This document shows positions 1-64,000 of a DNA stretch of 64,000 nt, piece by piece (position 1 is the stretch's first letter; each line of letters starts with the position of its first letter). The DNA comes from Glaciecola sp. HTCC2999. GTDB lineage: Bacteria > Pseudomonadota > Gammaproteobacteria > Enterobacterales > Alteromonadaceae. The stretch is from contig CATECQ010000035.1 of the NCBI GenBank assembly GCA_949498985.1, forward strand, positions 86,501 through 150,500, in the 5' to 3' direction. The notes beneath the pieces were generated by a model. That model saw only the letters and a list, made by a program, of their open reading frames with translations. It was not told where the DNA came from and did not search any database. Position numbers and translations under genes: made by a program.

Positions 1-1
1 T

Positions 2-403
2 GAAGACTATCAACAACTGCAAAATGCACTCTCAGGGTTAGATGCGATGACCCCTACTGCAGATAAAGCAAAAGAGGCACAGGTGTTAGGTGAGTTTTAT
101 CTCATTATGGCGCAGGCATCTCATAATATGGTGCTTCAACATGTCATGCGCAGTATGAAAACAATGTTGATTGATAATATCCAGCGAAATTTACAAATGT
201 TAGCGGTTAATCCTGAGGCATGCTCTGAGATTGCAAAACAGCGGGCTAGTATTGTGGCCGCGATAGTACAACAGAATCCTCAACAGGCAAGACGAGCGAG
301 TAATACACATCTTGCCTTTATAGAAGAAACATTACTGAATATAAATCAACGTGATTCACGGATCCAACGTGTTTTAAGAAGAATTGAAACCAACCCGAGC
401 TAA
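2..403 (+). CDS. pdhR: PdhR-type GntR/FCD transcriptional regulator, C-terminal part (5' end outside window)
   Basis: Frame is open from base 2; FCD-like helical C-terminus; directly upstream of aceE as in canonical pdhR-aceEF-lpd loci. Confidence 0.8.
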   Translation, partial: EDYQQLQNALSGLDAMTPTADKAKEAQVLGEFYLIMAQASHNMVLQHVMRSMKTMLIDNIQRNLQMLAVNPEACSEIAKQRASIVAAIVQQNPQQARRASNTHLAFIEETLLNINQRDSRIQRVLRRIETNPS

Positions 404-436
404 GGCTTGGCATTAGCAAACAATAAGGAAAAACGC

Positions 437-3106
437 ATGACTGACAAAAAGCATGTTGATCTCGACCCCATCGAAACGCAGGAATGGCTTGATTCGTTAG
501 AATCAGTATTGGAAGCGGAAGGGGTAGAACGTGCTCACTATTTATTAGAGAGTATGATTGAAAAAGCACGCCGAAACGGTGCTCACCTACCTTATGATGC
601 CACTACTGCATATTTAAATACTATTCCTGCGGGTCAAGAACCCACCATGCCTGGTGACCAGACAATAGAAACTAAGATTCGACATGCAATCCGTTGGAAC
701 GCGATGATGATGGTACTGCGCGGTTCAAAGAAAGACTTAGAACTGGGTGGTCATATTTCATCATTTGCATCATCAGCGATGTTATACGATGTTGGTTTTA
801 ACCATTTTTTCCGTGCGCCAAATGACAAAGATGGCGGAGATTATTTATTTGTTCAGGGACACGTTTCTCCAGGTATCTATTCTCGTGCTTTTATCGAAGG
901 TCGTTTGTCTGCAGGTCAGTTAGATAACTTCCGTCAAGAAGTCGATGGTGAAGGGATCTCTTCCTATCCTCATCCAAAATTGATGCCTGATTTTTGGCAA
1001 TTCCCAACGGTATCTATGGGCCTAGGTCCAATGCAAGCTATTTATTTAGCGCGCTTTCTGAAGTATTTAACGAATCGTGGTTTGAAAGATTGTTCAGACC
1101 AACGTGTATGGTGTTTCATGGGCGACGGTGAAGTTGATGAGCCAGAATCATTAGGCGCAATTGGTTTAGCATCACGTGAAGGCCTAGATAACTTAACTTT
1201 TGTCATTAACTGTAATTTGCAGCGTCTGGATGGTCCAGTTCGTGGTAATGGTAAAATTATCCAAGAGTTAGAAGGGACATTCCGAGGAGCTGGCTGGGAA
1301 GTATTTAAAGTCATTTGGGGACGTTATTGGGATCCACTAATTGCACGTGATACGACCGGTAAATTACTCGAATTAATGAATGAAACTGTCGATGGAGAGT
1401 ATCAAAACTTTAAAGCTAACGGTGGTAAGTACACCCGTGAAAACTTCTTTGGTAAATACCCTGAACTGAAGGAAATGGTGTCTAACATGTCAGATGATGA
1501 TATCTGGCGTTTGAACCGTGGTGGACATGATCCTGTTAAAGTCTATGCCGCTTATAAACAAGCAACAGAAACAAAAGGTCGTCCACAAGTCATTTTAGCC
1601 AAAACCGTAAAAGGTTATGGTATGGGTGCCGCCGGTGAAGGTAAAAACATCGCGCACAATGTTAAGAAGATGGATATCGATTCTGTGAAACATTATCGTG
1701 ATCGCTTCAATATCCCTGTTTCAGATGAAGAAATTGGTGATTTACCGTATTACAAATTTGCAGAAGATAGTCCTGAAATGGAATACCTTCGTGCAAAGCG
1801 TGAAGCATTACATGGCTACATGCCCGTCCGTTTAGCACAAAGCTCACACGATTTACCAGCGCCACCGTTAAAAGCATTTGAAGCGGTGACAAAGGGTTCT
1901 GGTGATCGTGAAATTTCAACGACAATGGCTTTTGTACGTGTGTTAACCGTGTTATTAAAAGATAAGCAGATGGGTAAAAATGTTGTGCCCATCATTCCAG
2001 ATGAAGCGCGTACCTTCGGGATGGAAGGTTTATTCCGTCAAGTTGGCATTTATGCTAATCAGGGTCAAAAATATGTCCCTCAAGATGCTGACCAAGTGGC
2101 TTTCTATCGTGAAGATAAAAAGGGTCAGGTACTGCAAGAAGGTATCAATGAGCTAGGTGCAATGGCGTCATTCGTGGCTGCTGGAACATCTTATTCGACC
2201 AACGACTTGCCGATGTTGCCCGTATACATTTATTATTCGATGTTCGGTTTCCAACGTGTCGGCGATATGGCATGGGCTGCAGGTGATAGCCAATGTCGAG
2301 GATTCTTAATCGGTGGTACTGCAGGTCGTACAACGCTTAACGGTGAAGGACTACAGCATCAAGATGGTCATTCTCATGTTCAGGCTGGTTTGATTCCAAA
2401 TTGTGTTTCTTATGACCCAACCTATGGTTATGAAGTTGCCGTAATTACTCGTGACGGTACTCGTCGCATGTTAGAAGAACAAGAAAATGTCTTCTATTAT
2501 TTGACAGTCATGAACGAAAACTATGTTCAACCTGCAATGCCTGAAGGCTGTGAAGAAGGTATTATTCGAGGTATTTATCAGTTAGATAATGTCGGCAAGT
2601 CTAAAGCGAAAGTGAACTTGTTGGGTTCAGGTACCATCTTGGTACAAGTTCGTCAGGCTGCGAAAATCTTAGCCGAAAAATATAATGTTGAATCTTTAGT
2701 TTTTTCTGCGACGTCGTTTAACGAATTAGGTCGTGACGGGATTGATGCTGATCGTTTTAACATGCTTCATCCGGATGGTGAGCAGAAAGTTCCTTACATT
2801 ACGAAAGTATTATCTGAGACAGGCCATGATGGCCCTACCATCGCAACAACTGATTATATCAAAGCCTATGCTGATCAAGTGCGTGCATTTGTTCCAGGTC
2901 AATACCGCGTATTAGGCACAGATGGATTTGGTCGTTCTGATAGTCGTGAGAATTTACGTCGTCACTTTGAGGTCGATGCAAATTACATTACCTTTGCAGC
3001 GTTATACGAGTTATCAAAACAAGGTCAATTTGACAAGAAAGCGTTGGCTAAAGCCATTGATGAGCTTGGCATTGACGCTGACAAAATTAACCCACTTTAC
3101 GCATAA
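437..3106 (+). CDS. aceE: Pyruvate dehydrogenase E1 component, homodimeric type
   Basis: ORF 407..3106; ATG at 437 gives MTDKKHVDLDPIETQEWLDSLESVLEAEG, typical AceE N-terminus; followed by aceF and lpd. Confidence 0.97.
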   Translation: MTDKKHVDLDPIETQEWLDSLESVLEAEGVERAHYLLESMIEKARRNGAHLPYDATTAYLNTIPAGQEPTMPGDQTIETKIRHAIRWNAMMMVLRGSKKDLELGGHISSFASSAMLYDVGFNHFFRAPNDKDGGDYLFVQGHVSPGIYSRAFIEGRLSAGQLDNFRQEVDGEGISSYPHPKLMPDFWQFPTVSMGLGPMQAIYLARFLKYLTNRGLKDCSDQRVWCFMGDGEVDEPESLGAIGLASREGLDNLTFVINCNLQRLDGPVRGNGKIIQELEGTFRGAGWEVFKVIWGRYWDPLIARDTTGKLLELMNETVDGEYQNFKANGGKYTRENFFGKYPELKEMVSNMSDDDIWRLNRGGHDPVKVYAAYKQATETKGRPQVILAKTVKGYGMGAAGEGKNIAHNVKKMDIDSVKHYRDRFNIPVSDEEIGDLPYYKFAEDSPEMEYLRAKREALHGYMPVRLAQSSHDLPAPPLKAFEAVTKGSGDREISTTMAFVRVLTVLLKDKQMGKNVVPIIPDEARTFGMEGLFRQVGIYANQGQKYVPQDADQVAFYREDKKGQVLQEGINELGAMASFVAAGTSYSTNDLPMLPVYIYYSMFGFQRVGDMAWAAGDSQCRGFLIGGTAGRTTLNGEGLQHQDGHSHVQAGLIPNCVSYDPTYGYEVAVITRDGTRRMLEEQENVFYYLTVMNENYVQPAMPEGCEEGIIRGIYQLDNVGKSKAKVNLLGSGTILVQVRQAAKILAEKYNVESLVFSATSFNELGRDGIDADRFNMLHPDGEQKVPYITKVLSETGHDGPTIATTDYIKAYADQVRAFVPGQYRVLGTDGFGRSDSRENLRRHFEVDANYITFAALYELSKQGQFDKKALAKAIDELGIDADKINPLYA

Positions 3107-3117
3107 GGATACTAGAC

Positions 3118-4785
3118 ATGTCTGATATTAAAGAAGTATTAGTCCCTGATTTGGGTGAAGATTCTGTTGAAGTTATTGAGATTTGTGTTGCCGTTGGCGA
3201 TTCATTGGATGCTGAAGATTCGATTGTTACAGTAGAAAGTGATAAGGCTTCAATGGATATCCCTGCACCTTTTGCTGGAGTTATTGCTGAAATCTGCGTT
3301 GCCGTAGGTGACAAAATCTCAGAAGGCACATTACTGGCAAAAATGAAAAGTGCTGATGAAAGTGCAACTGACACAGACGCTGTATCGGGTAATGAGGTTG
3401 AAGCTATTCCTGAAGTAGCGCCAGAATCAGCACCTGTAGCAGAAGTGTCAGCCCCTGTTTCTGAAACTACCTCCACTGTAACAAGCACAATAGAAGTTAC
3501 GGTGCCAGATATTGGTGGTGACGAAAATGTTGATGTCATAGAGATACTAGTCGCTGTGGGTGATACTGTTGATGTGGAAGAAGGTTTAGTGACCTTAGAA
3601 ACAGATAAAGCATCCATGGATGTACCTAGTCCTCAAGCTGGTAAGATTACAGCGATGCATTTAAATGTGGGTGATAAAGTATCCGAAGGTTCATTAGTGG
3701 TAACGCTCGAGACAGCATCGGTGGCAGCATCGATTGTTGAGCAAACTCAGGAGAACTCTGTACCCGTAACCACTCCAGTAGAGGCTCCGGCAGTGCCAGC
3801 CCCTAAAGCACCACCCGTGCCACATCACCCCTCTGCGGCTGCGATTCAGCCCTCAGGTAAAGTCCATGCATCACCGTCAGTAAGACGTTTAGCACGCGAG
3901 TTTGGTGTTGACTTAACGCTAGTCAATGGCTCAGGTAATAAAGGGCGTATTGTTAAAGAAGACGTCCAATCTTATGTGAAATATGAATTATCTCGTCCTA
4001 AACTAACGCCAGCGACAGCGACAACTGCAGGAGAAGGTGGTTTACAAGTCCTCGCTGCGCCAAAAGTCGATTTTAGTAAGTTTGGTGAAATTGAAGAGAA
4101 ACCATTAACGCGTATTCAGAAACTGTCAGGTCCAAATTTACATCGTAATTGGGTGACTATTCCTCATGTTACTCAGTTTGAAGAAGCCGATATCACTGAG
4201 ATGGAATCGTTCCGCAAAGAACAAAATGTTGTTTGTGAAAAACGTAAACTTGGTTTTAAGATCACCCCACTTGTTTTCATGATGAAAGCGGTTGCGGATG
4301 CATTACAAGCATACCCAACCTTTAACTCTTCATTATCTGGAGATGGTGAGAGTTTAATCATTAAAAAATATTTCCATATCGGGATCGCTGTTGATACACC
4401 AAACGGGTTAGTCGTACCGGTGGTGCGAGATGTCGATCAAAAAGGTGTGCATGAGTTATCTAAAGAGCTTATGGACATCAGTGCTAAAGCCCGTGATGGC
4501 AAGCTTAAAGCTGCAGATATGCAGGGCAGCTGTTTTACTATCTCAAGTTTGGGAGGAATCGGTGGTACCGCATTCACTCCAATTGTAAACGCCCCCGATG
4601 TCGCAATTTTGGGTGTTTCTAAATCTGAGATAAAACCAAAGTGGAATGGTAAAGACTTTGAACCAAGGTTAATGTTGCCATTATCATTATCATACGACCA
4701 TCGTGTGATTGATGGCGCGCTAGCCGCACGCTTTGCTGTACATATTAAGAATGTGTTAGGTGATTTACGTCAGATTATTCTGTAA
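3118..4785 (+). CDS. aceF: Dihydrolipoyl acetyltransferase E2 of pyruvate dehydrogenase, two lipoyl domains
   Basis: Two lipoyl motifs (ESDKASMD, ETDKASMD), E3-binding domain, catalytic DHRVIDGA motif. Confidence 0.96.
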   Translation: MSDIKEVLVPDLGEDSVEVIEICVAVGDSLDAEDSIVTVESDKASMDIPAPFAGVIAEICVAVGDKISEGTLLAKMKSADESATDTDAVSGNEVEAIPEVAPESAPVAEVSAPVSETTSTVTSTIEVTVPDIGGDENVDVIEILVAVGDTVDVEEGLVTLETDKASMDVPSPQAGKITAMHLNVGDKVSEGSLVVTLETASVAASIVEQTQENSVPVTTPVEAPAVPAPKAPPVPHHPSAAAIQPSGKVHASPSVRRLAREFGVDLTLVNGSGNKGRIVKEDVQSYVKYELSRPKLTPATATTAGEGGLQVLAAPKVDFSKFGEIEEKPLTRIQKLSGPNLHRNWVTIPHVTQFEEADITEMESFRKEQNVVCEKRKLGFKITPLVFMMKAVADALQAYPTFNSSLSGDGESLIIKKYFHIGIAVDTPNGLVVPVVRDVDQKGVHELSKELMDISAKARDGKLKAADMQGSCFTISSLGGIGGTAFTPIVNAPDVAILGVSKSEIKPKWNGKDFEPRLMLPLSLSYDHRVIDGALAARFAVHIKNVLGDLRQIIL

Positions 4786-4837
4786 AATTCCTGACGTTAA
4801 CTAAACCATTGCCAAATTTAAAGATTTTGAGGTCATA

Positions 4838-6259
4838 ATGAGCGAAATTAAAACGCAACTAGTTGTTTTAGGTGCCGGTCCAGGCGGTTATTCTGCCGCA
4901 TTCCGTGCAGCTGATTTAGGGATTGATACTGTACTAGTTGACGCCCGTGCTAACTTAGGTGGTGTATGTTTAAACGTGGGTTGTATTCCATCAAAAGCAT
5001 TGCTCCATGTAGCGAAAGTGATTAAAGAAGCAAAGCATTTATCAAGTCATGGGGTGTCATTTGGCGAACCAACGATTGATTTAGATAAAGTACGTGATTG
5101 GAAAGACAGTGTTGTTAGCCAATTAACCAAAGGGTTAAGTGGTATGTCTAAAATGCGCAAAGTAGAATTTGTTCAAGGTTTAGGAAAATTTACTGGTAGT
5201 AATACTCTTGAAGTTACCGGTGATAAAGGTACAACAACCATTTCTTTCGACAATGCAATTATTGCGGCAGGATCAGAGCCTGTTTCCTTACCATTTATCC
5301 CTGAAGATGACCGTGTTATTGATTCCACTGGTGCATTAGAAATGAAAGACATCCCTGGAAAAATGCTTGTGTTAGGGGGAGGGATCATTGGTTTAGAAAT
5401 GGGAACTGTATATAACGCGCTAGGCTCACAGATTGATGTGGTTGAATTTTTAGATCAGTTAATACCTGCAGCAGATAAAGATATTGTTAAGGTATATAAC
5501 AAAACGATTAAAGATACCTTTAACGTCATGCTAGAGACGAAAGTCACAGGTGTTGAAGCTAAGAAAGACGGTTTATACGTGAGCTTTGAAGGTAAAAAAG
5601 CGCCAGCCGAGCCCGTTCGTTATGATAAAGTGCTTGTCGCTGTTGGGCGTAAGCCAAATGGTAAATTAGTTGGTGCTGACGTTGCTGGTGTGAGTGTTGA
5701 CGAGCGTGGATTTATCAATGTTGATAAGCAAATGCGAACAAACGTACCACATATCTTTGCCATTGGTGATTTAGTGGGTCAACCGATGCTGGCACATAAA
5801 GCGGTACATGAAGGCCATGTTGCAGCAGAAGTCGTTGCTGGCAAGAAGCATTTCTTCGATCCTAAATGCATACCTTCAGTCGCCTATACTGAGCCAGAAT
5901 TAGCTTGGGTTGGTTTAACAGAAAAAGAAGCAAAAGAACAAGGCATCAACTATGAAGCCGCTTCATTCCCATGGGCAGCCTCTGGTCGTGCGATTGCTTC
6001 TGATGCGACAGACGGTTTAACGAAGTTGATCTTCGATAAAGACACGGATCGTATTATTGGTGGTGCGATGGTAGGGACTAATGCAGGTGAAATGCTTGGT
6101 GAGATCGGATTAGCGATCGAAATGGGTGCCGACGCCGAAGATATAGCGTTAACTATTCATGCACACCCTACATTAAATGAATCAATAGGCCTTGCCGCTG
6201 AGATTTATGAAGGTAGCATTACTGATTTACCCAATCCAAAAGCAAATAAGAAAAAGTAA
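4838..6259 (+). CDS. lpdA: Dihydrolipoyl dehydrogenase E3
   Basis: GAGPGGY FAD motif, GGVCLNVGCIPSK redox-active disulfide, HAHPTLNES C-terminal motif. Confidence 0.97.
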   Translation: MSEIKTQLVVLGAGPGGYSAAFRAADLGIDTVLVDARANLGGVCLNVGCIPSKALLHVAKVIKEAKHLSSHGVSFGEPTIDLDKVRDWKDSVVSQLTKGLSGMSKMRKVEFVQGLGKFTGSNTLEVTGDKGTTTISFDNAIIAAGSEPVSLPFIPEDDRVIDSTGALEMKDIPGKMLVLGGGIIGLEMGTVYNALGSQIDVVEFLDQLIPAADKDIVKVYNKTIKDTFNVMLETKVTGVEAKKDGLYVSFEGKKAPAEPVRYDKVLVAVGRKPNGKLVGADVAGVSVDERGFINVDKQMRTNVPHIFAIGDLVGQPMLAHKAVHEGHVAAEVVAGKKHFFDPKCIPSVAYTEPELAWVGLTEKEAKEQGINYEAASFPWAASGRAIASDATDGLTKLIFDKDTDRIIGGAMVGTNAGEMLGEIGLAIEMGADAEDIALTIHAHPTLNESIGLAAEIYEGSITDLPNPKANKKK

Positions 6260-6292
6260 CCTTTTTCGAAAAAATGCGTAAAATAATGAAAC

Positions 6293-6329
6293 AATCCCTA
6301 ATACTGGCAGCAGTTTAGGGATTTTTTTT
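6293..6329 (+). terminator. Rho-independent terminator downstream of lpdA
   Basis: AATCCCTAA...TTAGGGATT stem followed by a T tract. Confidence 0.8.
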
Positions 6330-6367
6330 GTTATGATTACCCCAGATGATTTTTGATTAAGTGATGT

Positions 6368-6637
6368 ATGCGTCAAATAGAGTTATTTGAAGTACCTAGC
6401 CCATGTATTGGCGTTTGCCAATCGGGCCCTAAAGGTTATTGTCATGGCTGTTTTCGTTCGCGTGAAGAGCGAGTGAACTGGCTTAAAGTTGACGATAATA
6501 CCAAAAAAATTATTAATGATGCCTGTATGCGTCGTAAACAAGCTTACTTACGTAGACAACAGAAAAGTGAACAAGTCGCAGAGTCTTCAACTTCCGCAAT
6601 ACCACCTTTAGCCGGCTCCCAAACAGATTTATTTTAA
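6368..6637 (+). CDS. DUF1289 domain-containing protein
   Basis: Short Cys-rich N-terminal motif PSPCIGVCQSGPKGYCHGCFRSREE typical of DUF1289. Confidence 0.85.
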   Translation: MRQIELFEVPSPCIGVCQSGPKGYCHGCFRSREERVNWLKVDDNTKKIINDACMRRKQAYLRRQQKSEQVAESSTSAIPPLAGSQTDLF

Positions 6638-6793
6638 ATCTGGAATATTCCAAAAGTTAGACTAAGTTTATAAGACATCCGTTTTAATAGAGATGAATGT
6701 AAAATAACGTTAGAATATATCTTCGGTTTATTATGTGATCATATTTAAAATAAACTCTTTCTATTAAAGCACTCATTATCTTAAAGGAAACTT

Positions 6794-7540
6794 ATGTCGA
6801 TGACTAAGACGCCAATCGCTCTTGTTTTATGCGCTTTTTTTGCAACCGCGCCAAGTGTTGCACAAAACATTAAACCTATTTCTATGGACGGTGAATTTGG
6901 TTTAATTATTACAACGGGGAATACCGAAGCGACCTCTTTAAGTGCAGGACTATCAGGCACACAGGAGTTAGTAGATTGGAGCAATGAATATAAGTTTGAT
7001 GCGCTTTATAAGCAAGATAAAGTCCTGCGAGGGGATAATAAAGTGACCGAGACAACGGCTCAAAAATACTTTTTATCGGGTCAAGCTAACTATAAGTTAA
7101 CACAAGAAAATCAACGGTTATTTGTATTTGGTTCATATGAAGACGATCGCTTTTCAGATTTTAAATATCAATCTACGGTTGCTCTAGGTTGGAATCAGCA
7201 AGTATTTGCAAATGAGACATCTAAGTTTAGTTATTCAATCGGTCCTGGTTATAGTTTCTCAGAGAACCAAGAAGGAAAAAATTTAGATAGTGTGATATTG
7301 CGTGCAGCGTTGCAATATTCACTCAAGTTATCTGATTCGGCGAAAATTACACAATCATTGTCTTCAGAATTGGGTGGAGATAACACTAAATCTCGCTCAG
7401 TAACGGCGGTTTCTGCAACATTAAAAGATGCGTTATCGATGAAGGTGTCTTTAAAACTTGATCACAACTCTGATGTAGAAGGTAATAGTAAAAAATTGGA
7501 TACTGAAACAGCAGTAACGTTAGTTTATACCTTTTTCTAA
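6794..7540 (+). CDS. DUF481 (YdiY-like) outer membrane protein
   Basis: Signal peptide; FGLIITTGNTEATSL motif and beta-strand pattern ending in aromatic F. Confidence 0.85.
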   Translation: MSMTKTPIALVLCAFFATAPSVAQNIKPISMDGEFGLIITTGNTEATSLSAGLSGTQELVDWSNEYKFDALYKQDKVLRGDNKVTETTAQKYFLSGQANYKLTQENQRLFVFGSYEDDRFSDFKYQSTVALGWNQQVFANETSKFSYSIGPGYSFSENQEGKNLDSVILRAALQYSLKLSDSAKITQSLSSELGGDNTKSRSVTAVSATLKDALSMKVSLKLDHNSDVEGNSKKLDTETAVTLVYTFF

Positions 7541-7560
7541 TCAATATAATTCATACACGA

Positions 7561-7627
7561 AAAAGGCTTAGTCGCGTTTGAAGTACTCACATAATAAGGG
7601 TAACTTCATGTAGCTGCTAAGCCTTTT
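7561..7627. terminator. Bidirectional terminator between convergent DUF481 gene and serA
   Basis: AAAAGGCTTAG (7561-7571) pairs with CTAAGCCTTTT (7617-7627); inner GAAGT/ACTTC stem. Confidence 0.6.
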
Positions 7628-7660
7628 CATCTCTATATAACGATTCTCATTGAATTATGC

Positions 7661-8890
7661 TTAATGCAAAATCCGAGTTTTAATCGTACCATCAATTTGA
7701 GTCAACTGTGCAAACGCATCATCGGCTCTATCTGTTTCAACATCAATAACCACATATCCAATATTCTCATTTGTCTGTAAGTACTGAGCGGCAATATTAA
7801 TATTCTGTGAGGCAAACGCTTGGTTGATTTGAGTTAATACGCCAGGAGCATTTTTGTGGATATGTAACAAACGAGAATGCTTAGTATGAACTGGCAGTGA
7901 AACCTCAGGAAAATTAACAGCCGAAAGTGTGGAGCCATTATCTGAATATTTAGCTAGCTTACCTGCCACCTCAATACCGATATTTTCTTGAGCTTCTTGA
8001 GTGCTCCCACCAACATGCGGCGTTAAAATAACGTTGTCAAAACGACGTAATGGTGATTCGAATTCTTCATGATTAGACTTGGGTTCGATCGGGAATACAT
8101 CAATGGCCGCTCCATTTAATTTACCGGAATCCAAAGCGTCTTCTAATGCCGGGATATCAATAACCGTTCCGCGAGCGGCATTAATTAAGATAGATCCGTC
8201 TTTCATTTGTGCTATTTCTTCAGCACCGATCATGTTTTGAGTTTCAGCTGTCTCAGGTACGTGTAAACTAACCACATCAGAGGTGTTGAGTAACTGCTGC
8301 ATGGTTTTAATTTGGATAGCATTACCTAAGACAAGTTTATCTTCAATATCAAAAAACTGGACACGCATGCCTAAATGTTCTGCAAGAATACTTAGTTGAG
8401 TACCGATGTGTCCATAACCAATAATTCCTAATGTTTTACCACGAGCTTCATACGAACCATTGGCACTCTTATCCCACTCACCTCGATGTGCTTTTGCATT
8501 TTTTGCAGGGATACCGCGTAATAATAATATTAACGTACCTAGTACTAACTCTGCGACGGAGCGCGTATTTGAGAACGGGGCATTAAATACTGGAATACCA
8601 CGTATTTGGGTGGCTGTCAGGTCTACTTGGTTTGTGCCAATACAAAAACAACCCACAGCTACTAGCTTTTGAGCACTATCCACAACACGCTCTGTAATTT
8701 GAGTGCGGGAACGCAGTCCGATAAAGTGTACATCTTTGACTTTCTCGACTAACTCATCTTCAGGTAATGAAGTTTTGAGATACTCAATATTACTGTAGCC
8801 ATTATTCTTTAATGTTTCTAACGCACTTTCGTGAACGCCTTCAAGTAATAATATTTTAATCTTGTCTTTGGGAAGTGAAACCTTGCTCAT
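7661..8890 (-). CDS. serA: D-3-phosphoglycerate dehydrogenase with C-terminal ACT domain
   Basis: ORF 7661..8926; likely ATG at 8890 (MSKVSLPKDKIKILLLEGVHESALETL); next to rpiA. Confidence 0.96.
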   Translation of the reverse strand: MSKVSLPKDKIKILLLEGVHESALETLKNNGYSNIEYLKTSLPEDELVEKVKDVHFIGLRSRTQITERVVDSAQKLVAVGCFCIGTNQVDLTATQIRGIPVFNAPFSNTRSVAELVLGTLILLLRGIPAKNAKAHRGEWDKSANGSYEARGKTLGIIGYGHIGTQLSILAEHLGMRVQFFDIEDKLVLGNAIQIKTMQQLLNTSDVVSLHVPETAETQNMIGAEEIAQMKDGSILINAARGTVIDIPALEDALDSGKLNGAAIDVFPIEPKSNHEEFESPLRRFDNVILTPHVGGSTQEAQENIGIEVAGKLAKYSDNGSTLSAVNFPEVSLPVHTKHSRLLHIHKNAPGVLTQINQAFASQNINIAAQYLQTNENIGYVVIDVETDRADDAFAQLTQIDGTIKTRILH

Positions 8891-8920
8891 GGGATGTAAA
8901 CCTGTAGAAATAAAATAAAG

Positions 8921-8944
8921 AGACATCTAGACGTCTAGATGCGT
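8921..8944. promoter_or_regulatory. Tandem met-box (MetJ-type) operator upstream of serA
   Basis: AGACATCT|AGACGTCT|AGATGCGT: three contiguous 8-mers (7/8, 8/8, 5/8 to AGACGTCT); contains 18-bp perfect palindrome CATCTAGACGTCTAGATG at 8924-8941; 31 bp upstream of serA ATG. Confidence 0.75.
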
Positions 8945-9003
8945 AATTTACCAAATTGAGACCATGCTGAATAGTCTTTTTTAGTCTTAGTCGAATAATG
9001 GCG

Positions 9004-9657
9004 TTATAATGTTTTGACCTCACCTTCACATCCAACGAGTAATATATCTGCACCACGGTGAGCAAATAATCCATTAGTGACCACGCCAACTATTTGATTA
9101 ATTTGTGTTTCTAATGCTCGAGGATCCAGAATGGATAGATTATGAACATCTAAAATAACATTGCCATTATCGGTAATCACGCCTTGACGGTAAACGGGAT
9201 CACCACCCAGTTTGACTAATTCTCTGGCCACATAGCTTCGTGCCATTGGAATGACTTCAACGGGTAATGGGAAATCACCTAGTACACCAACTTGTTTAGT
9301 ATCATCAATAATACACACAAAAGTTTTGGCTACAGCGGATACAATTTTCTCTCGTGTTAACGCAGCTCCACCCCCTTTGATCATATGCTTATGTTCAGTG
9401 ATTTCATCAGCACCATCAACATAGATATCAAACTGGTCTACGCTATTTAAATCAAATACCTCAATCCCTAGCGCTTTTAGTTGTTGAGTTGAGGCATCCG
9501 AGCTAGATACTGCTCCCTTAATCTGATCTTTTTTGGCCGCTAATGCTTCGATAAAATAATTCACCGTTGAGCCTGTGCCCACACCGACAATATCGTCAGG
9601 TTTGACATAAGCTAAGGCTGCTTGAGCCGCTGCACGTTTTTTATCATCTTGGGTCAT
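9004..9657 (-). CDS. rpiA: Ribose-5-phosphate isomerase A
   Basis: [31 protein letters not shown] motifs. Confidence 0.96.
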
Positions 9658-9731
9658 GAGTCTAATCTCTTGAGGTATTAAATAATCCAGAAAAACTACT
9701 ACTAGTGTAGCTTAAATAATCGAAAAATAAG

Positions 9732-10367
9732 TTAACTATCTGCGATTGTGATGCATTTTTGTGGAGTGAAGATATGCGACATCGGTATATCCCATTGTGC
9801 ACAAGGTATGGTATCTAACATTTGTACATCATGAGCAAGCCCGATTAGTGTTGGGGGTGATGAAATTTTGAGCGATAAATAACCAACCCGTTGTGATTGT
9901 ATAATAGGCGCTAATGTTCGGTCATAAAAGCCACCGCCCATCCCAATACGATGGCCACTTTCATCAAAGCCAACTAATGGCATAAAGATATGATTAATCG
10001 CATGAATAGGGAGGATATTTTGAGTGGTTAAAACCGGTTCCGGGATCCCAAATTTATTCTTCACGATTTCACTTTCAGGAGTATAACGAACGAATAATAA
10101 AGTCTGTGGATGAAAGGGGTGTAAAACAGGTAAAGCCACTATGGTATTGTTAGTCCAGGCGTATTCAATGAGTGTTTGTGGAGAAATCTCGCCATCATTA
10201 GGTAAATACGCGGCCATCACATTACTATGGTCAATAATATCAGCTGCTTGATTGAGTAACCTTGCTTGGGCAGAACGTTGTTCTTGTTCAGATAATGCTC
10301 GCCGCTTAGCACGTAATTCAGCTCGTATGGCGCTGCGTGCGGACATGATGAGCGGATTTTCAGTCAC
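9732..10367 (-). CDS. fau: 5-formyltetrahydrofolate cyclo-ligase family protein
   Basis: RxxxRxxR N-terminus, LVGFDESGHRIGMGGGFYDRTL motif; near rpiA/6S RNA as in other gammaproteobacteria. Confidence 0.9.
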   Translation of the reverse strand: MTENPLIMSARSAIRAELRAKRRALSEQEQRSAQARLLNQAADIIDHSNVMAAYLPNDGEISPQTLIEYAWTNNTIVALPVLHPFHPQTLLFVRYTPESEIVKNKFGIPEPVLTTQNILPIHAINHIFMPLVGFDESGHRIGMGGGFYDRTLAPIIQSQRVGYLSLKISSPPTLIGLAHDVQMLDTIPCAQWDIPMSHIFTPQKCITIADS

Positions 10368-10370
10368 CAG

Positions 10371-11336
10371 TTACTTCCCGTAAGTGTCGATAAAGAGTCG
10401 AGTTAATTCACTATGATTGACTTTAGTCGCCACGTTAACCGTTTTTGCTGCAGTCCATAACGGACTCATCGTATCACCTAAGGCAGCAAACATTGTTTGA
10501 CCTCGATCCAGTTCAGAGGTACCGATGCGCATATGACCTTCAGTTAATTCAAAAAGATCCGGCTGAATTAAATATGCTAGAGGAAAAGCATCATGAAAAT
10601 AACATATCCGCTGTTCTAAGCCTTGAGAATAAAAGTCCATGTAGAATTGTGCAGAGTCCCTGACAAACCCTCCTAAAGTGGGATTTTGTTGAGCTAAAAT
10701 ATCAACAAACTCAGGGGCAAACGGAATATCATAAGTCACATCTAAACCGAACATGACGAGCGGCCAGTTAGCGGCAAAAACAATTTGAGCAGCATGGGCA
10801 TCATTCCAAATATTGGCTTCTGCCACTGGTGTGACATTACCTTTGACATAAGCAGCTCCTCCCATAATCGCAACTTGCTTGACGAGTTGAGGTAATTCAG
10901 GACATAAGCGTAACGCCAATGCCAAATTGCCTAAAGGGCCAACCGCAACAAGGGTCACTTCGCCTGGGTGTGCTTTAACCGTATCAACAATGAATTGCGC
11001 CGATGAACGAGGATCGCACTCACGCGATGGTGGAGCAACCGGAATATCCCCAAACCCGTTATCGCCATGCACAAAGTGAGCATAAGTCGATTCTGGTCCC
11101 ACCCATGGCATACCTACACCTTGAGTCACGGGAATATGGTGTTGTTGCGCTATATCACATAGACGAATAGCGTTTTGTGCCGACATTGCGACGGGGACAT
11201 TGCCATAAACAGTTGTTAATCCAAGTACATCAATTTGTGGTGCTTGAAACGCAAAAAATATAGCCATTGCATCATCGATCCCCGGATCCGTATCGAGGAT
11301 AATTTTATGGTGAGTCACAGTATTTTCAGACATCAT
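10371..11336 (-). CDS. Inosine/uridine-preferring nucleoside hydrolase family protein
   Basis: ILDTDPGIDDAMAI N-terminal calcium-binding motif; GNVTPVAEANIWNDAHAA. Confidence 0.93.
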   Translation of the reverse strand: MMSENTVTHHKIILDTDPGIDDAMAIFFAFQAPQIDVLGLTTVYGNVPVAMSAQNAIRLCDIAQQHHIPVTQGVGMPWVGPESTYAHFVHGDNGFGDIPVAPPSRECDPRSSAQFIVDTVKAHPGEVTLVAVGPLGNLALALRLCPELPQLVKQVAIMGGAAYVKGNVTPVAEANIWNDAHAAQIVFAANWPLVMFGLDVTYDIPFAPEFVDILAQQNPTLGGFVRDSAQFYMDFYSQGLEQRICYFHDAFPLAYLIQPDLFELTEGHMRIGTSELDRGQTMFAALGDTMSPLWTAAKTVNVATKVNHSELTRLFIDTYGK

Positions 11337-11345
11337 GATTCCTTT

Positions 11346-12260
11346 TTATTCAGCATAAGAGTGTTGTGCTAAAAACGCTTCAACCTCATCAATATTGGGG
11401 ATGGATTGAGCCGCGCCCTGTTTAGTCACTGTTAGCGCAGAAGCTGCACAAGCAAATCTTAGGGCTTGTTGCGGTATGCTATGTTGTTGATAGTGCGCCA
11501 TAAAGAAGCCAATAAAGGTATCTCCGGCAGCGGTCGTATCTACCGCTTCAACGACAAATGCTGGGATCACAATATCGTCTTTATTGGTATTTTTCGGATG
11601 AATATATTTTGCTCCTTGTTTACCCATGGTGATAATCACTTCTGCATGGGCAAAATGGCTTTGGAAAAAAGTCTCAATATCATTCATTCGAGCGCATTCA
11701 GACAGCTCTGCTGCTTCTACTTCATTAACGATCAACAGATCGATATGCTGAAAATTTAATGATTTAATGTCATGTGTCATCGGGGCTGGGTTAAATGCGA
11801 CCTTCAACCCCTTAGCTTTAGCGGCGGCCAAGATATCAGCAATACCTGAGGTTTCATTCTGTAATAATACCCAGTCATTGGCATCAGTATCTGATAAGGC
11901 GGTTTGAATATCTCGCTCAGATATTTCGCGATTAGCCCCCCCAAATAAAAATATGGCATTTTCGCCATTAGGTGTTACTTGAATAATGGCATGTCCTGAG
12001 GCGGTATCGCTACAACGGATAAAACGACCATTGACCCCATGCTTGATCATCGCTTGTTTAAATTTGGTATCATTTTCATTAATGCAACCTACGTGCAAAA
12101 CTTCTGCACCTGCTTTGGCTAATGCAATAGACTGGTTGGCGCCTTTCCCTCCCAGTAATACTTGGTAATTATTCGAGGCTATGGTTTCACCAGGTTGAAC
12201 GAAATGGTCTACTTGGTAGACATGGTCGATGTTGATTGAGCCGAAATTAATCACTGCCAT
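11346..12260 (-). CDS. rbsK: Ribokinase (PfkB family)
   Basis: NFGSINIDHVYQVDHFVQPGETI, GGKGANQSIALAKAG, DTTAAGDTFIGFFMA motifs. Confidence 0.88.
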   Translation of the reverse strand: MAVINFGSINIDHVYQVDHFVQPGETIASNNYQVLLGGKGANQSIALAKAGAEVLHVGCINENDTKFKQAMIKHGVNGRFIRCSDTASGHAIIQVTPNGENAIFLFGGANREISERDIQTALSDTDANDWVLLQNETSGIADILAAAKAKGLKVAFNPAPMTHDIKSLNFQHIDLLIVNEVEAAELSECARMNDIETFFQSHFAHAEVIITMGKQGAKYIHPKNTNKDDIVIPAFVVEAVDTTAAGDTFIGFFMAHYQQHSIPQQALRFACAASALTVTKQGAAQSIPNIDEVEAFLAQHSYAE

Positions 12261-12319
12261 AGGATACGGTACCGTATTATATTATTGTAATAGAAATGCA
12301 GAATTATATAAGAGATTGT

Positions 12320-12510
12320 GGATAATGTCGCCCAAGATGCCGCAGGTCATAATTCGCCCGAACGCCGAAATGTTCAGGGCGGAGGTATCATCACTACCGT
12401 AGGCGTCTCAATACGGGTTGAGCTTGCGCAAAAGTAGTGGAATCAACTTCCTTAGTTTAAAGCATCGGCCAGGGACATGTATGAACGTGCCAACACCCCA
12501 GGAGACTTAA
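12320..12510 (-). ncRNA. ssrS: 6S RNA (boundaries approximate)
   Basis: Minus strand contains TCCTGGGGTGTTGGCACG...CATGTCCCTGGCCGATGCTTT and 3' GACCTGCGGCATCTTGGGCGAC; termini pair (GTCTCCTGGGGTGT with GCATCTTGGGCGAC, including GU pairs); located between fau and ygfB as expected for ssrS. Confidence 0.85.
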
Positions 12511-12718
12511 AATAGCATACCCAAAATGACAGAGCTTGTATATGAGATTCTCGGAAATATATTTGTATGCAACCTAACAACACTGGCATGGCACATTATC
12601 TGAACGGTCAATTCGCTTTACCAAAGTATTTATTAGATAATTTTGTTATGCTATCGCATTATTTTGAGGTAACAACCTCGTTGTTAATTTATTTTGATAC
12701 CTGATAAGAGATACCCAT

Positions 12719-13294
12719 ATGAGTCTTGTTGCAAATTTTCTGAACACCACTGAACTCCTCGCCAAACATGATGTTTTAATTGATGGTGCAGAGGTCCATG
12801 GCATTATCTGTGGCATGTTATGTGGCGGTATGTCATTAGACAATCAAGAATGGGTATCCGTGTTGACAGATGTAGCTAATAATTCGCAGCCATTTGCTCA
12901 GCCTTTAGTGACTCATCTTCAAAATTTATACAGTCAAACTGTGAATCAACTGACTGACGCAGAATTTGGTTTGGTCTTGAGTTTACCCGATGCTGATGCT
13001 CCTTTAAGTGAGCAGGCGCAGGGAGTAATTCTATGGGTGCAAGGTTTTATGCTCGGATTTGGTTTGCATCAGCCTTCGTTAGATAAGCGCTCTGAAGATG
13101 TCAAGGAAGGGATCCAAGATTTTTCAGAAATTGCCCGCATGGAAAGCATTGATGACCAAGACGATAATGATGAAACTCAAGCACAATTGCTAATTTTAAT
13201 TGAACATGTTCGAGTCATTGCGATGAGCTGTTTTAATGAATGCCAGCCGGCTCACAAACCCATGCCAATTGAGACTGATCCTACGGTCCATTAA
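12719..13294 (+). CDS. ygfB: UPF0149/YgfB family protein
   Basis: DGAEVHGIICGMLCGG motif; upstream of pepP-ubiH. Confidence 0.92.
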   Translation: MSLVANFLNTTELLAKHDVLIDGAEVHGIICGMLCGGMSLDNQEWVSVLTDVANNSQPFAQPLVTHLQNLYSQTVNQLTDAEFGLVLSLPDADAPLSEQAQGVILWVQGFMLGFGLHQPSLDKRSEDVKEGIQDFSEIARMESIDDQDDNDETQAQLLILIEHVRVIAMSCFNECQPAHKPMPIETDPTVH

Positions 13295-13302
13295 ATTTGA
13301 GT

Positions 13303-14631
13303 ATGCCAGCTATGATTAAAATTGATATAAGTGAACATCAAACTCGTCGAGCTAATTTATTGAGCTTGATGGACCATAATAGCGTATGTGTAGTGGGTTC
13401 AGCATCGGCACAAACACGCAGTAATGATACTGATTACTGTTTTCGTCAAGACAGTTATTTTTGGTATTTGACGGGTTTTGATGAGCCTGATGCAACGTTG
13501 ATATTAATTAAATATGCCGATGGTCAGACACATGTTTTTATGTCGTTACTCCCTAAAGATGAGCAAGCTGAAATTTGGCATGGGAGGCGTTTAGGTGCAC
13601 AAGCGGCAATCGCTAAATTAGCGCTTGATAATGCCTTTGATAATTCTCAGTTAGAAGACCAATTAGCCAATATACTTTCGAATAAACAAACGGTGTATAG
13701 CCTCTATATTCAAACATCCGTCAAAAAGTTGATTGACCAAACGATCATGAATTTGAAACGCGTCCCTAAACAAGGTTTATTGGCACCATCTCAACATATC
13801 GATATACAAAGCCAGTTAGATGAGGCTAGGTTAGTAAAATCAACGACTGAAATAGCTATCATGCAAGCCGTTGCCGATATTTCCGCACAAGCCCATTGTC
13901 AGGCTATGCAGCTCTGTAAACCAACGTTAAATGAATATCATTTAGAAGCTGAAATCCAATATGTGTTTGCTCGAAATGGTGCACGCCACCCAGCGTATAC
14001 GAGTATTGTTGGTGGGGGCGATAATGCTTGCATTTTACATTACACGCAGAATAACCAAGTCTTACAAGATGGCGATTTAGTACTCATTGATGCAGGAGGA
14101 GAACTTGAAGGATACGCCGCAGATATTACTCGTACATTTCCGGTAAATGGGCGTTTTTCAAGACCACAGGCGAGTGTCTATCAGATTGTTTTAGATGCCC
14201 AATTGGCTGCTTTAGAGTTACTGAAGCCCGGTGCATTGCTACCGGAAGTGACCCAAGTGGTAGTAGAAATCATCACTCAAGGACTACTTGATTTAGGTAT
14301 CTTGACGGGCGAGCTTCACGATAATATTGAGCGCTTAACATATCGTCACTATTTCATGCATGGATTAGGTCATTATTTAGGGTTAGACGTCCATGATGTA
14401 GGTGAATATAAAGTGGATGGAGCACCTCGCCCATTATCTCCTGGCATGGTACTTACCGTCGAACCTGGTATTTATATCGCCCCGGGGAGTGACTGTCCTG
14501 AGATTTATCATGGTATCGGCGTTCGGATCGAAGATGATATTGTCATTACCGAAACTTCGAATCATGTCTTAACCCATCAGGTCCCCAAAACGATTGCTGA
14601 AATAGAGGCATTAATGAGAGCAGGTGTGTAA
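13303..14631 (+). CDS. pepP: Xaa-Pro aminopeptidase P
   Basis: ORF from 13297 (TTG), likely ATG at 13303; DSYFWYLTGFDEPDA, HGLGHYLGLDVHDVG, VEPGIYI motifs. Confidence 0.94.
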   Translation: MPAMIKIDISEHQTRRANLLSLMDHNSVCVVGSASAQTRSNDTDYCFRQDSYFWYLTGFDEPDATLILIKYADGQTHVFMSLLPKDEQAEIWHGRRLGAQAAIAKLALDNAFDNSQLEDQLANILSNKQTVYSLYIQTSVKKLIDQTIMNLKRVPKQGLLAPSQHIDIQSQLDEARLVKSTTEIAIMQAVADISAQAHCQAMQLCKPTLNEYHLEAEIQYVFARNGARHPAYTSIVGGGDNACILHYTQNNQVLQDGDLVLIDAGGELEGYAADITRTFPVNGRFSRPQASVYQIVLDAQLAALELLKPGALLPEVTQVVVEIITQGLLDLGILTGELHDNIERLTYRHYFMHGLGHYLGLDVHDVGEYKVDGAPRPLSPGMVLTVEPGIYIAPGSDCPEIYHGIGVRIEDDIVITETSNHVLTHQVPKTIAEIEALMRAGV

Positions 14632-15879
14632 GTGCTAAATGTGAAAGCTAATGATCACGATATTCACACTACTGATATCCTTGTCATAGGCGGTGGGGTC
14701 GTAGGATTGGCCTTATGCCAAGGCTTACTGCATGCTAATTTAGATGTTCGCGTTACCTTGGTATCATCCTGTAACATTCTTCAAGCCAATGCTTACGCCG
14801 ATGATATGCGTGCTATTGCATTAGCACACAGTACCCGACAGCATTTAGCTTCTATGGGCATTCCGTTACCCGATAGTCATGCAACAATTGAACAAATACA
14901 TATCAGTGACCGTGGGCATTTAGGTCAAGTACGTTTGACTGCCAAAGAGCAGGGGGTATCTGCGTTAGGCTATGTGACACAGTTAAGTGCATTAGAAACC
15001 ACTTTATCTCAGCAATTATCTCAACATACTGATACACAATTTACCTTATTTGAAAATGCTCAGTGTACCCAAGTGAATACTACACAGCAAGATGTGACGG
15101 CGACTTTAGACACGGGGCTTATCATTCATGCAAAGACGTTAGTGTTTGCTGATGGACAAGGCAGTGATTTAAAACGCACACTGGGTATTGCATCTCATAG
15201 CGTTGATTATCAACAACATGCGTTAGTTTCAGTAGTAGGAGTGAGTCGCATTGGACCTACTCGCTATCATCATAAGTTAACCGCGTTTGAACGCTTTACT
15301 GATAAAGGGCCGTTAGCGTTGTTACCGATGAGTAGGGATGCTGTGAGTGATGATGCATGTCAACAATATTATTCATTGGTATGGTGTGCTTCCAAAGAAG
15401 ATATAGCGACACTTACCGCACTCGATGATACGAGTTTTAAACACGCGTTACAGACTGCATTTGGTGATCGTGCAGGCCTATTTAGTTATATATCTCAGCG
15501 GCAACACTTCCCATTAAAATTGGTCTCTCATTTTAATAATCCACAGCGAATATTTTCTTTAGGTAATGCTGCACAGACATTACACCCCATCGCTGGGCAA
15601 GGATTTAATCTCGGTATTCGTGATGTTATGGGATTCATCAAATCAGTCAATGAACTGCCGCAGAAAGAGGATTTAGGCACGCAAACCCACCAAGATAGAT
15701 TTATTGCAATGCGCCATAGTGACAGAACAGCAGTCACACAGGTAACCAGTTTACTTGTGACTGTATTTTCCAATGCCTTCCCAGGGCTTGTCATCCCCCG
15801 AAATAAAGCCTTACATCTGCTACATTCTGTCCCTCTCATCAAAAAATGGTTTACAAAAATAGCGATGGGCTACCGTTAA
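14632..15879 (+). CDS. ubiH: 2-octaprenyl-6-methoxyphenol hydroxylase (UbiH family)
   Basis: GTG start directly after pepP; GGGVVGLAL FAD motif, SLGNAAQTLHPIAGQGFNLGIRD. Confidence 0.9.
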   Translation: MLNVKANDHDIHTTDILVIGGGVVGLALCQGLLHANLDVRVTLVSSCNILQANAYADDMRAIALAHSTRQHLASMGIPLPDSHATIEQIHISDRGHLGQVRLTAKEQGVSALGYVTQLSALETTLSQQLSQHTDTQFTLFENAQCTQVNTTQQDVTATLDTGLIIHAKTLVFADGQGSDLKRTLGIASHSVDYQQHALVSVVGVSRIGPTRYHHKLTAFERFTDKGPLALLPMSRDAVSDDACQQYYSLVWCASKEDIATLTALDDTSFKHALQTAFGDRAGLFSYISQRQHFPLKLVSHFNNPQRIFSLGNAAQTLHPIAGQGFNLGIRDVMGFIKSVNELPQKEDLGTQTHQDRFIAMRHSDRTAVTQVTSLLVTVFSNAFPGLVIPRNKALHLLHSVPLIKKWFTKIAMGYR

Positions 15880-15964
15880 ATTATAGTTATTCTGAACTTG
15901 GTCGATATAGTTTGTGAGTCAATCATCCGTTGACTCTAAATGATTAAATTATCCTAGGAAATAT

Positions 15965-17377
15965 ATGGCCAAGCATCAGAATTTTAAGAATAAAAGGTTT
16001 AGCTCGTTAATCATCGCTGAAGCACTTTTAATCTTTTGTATCCTTTACGTTTCATTTTATGTGATTCAACTTGCAGATGCGTCTGCTCCAAGTGTGGTTG
16101 TTGCATATTTACCATTTATTGCTACGTTCGCTTTTTTTATTCTTATGAGTTCACTGTCACTTGGATTGTATGAACCTAAGTTACGTGAATCTATCCGGGG
16201 AATTATCCGGCGTATATTTGTGGCGAATGGTTTAGCATTTTGTGCCATGTATGTCATAACGATTATTTTGTTTCACGATATTTTACTCCATCCTTTTTAT
16301 TTCGTTGTCAGTATTAGTGCTACGATTACCTCTGTTTCAATATTTAGATTTTTTATGATCCGCTACGGTTCACTAGGGTTGGTGAAAAGTCGCATTGTTA
16401 TTTTAGGTGCAGGAGAACGTGCATCTACGATTGAAAAAAAAATGCGCAGGGCTTCAGATCGACGTAGTTTTGAAATTGTTGGATTTATTCCTGTTCCAGG
16501 AGATGATATTGAAAATGGTATTAAAAAAGAACCTATTATCGAGATAGATATTAATCATTCTTTAAAATCATTTGTGGTTCAAAATGACATCAATGAAGTG
16601 GTGGTTGCTGCTGATCAACGTCGCGGGACCTTACCTATTGAAGTCTTATTCGACTGTCGAATGCAGGGTGTACAAATCTCTGACTTACTCGATTTTATGG
16701 AACGTGAAACCGGTCAGATTATGGTCAATTTGATGTACCCTAGTTGGTTAATCTATTCGAAAGGATTTGAATCTCAAAGTTATCTCAGACAGATTAGAAA
16801 TTATAGTTTTAATCTATTACTCGCAACTGTGGTACTGCTATTGTTGTGGCCTTTTATGTTGCTAACAGCATTCGTTATTTACCTAGATGATGGACGAAAA
16901 ACCGGCGCCTCCGTCTTTTATAAGCAAGTACGAGTCGGTAAAAATGGTGAACCATTTTCTATTTATAAATTTAGAAGTATGGGTGTGGATGCCGAAAAAA
17001 ATGGTGCTCAATGGGCGGATAAAAATGATATGCGAGTTACTCGCGTAGGCGGTTTTATTCGTAAATATCGATTGGATGAACTACCTCAATTATATAATGT
17101 GTTTCGAGGAGATATGTCATTTGTCGGGCCACGTCCAGAACGACCTGAGTTTGTCGAGGAATTAGACAAACAGATCCCATTTTATGCAAAACGTCATAGT
17201 GTTAAACCCGGATTAGCTGGATGGGCACAATTAAATTATCCTTATGGTGCAAGTGTTGAAGACGCCGAAGGAAAACTAAAATATGATTTATATTATGTGA
17301 AGCATCAAAGTTTTTTACTGGATATGTTGGTCTTAATTAGAACCATTGAAGTGGTATTATTCGGTAAGGGTCAATAA
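15965..17377 (+). CDS. Exopolysaccharide sugar transferase, EpsB/PEP-CTERM-associated type
   Basis: N-terminal TM helices, CoA-binding-like domain, bacterial sugar transferase domain (FYKQVRVGKNGEPFSIYKFRSM, YRLDELPQLYNVFRGDMSFVGPRPERPEF, VKPGLAGWAQLNYPYGASVEDAEGKLKYDLYYVKH). Confidence 0.88.
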   Translation: MAKHQNFKNKRFSSLIIAEALLIFCILYVSFYVIQLADASAPSVVVAYLPFIATFAFFILMSSLSLGLYEPKLRESIRGIIRRIFVANGLAFCAMYVITIILFHDILLHPFYFVVSISATITSVSIFRFFMIRYGSLGLVKSRIVILGAGERASTIEKKMRRASDRRSFEIVGFIPVPGDDIENGIKKEPIIEIDINHSLKSFVVQNDINEVVVAADQRRGTLPIEVLFDCRMQGVQISDLLDFMERETGQIMVNLMYPSWLIYSKGFESQSYLRQIRNYSFNLLLATVVLLLLWPFMLLTAFVIYLDDGRKTGASVFYKQVRVGKNGEPFSIYKFRSMGVDAEKNGAQWADKNDMRVTRVGGFIRKYRLDELPQLYNVFRGDMSFVGPRPERPEFVEELDKQIPFYAKRHSVKPGLAGWAQLNYPYGASVEDAEGKLKYDLYYVKHQSFLLDMLVLIRTIEVVLFGKGQ

Positions 17378-17427
17378 AGTTAACCTATGTAATCGTTGAC
17401 TAAAGTTTGTTAACCAAAATTGAATCG

Positions 17428-17470
17428 AAAAAGGCTTACATCAAAATTTATTATTGATCTAAGCCTTTTT
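17428..17470. terminator. Bidirectional terminator between sugar transferase and glcB
   Basis: AAAAAGGCTTA / TAAGCCTTTTT arms with inner ATCAA/TTGAT stem, between convergent genes. Confidence 0.75.
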
Positions 17471-17491
17471 TATTATTTGTAAAATACCTAA

Positions 17492-19663
17492 TTATTTTAG
17501 GCTTGCCTTCATTTCACGACGACGTTCATGTAATAGTGGTTCAGTATAACCACTTGGTTGAGTGGTCCCTAACACAATTAAATCACGTGCAGCCTGATAA
17601 CCAATAGCATTATTGTAATTAGGATACATCGGGATATATTCCTGGTCGTTAGCATTTTGTTCATCTACTAGTTTAGCCATACGAGCAAGCGTTTCATCGA
17701 TTTGTGTAATATTCACTACACCATGTGTTAACCAATTAGCAATATGTTGTGCTGAAATCCGTAACGTCGCTCGGTCTTCCATGAGTCCAACGTTATTGAT
17801 ATCAGGTACTTTAGAGCAACCAATTCCTTGATGAACCCAGCGAACTACATAACCTAAGATCCCTTGAATGTTATTATCCAATTCTAATTGGATAGCTTCT
17901 GGGGTTAAGGTGCGGTCGGCTTCTAATAATGGAATATCTAAGATTGTATCTACACCATCAAAGTCACTATGGGCAAGTGTTGCTTGCACGGCATAAACAT
18001 CCACCTGATGATAGTGCAGGGCATGAAGAGTGGCAGCCGTTGGCGACGGAACCCAGGCGGTGTTAGCGCCTGATTGTGGATGGCCTACTTTCGCTTCCAT
18101 CATGTTAGCCATTTGATCAGGGATCGGCCACATTCCTTTACCAATTTGAGCCTTACCTGACATACCGGTTCTTAGGCCTGTAACGACATTGGCAGTTTCA
18201 TAAGCCGATATCCATGGACGCTGTTTTAACTCTGCTTTAGGAGCAAAGACCCCTTTTTGCATTGAGGTATGAATTTCATCACCAGTACGATCTAAAAATC
18301 CGGTATTAATAAACACGACTCGATGTTGCGCTCGGGCAATACAGGCTTTAAGGTTAATCGATGTGCGACGCTCCTCATCCATAATCCCAATTTTGATAGT
18401 ATGGCGGTCTAGGCTTAGAAGGTCTTCAATAGCATTGAATAAATCATCGCTAAATTCAACTTCATCGGGTCCGTGCATTTTAGGTTTGACGATATATATA
18501 CTGCCTGTTTGAGAGTTAACAAACTGACTATTACGTTGTAAATCATGCAAGGCAATCAATGATGTAATAACACCATCCATGATCCCTTCAAAGATAGGTT
18601 CACCGTCAAATAAAATCGCATCATTGGTCATCAAATGACCCACATTACGTACAAACATTAAGCTGCGACCTTTTAGAGTAACTGTCTGCCCGGTAAAACT
18701 GGTGTATTGTCGATCAGCGTTCATTTGTCGGGTAATTGATTGGCCATTTTTGGTCATTTGGAAACTTAATGAACCTTGCATTAAGCCTAGCCAGTTTTGA
18801 TATACTAAGGTTTTGTCTTCAGCATCTACTGCAGCAACTGAGTCTTCGCAGTCCATAATAGTACTTAGGGCTGATTCAACTAGGATATCTTTGATATTAG
18901 CGGGATCAACAGAGCCGATTGGATGATTATCATCGATTTGTAATTCAATATGCAGACCGTTGTGCTGAATCAAAATAGCGGTAGGTGCAGATATATCGCC
19001 TTGGAAGGCAATACACTGTTCTGGATGCTTCAATATGGTGGTTTGGCCGTCGGCCAGCGTGATAGATAAGCCGTTGTTTGATAATGTATATGCCACTGCA
19101 TCTAAATGAGAACCTGATGATAGTGGAGCTATGTCATTGAGATAGTTGCGCGCTTGTTTGATAACCGCTTGACCTCGCACAGGATTATATTGAGCGGTTT
19201 TTTCTGCACCATTATCATCGGCTAATACATCCGTTCCATAAAGTGCGTCATATAAACTGCCCCAGCGAGCGTTCGCAGCATTGAGAGCATAGCGTGCATT
19301 ATTTATTGGGACAACTAATTGAGGACCTGCCATTGTCGCTAACTCAGGATCCACATTCGCGGTTGAGATAGAAAATTCATCAGGTTCAGGCACTAAGTAG
19401 CCAATGGATTGTAAAAACGTTTTGTATTCAGTATATGAATCATGTTGATTTTCACAATGATAAGAATCAATTTTTGCCTGAAGCGCATCACGAGTATCTA
19501 ATAATGTCTTGTTTCTTGGGGTAAAGTCAGCAAGTATCGTTTCAAATCCACGCCAAAATGCATCGGTATCAATCCCCGTATTCGGTAATACTTCATTATG
19601 AATGAATTGGGCGAGTGTGGTGTCAACTTGTAAGCGACTTTTCGTGATATAAGGCATCTTCAA
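17492..19663 (-). CDS. glcB: Malate synthase G
   Basis: About 720 aa; DCEDSVAAVDAEDK, MHGPDEVEF, GMWPIPDQMANMMEAKVGHP motifs. Confidence 0.96.
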   Translation of the reverse strand: MKMPYITKSRLQVDTTLAQFIHNEVLPNTGIDTDAFWRGFETILADFTPRNKTLLDTRDALQAKIDSYHCENQHDSYTEYKTFLQSIGYLVPEPDEFSISTANVDPELATMAGPQLVVPINNARYALNAANARWGSLYDALYGTDVLADDNGAEKTAQYNPVRGQAVIKQARNYLNDIAPLSSGSHLDAVAYTLSNNGLSITLADGQTTILKHPEQCIAFQGDISAPTAILIQHNGLHIELQIDDNHPIGSVDPANIKDILVESALSTIMDCEDSVAAVDAEDKTLVYQNWLGLMQGSLSFQMTKNGQSITRQMNADRQYTSFTGQTVTLKGRSLMFVRNVGHLMTNDAILFDGEPIFEGIMDGVITSLIALHDLQRNSQFVNSQTGSIYIVKPKMHGPDEVEFSDDLFNAIEDLLSLDRHTIKIGIMDEERRTSINLKACIARAQHRVVFINTGFLDRTGDEIHTSMQKGVFAPKAELKQRPWISAYETANVVTGLRTGMSGKAQIGKGMWPIPDQMANMMEAKVGHPQSGANTAWVPSPTAATLHALHYHQVDVYAVQATLAHSDFDGVDTILDIPLLEADRTLTPEAIQLELDNNIQGILGYVVRWVHQGIGCSKVPDINNVGLMEDRATLRISAQHIANWLTHGVVNITQIDETLARMAKLVDEQNANDQEYIPMYPNYNNAIGYQAARDLIVLGTTQPSGYTEPLLHERRREMKASLK

Positions 19664-19781
19664 TATCCTATCGATGAGTTAAACTAAGGTTAGTATATTG
19701 GGAAAATCTGATAAAGTTTAGATTATACTAACTATGCTAGCCATTCACATCGTGAATGGGTTTTAGGGAGAGGGAAATACA

Positions 19782-20726
19782 TTAAGCTTGGTTCATACGT
19801 TCGGCAACATCGGCAATTAAACGACGCAACCAAATATGACCTGCATCATGATGTAACAATGCGCTCCATGCCATTTTTAAAGCAATTGGTGGAATATCAA
19901 ATGGCGGGGGAAGCACCACAAGTTCGGGATCATTTTTAAAAATCTTTGCCGCACGGCTTGGTAATGTCGCAATCAAGTTTTGAGTTTTTGCTAACTGGAG
20001 TGCTGCATGGTAATGTCGAGTAAATACTCGGATTTGTCGTTGTTTACCAATTTTAGTAAGCTCTGCATCAACCCAGCCTAGCTTTTGAACTTCATTAGGA
20101 TCAATCCCTACACCAATACCAAAGCCCGTTTTACTGACCCATATATGTTGCCCTGACAAATAAGCGTCTAAGTTGAAATTTTTAATACGCGGGTTATCTT
20201 TATTTAATACGCAGGCAAATTGATCATACCAAATAACTTTTTGGTGAAATGACAACGGCAATTCATCAAACCGGTTAATGGCCATGTCGACTCGACCTTG
20301 TTCAACATCATGAAAAGTCACATCTGAGGGGGTGATCAAATCTAGGGTGATATTAGGCGCTTTGAAATTAAGCTCTTCAATGAGTTCTAATAACAACGTT
20401 GACTCTGCATAGTCAGACGTCATGATCCTAAAAGTACGGGTGGACGTTTCTGGATTAAATTCAGTTTCCGGTTGAATGGATGATTCTAATTTACTTAACA
20501 CATCACGGATAGTTGGCTGTAGTTCTAATGCACGCTTGGTTGGTGTCATGCCATCACTGGTTCGCACCAATAATGGATCTTTAAATAAATCACGTAATCG
20601 TTTTAACCCGTTACTCATTGCCGGTTGAGTAATACTTAGCTGGTTAGCCGCTTTAGTCACACTGCCTTCACGTAACAGTACATCTAAATATACCAATAAA
20701 TTTAAGTCAATTTTCGCAATATTCAT
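19782..20726 (-). CDS. LysR family transcriptional regulator
   Basis: HTH: LNLLVYLDVLLREGSVTKAANQLSITQPAMSNGLKRLRDLFKDPLLVR; LysR substrate-binding domain. Confidence 0.93.
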   Translation of the reverse strand: MNIAKIDLNLLVYLDVLLREGSVTKAANQLSITQPAMSNGLKRLRDLFKDPLLVRTSDGMTPTKRALELQPTIRDVLSKLESSIQPETEFNPETSTRTFRIMTSDYAESTLLLELIEELNFKAPNITLDLITPSDVTFHDVEQGRVDMAINRFDELPLSFHQKVIWYDQFACVLNKDNPRIKNFNLDAYLSGQHIWVSKTGFGIGVGIDPNEVQKLGWVDAELTKIGKQRQIRVFTRHYHAALQLAKTQNLIATLPSRAAKIFKNDPELVVLPPPFDIPPIALKMAWSALLHHDAGHIWLRRLIADVAERMNQA

Positions 20727-20856
20727 GGGGCGATTACCTATCCTTTGTAGAGATACCATTATAAACAGTATTAATTTAAATGTATTACGATATTAGTCTA
20801 ATGAATATGATGTTTAAAATATACCTGACATTCAATTGATAAACAATAAAGGCATA

Positions 20857-20881
20857 AAAAACCCAGCATAAGCTGGGTTTT
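20857..20881 (-). terminator. Rho-independent terminator downstream of aceA
   Basis: AAAACCCAGC...GCTGGGTTTT hairpin. Confidence 0.75.
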
Positions 20882-20905
20882 GATACGGATAAATCGTGAC
20901 TAATA

Positions 20906-22498
20906 TTAGTCGAATTGATTCATTGTATTATCTTCACCAGACGCTTTTAATGCTTGGTCGCCTGAGAAGTATTCTTTGTGTGTATCACCTAAATCAGAAC
21001 CTGCCATTGCTTGGTGTTTTACACACGCTAAACCTTGACGTAATTCTTGGCGTTGAACACCTTTAACATACGCTAGCATACCTTGGTCACCGAAGTATCC
21101 TTTCGCTAAGTTATCAGTCGATAACGCAGCTGTATGGTATGTTGGTAATGTAATTAAGTGATGGAAGATCCCTGCTTCACGAGCTGCATCGGCTTGGAAA
21201 GTACGGACTTTTTCATCTGCTTCAGCGGCAAGTTCGGTCTCATCATATTCAACAGACATTAGGTTTGCACGATCATACGCGGATACGTCTTTACCTGCTT
21301 CGACCCATAAATCAAAGATTTGTTGACGGAAGTTTAATGTCCAGTTGAATGATGGTGAGTTATTATAAACGAGCTTTGCGTTCGGTACTGTTTCACGAAT
21401 GGCATTAACCATTTCAGCAATCTGACCTACGTGAGGCTTTTCAGTTTCAATCCATAATAAATCAGCGCCGTTTTGTAATGATGTAACACAGTCAAGTACA
21501 ACACGGTCAAAACCGGTGTTATCTTTAAACTTATATAAACCATTCGGTAAACGAACAGGCTTGACGATTTCGTTATTCAGTTTCATGACCGTATCGCCAT
21601 TTTTAAGCGCATTTAAATCATCAACCGCTGAAACTTCAAGGAAGGCGTTGTATTGTTCTGCTAAATCACCTTCATTGTTAGATACTGGGATTTTTTGGGT
21701 TAAACCAGCCCCTAATGAATCGGTACGAGCTACAATAACACCATCATCCACACCTAACTCTAGGAATGCATAACGTACTGCATTGATTTTGGCTAAGAAA
21801 TCTTCATGAGGAACGGTAACTTTACCGTCTTGGTGACCACATTGCTTAGCATCTGAAACTTGGTTTTCGATCTGGATACAACATGCACCCGCTTCGATCA
21901 TTTTCTTCGCTAATAAATAAGTCGCTTCTTCGTTACCAAAACCAGCATCAATATCGGCAATGATTGGAACAATATGTGTTTCGAAATTATCGATTTTAGC
22001 TTGAGCAGCCGCAACATCACCGCCGTTTTCTTTGGCTTTATCTAAATCGCTAAATAAATTACCTAATTCACGTGAATCGGCTTGACGAAGAAACGTATAT
22101 AATTCTTCGATTAATGCAGGTACAGATGTTTTTTCGTGCATTGACTGATCAGGAAGTGGACCAAACTCAGAGCGAAGTGCTGCAACCATCCAACCTGAAA
22201 GGTATAAATAAGATTTATCTGTTGTACCTTGATGCTTTTTCACGGCAAGCATTTTTTGTTGGCCAACAAAACCATGCCAGCAACCTAAAGACTGAGTGTA
22301 TTGCGCAGAATCAGCATCGTAATCAGCCATATCTTTACGCATGATACCTGCGGTATATTTTGCAATGTCTAAACCAGTCTTAAAACGGTTTTGTGCTTTC
22401 ATACGGGCAGCATATTCTGGGTTGATCGCGTTCCAAGCACTACCTTGTTCTTTAATTAATGCAGCAAATGCTGCTTGGTCTTGTTGATATTGAGACAT
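20906..22498 (-). CDS. aceA: Isocitrate lyase (long, about 530 aa form)
   Basis: GGDVAAAQAKIDNFE, DIDAGFGNEEATYLLAKKMIEAGACCIQIENQVSDAKQCGHQDGKV motifs. Confidence 0.96.
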   Translation of the reverse strand: MSQYQQDQAAFAALIKEQGSAWNAINPEYAARMKAQNRFKTGLDIAKYTAGIMRKDMADYDADSAQYTQSLGCWHGFVGQQKMLAVKKHQGTTDKSYLYLSGWMVAALRSEFGPLPDQSMHEKTSVPALIEELYTFLRQADSRELGNLFSDLDKAKENGGDVAAAQAKIDNFETHIVPIIADIDAGFGNEEATYLLAKKMIEAGACCIQIENQVSDAKQCGHQDGKVTVPHEDFLAKINAVRYAFLELGVDDGVIVARTDSLGAGLTQKIPVSNNEGDLAEQYNAFLEVSAVDDLNALKNGDTVMKLNNEIVKPVRLPNGLYKFKDNTGFDRVVLDCVTSLQNGADLLWIETEKPHVGQIAEMVNAIRETVPNAKLVYNNSPSFNWTLNFRQQIFDLWVEAGKDVSAYDRANLMSVEYDETELAAEADEKVRTFQADAAREAGIFHHLITLPTYHTAALSTDNLAKGYFGDQGMLAYVKGVQRQELRQGLACVKHQAMAGSDLGDTHKEYFSGDQALKASGEDNTMNQFD

Positions 22499-22950
22499 AG
22501 TCTTTATCCTTTATGTTGTGTGTAGGGTGTTGTGAATCATCATTAAATGAATGTTCACATCAGACCAATCCATATTAGGTCTCAGTACATAATAAATAAA
22601 ATCAATAATCTAGATTGCCTACATTTAATTTATGAATATCAAAGCATGATGATTATTCATATGTTGAATAACGCTATAAAATACATAAACACTGGTTTTA
22701 TATTGATAATAAAGGCGCGGCATAAGGCGAACGTCTTTTATCCTAAAGTCCTATATTTGGATAAAATTTATTCATAATATGAATGGTCGTGATGCATTTC
22801 ATTCATGAGGGGTGATCGGGTTAACGTTTGTTTTACATTTAAAGAGGCGGTTGTTGTCATAAAAGCTTCTCATATAAAAGATTGAACCCTTAGATTTCCA
22901 AGTTACAATGGACACTACGAACTCGTTATCAATTTTCAGGACGATTGCTC

Positions 22951-24306
22951 ATGAAATACCTGCCAATATTATCTGTAAGTGTGTGTGCGTTGTTATTATC
23001 GGCGTGCGTGATTGTGACGCCTGATATCACGGTGAATAAAAAAGAGGTTTTGGTAACGACCGAACGACCTAAAAATATCATTATGATTGTCGCAGACGGC
23101 ATGGGGCCTGCTTATACATCTGCATATCGATATTACGCTGATGATCCCTCTACGCCAAATCTAGATAATACCTTTTTTGATCAATGGCATATAGGTAACT
23201 CCTCTACCTATCCCGCTACCATATCTGGATTAGTGACTGATTCTGCAGCTAGTGCGACAGCTTTATCTGCAGGTGTGAAAAGTTACAATGGTGCGATTGG
23301 GCTAGATGTCAACAAACAGCCTGTCACAACGGTACTGCATCGGGCTAAATCTAAAGGGATGAAAACAGGGCTTGCGGTCACCTCGCAAATTGTCCATGCC
23401 ACGCCAGCAGCTTATGTCGCTCATAATGAAAGTCGTCGTAATTATAATGCTATCGCAGATAGTTTCTTTGATGATCGGTTAAACGGTCAATTCAAAGTGG
23501 ATGTCATGTTGGGTGGAGGAACTGATTACTTTATCCGTGAAGACCGCGATTTAACTGCAGAGTTTCGTGCTGAAGGTTATCAATATATTGATGAGTATGC
23601 TCAGCTTAAGAGCTTGGATACAAAAGGTGGCGCGTTAGGTTTATTTGCACCAACAGGTTTACCTTGGGCAGCTGATGATACTAACCCTTTGCGTTTAAAA
23701 GACATGACACAAACGGCGATACGTTTACTTGAAAATTCGCAAGGTTACTTTTTGTTATTGGAGGCCAGTCAAGTAGATTGGGCCGGTCATGGCCGTGACA
23801 TTCATTCTGCTATGGCTGAGATGCATGATTTACATGTCATGTTGGAATGGTTAGCTGAATACCAACAAGACCATCCAGATACATTAATTGTGATGACGGC
23901 AGATCATAGTACAGGTGGACTAACTTTAGGGGCGAATGGTGATTATCGTTGGGAGCCTCAAGCCTTGCATCGTATTATTCAATCAGTACCGAGTATGGTG
24001 GAGTTTATTAAAACGTCAGATTTATCCCCGCAACAACGTCTTGCGTATCTCCAATCAGCGTTACAATTTGAACTGACGGAGGAGGAAATTCAAGCGGTAT
24101 TTGCTATGGATATGAATGCAGAGAACCGTCCATTAGAAGCTGTTGTTAAAGCATTTATAGACCGAAAAACCAATACCGGCTGGACAACATGGGGGCATAC
24201 CGCTGTGGATGTGCAAGTGTTCGCTATAGGACCCGGCGCAAATCAATTCGCGGGGCACCAAGATAATACTGATATTGCTAAGTCTATTTTTAAACTGTTG
24301 GATTAA
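22951..24306 (+). CDS. Alkaline phosphatase, lipoprotein
   Basis: Lipobox LLLSAC; MIVADGMGPAYTSAYR, TDSAASATALSAGVKSYNGAIG active site, TADHSTGG. Confidence 0.92.
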   Translation: MKYLPILSVSVCALLLSACVIVTPDITVNKKEVLVTTERPKNIIMIVADGMGPAYTSAYRYYADDPSTPNLDNTFFDQWHIGNSSTYPATISGLVTDSAASATALSAGVKSYNGAIGLDVNKQPVTTVLHRAKSKGMKTGLAVTSQIVHATPAAYVAHNESRRNYNAIADSFFDDRLNGQFKVDVMLGGGTDYFIREDRDLTAEFRAEGYQYIDEYAQLKSLDTKGGALGLFAPTGLPWAADDTNPLRLKDMTQTAIRLLENSQGYFLLLEASQVDWAGHGRDIHSAMAEMHDLHVMLEWLAEYQQDHPDTLIVMTADHSTGGLTLGANGDYRWEPQALHRIIQSVPSMVEFIKTSDLSPQQRLAYLQSALQFELTEEEIQAVFAMDMNAENRPLEAVVKAFIDRKTNTGWTTWGHTAVDVQVFAIGPGANQFAGHQDNTDIAKSIFKLLD

Positions 24307-25011
24307 TTATTGATTTAAAAACGTGTCAATATCTTCACCAGTCAGTTTTTTCATGTGCATGAAGATATACATGATTGCGGTAATGAGCATAATCATACTA
24401 GGGATGACGATAACTGGGTAACTCAGTGCAGTCATTCTACCCAGTTCTTCAGTGTAGGCTGTGGTACCAGGCTCAGACACGAGAATCCACTTAGCTAATA
24501 GATAGTTTAATGCTGAAGAAAGAAAAAACGATGCAGCGACGATGTAGTTACTGATATCGATTTTCTTTTCAAACTCGGTCATTTTATTTACACGGGTCAA
24601 TGATTCGTTCAATTTAGCCCAATTAATCATCGTTTCATTGAGCACCAGTACTTTGATAAGCGGTTTTTTCATGTAACGAGTCACTAGTACGGCGACCCCG
24701 ATTAATCCTGGGATTGCCGCCTCTTTTATCGCAATATATTCAGCTGGCAGTTTTAATAAACTGATTCCTCCAGTTAATAGTACACTGACAATGCCCAATA
24801 CCGAGAAGAAATTCACTTTTCGGGTTTGGTATAATTCGTATAGGCCATAACCTAAAGGGAAGGCTAACGCGATAGCGATACTCCATAACGGGCCTAAATA
24901 TTCAGGCTTACTAGCGTAGCTCATGATCACTACAGGAATAATGATATTGAACGCTAAATTGGCTAACATATTGTCTTGTTTGGGTTTGATTGGGTCCGAA
25001 GAGTAGGACAT
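24307..25011 (-). CDS. VC0807 family integral membrane protein
   Basis: Multiple TM helices; ANLAFNIIIPVVIMSYAS...PEYLGPLWSIAIALAFPLGYGLYEL pattern. Confidence 0.7.
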   Translation of the reverse strand: MSYSSDPIKPKQDNMLANLAFNIIIPVVIMSYASKPEYLGPLWSIAIALAFPLGYGLYELYQTRKVNFFSVLGIVSVLLTGGISLLKLPAEYIAIKEAAIPGLIGVAVLVTRYMKKPLIKVLVLNETMINWAKLNESLTRVNKMTEFEKKIDISNYIVAASFFLSSALNYLLAKWILVSEPGTTAYTEELGRMTALSYPVIVIPSMIMLITAIMYIFMHMKKLTGEDIDTFLNQ

Positions 25012-25045
25012 GAATATGATTTCCTGTTGAATTATCGCGTTGAGT

Positions 25046-26215
25046 TTATTCTAAAATAATATGAGGAACAAACCGAGAGCTGTCTTGTGTTATTAAGCTG
25101 TTATCTTCACGTATTGAGATGCCTGCTGGCATATCATTGACTAACCAAGAACCTATTAAGGTATAGTGATTACCAAATTTGGGGAGCGCATGAAACTGCT
25201 GAAAAATCACTCCTTCATCGCCATATTGCCCCCCTGTTTGGGCGATAACCTCATTATTATCAATGATCATAATATTAGCGCCTTCGCGCGAAAAAATAGG
25301 CTTCTTGACCCATTTTCCGGATTTGTCGACGTGCTTTAAATCTTTGTGCAAGTAGCTTGGCAGAAGGTTCGGGTGATGAGTAAAGCGCGACCATAATAAT
25401 GGCATTAGGGCTTTATTAGACAGTACACATTTCCATAATGGCTCTACCCATTGAGTGGCAGAATAGGCTGCTATTTCACCAAACTCTTCCTTGAGCATAA
25501 ATTCCCACGGATAGAGTTTAAAAGCACTATTGATCGGCATATCGTTTAAATCAACAAAGCGATGCGTCTCGGTAATGCCAATATCGTCAATATAGATAAA
25601 GGGAGTGTCTAATCCTGCTTGTGCCGCACAGTCTTGTAAATATTGAACTGTACCTCGATCCTCATCTGAATCTTGACAACAACTAAAGTACATTTCTTTT
25701 TGCTGGTGAAGATTGGCGATATCTCGAAAACGCATAATAAGCTTTTCTTGCAGCGAATTAAATTGGTCTGCAGCTTGAGGTAATTGACCATTATCGACAC
25801 ATTGCTCTAACCATAGCCATTGCCAAAAACCCGATTCATACAAACTTGTGGGAGTGTCAGCATTATTTTCAAGTAATTTTGCGGGTCCCGTTCCGTCATA
25901 TACTAAATCTAAACGTGAATATAATGACGGTTGGCGTTGTTGCCAGGCATCACAAACAGCCTCATGAAAGGCTTGAGGAATACAAAAGTCGGTTAATAAT
26001 TGAGGAGATTGCACAACTTCGTCCACCACATGCAAACACATCTCATGCAGCTCTTGGGTCGGATCTTCAATATCACGTTCGATTTGTTCTAGCGTAAACT
26101 GATAATAGGCACTTTCATCCCAATAAGGCTCACCTTTAATCGTGTGAAAGTGAAAACCATATTCTTGGGCGAGTGATTGCCAATGCTTTCGGGGGGCAAT
26201 ATCTCGCCTTAGCAT
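25046..26215 (-). CDS. Glutathionylspermidine synthase-like ATP-grasp protein (YgiC/YjfC family)
   Basis: MLRRDIAPRKHWQSLAQEYGF, LVYDGTGPAKLLENNADTPTSLYE, KKPIFSREGANI, SRFVPHIIL motifs; no CHAP amidase domain. Confidence 0.92.
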   Translation of the reverse strand: MLRRDIAPRKHWQSLAQEYGFHFHTIKGEPYWDESAYYQFTLEQIERDIEDPTQELHEMCLHVVDEVVQSPQLLTDFCIPQAFHEAVCDAWQQRQPSLYSRLDLVYDGTGPAKLLENNADTPTSLYESGFWQWLWLEQCVDNGQLPQAADQFNSLQEKLIMRFRDIANLHQQKEMYFSCCQDSDEDRGTVQYLQDCAAQAGLDTPFIYIDDIGITETHRFVDLNDMPINSAFKLYPWEFMLKEEFGEIAAYSATQWVEPLWKCVLSNKALMPLLWSRFTHHPNLLPSYLHKDLKHVDKSGKWVKKPIFSREGANIMIIDNNEVIAQTGGQYGDEGVIFQQFHALPKFGNHYTLIGSWLVNDMPAGISIREDNSLITQDSSRFVPHIILE

Positions 26216-26218
26216 AAC

Positions 26219-26830
26219 TTATCCACCAAAACTTCTGAAACTCGAGGAGCGAGCGACACTTTTACCAAAGCCACCGCGTTTGACTGTTCGATTCACTGTC
26301 GGTTTCTTCTTAAAATCAGAAGGGTAAACTTTGGCATCGCGTCGTCCTAAATTACCAAAGTCTTTACCGCTAGCATTAAACCAACGCCCACGAAACACAG
26401 ACCGGCGTGCATAAGAGGTGAACATGGGTTGGCTGTAGTAGCGGCGTTGATTATTACCAAAACCATTCACCACTCGGCTCATCATGTAACCCGCCATGAA
26501 GGGCATAAAGAAACTACTGCTTTGGTTAGACACGTATTCACAGTTGTCTTGTCCAAACTCAAATTCACAGTCGCCTTCGCTTACAAACTTAGGACTAGTT
26601 CGTAAAGCTTCATCCTTTGCTTCTTGGTATGCGCTGGTACATTCTTGCATGTAATTCGGGTTCTCACTCGCGCATTCATCAATACTGGTATAAATCGAGG
26701 CGAGCTCAGGTTCCTCGCCACAAGCACTTAAAAACATCGCGCCAATACACACGGTAAGTGGTTTGACGGCAAACCATTTGCGCATTTGTGGTAGGGCAAT
26801 TGAAGCAGACCGTTTGAGTTGATTCATCAT
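26219..26830 (-). CDS. DUF1190 (YgiB-like) lipoprotein-like protein
   Basis: Lipobox-like MFLSAC; Cys-containing YTSIDECASENPNYMQEC...DCEFEFGQDNCE; basic Gly/Ser/Arg-rich C-terminus; 3 bp from the ATP-grasp start. Confidence 0.85.
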   Translation of the reverse strand: MMNQLKRSASIALPQMRKWFAVKPLTVCIGAMFLSACGEEPELASIYTSIDECASENPNYMQECTSAYQEAKDEALRTSPKFVSEGDCEFEFGQDNCEYVSNQSSSFFMPFMAGYMMSRVVNGFGNNQRRYYSQPMFTSYARRSVFRGRWFNASGKDFGNLGRRDAKVYPSDFKKKPTVNRTVKRGGFGKSVARSSSFRSFGG

Positions 26831-26843
26831 GAACTCCTGTGAA

Positions 26844-27260
26844 CTAATACGTCATGCAAGCAGCATTGAGCAAGCCTACTGCAATTGAGACTGCAGCAAG
26901 CATAATACCAGCGGATACTTCATTTTGTTCGATGCGTTCTGCAATTTTAGGCATAAAAGTAAAGCGTAATAACAAAAATGCTAAGCACTGAGCAACGAGT
27001 GCAACAATGGCCCAGATGATAAAATCAGTCAATGCGACTGCGTTTGCTGCGGCACCCGATAAAGCGATTGCAAAGCCGATTAACGCACCACCAAAAGCAA
27101 TGGCTGCGGCAGTAGATTGTTGCTCTTTAATCAGCATCCATTCGTCATGGGGAGTCACTTTGCTGTAGATGACTTTAAACACTAAAAGCAACAGCAATGC
27201 GACAGCAAAATATAAGACAAAGTCGCCCAGTCCGGCAATAGAGTTTAAAAATGTATCCAT
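26844..27260 (-). CDS. DUF350 (YjfL-like) membrane protein
   Basis: Hydrophobic repeat protein with TPHDEWMLIKEQQSTAAAIAFGGALIGFAIALSGA. Confidence 0.88.
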   Translation of the reverse strand: MDTFLNSIAGLGDFVLYFAVALLLLLVFKVIYSKVTPHDEWMLIKEQQSTAAAIAFGGALIGFAIALSGAAANAVALTDFIIWAIVALVAQCLAFLLLRFTFMPKIAERIEQNEVSAGIMLAAVSIAVGLLNAACMTY

Positions 27261-27272
27261 AAAAACAGTTCC

Positions 27273-28322
27273 TTATTGAAATGATAACCAGTTAAATTCA
27301 TTAATACGCCGTGCAGCTATATAAAAAATGCGATCACCTGGTTTGACGTGGGCATTAAAATCAGGATTCACATGAATATTATGATCGTCATGGTCTGTGG
27401 CAAAGCCAACAAATATGGCATTGTGGTGTTTTTTTAGTCCTAGGAATAAATGCTCTACTAGCATGGTGCTGGCATTATCAGGCACTACCACTGAGTATTG
27501 TTCTTGACCGGCATTCACACTTAATAAGTCATGATGCAGTAGGCTGGAGCCTGGATCAAATGCTGATTTCACGAGGAGTTCAACGGCAACACTAGGCGTG
27601 CACTCAACATTGGGGCAATGGTCTTTGAGTAATCCGACTAAGCTTTCATCATTAAAATACGCCACTATATGTGCTTTTGGATTACGTTTAGCACAGTATA
27701 ATGCGCAGGTCATCGTAATATCATCATCAGGATTATCAATTAAAATGGTTTTTGCTTCGCCCACATTGGCACGATTCATATCTTCGTCACGATTAAACGA
27801 ACTGACTTTTACAAATTCTATCTGACCGGGTAAGGGGTTAGTTATGTCTTTTTTAACACAGAGCATTATTTCCGCTTTGACCGTATTTTGAGCGTTTTCT
27901 TTGATTAATAGATTAAGTAGCTGCAGGGTACGTTCCCCATTCCAGCCAATAATCAAAATGTGTTGTTCATTCATGTGATTATTTAATCCTTTATTATTTT
28001 TGTGCCATTTGAAAGATATCCAAGTTGCAATTCGCCCTACAATAAGAGCAAAAATACTCAAACCCACAGGGATAATGTAAAGTGCAACGACTAATTTGCC
28101 GGCAAAAGTGCTGGGTGAAAAATCACCATATCCAACGGTTGAGCCCGTCACGATTAACCAATACACAAAGTCGACAGGATGAGTCAGAGCGGTTTCACCG
28201 GTCGCCAGTAATAGTCCCCATGATGATAATCCATATATGAATAGTAATATGACGATGGTATACCACTGGGTGTCTGAAAAGTAATGAAGCAGCTTTTTCT
28301 TAAGCTTGTGCCAAGTCAGCAT
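27273..28322 (-). CDS. Two-TM potassium channel with C-terminal RCK/TrkA-N-like domain
   Basis: Selectivity filter STVGYGDFSP; Rossmann-like region ILIIGWNGERTLQLLNLL. Confidence 0.9.
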   Translation of the reverse strand: MLTWHKLKKKLLHYFSDTQWYTIVILLFIYGLSSWGLLLATGETALTHPVDFVYWLIVTGSTVGYGDFSPSTFAGKLVVALYIIPVGLSIFALIVGRIATWISFKWHKNNKGLNNHMNEQHILIIGWNGERTLQLLNLLIKENAQNTVKAEIMLCVKKDITNPLPGQIEFVKVSSFNRDEDMNRANVGEAKTILIDNPDDDITMTCALYCAKRNPKAHIVAYFNDESLVGLLKDHCPNVECTPSVAVELLVKSAFDPGSSLLHHDLLSVNAGQEQYSVVVPDNASTMLVEHLFLGLKKHHNAIFVGFATDHDDHNIHVNPDFNAHVKPGDRIFYIAARRINEFNWLSFQ

Positions 28323-28480
28323 TCAGAGTCCTATGTATTATTGTTTTGTTTATTAAGAGATATTAGTAGTTGGAAATCAAGATATTTTATGTTTAAAACA
28401 AAATAGTGAGCAAAATTTGTCACGTTATTTAGCTATTATGTACAATGACCCTATCTTAGCAAATAATAATTACGATACTC

Positions 28481-29521
28481 ATGAAAACCTCTGATTTTGG
28501 CTTTACTCTGCCCGAACATCTCATTGCGAAATATCCCACACAACAGCGCTCAGCGTCACGCTTATTACATTTAGACGGGAAAACAGGGGCAGTGAATCAC
28601 TACCAATTTATGCAGATGGTGCAATTTGTTGAACCAGGTGATTTACTGGTGTTTAACAATACACGAGTCATTCCTGCTCGGTTACTTGGTCAAAAATCCA
28701 CCGGTGGGAAAATAGAAGTGTTGGTCGAAAGAATGCTTGATGAACATCGTGTCCTTGCCCATATCAAATCGAGTAAATCTCCGAAAACAGGTGCAAAACT
28801 CATTTTAGAAAATGTCATAGAAGCCACGATGCTCGGGCGTCACGGTGCATTATTTGAACTTGAGTTTAGTGGTGATAAAAGTGTATTAAGCTTACTCGAA
28901 GCGCACGGGCATATGCCATTGCCGCCTTATATTGATCGGCCGGATGAGGACGGAGATAAAGAGCGCTACCAAACGGTATATAATGAAAAGCCAGGTGCAG
29001 TGGCCGCTCCAACGGCCGGTTTACATTTTGATGATGAAATCCTCGCTCAAATAAAAAATAAAGGCGTACAGGTTGAATTTGTGACCTTACATGTAGGTGC
29101 AGGAACATTTCAACCCGTCAAAGTCGACAATGTAGAAGACCATACTATGCATGCCGAATATGCTGAAGTGCCAGAGACAGTCATCCAAGCTATAAAGGAT
29201 ACAAAAGCCGCAGGTAAACGAGTTATTGCGGTAGGGACCACATCAATGCGTTCCTTAGAATCAGCAGCGAAAAAAGCGAATGCAACGAATGAGTTAATTG
29301 TGCCGTTTTATGAGGACACCGATATATTCATTTACCCAGGGTTTGAGTTTAAAGTAGTTGATGCCATGTTCACTAATTTTCACTTACCAGAGTCAACCCT
29401 GATGATGCTAATCAGTGCTTTGGCAGGTAAAGAAAATGTCATGCATGCATACGCTGAAGCTATTGCACATGAATATCGCTTTTTTAGCTATGGTGACTCG
29501 ATGTTTATCGAAAAATCATAA
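28481..29521 (+). CDS. queA: tRNA preQ1(34) S-adenosylmethionine ribosyltransferase-isomerase
   Basis: [45 protein letters not shown]. Confidence 0.97.
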
Positions 29522-29569
29522 GGTGTGCAACCGATTTTAGTTTGCTATAATGCGCGCCAATATTGATAA

Positions 29570-30712
<1,143 letters not shown>

Positions 30713-30737
30713 ATTAACTTACTATTAAGGAAAACTT

Positions 30738-31076
30738 ATGAGCTTATTTATTTCAACAGCACACGCCCAAACTGCCGGTGGCAGCGCTCAAGGTGGCGGT
30801 ATCGAAATGCTAATCATGTTAGCTGTTTTCGGTTTAATCTTTTACTTTTTACTTTATCGCCCACAAGCAAAGCGTGTTAAAGAACATAAAAATCTTGTTG
30901 CTTCACTATCTAAGGGTGATGAGGTACTTACTCAAGGCGGTTTAGTCGGTAAAATCACGAAAGTGACCGACGAAAAGGATTTTATTGAGATTGCATTAAA
31001 CGAAAGCAATGACATCGTTATTCAAAAAGCTTCGGTGACAGCTGTGTTGCCAAAAGGCACAATGAAAGCGGTATAA
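30738..31076 (+). CDS. yajC: Preprotein translocase subunit YajC
   Basis: Single TM followed by RPQAKRVKEHKNLVASLSKGDEVLTQGGLVGKI. Confidence 0.95.
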   Translation: MSLFISTAHAQTAGGSAQGGGIEMLIMLAVFGLIFYFLLYRPQAKRVKEHKNLVASLSKGDEVLTQGGLVGKITKVTDEKDFIEIALNESNDIVIQKASVTAVLPKGTMKAV

Positions 31077-31084
31077 ATACCCAC

Positions 31085-31113
31085 AATGGCTCGCTAGACG
31101 AGCCATTTTTTTT
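31085..31113 (+). terminator. Intrinsic terminator between yajC and secD
   Basis: AATGGCTCG-CTAGA-CGAGCCATT perfect 9-bp stem running into a T tract. Confidence 0.8.
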
Positions 31114-31135
31114 GTATGTAAAGTAGGAACGAGTT

Positions 31136-32980
31136 GTGTTAAATCAAACTCCGATTTGGAAATATTTTTTAGTATTGTTAGTGATAGGCGCATCCGCGTT
31201 ATACGCACTTCCGAATATTTATGGCGAAGATCATGCGATACAAATTTCGGCAGGTCGAAACGCCCAAGTTACCGAAAATATGATACCGAGTATTCAGTCG
31301 TTATTAACCAGTAATGAGATTGAAACAAAACGTATCGAATTTACCGATGATAAAATTTTAGTACGTGTTAATAATTCAGATACCCAGTTAGTGGCGCGTG
31401 AAGTACTAGAAAAACGACTCGGTGATGATTACTTCGTTGCTATGAATCTTGCCCCTGATACACCTCAGTGGTTGGCCTCATTAGGTGGGAGCCCGATGAA
31501 ATTAGGCCTAGATTTACGCGGCGGGGTGCACTTCTTAATGGAAGTGGATATGAATTCGGCTATTAGTAAAGCGACTGAAGATATGGTTGGTGATTTCAGA
31601 ACTGCCTTACGTCAAGAAAATATTCGCTATCGTTCCGTTAAACAGGTCGGCGATGCGGTAAATATCCAATTTAGAGAGCAAGACACGCTCGATTCTGCGC
31701 GGTTCTTTTTACGTAATCGTAACCCTGATTTAGTCTTTACCGAGCGAGATGGGCTGATTATTCGAGCGACGTTTTCTGAAAATCGTCTTGTGCAAATCCG
31801 TGATTATGCGGTGAAACAAAATATTACGATCATTCGTAACCGGGTCAATCAGCTAGGTGTTGCTGAACCTTTAGTGCAAAAGCAAGGTGCTGAACGGATT
31901 GTAGTTCAATTACCTGGTATTCAAGATACGGCAAAAGCAAAAGAAATTCTTAATGCAACAGCAACACTTGAATTTAGGATGGTCGACCAAGATAACGACG
32001 TCCGCGATGCTGTTAATGGCCGTATACCGCCATCGTCAATCTTAGTTGAAGATCGAAGTGGGGTGCCACAGTTACTCAAGAAACGTGTGATGTTGACCGG
32101 TAACCACATTATCGATGCTAATAGTGGCGTTGATGAATATGGTATTCCGCAAGTCAATATTTCACTGGATTCTAAAGGTGGCACTAAAATGTCACAAGGC
32201 ACGAAAGATAACATTGGCAACCCAATGGCAACGGTGTTTATTGAATACAAAGCCACAGGTGAACGTGATAGTAATGACAAGCTTATCTTTGAGAAAAAAG
32301 AGGAAGTGATCTCAATAGCAACAATTCAAGCTCGTCTTGGTAGTAACTTCCGTATAACTGGACTGGATTCACCGAAAGAAGCGCGCGACTTAGCCCTACT
32401 GCTTAGAGCTGGGGCGTTAATCGCGCCAATTACAATTGTTGAAGAACGTACGGTAGGGCCCAGTTTAGGTGCGGAGAATATCGAGCTGGGTATGAAAGCA
32501 ATTCAAGGCGGTTTGCTATTAGTCCTCGTCTTTATGCTGTTTTACTATAAAGCGTTTGGTATTGTTGCCAATATTGCTCTGGTGGCTAACTTAGTGATGA
32601 TTGTTGGTGTTATGTCAATGATCCCAGGGGCAACCTTAACGTTACCAGGTATGGCTGGGATAGTATTGACCGTAGGTATGGCAGTCGATGCGAATGTACT
32701 TATCTTTGAAAGAATACGTGAAGAGCTTCGTGATGGACGTTCTCCGCAACAAGCCATACATCATGGTTATGATAGTGCGTTTTCGACTATTTTAGATGCC
32801 AATATTACGACATTTATTGCGGGCTTAATTCTGTTTGCTGTAGGTACAGGTCCGATTAAAGGGTTTTCAATTACGTTAATGATCGGTATTGCTACCTCTA
32901 TGTTTACTGCGATAATTTTAACGCGTGTGTTAGTTAACTTAATTTGGGGCGGTCGCCGCCTTGAATCGTTATCGATTTAA
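31136..32980 (+). CDS. secD: Protein translocase subunit SecD
   Basis: [39 protein letters not shown] start. Confidence 0.97.
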
Positions 32981-32992
32981 GGAGCAAAAGTA

Positions 32993-33934
32993 ATGCGATT
33001 ATTAAAAATAAATAATACTGTTAATTTCATGCGGTTGCGGATCCCTGCATTAGTAATATCGACCTTATTAATTGTTGGTTCTTTAGTTTCTTTAGCCGTT
33101 AATCAGCTGAACTGGGGCTTGGATTTTACTGGTGGAACATTAATTGAAGTAGGTTATCCGAATACTGCTAATTTAGATGAAATTCGTCGTGAATTGGATG
33201 CCGCATCTTTTGGTGATGCGATTGTTCAAAATTTTGGTTCTAGTCAAGATGTCTTAATCCGCCTAGCACCGCGCGAAGGTGTAAAATCTGCTGAAGTTGG
33301 TGATCAGGTGATGCTCGCGTTGCGCGCAACAGGTAAAGATGTGGATATGCGTCGGATTGAGTTTGTGGGTCCTAATGTTGGTGAAGAATTGACAGAGCAA
33401 GGCGGTTTAGCCATGCTCACTGCGTTAATATGTATTTTGATTTATGTGGCAATGCGTTTTGAATGGCGCTTTGCACTAGGTTCTGTCTCTGCACTTGCTC
33501 ATGATGTGATTATAACGCTGGGTTTATTTTCGGTGTTACAGTTAGAATTTGATTTAACTATACTCGCAGCAGTACTCGCGGTGATTGGATATTCGTTGAA
33601 TGATACGATTGTTGTTTCGGACCGGATCCGTGAAAATTTCCGTAAGATACGTAAAGCTGAATCTGAGGAAATCATTAATATTTCCCTCACTCAAACATTA
33701 AATCGAACTATCATCACTTCTGTGACAACCATTTTGGTATTACTCGTATTATTTTTTGTGGGTGGAGCATTAATTCATGGCTTCTCCACAGCTTTATTAT
33801 TTGGGGTGGTAATCGGTACTTATTCTTCAATTTATATTTCTAGTTCAGTTGCATTGTTACTAGGCATAAGTAAAGAAGATTTAATTCCTGAAGTCATTGA
33901 AAAAGAAGGTGAAGATTTAGATCCGATGATATGA
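32993..33934 (+). CDS. secF: Protein translocase subunit SecF
   Basis: LNWGLDFTGGTLIEVGY; GYSLNDTIVVSDRIREN. Confidence 0.97.
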   Translation: MRLLKINNTVNFMRLRIPALVISTLLIVGSLVSLAVNQLNWGLDFTGGTLIEVGYPNTANLDEIRRELDAASFGDAIVQNFGSSQDVLIRLAPREGVKSAEVGDQVMLALRATGKDVDMRRIEFVGPNVGEELTEQGGLAMLTALICILIYVAMRFEWRFALGSVSALAHDVIITLGLFSVLQLEFDLTILAAVLAVIGYSLNDTIVVSDRIRENFRKIRKAESEEIINISLTQTLNRTIITSVTTILVLLVLFFVGGALIHGFSTALLFGVVIGTYSSIYISSSVALLLGISKEDLIPEVIEKEGEDLDPMI

Positions 33935-33983
33935 GTATTGACGGGTTTATTTTACAGCAACGTCTGTAAGTCATTTTCACATA

Positions 33984-34013
33984 AAAAAACCTAGGTATAT
34001 ACCTAGGTTTTTT
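33984..34013. terminator. Bidirectional terminator between secF and suhB
   Basis: 30-bp perfect palindrome AAAAAACCTAGGTATATACCTAGGTTTTTT. Confidence 0.85.
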
Positions 34014-34064
34014 GTTTATAAACGGTAGATTCATCGATATGAATTAACCGGTTCCTACAGTTGT

Positions 34065-34838
34065 TTACTTCAACTGCTTAACAATTTGTTGAACGACTCT
34101 TGGGTTACCCGCAACAATTTCACCTTTGTGCATTGGGTCATTACCCCCAGTAAAATCAGTAACAAGACCACCGGCTTCACGCACAATCAGCTCACCAGCA
34201 GCCATATCCCATGGCTTTAAGTTACTTTCAAAGTATCCATCATATTTGCCAGAAGCAACATAGGCTAAATCAAGCGCAGCCGAACCTGAACGACGAACAT
34301 CGCCCGATAGAGCAAATATACGCGTAAATTTTGGCATGTATTCATTTAATTGGATTTTATCTTTGAATGGAAATGCGGTCGCTAAAATACCATTATTAAG
34401 GTCTTTTTGCTTACCGACACGGATACGGTAACCATTAAGTTGCGCACCAGCACCACGTGAAGCGGTGAATAAATCACCCCGGATAGGATCAAATACGACA
34501 GCCTGGTCTAATCGACCTTTATACATGAGTGCAATCGAGACACAGAAATGAGGGATACCTTTGATAAAATTAGTAGTGCCATCTAGGGGATCAATAATCC
34601 ATTTAAATGTATCATCACCTTGAACCACCCCTCCTTCTTCACCTACAAATGTATGCTCAGGATAAGACTGTTTGATTTTTTCGATGATAGCTTGCTCAGC
34701 ATCTTTATCAATTTTGGTGACAAAATCATTGTCATGTTTTGCGGTAACCACAAGGTCATCACGGTTTTCAAAACCACGGGTAATTACAGAGCCAGCACTG
34801 CGGGCAGCACGAATGGCGATATTTAGCATAGGATGCAT
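34065..34838 (-). CDS. suhB: Inositol-1-monophosphatase
   Basis: FVGEEGG, WIIDPLDGTTNFIKGIPHFCVSIAL, KPWDMAAGELIVREAGG. Confidence 0.96.
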   Translation of the reverse strand: MHPMLNIAIRAARSAGSVITRGFENRDDLVVTAKHDNDFVTKIDKDAEQAIIEKIKQSYPEHTFVGEEGGVVQGDDTFKWIIDPLDGTTNFIKGIPHFCVSIALMYKGRLDQAVVFDPIRGDLFTASRGAGAQLNGYRIRVGKQKDLNNGILATAFPFKDKIQLNEYMPKFTRIFALSGDVRRSGSAALDLAYVASGKYDGYFESNLKPWDMAAGELIVREAGGLVTDFTGGNDPMHKGEIVAGNPRVVQQIVKQLK

Positions 34839-35063
34839 ATCAAGATCTCACTACTTAATTGTCAAAGAACATCTTTTGTAGGTGTTTAACAGTGATAGAC
34901 ACACTTTATCGTTAACACCTCAAAAATCAGGTTTATAGTATAGCAAAGCTCTACTTTATCTCCTAACAGATATTAATATTTGGCTGATTTGCTTCCCATC
35001 ACACCTGTTAAAACGCAGTTGCTATGCGTATAATAAACAAAAATTTATTAGGCATCATAGATT

Positions 35064-35780
35064 ATGTTGGACAATATCCGCATCGTATTAGTGAATACAT
35101 CACACACTGGTAACATTGGCTCTACGGCTAGAGCAATGAAAACCATGGGATTGAGTGATTTATATTTAGTCGATCCTGTTTCTGCACCGGATGGTAAATC
35201 AAGTGCATTAGCTGCGGGTGCCGGAGATGTCTTAGCCAATGCAACGACGGTCTCTGAATTATCTGAAGCGGTCAAAGGTTGTTCATTAGTGGTGGGGACA
35301 TCAGCACGTTCACGTACATTACCTTGGCCAATGTTAACGCCAAGAGAATGTGGTGTTAAGATGGTTCAAGAAGGCCAAAAAGGACCGGTGGCACTAGTAT
35401 TTGGTCGAGAAAATAATGGCTTGTCTAACGAAGAATTACAGTTATGTCATTTCCATGTTTGCATCCCTGCAAATCCAGAATATAGTTCATTAAATTTAGC
35501 TGCCGCAGTACAAACATTATGCTATGAAATTCGGATGGGGTATTTAGATTTAGAGAGTTATCCTGATATTGAGTCTGAATATCCATTAAGTGAAGATTTA
35601 GAACGATTTTATGTGCATTTGGAAAGAACGCTCACAGATACAGGATTTATTGTAAAAAATCATCCAGGAGTCGTGATGACAAAATTACGACGCTTGGTTA
35701 ATCGAGCTAGACCTGAATCTCAAGAACTGAACATTCTACGCGGCATACTCTCCGCGATTGATAAGCAAAATAAACCTTAG
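35064..35780 (+). CDS. trmJ: tRNA (cytidine/uridine-2'-O-)-methyltransferase TrmJ
   Basis: [47 protein letters not shown]. Confidence 0.96.
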
Positions 35781-35802
35781 CGTAGATGATTAAAGGATTC
35801 TC

Positions 35803-36612
35803 ATGCTGAAATATTTAAGAGAAGATATAAAAAGCGTCTTCCACCGCGATCCTGCTGCGCGGACGACATTAGAAGTATTAACAAATTATCCAGGGTTGCA
35901 TGCGATTTGGTGTCATCGTCTGAGTCACCGTCTTTGGCATTGGGGCTTAAAATGGTTAGCTCGTTCGTTATCGACTTTTGCGCGTTTTTTGACTGGAATT
36001 GAGATCCACCCTGGGGCTAAGTTGGGTCGCCGTGTGTTTATTGATCACGGTATGGGGGTGGTGATTGGTGAAACAGCGGTTATTGGTAATGATGTTACTT
36101 TGTACCATGGGGTCACGTTAGGTGGCACCAGTTGGAATGCTGGTAAACGTCATCCAACGTTAGATGATGGTGTGGTGGTGGGAGCAGGGGCTAAAGTCTT
36201 AGGCCCTATTACGATGGGAAAAGGGGCTAAAGTTGGCAGTAATTCGGTGGTTGTCAAAGACGTACCTGATAATGCCACCGTGGTAGGTATCCCTGGGCGC
36301 ATTATTTTGGCGACGGCGGAGTCGCTCGAAACTCAGAACGGAAAACGTGCAAAAATAGCGAAGAAATATGGGTTTGATGCTTACGCTGTAGCGGTTGATA
36401 ATCCCGATCCTGTCGCCAATGCGATGGGGATATTACTCGAACATGTTCACTTAATGGATAATAAAATCCAAGAAATGTGCACGGTGATTCAAGCAATGGG
36501 AGGCGATGTGTGTACCGAATCACTTCCTAAAATGGATATGGAAGAATTTGCTGCAACGGGCATTGACCCCAAAAAGAACACTTCCGAAGAAGGCTTTGAC
36601 CCTGGCATTTAA
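35803..36612 (+). CDS. cysE: Serine O-acetyltransferase
   Basis: Hexapeptide repeats; [44 protein letters not shown]; upstream of iscR. Confidence 0.94.
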
Positions 36613-36642
36613 GCCGTCTATGACATTAACCTTTCGTTAACA

Positions 36643-36692
36643 ATACTTGACTAATTTAGTAGGTTAAATACTTGACTAATTTAGTCAGGTAA
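36643..36692 (+). promoter_or_regulatory. Two tandem IscR type-1 boxes overlapping iscR promoter
   Basis: ATACTTGACTAATTTAGTAGGTTAA (36643-36667) and ATACTTGACTAATTTAGTCAGGTAA (36668-36692); candidate -35 TTGACT 36672 and -10 TAAAAT 36694. Confidence 0.8.
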
Positions 36693-36728
36693 GTAAAATG
36701 TGAGTCTATAAAAGTTAAGGGGCACTTC

Positions 36729-37211
36729 ATGAAATTAACATCAAAAGGTCGCTACGCAGTTACTGCTATGCTCGATGTTGCTTTGCATTCTCAGCAAGGT
36801 CCAGTATCCCTTTATGATATTTCAGTGCGCCAGGAAATTTCTTTATCGTATCTTGAACAATTATTCTCAAAGTTACGTAAACATCAACTCGTTGAAAGCA
36901 TCCGTGGTCCTGGAGGTGGTTATCGCCTAGGAAAACACGCAGATAAGATTGCTGTGGGTGAAGTCATTGCCGCTGTCAACGAGTCAATAGATGCTACTAA
37001 GTGCAGTGGTAAAGCGGATTGTCAAGGTGGAGAAAAGTGTTTAACTCATAACTTATGGCAAGACCTTTCTGATCGTATTAGTAAATTTTTAGACAGTATT
37101 ACCTTGGGTGAATTAATGGCTAAACAAGACATAAAAGCCATTTCTTCACGTCAAAATGGTCAGCAAATTGATGCTGCCATTGATAAAATTAACGTTAGTT
37201 TTCAAATGTAA
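36729..37211 (+). CDS. iscR: Fe-S cluster assembly transcriptional regulator IscR
   Basis: [20 protein letters not shown]; three Cys in [14 protein letters not shown]. Confidence 0.97.
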
Positions 37212-37224
37212 CCGGAGCGCACGA

Positions 37225-38448
37225 ATGAGCGATTTGCACTTACCAATTTATTTAGATTATTCATCCACTACACCTGTTGACCCACGTGTAGCCAAGAAGA
37301 TGACAGAGTGCCTTGAGATGGAGGGTAACTTTGGTAATCCTGCATCACGTTCTCACCGTTTTGGTTGGGTAGCCGAAGAGGCTGTTGACATTGCTCGTAA
37401 CCAAATTGCAGATTTGGTCAATGCTGACCCACGTGAAATTGTGTTTACGTCAGGAGCCACTGAGTCAAATAACTTAGCAATAAAAGGCGCTGCGAACTTT
37501 TACCATAAACGTGGTAAGCATGTGATAACCTTAAAAACAGAACACAAAGCGGTATTAGATACTTGCCGTCAGCTAGAGCGTGAAGGTTATGAGTTAACAT
37601 ATTTACAACCAGAACCTAGTGGCCTTGTGGACTTAGGTAAGCTCGAAGCGGCGATGCGTGAAGACACAGTATTAGTCTCAATTATGCATGTAAACAACGA
37701 AATCGGTGTCATACAAGATATTGAAGCAATTGGTGAAATGTGTCGTGCACGTAAAATTTTATTTCATGTCGATGCCGCTCAATCAACCGGTAAGGTTGAG
37801 ATCGATTTGCAAAAATTAAAAGTCGATTTGATGTCTTTCTCTGGTCATAAAACCTATGGTCCAAAAGGCATTGGTGCGTTATATGTGCGTCGTAAACCTC
37901 GTGTGCGCATTGAAGCACAAATTCATGGCGGTGGCCATGAGCGTGGTATGCGTTCAGGTACTCTCGCCACTCACCAAATTGTCGGTATGGGTGAAGCTTT
38001 TGCTTTAGCAAAAGAAGAAATGGCTTCAGAAAATGAACGTATTCGTATGTTACGTGACCGATTATGGAATGGCATTAAAGATATGGAAGCGGTTTATCTA
38101 AATGGTGATTTAGAGCACCGTGTTGTCCATAATCTAAATGTGTCATTTGCCTATGTAGAAGGCGAGTCTTTGATTATGGCATTAAAAGACATGGCGGTAT
38201 CTTCAGGTTCAGCATGTACATCAGCGTCCCTTGAGCCAAGTTATGTTCTGCGAGCGTTAGGTTTGAATGACGAATTGGCACACAGTTCCATTCGCTTTAG
38301 TTTTGGTCGTTTTACAACAGAAGCTGAAATAGATTACGTCATTGGTGTGATAAATAACGCCATTGATAAGTTACGCGAAATGTCACCGCTTTGGGATATG
38401 TATAAAGACGGTGTCGATTTAGCAAGTGTTGAATGGGTTCACCACTAA
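37225..38448 (+). CDS. iscS: Cysteine desulfurase IscS
   Basis: ATG at 37225 ([22 protein letters not shown]); [33 protein letters not shown]. Confidence 0.97.
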
Positions 38449-38511
38449 GTATTATTGAAACAATGTGAGCGTCAGGTAAAATACCTCGCCACAAATATAG
38501 AGGCAACAACA

Positions 38512-38892
38512 ATGGCTTATAGCGAAAAAGTAATCGATCACTATGAAAATCCACGTAATGTTGGTGGGTTTGATAAAGACGATAAAAATATTGCCACAGG
38601 AATGGTCGGAGCACCAGCATGTGGTGACGTAATGAAGCTACAACTCAAAGTAGGTGAAAATGGTGTCATCGAAGATGCTAAATTTAAAACTTATGGCTGT
38701 GGTTCAGCGATTGCATCTAGCTCACTTGTAACAGAATGGGTTAAAGGAAAAACGCTAGATGAAGCGACGACAATCAAAAACACTGATATTGCTGAAGAGT
38801 TAGCATTACCACCAGTGAAAATCCATTGTTCTATTTTGGCAGAAGATGCAATTAAAGCAGCGGTTGCCGATTACAAAACTAAAAACGCTTAA
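38512..38892 (+). CDS. iscU: Fe-S cluster scaffold IscU
   Basis: ATG at 38512 (MAYSEKVIDHYENPRNVG); GAPACGDVMKL; LPPVKIHCSILAEDAI. Confidence 0.97.
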   Translation: MAYSEKVIDHYENPRNVGGFDKDDKNIATGMVGAPACGDVMKLQLKVGENGVIEDAKFKTYGCGSAIASSSLVTEWVKGKTLDEATTIKNTDIAEELALPPVKIHCSILAEDAIKAAVADYKTKNA

Positions 38893-38920
38893 CCAATAGT
38901 TGAATAATTAAGGAGACCTT

Positions 38921-39244
38921 GTGGGAATTTCAGTATCAGATGCGGCTGCTCAACGTGCTAATGACTTTTTAGTCAATCGTGGCTCGGGGATTGGTCTGCG
39001 CTTAGGTGTGAAAACTACAGGGTGTTCTGGTTTAGCATACGTCTTGGAGTTTGTTGACGAAGTTAACGAAGATGATACCGTGTTTGAAGATAATGGTGTC
39101 AAGATCATTATCGACGGTAAAAGCTTAGTTTATTTAGATGGTACTCAACTTGATTTCGCTAAAGAAGGTTTAAACGAAGGATTTCAGTTCGTCAATCCAA
39201 ACGCCAATGGTGAGTGTGGTTGTGGCGAGAGTTTCAACGTTTAA
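38921..39244 (+). CDS. iscA: A-type Fe-S carrier IscA
   Basis: [27 protein letters not shown] start. Confidence 0.96.
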
Positions 39245-39291
39245 CTTCCCGCATTTTTTTTATTGTTATAATCTAGTGAATAGGCAAAGTA

Positions 39292-39810
39292 GTGAACTAT
39301 TTTCAGTTATTTAATTTACCTGTATCACTCAACCTTGATAAAGCACAACTAAGTCGTGCTTATCAGACACTCCAACAGCTGACTCATCCAGATAAATTTG
39401 CATCGGGCTCTGATCAAGAAAAACGTATTGCGCTACAAAAGAATGCTCAAGTCAATGACGCTTATAGTACGTTAAAACATCCTTTATCTCGTGCGCAACA
39501 TATACTTGCGTTGCGAGGTATTGTGATTGATGGTGAACAGCATACGATGCAAGATACTGCTTTTTTGATGCAGCAAATGGAGTTACGTGAAGCGTTAGAA
39601 GATGCTAAACAGAACGAAGATGCACTCATTAAATTTTCAGATGAATTGACGCTAGAAATTAAACAAAAAATAGCACACCTTGAGGCGTTATTTAATCAAC
39701 CTGAGTCACCGGTTCAAAATGAAAGCATTGCCCACGAAATAAGAAAACTCACCTTTATCTATAAGTTCCAATCTCAAGTGGAACATCACCTCGGATTACT
39801 AGAAGAGTAA
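39292..39810 (+). CDS. hscB: Fe-S co-chaperone HscB
   Basis: NYFQLFNLPVSLNLD...THPDKFASGS J-domain; GTG start. Confidence 0.95.
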   Translation: MNYFQLFNLPVSLNLDKAQLSRAYQTLQQLTHPDKFASGSDQEKRIALQKNAQVNDAYSTLKHPLSRAQHILALRGIVIDGEQHTMQDTAFLMQQMELREALEDAKQNEDALIKFSDELTLEIKQKIAHLEALFNQPESPVQNESIAHEIRKLTFIYKFQSQVEHHLGLLEE

Positions 39811-39813
39811 GTC

Positions 39814-41679
39814 ATGGCATTATTACAAATTGCAGAGCCTGGACAAGCTGCAGCTCCACATCAAAGACGATTAGCCATTGGTATCGATTTGGGTACTACT
39901 AATTCATTAGTTGCTTCAGTACGAAGCGGTCAAGCACAAACTTTACCTGATGAACAAGGTCGAACATTATTGCCCTCTGTTGTTCATTATGATGCGCAAC
40001 ATATAACTGTTGGTCATGCTGCTGAAGCACTAGCTGATAACGATCCGAGTAATACGATTGTTTCGGTTAAGCGTTTTATGGGGCAAGCTTTAACGGATGT
40101 CACTTCAAAGTGGCACCATTTACCCTATGAATTTGTACCACAAGACAATGAACAAGTCGCAATTATGGCGGGTGGTCAACCACGCAACCCCATCGCAGTA
40201 TCGGCAGATATACTGCGTACACTTAAAGCAAGAGCCGAAGTGACGTTAGGTGATGAGTTAACTGGTGCCGTGGTAACAGTCCCTGCTTATTTTGATGATG
40301 CACAACGCCAAAGCACTAAAGATGCGGCACAATTAGCGGGTTTAAACGTGTTACGTTTATTAAATGAGCCAACTGCGGCGGCAATTGCTTATGGATTAGA
40401 TTCAGGGCAAGAAGGGGTCATTGCGGTTTATGACTTGGGTGGTGGTACATTTGACATCTCAATATTACGTCTACATAAAGGTATATTTGAAGTGCTGGCA
40501 ACGGGTGGCGATTCGGCATTAGGTGGCGATGATTTTGACCATGCGATTGCAAATTATTGGATTGCACAGTGGTCATTAAATGATACTCAACAAACAGCAG
40601 CGTATCGCAGACTAATTACCTTAGCTAAGGCGACTAAGCAAGCATTATCAGACAGCGAACACATTACTCAAACATTTAGCTTAGAGGGAGAAACATTCGA
40701 CGCATCTCTTTCTAAAGAAACATTTGAACAATGTGTGTCTGTGCTGGTTAAACAGACAATTAAAGCTTGTCGTCGAAGTTTGAAAGATGCTGATGTGACT
40801 CAAGAAGACATCGTTGAAGTTGTCATGGTGGGTGGCTCTACTCGTGTACCTTTGGTACGTGAGCTAGTCGGGACGTTTTTTGAACGGGAACCACTTACCT
40901 CAATCGATCCTGATCAGGTGGTGGCAATTGGTGCCGCAACTCAAGCAGATATTCTTGCCGGTAATAAACCCGATTCAGATATGTTGCTATTAGACGTATT
41001 ACCTTTGTCGTTAGGATTAGAAACGATGGGGGGGTTAGTTGAGAAAGTGATCCCACGTAATACGACAATACCTGTTGCAAAAGCGCAAGAATTTACCACA
41101 TTCAAAGATGGCCAAACGGCAATGATGATCCACGTCTTACAAGGTGAACGTGAGTTAGTCGCTGATTGTCGTTCTCTGGCCCGTTTCAATCTGACCGGTA
41201 TCCCCCCAATGACGGCTGGCGCGGCACATATTAGGGTCACATTTCAAGTCGATGCGGATGGGTTGTTAAATGTGACTGCGATGGAAAAATCCACCGGTGT
41301 TCAGGCCGAAATTCAGGTCAAACCTTCCTTTGGTCTGGCTGAAAACCAAATTACGGAAATGCTCAGTGCATCGATGAGTCATGCTAAAGCTGATATGCAA
41401 GCACGAATGTTACGTGAACAACAAGTGGAAGCCGATCGCGTTTTAGAAGCCTTGATAGCGGCATTGACACCTGACGCTAAACAATTACTCAGTATCGATG
41501 AGCTGAGTCATTTAGAACAAACTATGTTGGATCTTGCTAATATAGCCAAAGGCGATGATACTCAAGCGATAAAAGAAGCAATTGAACGAGTGGATCAAGC
41601 ATCTCAAGATTTTGCGGCGCGCCGCATGGATCAATCAATTCAACAAGCTTTAGCCGGTCAATCGGTTAATGATATTTAA
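39814..41679 (+). CDS. hscA: Hsp70-type Fe-S chaperone HscA
   Basis: [31 protein letters not shown]; position in isc operon. Confidence 0.97.
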
Positions 41680-41697
41680 ATAGGCAGAGAAGACCTT

Positions 41698-42036
41698 ATG
41701 ACACAGATTATATTTTTACCTCATGATGAATTATGCCCTGATGGAGCAGTACTTGAAGCTAACAAGGGTGATTCAGTATTAGATGTTGCACTTAAAAACG
41801 GTATAGGTATCGAGCATGCCTGCGAAAAATCATGTGCTTGTACGACATGTCACATTATTATTCGGGAAGGTTTTGATTCACTCGCAGAAAGTGATGAGTT
41901 GGAAGATGATTTGTTAGACAAGGCTTGGGGTTTAGAGCCTGAATCGCGTTTAGGTTGTCAGGCATTTGTCAAAGATCAAGATTTAGTCGTGGAAATTCCG
42001 AAGTACACCCTCAATCACGCTAGTGAAGATCATTAG
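41698..42036 (+). CDS. fdx: ISC-type [2Fe-2S] ferredoxin
   Basis: HACEKSCACTTCHIIIREGF; SRLGCQAFV. Confidence 0.97.
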   Translation: MTQIIFLPHDELCPDGAVLEANKGDSVLDVALKNGIGIEHACEKSCACTTCHIIIREGFDSLAESDELEDDLLDKAWGLEPESRLGCQAFVKDQDLVVEIPKYTLNHASEDH

Positions 42037-42135
42037 ATACGAATCAAATAAAAAATTAGTGTTTTGGAGTGGTTTTGCATATAATCACGCAAAATTTAAG
42101 TCTAACGACACAAACATATTTAATTGGAGCCCACC

Positions 42136-42567
42136 ATGGCATTAGAAAGAACTTTTTCTATCATTAAACCTGACGCAGTTGCGAAAAACGTAATTGGCGC
42201 TATCTATAACCGTTTTGAATCAGCAGGCCTGCGTATTGTTGCATCTAAAATGGTTCATTTAAGCAAAGAGCAAGCTGAAGGGTTTTATGCAGAGCATAAA
42301 GAGCGTCCATTTTTTGGTGCATTAGTATCATTCATGACTTCAGGTCCAGTAATGGTGCAAGTCTTGGAAGGCGAGAATGCCGTTATCAAAAATCGTGAAA
42401 TTATGGGGGCAACTAACCCAGCAGAGGCGGCAGCCGGTACGTTACGTGCCGATTATGCTGAGTCAATTGATGAAAATGCCGTTCACGGTTCAGATGCGCC
42501 AGAATCTGCAGCTCGTGAAATTGCTTACTTCTTCTCTGACGAAGAAGTGTGTCCACGTACACGCTAA
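42136..42567 (+). CDS. ndk: Nucleoside-diphosphate kinase
   Basis: ATG at 42136 ([18 protein letters not shown]); [20 protein letters not shown]. Confidence 0.97.
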
Positions 42568-42585
42568 ACGCTCAATATATTGGAT

Positions 42586-42610
42586 AAAGGGAGCTTAAGG
42601 CTCCCTTTTT
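42586..42610 (+). terminator. Rho-independent terminator downstream of ndk
   Basis: AAAGGGAGC-TTAAG-GCTCCCTTTTT. Confidence 0.8.
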
Positions 42611-42660
42611 CGTTTGTTATAATATGACTATTTTACTGTTTACTTAATTAGGCCAAGTAT

Positions 42661-43827
42661 ATGAACACGGTTACCGTTACTCCCGATAATAATACTTCCC
42701 AAGCACCAGCTAAGAAAACCAACTTGTTGGATCTTACTCGTTCAGGAATGCGTGAATTTTTATCATCTATAGGGGAGAAACCGTTTCGTGCCGACCAGAT
42801 CATGCAATGGATTTACCATCATGGTGTTAGCTCGGTGGATGACATGTCTAATATCAATAAGCAGCTTAAAGCCAAGTTAAACGAATTCGCCGAAATTAAA
42901 GCACCGGAAATCGCTTATCAACAAAATGCTACTGATGGCACTATCAAATTTGCATTAACCTTAAATGGTGGTCAAGAAGTGGAAGCGGTCTGGATCCCCG
43001 AAACCGATCGCGCAACATTGTGTGTTTCATCACAAGTAGGTTGTGCCTTGGAGTGCACCTTCTGCTCCACTGCGCAGCAAGGTTTTAATCGTAATTTATC
43101 CGTGAGCGAGATCATTGGTCAAGTTTGGCGGGTCGCCACGACCATCGGTTTATCAAAGGACACAGCAAAACGGCCGATCACGAATGTGGTGATGATGGGC
43201 ATGGGCGAACCATTATTGAATCTGAAAAATGTAGTCCCGGCGATGGAGTTAATGATGGATGATTATGGGTTTGGTTTATCTAAGCGCCGTGTCACACTCT
43301 CAACATCTGGCGTTGTACCAGCTCTGGATATGCTTGGCGACCAAATTGATGTAGCGCTTGCTATTTCACTGCATGCGCCTAATGATACCTTGCGTGATGA
43401 AATTGTGCCTGTCAATAAAAAGTACAATATTGAAACTTTTTTAGCCGGAGTACGTCGATATTTAGACAAGTCGAAAGCGAATCAAGGGAAAGTGACGATT
43501 GAATATGTCATGCTATCGAATATTAATGACAGTACAGACCAAGCTCATGAATTAGCAAAAGTGCTTAAAAGTACACCCTGTAAAATCAATCTTATTCCGT
43601 TTAATCCTTATCCAGGCTCGCCTTACACGTGTTCAAGTAATTCTCGCATTGACCGCTTTGCTAAAGTGCTCATGGCAGCGGGGTATACCGTAATGGTTCG
43701 CAAAACGCGAGGTGATGATATTGATGCTGCTTGCGGACAATTAGTCGGTGATGTAGTTGACCGAACTAAGCGGATGTTGAAAAAACAACTTAAGGGTCAA
43801 CCGATTTCGGTCAAGGTTGATAAATAA
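42661..43827 (+). CDS. rlmN: 23S rRNA/tRNA adenine-C2 methyltransferase RlmN (radical SAM)
   Basis: [33 protein letters not shown]. Confidence 0.97.
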
Positions 43828-43866
43828 TACGCCAGTGAAGGCATTTCGTTAAGGGGCATACAAGGT

Positions 43867-44874
43867 ATGTGGAAAATTATCAGCGTGTTTATACTCATGA
43901 GTATGTTATCTGGATGTATAAGCACTCAATCAGAGCCATCAACGAGCGTGACGGATCCGTTGGCAGCAGCAAAAAATCGCTTAGCTTTGGGATTGACTTA
44001 TTTAAAATCAAAAAATTATCAATCAGCGAAACTGAATATTGACAAAGCACTGGATTTTGCTCCTCGTTATGCTGATGCACATTATGGTTTAGCTTATTAC
44101 TACCAACAAGTCGGTGAAGATAACCTAGCTGAGGAAAGTTATTTAATCGTCCTAAATCTAGATAATGACAATGCAGAGATTGCCAATTCATACGGTGCTT
44201 TTTTATGTGCACAGAAACGTTATGAAGAAGCGGAAGTGTATTTTAAACTGGCGATCGATGATCAACGTTATTTAGCGACAGCACAAAGTTATGAGAACTT
44301 AGCGATTTGTAGTCAATCTCAAGGAGATATACCTGCTGCAATCGGTTACTTAAATAAAGCGTTGAATTTTGAGCCTTCTCGTCAGCAAAGCTTATATTTA
44401 CTTGCGGAATTATACGCATCTCAAAATCAACATGAAAAGGCACAAGCAACGATTAATAGTTATGAGCGTGTGGTAGGCCCTCGCCCGGACTCTGTATTTT
44501 TAAGTTTTGATATCAGTTTGTCTCAAGGGAATGTCGAAAAAGCTCGTGATTGGCTGAATGTGTTGTTATCTCGTTATCCACAACATCCCAATACATCGTT
44601 GGCACAACAACAACTCGAAGTATATGAGGTGCAATCAGCCAAACAGGCAACATTATCATCTCAAAGTACAGTGCTTGATAGTGATCCCAAAAATAACCTT
44701 CCTAGTCAAAATAACAATGCGACCCCATTAATACATCGTTTAGCACAAGGCGAAACATTGTATCGATTATCGCGTTTATATAATGTGTCTGTATCTGATA
44801 TCATGGCTTGGAATAATATTGCACAAACCCATCGTTTATCCGTTGGTATAACGCTCATTGTTGGTTACAATTAA
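43867..44874 (+). CDS. pilW: Type IV pilus biogenesis/stability protein PilW with C-terminal LysM domain
   Basis: Lipobox MLSGC; TPR repeats (RLALGLTYLKSKNYQSAKLNIDKALDFAPRYADAHYGLAYYYQQ); C-terminal LIHRLAQGETLYRLSRLYNVSVSDIMAWNNI LysM-like motif. Confidence 0.88.
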   Translation: MWKIISVFILMSMLSGCISTQSEPSTSVTDPLAAAKNRLALGLTYLKSKNYQSAKLNIDKALDFAPRYADAHYGLAYYYQQVGEDNLAEESYLIVLNLDNDNAEIANSYGAFLCAQKRYEEAEVYFKLAIDDQRYLATAQSYENLAICSQSQGDIPAAIGYLNKALNFEPSRQQSLYLLAELYASQNQHEKAQATINSYERVVGPRPDSVFLSFDISLSQGNVEKARDWLNVLLSRYPQHPNTSLAQQQLEVYEVQSAKQATLSSQSTVLDSDPKNNLPSQNNNATPLIHRLAQGETLYRLSRLYNVSVSDIMAWNNIAQTHRLSVGITLIVGYN

Positions 44875-44923
44875 CCCAATTAATTAAGCCATGTCATTAT
44901 ATTGAAAGGAAACCTCAAGCCTC

Positions 44924-45997
44924 ATGACAGAATCCACTCAAATGGAAACACCATTAGATTCACCTGGCGTACTTTTATCTAACGCCCGTCAATCTAAGCA
45001 GTTATCTAAGACCGACGTTGCGCAAAAACTGTGTTTAAAAGTGAATATTATCGATGCATTAGAAAAAGATGAGGTACTATCGACCGTCTCTTTAACATTT
45101 ACTAAGGGGTATATCCGCTCTTATGCGAAGTTATTAGGATTAGATGTTGAATCTGTGATTGCATTGTTTAATGAGCTTCACGCTAGTGACACTGTGCAGA
45201 TGCCTAAAAAAATGCAGAGCTTTTCGCGTAAAGTGGCTAGAGAGAATCATGATTCACGTTGGATGATGGTGACGTATAGTTTAATCGCTGTTGTGTTTAT
45301 TTTAATTATCATTTGGTGGGTTCAGAACCAGTCTTCAGACTTTTTTTCTACCACCAGTAATCTCCCTTCGATAGAGAATGTTTCTCAAACGCCTGCGCAA
45401 ACAATTGAGACAGTCGAGCCAGAAATCCCCGTGGCGACTGAGTCATTTCCGACGGAGTCACTTCCGACCGAGTCATCTCCGACCGAGTCATCTCCGACCG
45501 AGTCATCTCCGACGGAGTTAACTGCGGACGAGACAGTGACAACACAGTCAATTCTGAACGATACCACCTCTAGCGACACACTTTCAAAAGAAATGGATAG
45601 CAATACTTTAGATGCGATCCCGGATTTTATTCCTAGTAGCTCTCCGGCCAATATTGAACAAGTACTGGATGTGTTGGAAAATGAAACACCGGATGTAGAG
45701 TCTGAATTACGTTTATTCGAGGGTGATGATGTGGCGTCTGATCCGGCTGATATAGTAGAACTGCTCTTTAGTTTTGAGCAAGATTGCTGGGTTAAAATTA
45801 CAGACGCAACTGGAAATGATATTGCCTATGGGATTAAAGAAGCAGGACGTATCATGCCAGTCAGTGGACAGCCTCCTTTTTCAGTGATCCTCGGCGCACC
45901 TAAAGCCGTTAAGGTTCAATATGCTGGTAAGTCCGTTGATCTATCTTTCTTATCACCAGACCGCACGGGTCGTTTTGTGTTACCTCTACAGGAATAA
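44924..45997 (+). CDS. rodZ: Cytoskeleton protein RodZ
   Basis: N-terminal Xre-like HTH ([24 protein letters not shown]), single TM, C-terminal DUF4115-like domain; between pilW and ispG. Confidence 0.9.
45436..45519 (+). repeat. In-frame 15-bp tandem repeat inside rodZ encoding (TES-S/L/F-P)n
   Basis: GAGTCATCTCCGACC-type 15-mers, about five copies with minor divergence at the 5' and 3' units. Confidence 0.9.
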
Positions 45998-46002
45998 CGA
46001 TT

Positions 46003-47124
46003 ATGTTTGCAGAATCTCCTATCATTCGTCGTAAATCTCTTCGTATCAACGTTGGTAATGTACCGATTGGTGATGGTGCACCGATTGCGGTGCAATCAAT
46101 GACGAATACACCTACAACAGATGTAGCCGCAACCGTTGCTCAAATTAATCGGATTGTCGCTGTAGGTGGAGATATCGTAAGAGTCTCTGTACCGACGATG
46201 GAAGCAGCCGAAGCGTTTAAACTGATCAAACAACAAGTGTCAGTGCCATTGGTAGCAGATATTCATTTTGATTATCGCATTGCATTAAAAGTAGCCGAAT
46301 ATGGGGTAGATTGCTTACGTATTAACCCTGGTAATATCGGTAATATGGACCGGGTACGTTCGGTGGTAGATTGTGCGAAAGATAAAAATATTCCAATTAG
46401 AATTGGGGTTAATGGTGGCTCGTTAGAAAAAGACCTTCAGGAAAAATATGGAGAGCCGACACCGGATGCATTGGTTGAATCAGCCATGCGACACGTGGAT
46501 ATTTTGGATAAATTAAATTTTGATCAATTCAAAATTTCGGTTAAAGCCTCTGATGTATTTTTAGCAGTTGGCGCGTATCGCGAACTCGCAAAGCAAATTA
46601 TCCAACCGCTACATTTAGGGATCACTGAAGCGGGCGGAATGCGTTCTGGTTCAGTTAAAAGTGCTGTGGGCTTAGGCATGTTATTGGCTGAAGGTATCGG
46701 TGATACATTACGTGTGTCTCTGGCTGCGGATCCGGTTGAAGAAATTAAAGTAGGTTTTGATATTTTAAAATCACTGCGTATTCGTTCTCGTGGGATTAAT
46801 TTTATTGCTTGCCCGAGTTGTTCTCGTCAAGAATTTGATGTCATTGGTACGGTCAATGCCTTAGAGCAGAGAGTTGAAGATATTTTAACACCGATGGATG
46901 TTTCGATTATTGGTTGTGTTGTGAATGGGCCTGGTGAAGCGGAAGTCTCGGATATTGGTTTAACCGGCGCACGCAATATGAGTGGCTTTTATGTAGACGG
47001 AGAGCGTCAACGAGAGCGTTTAGCAAATGATGATTTAGTCGATCAGCTAGAAAAGAAAATCCGAGCCAAAGCGGCACAACTTGACCCGAAAAAACGCATT
47101 GACGTGCAAGAAGTCGAATCATAA
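46003..47124 (+). CDS. ispG: 4-hydroxy-3-methylbut-2-en-1-yl diphosphate synthase
   Basis: [48 protein letters not shown]. Confidence 0.97.
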
Positions 47125-47148
47125 TATTTCTAGACTATACCTAAGCGG

Positions 47149-47180
47149 ATAAAGCCCCTATAATATGGGGCTTTATTTTT
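47149..47180 (+). terminator. Rho-independent terminator downstream of ispG
   Basis: ATAAAGCCCC...GGGGCTTTAT followed by T tract. Confidence 0.8.
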
Positions 47181-47217
47181 CTCAATTTTTATATCTTCGA
47201 CGAGCGAGCATTTTTAC

Positions 47218-48495
47218 GTGGCAAAAACGATCCAAGCAATACGTGGCATGAATGATTGTCTTCCTGAGCAGTCTGGTATTTGGCAGTACGTTGAGAGTAT
47301 TCTGCGTATGACAGTTGCTCAATATGGTTATCAAGAAATCAGAATGCCAATTGTGGAAAGTACTGAATTATTTAAACGCTCTATTGGTGAAGTCACCGAT
47401 ATTGTAGAAAAAGAGATGTATACCTTTGATGATCGCAACGGCGACTCATTGACGCTTCGACCTGAGGGAACAGCCAGTGCGGTACGTGCGGGTAATCAAC
47501 ATGGCTTAATTTATAACCAACAACAACGTCTATGGTATATGGGCCCCATGTTTCGTCATGAGCGACCGCAAAAAGGCCGTTATCGCCAGTTTCATCAATT
47601 TGGCGTGGAGACCTATGGTTTGGCTGGACCTGATATTGATGCTGAAGTCATCAGTTTAAGTGCACGTTTATGGCGTAAGTTAGGGATTGCAGATAAAGTT
47701 ACCTTAGAAATTAATTCGCTTGGCTCAAATGCTGCAAGGGCTGAATATAAAGAGTTGTTGGTCGCATTTCTTGAAATGCATAAGGCGCAGCTTGATGAAG
47801 ACTCCCAGCGACGAATGTATACGAACCCGTTGCGCGTATTAGACTCCAAAAACCCAGATGTACAAGCGCTGTTAAGTGACGCTCCAAAGCTTCAAGACCA
47901 TTTAGATGAAGCTAGTGCTGAGCATTTTTCAAAATTACGTGAACGATTAGACCATTTAGGTATCTCATACCGTGTTAATCCTAAATTGGTGCGCGGTTTA
48001 GATTATTACAACGCCACTGTATTTGAGTGGGTAACTGATGCTTTAGGGGCTCAAGGAACCATTTGTGCTGGAGGGCGTTATGACGGTCTGGTTGAACAAC
48101 TAGGCGGGAAAGCATCCCCTGCCGTAGGATTTGCGTTAGGATTAGAGCGTTTGGTGTTAATGTTGACCGAACTGGCTCTAACCGATCAAGTACCTGCTAC
48201 TGTAGATGTCTATGTTACCGCTTTGGGTGAAGATGCGGTATTATATGCGCAAAGGGCAGCCGAGCTATTACGAGATACCACTGATTTGAGAGTGCAAATG
48301 CACTGTGGTGGTGGCAATATGAAGAAACAGTTAAAACGTGCTGACACTGCACAAGCGAAAGTTGCATTGTTGATCGGAGGCTCAGAGGCCGCCGATGAGC
48401 AAGTTACAATTAAATATTTAGGCGGTGATGCCCAGCAAACGACCGTTGCATTATCGCAGTTAAGCACCACGCTTAATGCTTTTTTTAACCCATAA
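47218..48495 (+). CDS. hisS: Histidyl-tRNA synthetase
   Basis: [49 protein letters not shown] start. Confidence 0.97.
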
Positions 48496-48536
48496 ATGAA
48501 GAATTCATTGATACGAGTATTCAAGTAGGAAAATCC

Positions 48537-49175
48537 ATGGAACAGTTCGCAACAGAAGAACAACAAGTCGAAGCGATTAAAAAGTTTTGGAAAGATAATG
48601 GCAGCGCAATTATTATTGGGGCTGTGTTAGGTCTCGGTGGTCTATGGGGCTGGCGATACTATACTGATACCCAAATTCTTGCCAAAGAAATGGCATCAAC
48701 TGAGTATCAAACTCTCGTCACATCATTATCAGAAGATGCAGCATTAGATGAAGCGAAAGCGTTCATTACTGCACAAGGTGAAACTGGTTATGCACCACTT
48801 GCCGGCTTTATTGCAGCGCAGGCAGCTGTTGAAAAAGCTGATTTTCCTGCCGCGCTAAGTCAGTTACAGCAAGTCACGGCACTCACTAGCGATCCTATTT
48901 TGTTAAATGTTGCGCACCTGCGTCTAGCCCGAGTTCAATTTGCGATAGAAGATTACTCTGCGGCATTAACGAGTTTGAACAGTGTCACTAATGAAGCCTT
49001 TACTGCTGACAAAGAAGCTTTACGTGGAGATGTTTTTGTCGCTCAAGGCGATTTCAACCAAGCTCGAACCGCTTACACAGCCTCTTTAGCGGCCAATGAT
49101 GACCGTTCAGTAAAAATCCGTTTAGATAACATCGGCGCGTTGATAGATGCCGCTGCTGATTCAACTGGAAATTAA
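48537..49175 (+). CDS. yfgM: YfgM family TPR protein
   Basis: N-terminal EEQQVEAIKKFWKDNGSAIIIGAVLGLGGLWGWRYY; between hisS and bamB. Confidence 0.94.
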   Translation: MEQFATEEQQVEAIKKFWKDNGSAIIIGAVLGLGGLWGWRYYTDTQILAKEMASTEYQTLVTSLSEDAALDEAKAFITAQGETGYAPLAGFIAAQAAVEKADFPAALSQLQQVTALTSDPILLNVAHLRLARVQFAIEDYSAALTSLNSVTNEAFTADKEALRGDVFVAQGDFNQARTAYTASLAANDDRSVKIRLDNIGALIDAAADSTGN

Positions 49176-49178
49176 TTT

Positions 49179-50396
49179 ATGAAGGTGTTTTCACGCATAT
49201 CATGGTTCGCTGGTGTATTATCCATCGCCTTATTAGGGGGTTGTTCTAGTATTACGCAGCCAGTAACTGATTGGTTTGAAGATGAAGAGGTGTTAGCAGT
49301 CCGCACCCTAGAGCCGATTACAAATGTCGTTGATATGACAGTACAGTGGCAACGTGATGTGGGGAATGGGATCGGAGATTATTTTTCTCGACTCCAACCA
49401 CAAGTAGCAAATGGCAAAGTGTTTGCCGCCGATCGTCAAGGGCTCATCGTTGCTTTTGATAGTCGTGGTCAAACACTTTGGCAAACTCGCATCAATGACA
49501 GTGACAGTTTTTTCTCATCGGCTCCATCGGCGAAATTGGCCGGCGGTATCACTATTAGCGAAGCGCATATCTGGATCGGTTCTGAGGATGGCCGTTTATT
49601 AGGTTTAAATCAAGAAACCGGTGCAATAGAAAAAGATATTGACGTTGCTGGAGAAATTATTGCTGCACCTTCAGTCGGAGACGGTTTGGTAGTGGTTAAT
49701 ACCACTTCTGGTCGTTTATTTGCATATAATATTGATACTGGCGAAGAAGCTTGGATGCATGAGTCAGATGTCCCTCCGCTATCACTTCGTGGCACATCAT
49801 CTCCTTTGGTTGCTAATGGGGGAGTGTTAGTTGGAACTGCAGCAGGTAAACTTCAAGTCAATATTGTAGATTCTGGTTTGGTTGCATGGGAAGCGACGGT
49901 CACCACACCTTCTGGTGCGACCGAGCTAGAGCGTATTATTGATGTAGATTCTCAGCCTCTAATTGTAGGGGCAAATGTATATATCGTTTCATTTAACGGC
50001 GCGTTAACTGCAGTTGAATTGCGAAGTGGTCGAGTGGTATGGAAACGTGAATACGCGAGTTATCGAAATTTAACTTTAGCGGGAAACCGTTTGATCGTAT
50101 CTGATATCAACGGTAACATTTTTGCACTCGATGTCCGCAATGGTGTAGAGATGTGGTCACAGTCAACATTTAAGGGCCGTGACTTAACTGCTGGTGTTAT
50201 GTTGGGTAAGTATCTCGCCTTTGGCGATAATTTCGGTGTGATACATTTAGTTGACCCTATTGATGGCTCATTAGTTTCAAGAAAAACATTAGGTAACGAC
50301 AAGGATGAACGCTTTTTTGCGCCAGGCGTCGTTGTAAACAACACTTTGTATATACAAAATGCACAAGGCACTTTATTTGCGTTAGGTTCAGAATAG
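49179..50396 (+). CDS. bamB: Outer membrane assembly lipoprotein BamB
   Basis: Lipobox ALLGGC; PQQ-type beta-propeller repeats; position. Confidence 0.96.
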   Translation: MKVFSRISWFAGVLSIALLGGCSSITQPVTDWFEDEEVLAVRTLEPITNVVDMTVQWQRDVGNGIGDYFSRLQPQVANGKVFAADRQGLIVAFDSRGQTLWQTRINDSDSFFSSAPSAKLAGGITISEAHIWIGSEDGRLLGLNQETGAIEKDIDVAGEIIAAPSVGDGLVVVNTTSGRLFAYNIDTGEEAWMHESDVPPLSLRGTSSPLVANGGVLVGTAAGKLQVNIVDSGLVAWEATVTTPSGATELERIIDVDSQPLIVGANVYIVSFNGALTAVELRSGRVVWKREYASYRNLTLAGNRLIVSDINGNIFALDVRNGVEMWSQSTFKGRDLTAGVMLGKYLAFGDNFGVIHLVDPIDGSLVSRKTLGNDKDERFFAPGVVVNNTLYIQNAQGTLFALGSE

Positions 50397-50427
50397 TCTG
50401 ACGCAAGTAACATTTTAAGGTAATTGC

Positions 50428-51873
50428 ATGCTTCCCGTTCTGGCTTTAGTCGGTCGCCCCAACGTCGGTAAATCGACGCTTTTTAATCGTTTAACCAATA
50501 CCCGAGATGCGCTTGTTGCAGATTTTCCGGGACTCACTCGTGATCGTAAATACGGTCAAGCAAAGGTTGAAGAACGCCAGTTTATCGTTATTGATACCGG
50601 TGGTATCACTGGTGATGAAGCGGGAATTGATGCAGCAATGGCGGAACAATCGCTATTAGCCATTGATGAAGCCGATGTGGTTATATTTTTAGTGGATGCA
50701 CGTGCAGGGCTTACGCCAGCAGACCAAGGTATTGCCGAATACTTGCGTAAACAAGAAAAAACAGTTCATGTCGTAGCAAATAAAGTCGATGGCATTGATG
50801 GGGATAGTGAAAGTGCTGATTTTTATGCACTTGGCATGGGTAACGTCCAACAAATTGCTGCTGCCCATGGTCGTGGTGTCGCTCAGTTATTAGATTTAAC
50901 GTTATCGCCTCTGGCAGAAAAATTCCCAGATATGATGGCCGTTGAGCCTGAACGCAACGACGATGATGAAGATGCCGAAAAGCAACTTGAACGCTTACAA
51001 AACCTACCCATTAAACTCGCTATAGTAGGTAAGCCTAATGTTGGTAAGTCGACACTGACAAATCGCATTTTAGGTGAAGAGCGTGTAGTCGTATATGATC
51101 AACCAGGCACCACTCGAGACAGTATATTTATCCCCATGGAACGAGATGAGCGTGAATATATATTGATCGATACAGCAGGCGTACGTAAGCGCCGCAAAAT
51201 TAATGAAGCGGTTGAGAAATTCTCGATAGTCAAAACCCTACAGGCAATCGAAGAAGCGAATGTGGTGTTGCTTGTCATTGATGCCCGAGAAGGGATTTCT
51301 GATCAAGACTTGAGTTTACTCGGTTTTATATTGAATGCAGGACGTTCATTAGTCTTGGCTGTCAATAAATGGGATGGCCTCCAAGCACATGTAAAGGATG
51401 ACATTAAACGAGAGCTAGACCGCCGCCTAGGCTTTGTGGATTTTGCTCGATTACATTTTATTTCTGCACTTCATGGCACAGGGGTTGGACACTTATTTGA
51501 GTCGGTTCAAGAAGCTTATGAATCAGCTACGCGTCGAATTAACACTTCAATGTTAACGCGTATCATGGAAATGGCCCAAGAGGATCATAATCCACCGCTC
51601 GTTCGCTCACGTCGAGTGAAAATGAAATATGCGCACGCGGGGGGTTATAATCCACCGGTTGTAGTGATCCACGGTAATCAAGTTGATGATTTACCTGACT
51701 CTTACAAGCGCTATTTAATGAATTATTATCGTAAGTCACTCAAAGTGATGGGCACCCCGATAAGAATTGAGTTCCGAGAAGGCTCAAATCCATTTGAAGG
51801 TAAAAAGAATTCGCTTACGATATCGCAACAACGAAAACGAAAGCGTCTGATGTCATTTCATCAGAAAAAATAG
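50428..51873 (+). CDS. der: GTPase Der (tandem G domains)
   Basis: Two GxxNVGKST motifs ([18 protein letters not shown]). Confidence 0.97.
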
Positions 51874-51875
51874 TG

Positions 51876-51904
51876 AAAGCGCCGTTAATCGGCGCTTTTT
51901 TTAT
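51876..51904 (+). terminator. Rho-independent terminator downstream of der
   Basis: AAAGCGCCG-TTAAT-CGGCGCTTTTTTT. Confidence 0.85.
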
Positions 51905-51977
51905 GAATATTCATCATAATGTTGCAACATCATTAATCTAATAAAGCCCCAACCTCTCGTCATATCGACCTAATTAG

Positions 51978-55395
<3,418 letters not shown>

Positions 55396-55493
55396 GAAAG
55401 AAAAAGCCCTTTTACGTAAAATATGTTTACCTTAATCCTAAAGATCACTATAATTGTACCGCAATTAACACCCTGATACAGAAGGTTATTTGC

Positions 55494-56963
55494 ATGCTAC
55501 GAATTGCTCAAGAAGCACTCACATTTGACGATGTTCTCATCGTACCTGGGCACTCTGAAGTGCTCCCTCATACTGCAAAGCTCAATACGCGTCTTACGCG
55601 CAAAGTGAATTTGAATATTCCACTTATTTCTGCCGCTATGGATACGGTATCAGAAGCACGTTTAGCTATCGCCCTTGCGCAAGAAGGGGGAATTGGCTTT
55701 ATTCACAAAAACATGTCGCCAGAGCAACAAGCTGAACATGTACGTCAAGTGAAAAAGTACGAATCAGGTGTTGTATCTGACCCAGTAACCGTACGTTCTA
55801 ATGCCACTATAGGTCAAGTGAACGAGTTAAGCCAGCGACTTGGTTACTCAGGTTTCCCTGTAACAGATGAAGATAACAACTTGATTGGTATTGTAACGGG
55901 CCGTGATTTACGTTTTGAAACCCATCTTGATGCTTCTATTGAAACCGTCATGACGCCAAAAGAGCGCTTAGTCACGGTCAAATCAGGAGAGTCTTCAGAG
56001 GTTGTTCTAGAACTAATGCATGAGCACCGTATTGAAAAAATTCTTGTCGTTGATAACGACTTTAAATTACATGGTTTGATTACCGTTAAAGATTTCCAAA
56101 AAGCTGAAAATAAACCCAACGCTTGTAAAGACGAACTTGGTCGTTTACGTGTAGGGGCTGCGGTGAGTGTCGGTGCGGGTACCGATGAACGTATCGCTGC
56201 GCTGATTGAAGCGGGTGTGGATGTATTATTAATCGATACGTCTCATGGTCACTCTCAAGGCGTAATTGATCGCGTGGCTAAGGTACGTGCAGATTATCCA
56301 GATGTTCAACTTATCGCGGGTAATGTGGCAACGGGTGCTGGAGCTAAAGCCCTAGCTGATGCGGGTGTCGATGCTGTAAAAGTGGGTATTGGTCCGGGTT
56401 CTATATGTACAACGCGAATTGTTACAGGTTGTGGTGTACCACAAATTACCGCTATTTCAGATGCTGTTGACGCTTTAGCAGGAACGGATATACCGGTCAT
56501 TGCTGATGGCGGTATTCGTTTTTCTGGTGATATTGTTAAAGCATTAGTGGCTGGCGCGAGCTGTGTGATGGTCGGTTCAATGTTAGCGGGCACTGAAGAG
56601 GCCCCTGGTGAAGTAGAGCTGTATCAAGGTCGTTACTATAAATCTTATCGAGGAATGGGGTCATTAGGTGCTATGGATCAGAATAACGGCTCTTCAGATC
56701 GATATTTCCAAGATAGCAAAAACGCAGAAAAACTTGTACCTGAAGGTATTGAAGGTCGCGTTGCGTATAAAGGACCGATTAATAATATCATACACCAACA
56801 AATGGGTGGATTACGTTCGGCAATGGGGCTTACAGGCTGTGAGACAATTACTGAACTTAATACGAAACCGCAATTTGTGAAAGTAACAGCAGCGGGTATG
56901 GGCGAGTCTCATGTTCATGATGTTAGCATTACAAAAGAAGCGCCTAACTACCGATTAGGCTAA
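55494..56963 (+). CDS. guaB: IMP dehydrogenase
   Basis: [15 protein letters not shown] domains; [20 protein letters not shown]. Confidence 0.97.
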
Positions 56964-56985
56964 GCTAATTTTTATCCCAATTTAT

Positions 56986-57009
56986 CAGGCTAGCTATCAC
57001 GCTAGCCTG
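56986..57009 (+). terminator. Hairpin, possible attenuator/terminator, between guaB and guaA
   Basis: CAGGCTAGC-TATCAC-GCTAGCCTG perfect 9-bp stem, followed by TTGTGTTTTTA. Confidence 0.5.
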
Positions 57010-57035
57010 TTGTGTTTTTACAAAGAGACTATGCC

Positions 57036-58613
57036 ATGACAGCAAACATTCATTCCCAAAAAATCCTAATTTTAGATTTTGGTTCACAATACACGCAGTT
57101 GATTGCGCGTCGTATTCGTGAAATCGGTGTCTACTGTGAACTGTGGGCTTGGGACGTGACCGAACAACAAATCCGAGATTATTGTCCTGACGGGATCATT
57201 TTATCAGGTGGCCCTGAGTCAGTAACTGAAGCTGGTTCACCTCGCGCACCACAATATGTCTTTAATGCTGGCGTGCCAGTCTTAGGTATTTGTTATGGTA
57301 TGCAAACAATGGCACAACAATTAGGCGGTGCGGTTCAAGGTTCAAATCTGCGTGAGTTTGGGTATGCTCAGGTAGAAGTCATCGAAACTAACCCATTACT
57401 GGCTAACATTGAAGATCATGTTAGTGACTCTGGCAATGCCTTGTTGGATGTTTGGATGAGTCATGGTGATAAGGTTTCTGAAATCCCACCGGGTTTTGTG
57501 AAAGTTGCTCAGACGGATAGCTGCCCTTTTGCAGCAATGGCGAATGAAGAAAAACGTTTTTATGGAGTACAATTTCACCCAGAGGTCACCCATACTCGAC
57601 AAGGTGAGCGTCTATTATCTCATTTTGCGTTAAACATTTGTGGCTTACAAAAGCTATGGACGCCTGATGCGATCATTGAAGATGCAATTGCTCGAATTAA
57701 AGAAAAAGTCGGTGATGATGAAGTGATTTTAGGGCTATCTGGTGGCGTCGACTCATCAGTAGTGGCGATGTTGATACACCGTGCGATTGGTTCAAAACTA
57801 ACTTGTGTGTTCGTCGATAATGGCTTGTTACGCTTAAACGAAGGTCAACAAGTCATGGATATGTTCGGTGACCACTTTGGCTTAAATATTATCAAAGTTG
57901 ATGCTGAAGAAAGGTTTTTAGCCGCCTTAGCAGATGAATCTGATCCGGAAGCCAAACGTAAAATCATCGGTAATGAATTCGTCAGTGTGTTTGATGAAGA
58001 ATCTCAAAAATTAGAAAATGCAAAATGGCTAGCGCAAGGTACTATTTATCCTGATGTGATTGAGTCAGCTGGCTCAGCAACAGGTAAAGCACATGTCATA
58101 AAATCACACCATAATGTAGGTGGGTTGCCAGAAGATATGAAAATGGGCTTAGTTGAGCCTTTACGCGAACTCTTTAAAGATGAAGTTCGTAAGATTGGTC
58201 TTGAGCTAGGTTTACCGTATGACATGTTGTATCGTCATCCTTTCCCAGGGCCTGGTTTAGGGGTGCGTGTGTTAGGTGAAATCAAGAAAGAATATTGTGA
58301 TTTACTGCGCCGTGCAGATGCTATATTCATTGAAGAATTACATGCTGCTGACTTATATCATAAAGTCAGTCAAGCTTTTACCGTGTTCTTACCTGTACGT
58401 TCTGTTGGTGTGATGGGTGATGCGCGTAAATATGATTGGGTGGTTTCGTTACGGGCTGTTGAAACCATTGATTTCATGACGGCACATTGGGCGCATTTAC
58501 CGTATGATTTCTTGGGTAAAGTATCAAACCGTATTATCAATGAAATTGATGGTATTAGCCGTGTAGTATACGATGTGTCGGGTAAACCCCCCGCAACAAT
58601 CGAATGGGAATAG
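57036..58613 (+). CDS. guaA: GMP synthase (glutamine-hydrolysing)
   Basis: ATG at 57036 ([29 protein letters not shown]); [18 protein letters not shown]-terminus. Confidence 0.97.
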
Positions 58614-58629
58614 TGGTAAGATAAGTCTG

Positions 58630-58669
58630 AAAAACGCTATTATTGAGTCCTCATAATGGCGTTTTTTTT
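58630..58669. terminator. Bidirectional terminator between guaA and pldA
   Basis: AAAAACGCTATTATTGA...TCATAATGGCGTTTTTTTT stem between convergent genes. Confidence 0.75.
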
Positions 58670-58693
58670 ATCCGTAAATTGAACCGGTATCGC

Positions 58694-59743
58694 TCATAAA
58701 AACCGGAGTTGCACGCCTAAACTGACTCGTGATTGATGGTTGTTATAATCAATCAAAGAGTCACCATATCCATTGAAATACTGCAATAACACATCATAGC
58801 GCTGAGAAAGTGGATAGGTCATATTTAGCTGGATACTACCTCGGTTATCGGTTCGCTTCAGATTATTGCGTAAGCGAGTAAAGACTTCTACTTCTCCCAT
58901 TTGAAACGCATAGCCAAACTCGACTCGACCAATAAAATCATTAATATCGGGATTATCATCGCCGGTGGGATCATCGATAGATACTTTGTCATCCTCAGGG
59001 ATACGCCACCATGTACTGATATAATAGGCCGAATCGATATCACTGAACAAAGCACTAAATATTACTCGGTTCCAGCTGCGTGAGCGCAGTCCACTTTGTC
59101 CATTTGACTGATGATTGATACCGATTTGAAGGGTATTAAAGCGAGTATCAAAAAAACTTAAATCGGCCTGCCATCGATAGAATATTTCGGGCTCATAGTT
59201 TGTTTCCCGAAACGGTTTCGAGACTTCTTCGTTATACACTTGCCAAAAAGAGCGCGCGGTAAATCCAAAATATAATCCTGATAACGTTTCTAGTTCATCA
59301 TTGGTATCGATATAGATAGGAATTTTAGTACTGATTTGGAATACAGCTTCTATATTATCAATATTGTCATTGTTGAGATCTTGTTGGGCAATCGGGTTGG
59401 GGTTGGTGGCATAGGAGAAAGGTAATAAGTAATTTACCTTATGTTGAGCCAGACTAAACGGATTAGCATTAATTTGTTGGTCTGCCAAAATACGTTTATC
59501 AAGAATAGATTTTGATTGTTTTTGTTGTCGATTGGCTTTAAGTGTTTGGGTGAGTTTATCCAGAGTCTGCTGTGCTTTCGATACACGCGCTTCTAAAGTC
59601 ATTTTTTTGGGTGTTTGGTCAATTTCAGTTTGAGTATCAGAGGCCTGTGCCATGCTGCAAAAGCCAAAGATAAAAAGCACCAAACCACTCACCCCTATTT
59701 TAGGTCGGTTGCATGAAGTATTCAGAGTACATTGTGTCAACAT
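58694..59743 (-). CDS. pldA: Outer membrane phospholipase A
   Basis: INHQSNGQSGLRSRSWNRVIF active-site motif; beta-barrel pattern ending in RFL; signal peptide. Confidence 0.9.
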   Translation of the reverse strand: MLTQCTLNTSCNRPKIGVSGLVLFIFGFCSMAQASDTQTEIDQTPKKMTLEARVSKAQQTLDKLTQTLKANRQQKQSKSILDKRILADQQINANPFSLAQHKVNYLLPFSYATNPNPIAQQDLNNDNIDNIEAVFQISTKIPIYIDTNDELETLSGLYFGFTARSFWQVYNEEVSKPFRETNYEPEIFYRWQADLSFFDTRFNTLQIGINHQSNGQSGLRSRSWNRVIFSALFSDIDSAYYISTWWRIPEDDKVSIDDPTGDDNPDINDFIGRVEFGYAFQMGEVEVFTRLRNNLKRTDNRGSIQLNMTYPLSQRYDVLLQYFNGYGDSLIDYNNHQSRVSLGVQLRFL

Positions 59744-59808
59744 ATGACCATCCTTGGCTTATGAGTGTAAAAGGTGTAATCGTGTTTTAAATACCTATTG
59801 AATATGGC

Positions 59809-61521
59809 TTATAAATTACCAATAAACTCACTTAAATCAGCGATATTCAGCATTTTCTTTTCACCGGTGCGACGGTTTTTATATTCTACTTCTTGGTTAT
59901 CTAGGTTACGCTCACCAATGACAATACTGTGCGGTACACCAATCAACTCCATATCGTTAAACATCACACCTGGACGTTCTTTACGGTCATCAAAAAGTAC
60001 TTCAACGCCTAGTGCGAGACATTCCTCGTAGAGTTTTTCAGCAACTTCTTTGATGCGATGGGATTTGTGCATATTCATTGGAATGATTGCGACAGTAAAT
60101 GGTGCAATAGCTTCTGGCCATTTGATCCCATATTTATCATGATTTTGCTCAATAGCGGCGGCCATGATACGCGAGACGCCGATACCGTAACAACCCATGG
60201 TTAAGGTTTCATGTTTACCCGTTTCAGTTAATACACCGCAATTCATGGCATCAGAGTACTTATTACCTAATTGGAAAATATGACCAACCTCAATACCTCG
60301 TTTGATTTCAATGCTGCCCTGTCCACATGGTGATGGGTCGCCAGCTTGAATGTTGCGTAAATCAAATACATCATATTCAGGAACGTCACGTGCCCAGTTT
60401 GCACCGGTGTAATGCACATCATCGGAATTTGCACCACAAACAAAATCAGCTAAGGCTGCAGCACTTCGATCAGCAATGATCGGTAACTCAAGCCCGACAG
60501 GTCCAATCGAACCGACACCACAACCAATTGCTGCCTTAATTGCATCTTCGTCAGCCATGGTAAAAGGACTGGCAACCAATGCATGTTTTTCGGCTTTGAG
60601 TTCATTCACTTCATGATCACCACGCAAGACTAATGCGACTAGGCCTTGTGAACCGTCTTCTGCTGGCGTTCCTAAGACAATTAGAGTTTTAACCGAAGCA
60701 TTTTCTGGAATATCTAATAACGCGCTTACCTCTGCAATCGTCTTGGCATTAGGTGTATCGACTTTAGTTAATGCTTGTGAGCCTGTACCTTGAGATTGTG
60801 GTGCTAGTGCTTCAGCCATCTCAACATTGGCAGCGTAATCAGAACCATTTGAGAAGGCAATATCATCTTCACCTGATTCGGCAAGTACATGAAACTCATG
60901 TGAACCACTGCCACCGATTGAGCCATTATCTGCAATAACCGGACGATATTCTAAACCGATACGTTCAAAGACATTACAATAAGCCTGAAACATTTTATCG
61001 TAAGTCGTTTGCAAACATTCTTGGCTCAAATGAAATGAATAGGCATCTTTCATCAAAAATTCACGGCCACGCATGATCCCAAATCGAGGGCGTACTTCAT
61101 CACGAAATTTAGTTTGAATTTGATATAAATTCAGTGGCAGTTGTTTATAGCTAGAGACTTCATTGCGAACTAATGCTGTCACAACTTCTTCATGAGTGGG
61201 ACCGAGCACAAAATCGCGCTGATGACGGTCTTTTATACGTAACAATTCTGGGCCATATTCTTCCCATCGACCAGACTCTTCCCATAGATCCGCGGGTTGC
61301 ACGACCGGCATTTGAATTTCTATGGCGCCCGCTTTATTCATTTCTTCACGCACAATATTTGCGACTTTATTTAATACGCGTAAGCCAGTGGGTAAGTAGT
61401 TATACAAACCTGATGCCACCTTTCTGACCATACCAGAGCGGAGCATGAGCTGATGAGAGACGACTTCTGCATCTGCTGGGGTTTCTTTTTGCGTAGATAA
61501 TAAATATTGGCTTGTGCGCAT
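59809..61521 (-). CDS. proS: Prolyl-tRNA synthetase (bacterial type with editing domain)
   Basis: [55 protein letters not shown]. Confidence 0.97.
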
Positions 61522-61597
61522 GACGATGTTTTCCTCAAAATTTGTGCCCGTATTCTAGCATAAGATTTACAGGACTAAAGCACTGAGGTGAGGGTTT

Positions 61598-62362
61598 TTA
61601 TGCCTTAATATTGATAATATGAGCGTGTTGATTGTCGGTAACGATAAACTCAATATCTAAATCAAAGAGTATGATGTGATACTTTTTATTCGGGTATTGT
61701 GCTTGGTAATCCGGGTTTTTATGATAAGCCGGACGGGGATCATAAGCGATAACTTGTTCAATCAGTGTTAAGAATGTCTGTGGCGTTTGTGTCTCAGGCA
61801 GAACATGTGTGTTTATCTGAGTGAATACCTGCTCAGCAAATGAAATGCGTAAAGTTGGTTTCGGTGCACCATCGGCAAACCCGCTTTGTGCATCAGACTC
61901 ACTGTCTGCATAAGCAACATAAGGTTTGATATCTAAAATAGGTGTTCCATTTAAACAATCCACGCCTAAAATATGTAATCGAGTTTCACCGTTAATCCGC
62001 TCTATGTGTGAAAATTTGACTTTGGAGAGTCCAATGTTATTGGGTCGAAAGCTACTACGTGAAGCAAATACACCGATTTTTTCATTGCCTCCTAAGCGTG
62101 GCGGACGTATGAGTGGGGAATAGGTCTGAGTTGAATTAACGCTTTGATTAAACTGAAATACAATCCATAAATGTGAAAACATATCAATCCCACGAAAACC
62201 GTTTATATCGTCGTATGGTGGGATGAGTCGGATATAGCCAGGAATGTCAGTTAAGCTCGATGACTGCCTGGGGATACCAAATTTTTGCGAAAACGGCGTG
62301 ATCATCTCACCAATAGAATGACACTCGATCACGGCAGTGGATAATGAGGGATCTTGACTCAT
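61598..62362 (-). CDS. trmO: tRNA (N6-threonylcarbamoyladenosine(37)-N6)-methyltransferase TrmO (TsaA/YaeB)
   Basis: KFGIPRQSSSLTDIPGYIRLIPPY, FASRSSFRPNNIGLSKVK, DIKPYVAYADS. Confidence 0.93.
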   Translation of the reverse strand: MSQDPSLSTAVIECHSIGEMITPFSQKFGIPRQSSSLTDIPGYIRLIPPYDDINGFRGIDMFSHLWIVFQFNQSVNSTQTYSPLIRPPRLGGNEKIGVFASRSSFRPNNIGLSKVKFSHIERINGETRLHILGVDCLNGTPILDIKPYVAYADSESDAQSGFADGAPKPTLRISFAEQVFTQINTHVLPETQTPQTFLTLIEQVIAYDPRPAYHKNPDYQAQYPNKKYHIILFDLDIEFIVTDNQHAHIINIKA

Positions 62363-62371
62363 TGCGAAAGG

Positions 62372-62938
62372 CTACTTAGGTAATTTAGCGAGTGCATGGG
62401 TCAGTACTTCAGCAAAATATGACGTACCCAATTCATGGGCACGGATAATGTTATCTTCAGGAATAGTATGAGCATTAGGCATATTATCCAAAATTTGCGT
62501 TAAGCTGTCCTCGCGTAATATGTGATAAATAGGTAAGGGGGCGCGGTTAGTAAAATGACTGGGAGAAGATGCTTTTTCACCGTCAAATTGATAATCTGGA
62601 TGAAAACTCGCAATTTGAAAGACACCTTCAAAGCCTTCTTTTTCTAAGGTTTGTTGCAATAACGTCAACCCATCTAGGTAATCATAGAAGTCCAGTGCTT
62701 GCCAATCTAAAATAAATAATGTGGTTTCTACATGCGGGTGAGTATTCAGAAAATGCAACTGACCAGTAAAATCAGTTTGAATAGTGCCCCAATCTTGGGA
62801 GTCATTAACATGATAAGTGATCGTATCTTGAATGAAGGGTTTTTGCGCAAAAGGACAGAACTGCTGCCCAATCACGATTTCTTCAAGCCAATGTTTGATG
62901 GCCTCAATTATTTGACGATGTTGTTGTGTGTGAGTCAC
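62372..62938 (-). CDS. DUF1415 family protein
   Basis: IKHWLEEIVIGQQFCPFAQKPFI, FQIASFHPDYQFDG, NRAPLPIYHILREDSL. Confidence 0.88.
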   Translation of the reverse strand: MTHTQQHRQIIEAIKHWLEEIVIGQQFCPFAQKPFIQDTITYHVNDSQDWGTIQTDFTGQLHFLNTHPHVETTLFILDWQALDFYDYLDGLTLLQQTLEKEGFEGVFQIASFHPDYQFDGEKASSPSHFTNRAPLPIYHILREDSLTQILDNMPNAHTIPEDNIIRAHELGTSYFAEVLTHALAKLPK

Positions 62939-63793
62939 TTAAGAGTGAGCCTTGACATACGCTTCTAGCGTATTTTCGATTAAGCTTGCCACCGTCATGG
63001 GTCCAACACCGCCAGGAACAGGGGTGATCCAGCCGGCATTGGCCGCAGCGGTATCAAATTCAACATCACCTACCAATGAACCATCTTCTAACCGATTAAT
63101 ACCCACATCAATCACAATGGCATTTTTCTTAATCCATTCACCCGGGATAAAGTTTGCTTTTCCTACGGCAACAACGAGTAAGTCAGCACGTTGGACATGA
63201 CTCTTTAAATCTTGAGTAAATTTATGACAGGTTGTGACGGTACAGCCAGCCAGTAATAACTCAAGTCCCATTGGACGCCCTACGATGTTTGAGGCACCCA
63301 CAATGACAGCATCGAGACCTTTGATATTACGTTTGGTCGATTCAATCATCGTCATAATACCTTTAGGCGTACAAGGACGAATTGCGGGGATGCGTTGGGC
63401 TAGTCGCCCAATATTATAAGGATGGAATCCATCTACATCTTTATGTGGGTCAATGCGCTCTAAAATCAATTCTGCATTTAATCCAGCAGGCAGTGGGAGT
63501 TGAACCAAAATCCCATCAATAGTGTCATCTTCATTTAATGTATCAATCAAAGATAAAAGCTCAGCTTGTTCAGTTGTGGCAGGTAAATCGTAACTCTTTG
63601 ATACAAAACCAACTTCGTCACAGGCTTTGCGTTTGTTATTCACATAGACTTGTGATGCTGGATCGCAACCCACTAAGACTACGGCTAATCCAGGTGCACG
63701 TTTCTTAGCTGCAACTGCGCCAGTGACATATTCAGCGACATCTTGTCGTACATTTTTTGCGATGACCTTGCCATCGATGAGGTGAGCTTGCAT
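62939..63793 (-). CDS. folD: Methylenetetrahydrofolate dehydrogenase/cyclohydrolase
   Basis: [46 protein letters not shown]. Confidence 0.97.
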
Positions 63794-63908
63794 GAAAAAC
63801 CTTGATTGAATAAAAGAGGTAGTGTGTATATTGTTTCACATGTGAGAAAAATTGCCAAAAAATAAATTGACCTCAAACAGCCAAATCGGTAATATGCGCC
63901 ACCTTAGT

Positions 63909-63985
63909 CGGTGAGTGGCGCAGCTTGGTAGCGCACTTGGTTTGGGTCCAAGGGGTCGTAGGTTCGAATCCTATCTCACCGACCA
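63909..63985 (+). tRNA. tRNA-Pro (anticodon TGG), CCA encoded
   Basis: CGGTGAG...CTCACCG acceptor stem, CTTGG-TTTGGGT-CCAAG anticodon arm, GGTTCGAATCC T-arm, encoded ACCA. Confidence 0.95.
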
Positions 63986-64000
63986 TTATTTCCCAGCATA

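Follow-up and report, generated by a model that had tools for sequence, protein, structure and literature searches.

What does a YgiC/YjfC-type ATP-grasp ligase act on, and why is its gene packed together with genes for a lipoprotein and several membrane proteins? The question is raised by a five-gene cluster in a stretch of 64,000 nucleotides from Glaciecola sp. HTCC2999, referred to here as the window. An earlier reading of the DNA, made from its letters alone, proposed that the ligase modifies either a small peptide/polyamine or its DUF1190 partner, and that this product or modification gates the channel or an envelope response.

Gene content of the locus

Five minus-strand ORFs were read from the sequence, with inter-ORF gaps of 12, 13, 3 and 34 bp, exactly as described in the sequence-only reading. 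Searches with Pfam and NCBIfam profiles assigned all five ORFs to families, and each assignment matched the one made earlier. The features are as follows.

28322-27273, minus strand: two-TM K+ channel with RCK-type cytoplasmic domain, MthK-like (349 aa; Ion_trans_2 E 4e-11, plus TrkA_N-like)
28122..28139, minus strand: selectivity filter TVGYGD of the channel, residues 62-67 (direct sequence reading)
27260-26844, minus strand: DUF350 protein, YjfL family (138 aa; PF03994 E 3e-38; four TM helices)
26830-26219, minus strand: DUF1190 lipoprotein, YgiB/YjfM family, proposed substrate of the ligase (203 aa; PF06693 E 5e-47)
26720..26722, minus strand: lipobox Cys37 of the DUF1190 protein (LSAC; column conserved in at least 90% of 44 sequences)
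26264..26278, minus strand: RGGFG motif of the DUF1190 protein, residues 185-189, near the C-terminus
26222..26230, minus strand: C-terminal Phe-Gly-Gly, residues 201-203, proposed spermidine ligation site (GG end in 76/97 ligase partners)
26215-25046, minus strand: stand-alone ATP-grasp peptide-spermidine ligase, YgiC/YjfC family (389 aa; PF03738, GSP_synth, E 6e-154)
25862..25915, minus strand: ligase R101/D103/E116/N118, equivalent to GspSA R316, D318, E330 and N332 (alignment to E. coli Gss)
25011-24307, minus strand: VC0807-family membrane protein, a looser member of the cluster (234 aa; NF041646 E 6e-54)

Promoter-like sites numbered 15, close to the 12.7 of shuffled sequence, and the predicted terminators were located inside genes.

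A known operon family, here in reduced form

In Glaciecola the genes run channel - DUF350 - DUF1190 - ligase - VC0807, flanked by queA and by a convergent gene for alkaline phosphatase. Other genera of the family and many gammaproteobacteria carry the order YjfI - YjfJ - channel - YjfK - DUF350 - DUF1190 - ligase. The neighbourhood survey proposed earlier showed the cluster to be kept within Glaciecola and also, joined by additional genes, in much more distant bacteria. The E. coli relatives that had been named were also seen, as the gene groups ygiB-ygiC and yjfI-J-K-L-M-C. As in yjf-type operons, DUF350, DUF1190 and ligase follow one another in this order on one strand of the window. The DUF1190-ligase pair is the steadiest part of the cluster and occurs alone as ygiBC and in several relatives. 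VC0807 was seen near the ligase in Glaciecola and elsewhere in the window's family but nowhere beyond it, which makes it a looser member of the cluster.

The YjfI, PspA-like and YjfK genes are absent from the locus in Glaciecola. PspA-family genes are present elsewhere in Glaciecola genomes, outside the locus. Because a DUF2170 (YjfI) gene was found in none of the 10 Glaciecola genomes, we consider the Glaciecola locus a reduced form.

Ravi 2024 (PMC11237479) described a third PspA-linked group with ligase, K+ channel, DUF350, DUF1190, DUF2491 and a CesT/Tir-PspA dyad. The window locus has the DUF350 - DUF1190 - ligase core in common with this group and with E. coli yjfIJKLMC, and it has the K+ channel in common with the group. 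Unlike them, it does not contain YjfI, YjfJ (PspA-like) or YjfK. The locus is a marine, reduced member of this known operon family, to which E. coli yjfLMC/ygiBC (Ravi group 3) belong.

The ligase has the residues of an active enzyme

The ligase spans the whole PF03738 profile (positions 1-371 of 371). Its nearest solved relatives are E. coli YgiC/YjfC (PDB 7uk6-7uka), with E 5e-151 to the YgiC structure 7uk8. The N-terminal CHAP amidase half of Gss is absent, and the score against the bifunctional-Gss profile NF007801 is far below its cut-off. The enzyme had been called a glutathionylspermidine-synthase-fold ATP-grasp protein without the CHAP half, and the GSP_synth match and the missing amidase bear this out.

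When aligned to E. coli Gss, with which it has the ATP-grasp fold in common, the ligase keeps R101, D103, E116, N118 and E185 (Gss R316, D318, E330, N332 and E391) as well as K268, K305, R310, Q339 and R369 (Gss K498, K533, R538, Q568 and R598). Nine of these positions, all except E185, are counted as catalytic and Mg/ATP residues. The differences from Gss, apart from the missing amidase half, are T, T and D in place of S335, S337 and E392. Equivalents of R101/D103/E116/N118 are kept in 98-100 of 100 short ligases. Mutated catalytic residues, which the sequence-only reading had set as a check, were thus not seen among the aligned positions, and since the residues are kept, the ligase looks active. 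It is an orthologue of YgiC/YjfC: a full-length homologue with the same catalytic residues and a DUF1190 gene directly upstream. It differs from the E. coli enzymes in sitting with a K+ channel and VC0807, and without YjfI/J/K.

The earlier statement that such ligases have no settled biochemical function is outdated. The two E. coli enzymes, YgiC and YjfC, are reported to ligate spermidine to peptides (Pederick 2023, doi 10.1021/acs.biochem.2c00592, as cited in PMC12568646), and RefSeq names both of them peptide-spermidine ligases.

One alternative is a product other than a modified protein. The ligase may make a free peptide-polyamine small molecule from a tripeptide-like precursor; the DUF1190 lipoprotein would bind or sense it, and its tail would be a docking or structural element. 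Gss, the closest characterised cousin, uses free glutathione, and the ligase has the equivalents of Gss R316, E391, R538 and R598. The predicted location of the lipoprotein outside the cytoplasm also fits. We nevertheless regard this explanation as unlikely, for reasons that come from the ends of the partner proteins.

The C-terminal tail of the partner stays with the ligase

The DUF1190 protein has the lipobox LSAC and four further conserved Cys. In 44 sequences, C53 and C64 are invariant, and C37, C88 and C97 nearly so. From the lipobox and these Cys, the mature protein is probably periplasmic. Within RGGFG, G187 is invariant and R185, F188 and G189 are nearly invariant. In the predicted structure the core has pLDDT of about 90 and residues 189-203 are below 50, so the last 15 residues are predicted to be disordered. 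A search of the PDB gave no fold match at E <= 0.001.

The DUF1190 protein of the window ends FRSFGG; the corresponding E. coli ends are SRSMGG for YgiB and GHWGG for YjfM. We compared the ligase partner, defined as the adjacent lipoprotein or small membrane protein, at 97 ligase loci. The last residue was Gly in 77 and the last two were GG in 76, among them E. coli YgiB and YjfM, and when the last 25 residues were shuffled (2000 rounds), the mean number of GG ends was 6.5 and the maximum 16. Of the remaining 20 partners, 16 had Ser as the last residue, 2 had Thr and 2 had Glu; none of the 97 ended in Lys. Background ORFs ended in GG in 4/646 cases and in K in 53/646. A tail motif [RK][GSY]G[FYW] was located near the end of 83/97 ligase partners vs 3/646 background ORFs. 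The comparison takes in about 150 relatives whose sequences are related, so the loci counted here are not independent of one another. When ligases were compared column by column according to whether or not their partners end in Gly, the only differences seen were ones that ancestry could account for.

Several partners without DUF1190 similarity, picked by eye among neighbouring ORFs, have a membrane or lipoprotein segment at the N-terminus together with the GGF/GGW tail. Six small ligase partners have no Pfam match and still carry GGF/GGW tails. It is the tail, not the protein body, that stays with the ligase.

A sister operon carries an aminopropyltransferase and a Lys end

Group 2 of Ravi 2024 (PMC11237479) contains a 7TM-fused spermidine-synthase-like protein (7TM-aminopropyltransferase), DUF350, a lipoprotein, YjfI, a PspA-like protein and DUF4178. 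This sister operon has DUF350 and an S/R-rich lipoprotein in common with the window, and YjfI and the PspA-like protein in common with ligase operons. The membrane-fused aminopropyltransferase takes the place of the ligase; it keeps GGGDG, DxPDP and other spermidine-synthase residues.

We expected no conserved end on the lipoproteins of these operons. However, the first four examined ended in RGK in 4/4 cases. In all 53 readable loci the lipoprotein ends in Lys (RGK 50, GGK 2, RSK 1), vs a mean of 5.1 Lys ends in shuffled tails. One of them (L159) ends FRSGGFGGK. Amide ligation requires a carboxylate, and aminopropyl transfer requires an amine; the last residue therefore fits the enzyme in each operon type, Gly beside the ligase and Lys beside the transferase.

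Remote transferase clusters were found on plasmids of Alteromonas, Novosphingobium (two), Ensifer, Tritonibacter, Burkholderia and Gemmatirosa. Their small membrane or S/G-rich partners, picked by eye among neighbouring ORFs, end in Lys in 7/7 cases. A Rhodovulum record with a partial transferase gene (L186) was left out.

Ligase and transferase are mutually exclusive in the sampled genomes. Among 61 genomes, 29 have the canonical ligase, 17 the transferase and none both (Fisher p 1.2e-6). With one genome per genus p was 3.5e-5, and within the window's family it was 2.5e-4. These tests ignore ancestry; within one family, genera with the ligase and genera with the transferase are intermingled.

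Two side observations concern these sets. The remote clusters cover alpha-, beta- and gammaproteobacteria and Gemmatimonadota, and a second Burkholderia record agrees with the first. Only one genome (G029) has the transferase together with a ligase, a divergent one of 445 aa.

The switch of the last residue with the enzyme is left unexplained if the ligase makes a free small molecule, and so is a tail that outlives the protein body. A different explanation is that other machinery reads the RGGFG...GG and ...RGK ends as signals for envelope sorting or quality control, and that the link to the enzymes is indirect. The partner proteins are lipoproteins, and conserved C-terminal ends serve as sorting signals elsewhere. 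We think this improbable, since the end switches with the enzyme type though DUF350, YjfI and the PspA-like protein are common to both. Of the two targets proposed earlier, the DUF1190 tail is the likely one by the terminal-residue rule, and a small peptide/polyamine product is kept only as an alternative.

Polyamine supply

No convincing spermidine synthase was found in Glaciecola; 10 genomes gave three weak matches, none of them in the window's own genome. nspC is present in all 10. The amine could thus be carboxy-route spermidine or norspermidine, or an imported amine.

The channel is optional and DUF350 is regular

The channel matches MthK (3rbz) over residues 20-330 with E 1e-18, covering pore and RCK region. 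The TVGYGD filter and the RCK region are present, and ligand gating itself is putative. For the DUF350 protein, the AlphaFold2 model has pLDDT 93 and four long helices, and the PDB gave no fold match at E <= 0.001. Two E. coli rows were left out of one structure prediction. DUF350 is the most regular membrane partner across loci. A DUF350 search of plasmids gave no match.

The sequence-only reading had the ligase product, or the modified DUF1190 protein, gate the adjacent K+ channel. The channel adjoins the ligase cluster here and in many relatives, its RCK-type region is of a ligand-sensing kind, and some K+ channels are blocked by polyamines. However, ygiBC and E. coli yjfIJKLMC lack the channel, as do many alpha- and betaproteobacterial loci that keep ligase, partner and DUF350. 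Because the channel is optional, gating found no support here and is at best a minority possibility, with a low chance of being right.

Proposed mechanism

We propose, with a probability of roughly 0.58, that the cluster makes a polyamine-tipped envelope lipoprotein, carrying (nor)spermidine placed on the C-terminal Gly by the ligase or, in the sister operon, an aminopropylated Lys. The ligase (25046-26215) would activate the DUF1190 protein at its C-terminal carboxylate (...RSFGG), forming an acyl phosphate, and couple spermidine or norspermidine to this site through an amino group. Glutathionylspermidine synthetase acts in a like manner on the Gly carboxylate of glutathione. The RGGFG motif may serve for recognition, with the disordered S/G/R tail as a flexible arm. 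In the sister route, the membrane-fused aminopropyltransferase would add aminopropyl groups to the side chain of the C-terminal Lys.

The main problem for ligation is topology, followed by the 20% of partners with Ser, Thr or Glu as their last residue. The lipoprotein is probably outside the cytoplasm and the ATP of the ligase is cytoplasmic, so modification would have to precede export. We infer that the tail is the physiological substrate and that ligation comes before export, after which the modified lipoprotein would be exported and anchored. Its polycationic tip would then act in the envelope with DUF350 and, where present, with the RCK channel and the PspA-like protein.

Significance

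For substrates of membrane-fused spermidine-synthase-like proteins, Ravi 2024 (PMC11237479) mentions only 'aminopropylation of other substrates', citing Li 2019. No description of the paired end-residue rule or of the substrate reading was found in the literature searched; Pederick 2023 may contain part of the ligase half. The chances seem to us about even that two unrelated enzymes, alternating in one PspA/DUF350 scaffold, put polyamine on the extreme C-terminus of a lipoprotein, with the encoded last residue revealing the chemistry. The terminal-residue rule names a concrete substrate candidate for YgiC/YjfC-type ligases and for membrane-fused transferases. It predicts exact mass shifts and makes the substrate question for both enzymes simply testable. 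If true, C-terminal polyamination of envelope lipoproteins would be a class of protein modification of its own, in widespread operons tied to membrane stress.

Among the distant transferase relatives on plasmids, the following features were recorded:

L178:2826-10584, a cluster on a megaplasmid of Alteromonas mediterranea that encodes a cytosine methyltransferase, the aminopropyltransferase, SpeD, a toxic anion resistance protein, DUF4178, a 510-aa protein ending in Lys, and DUF350
L179:4027-4173, a membrane peptide of only 48 aa with a C-terminal Lys; immediately downstream come a half-length DUF350 (69 aa) and the transferase
L183:3263-3556, a second very small membrane peptide that ends in Lys (at most 97 aa), with the same arrangement of half-length DUF350 (69 aa) and transferase immediately downstream

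The predicted model of the window DUF350 (26844-27260) has two similar halves, each consisting of a TM pair and a short helix. This modelled two-half layout would match the half-length DUF350 proteins of the remote clusters. At the downstream border of the window cluster (24306/24307), the VC0807 and alkaline phosphatase genes are convergent, with 0 bases separating their stop codons.

Among the 61 genomes compared, transferase and ligase occurred together only in G029 (L046, 5587-7556). Its ligase is divergent (445 aa), and the lipoprotein encoded upstream ends in SSYSSGS. At another locus, L159:2304-3302, the transferase-type lipoprotein ends in FRSGGFGGK, which resembles the ligase-type GGFGG tail with an added Lys. 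This lipoprotein is possibly an intermediate between the ligase-type and transferase-type operons.

nspC was present in all ten Glaciecola genomes (G000 and nine others of the genus), and none of them gave a strong spermidine synthase match. Glaciecola polyamines therefore appear to come from the carboxy-route or from uptake.
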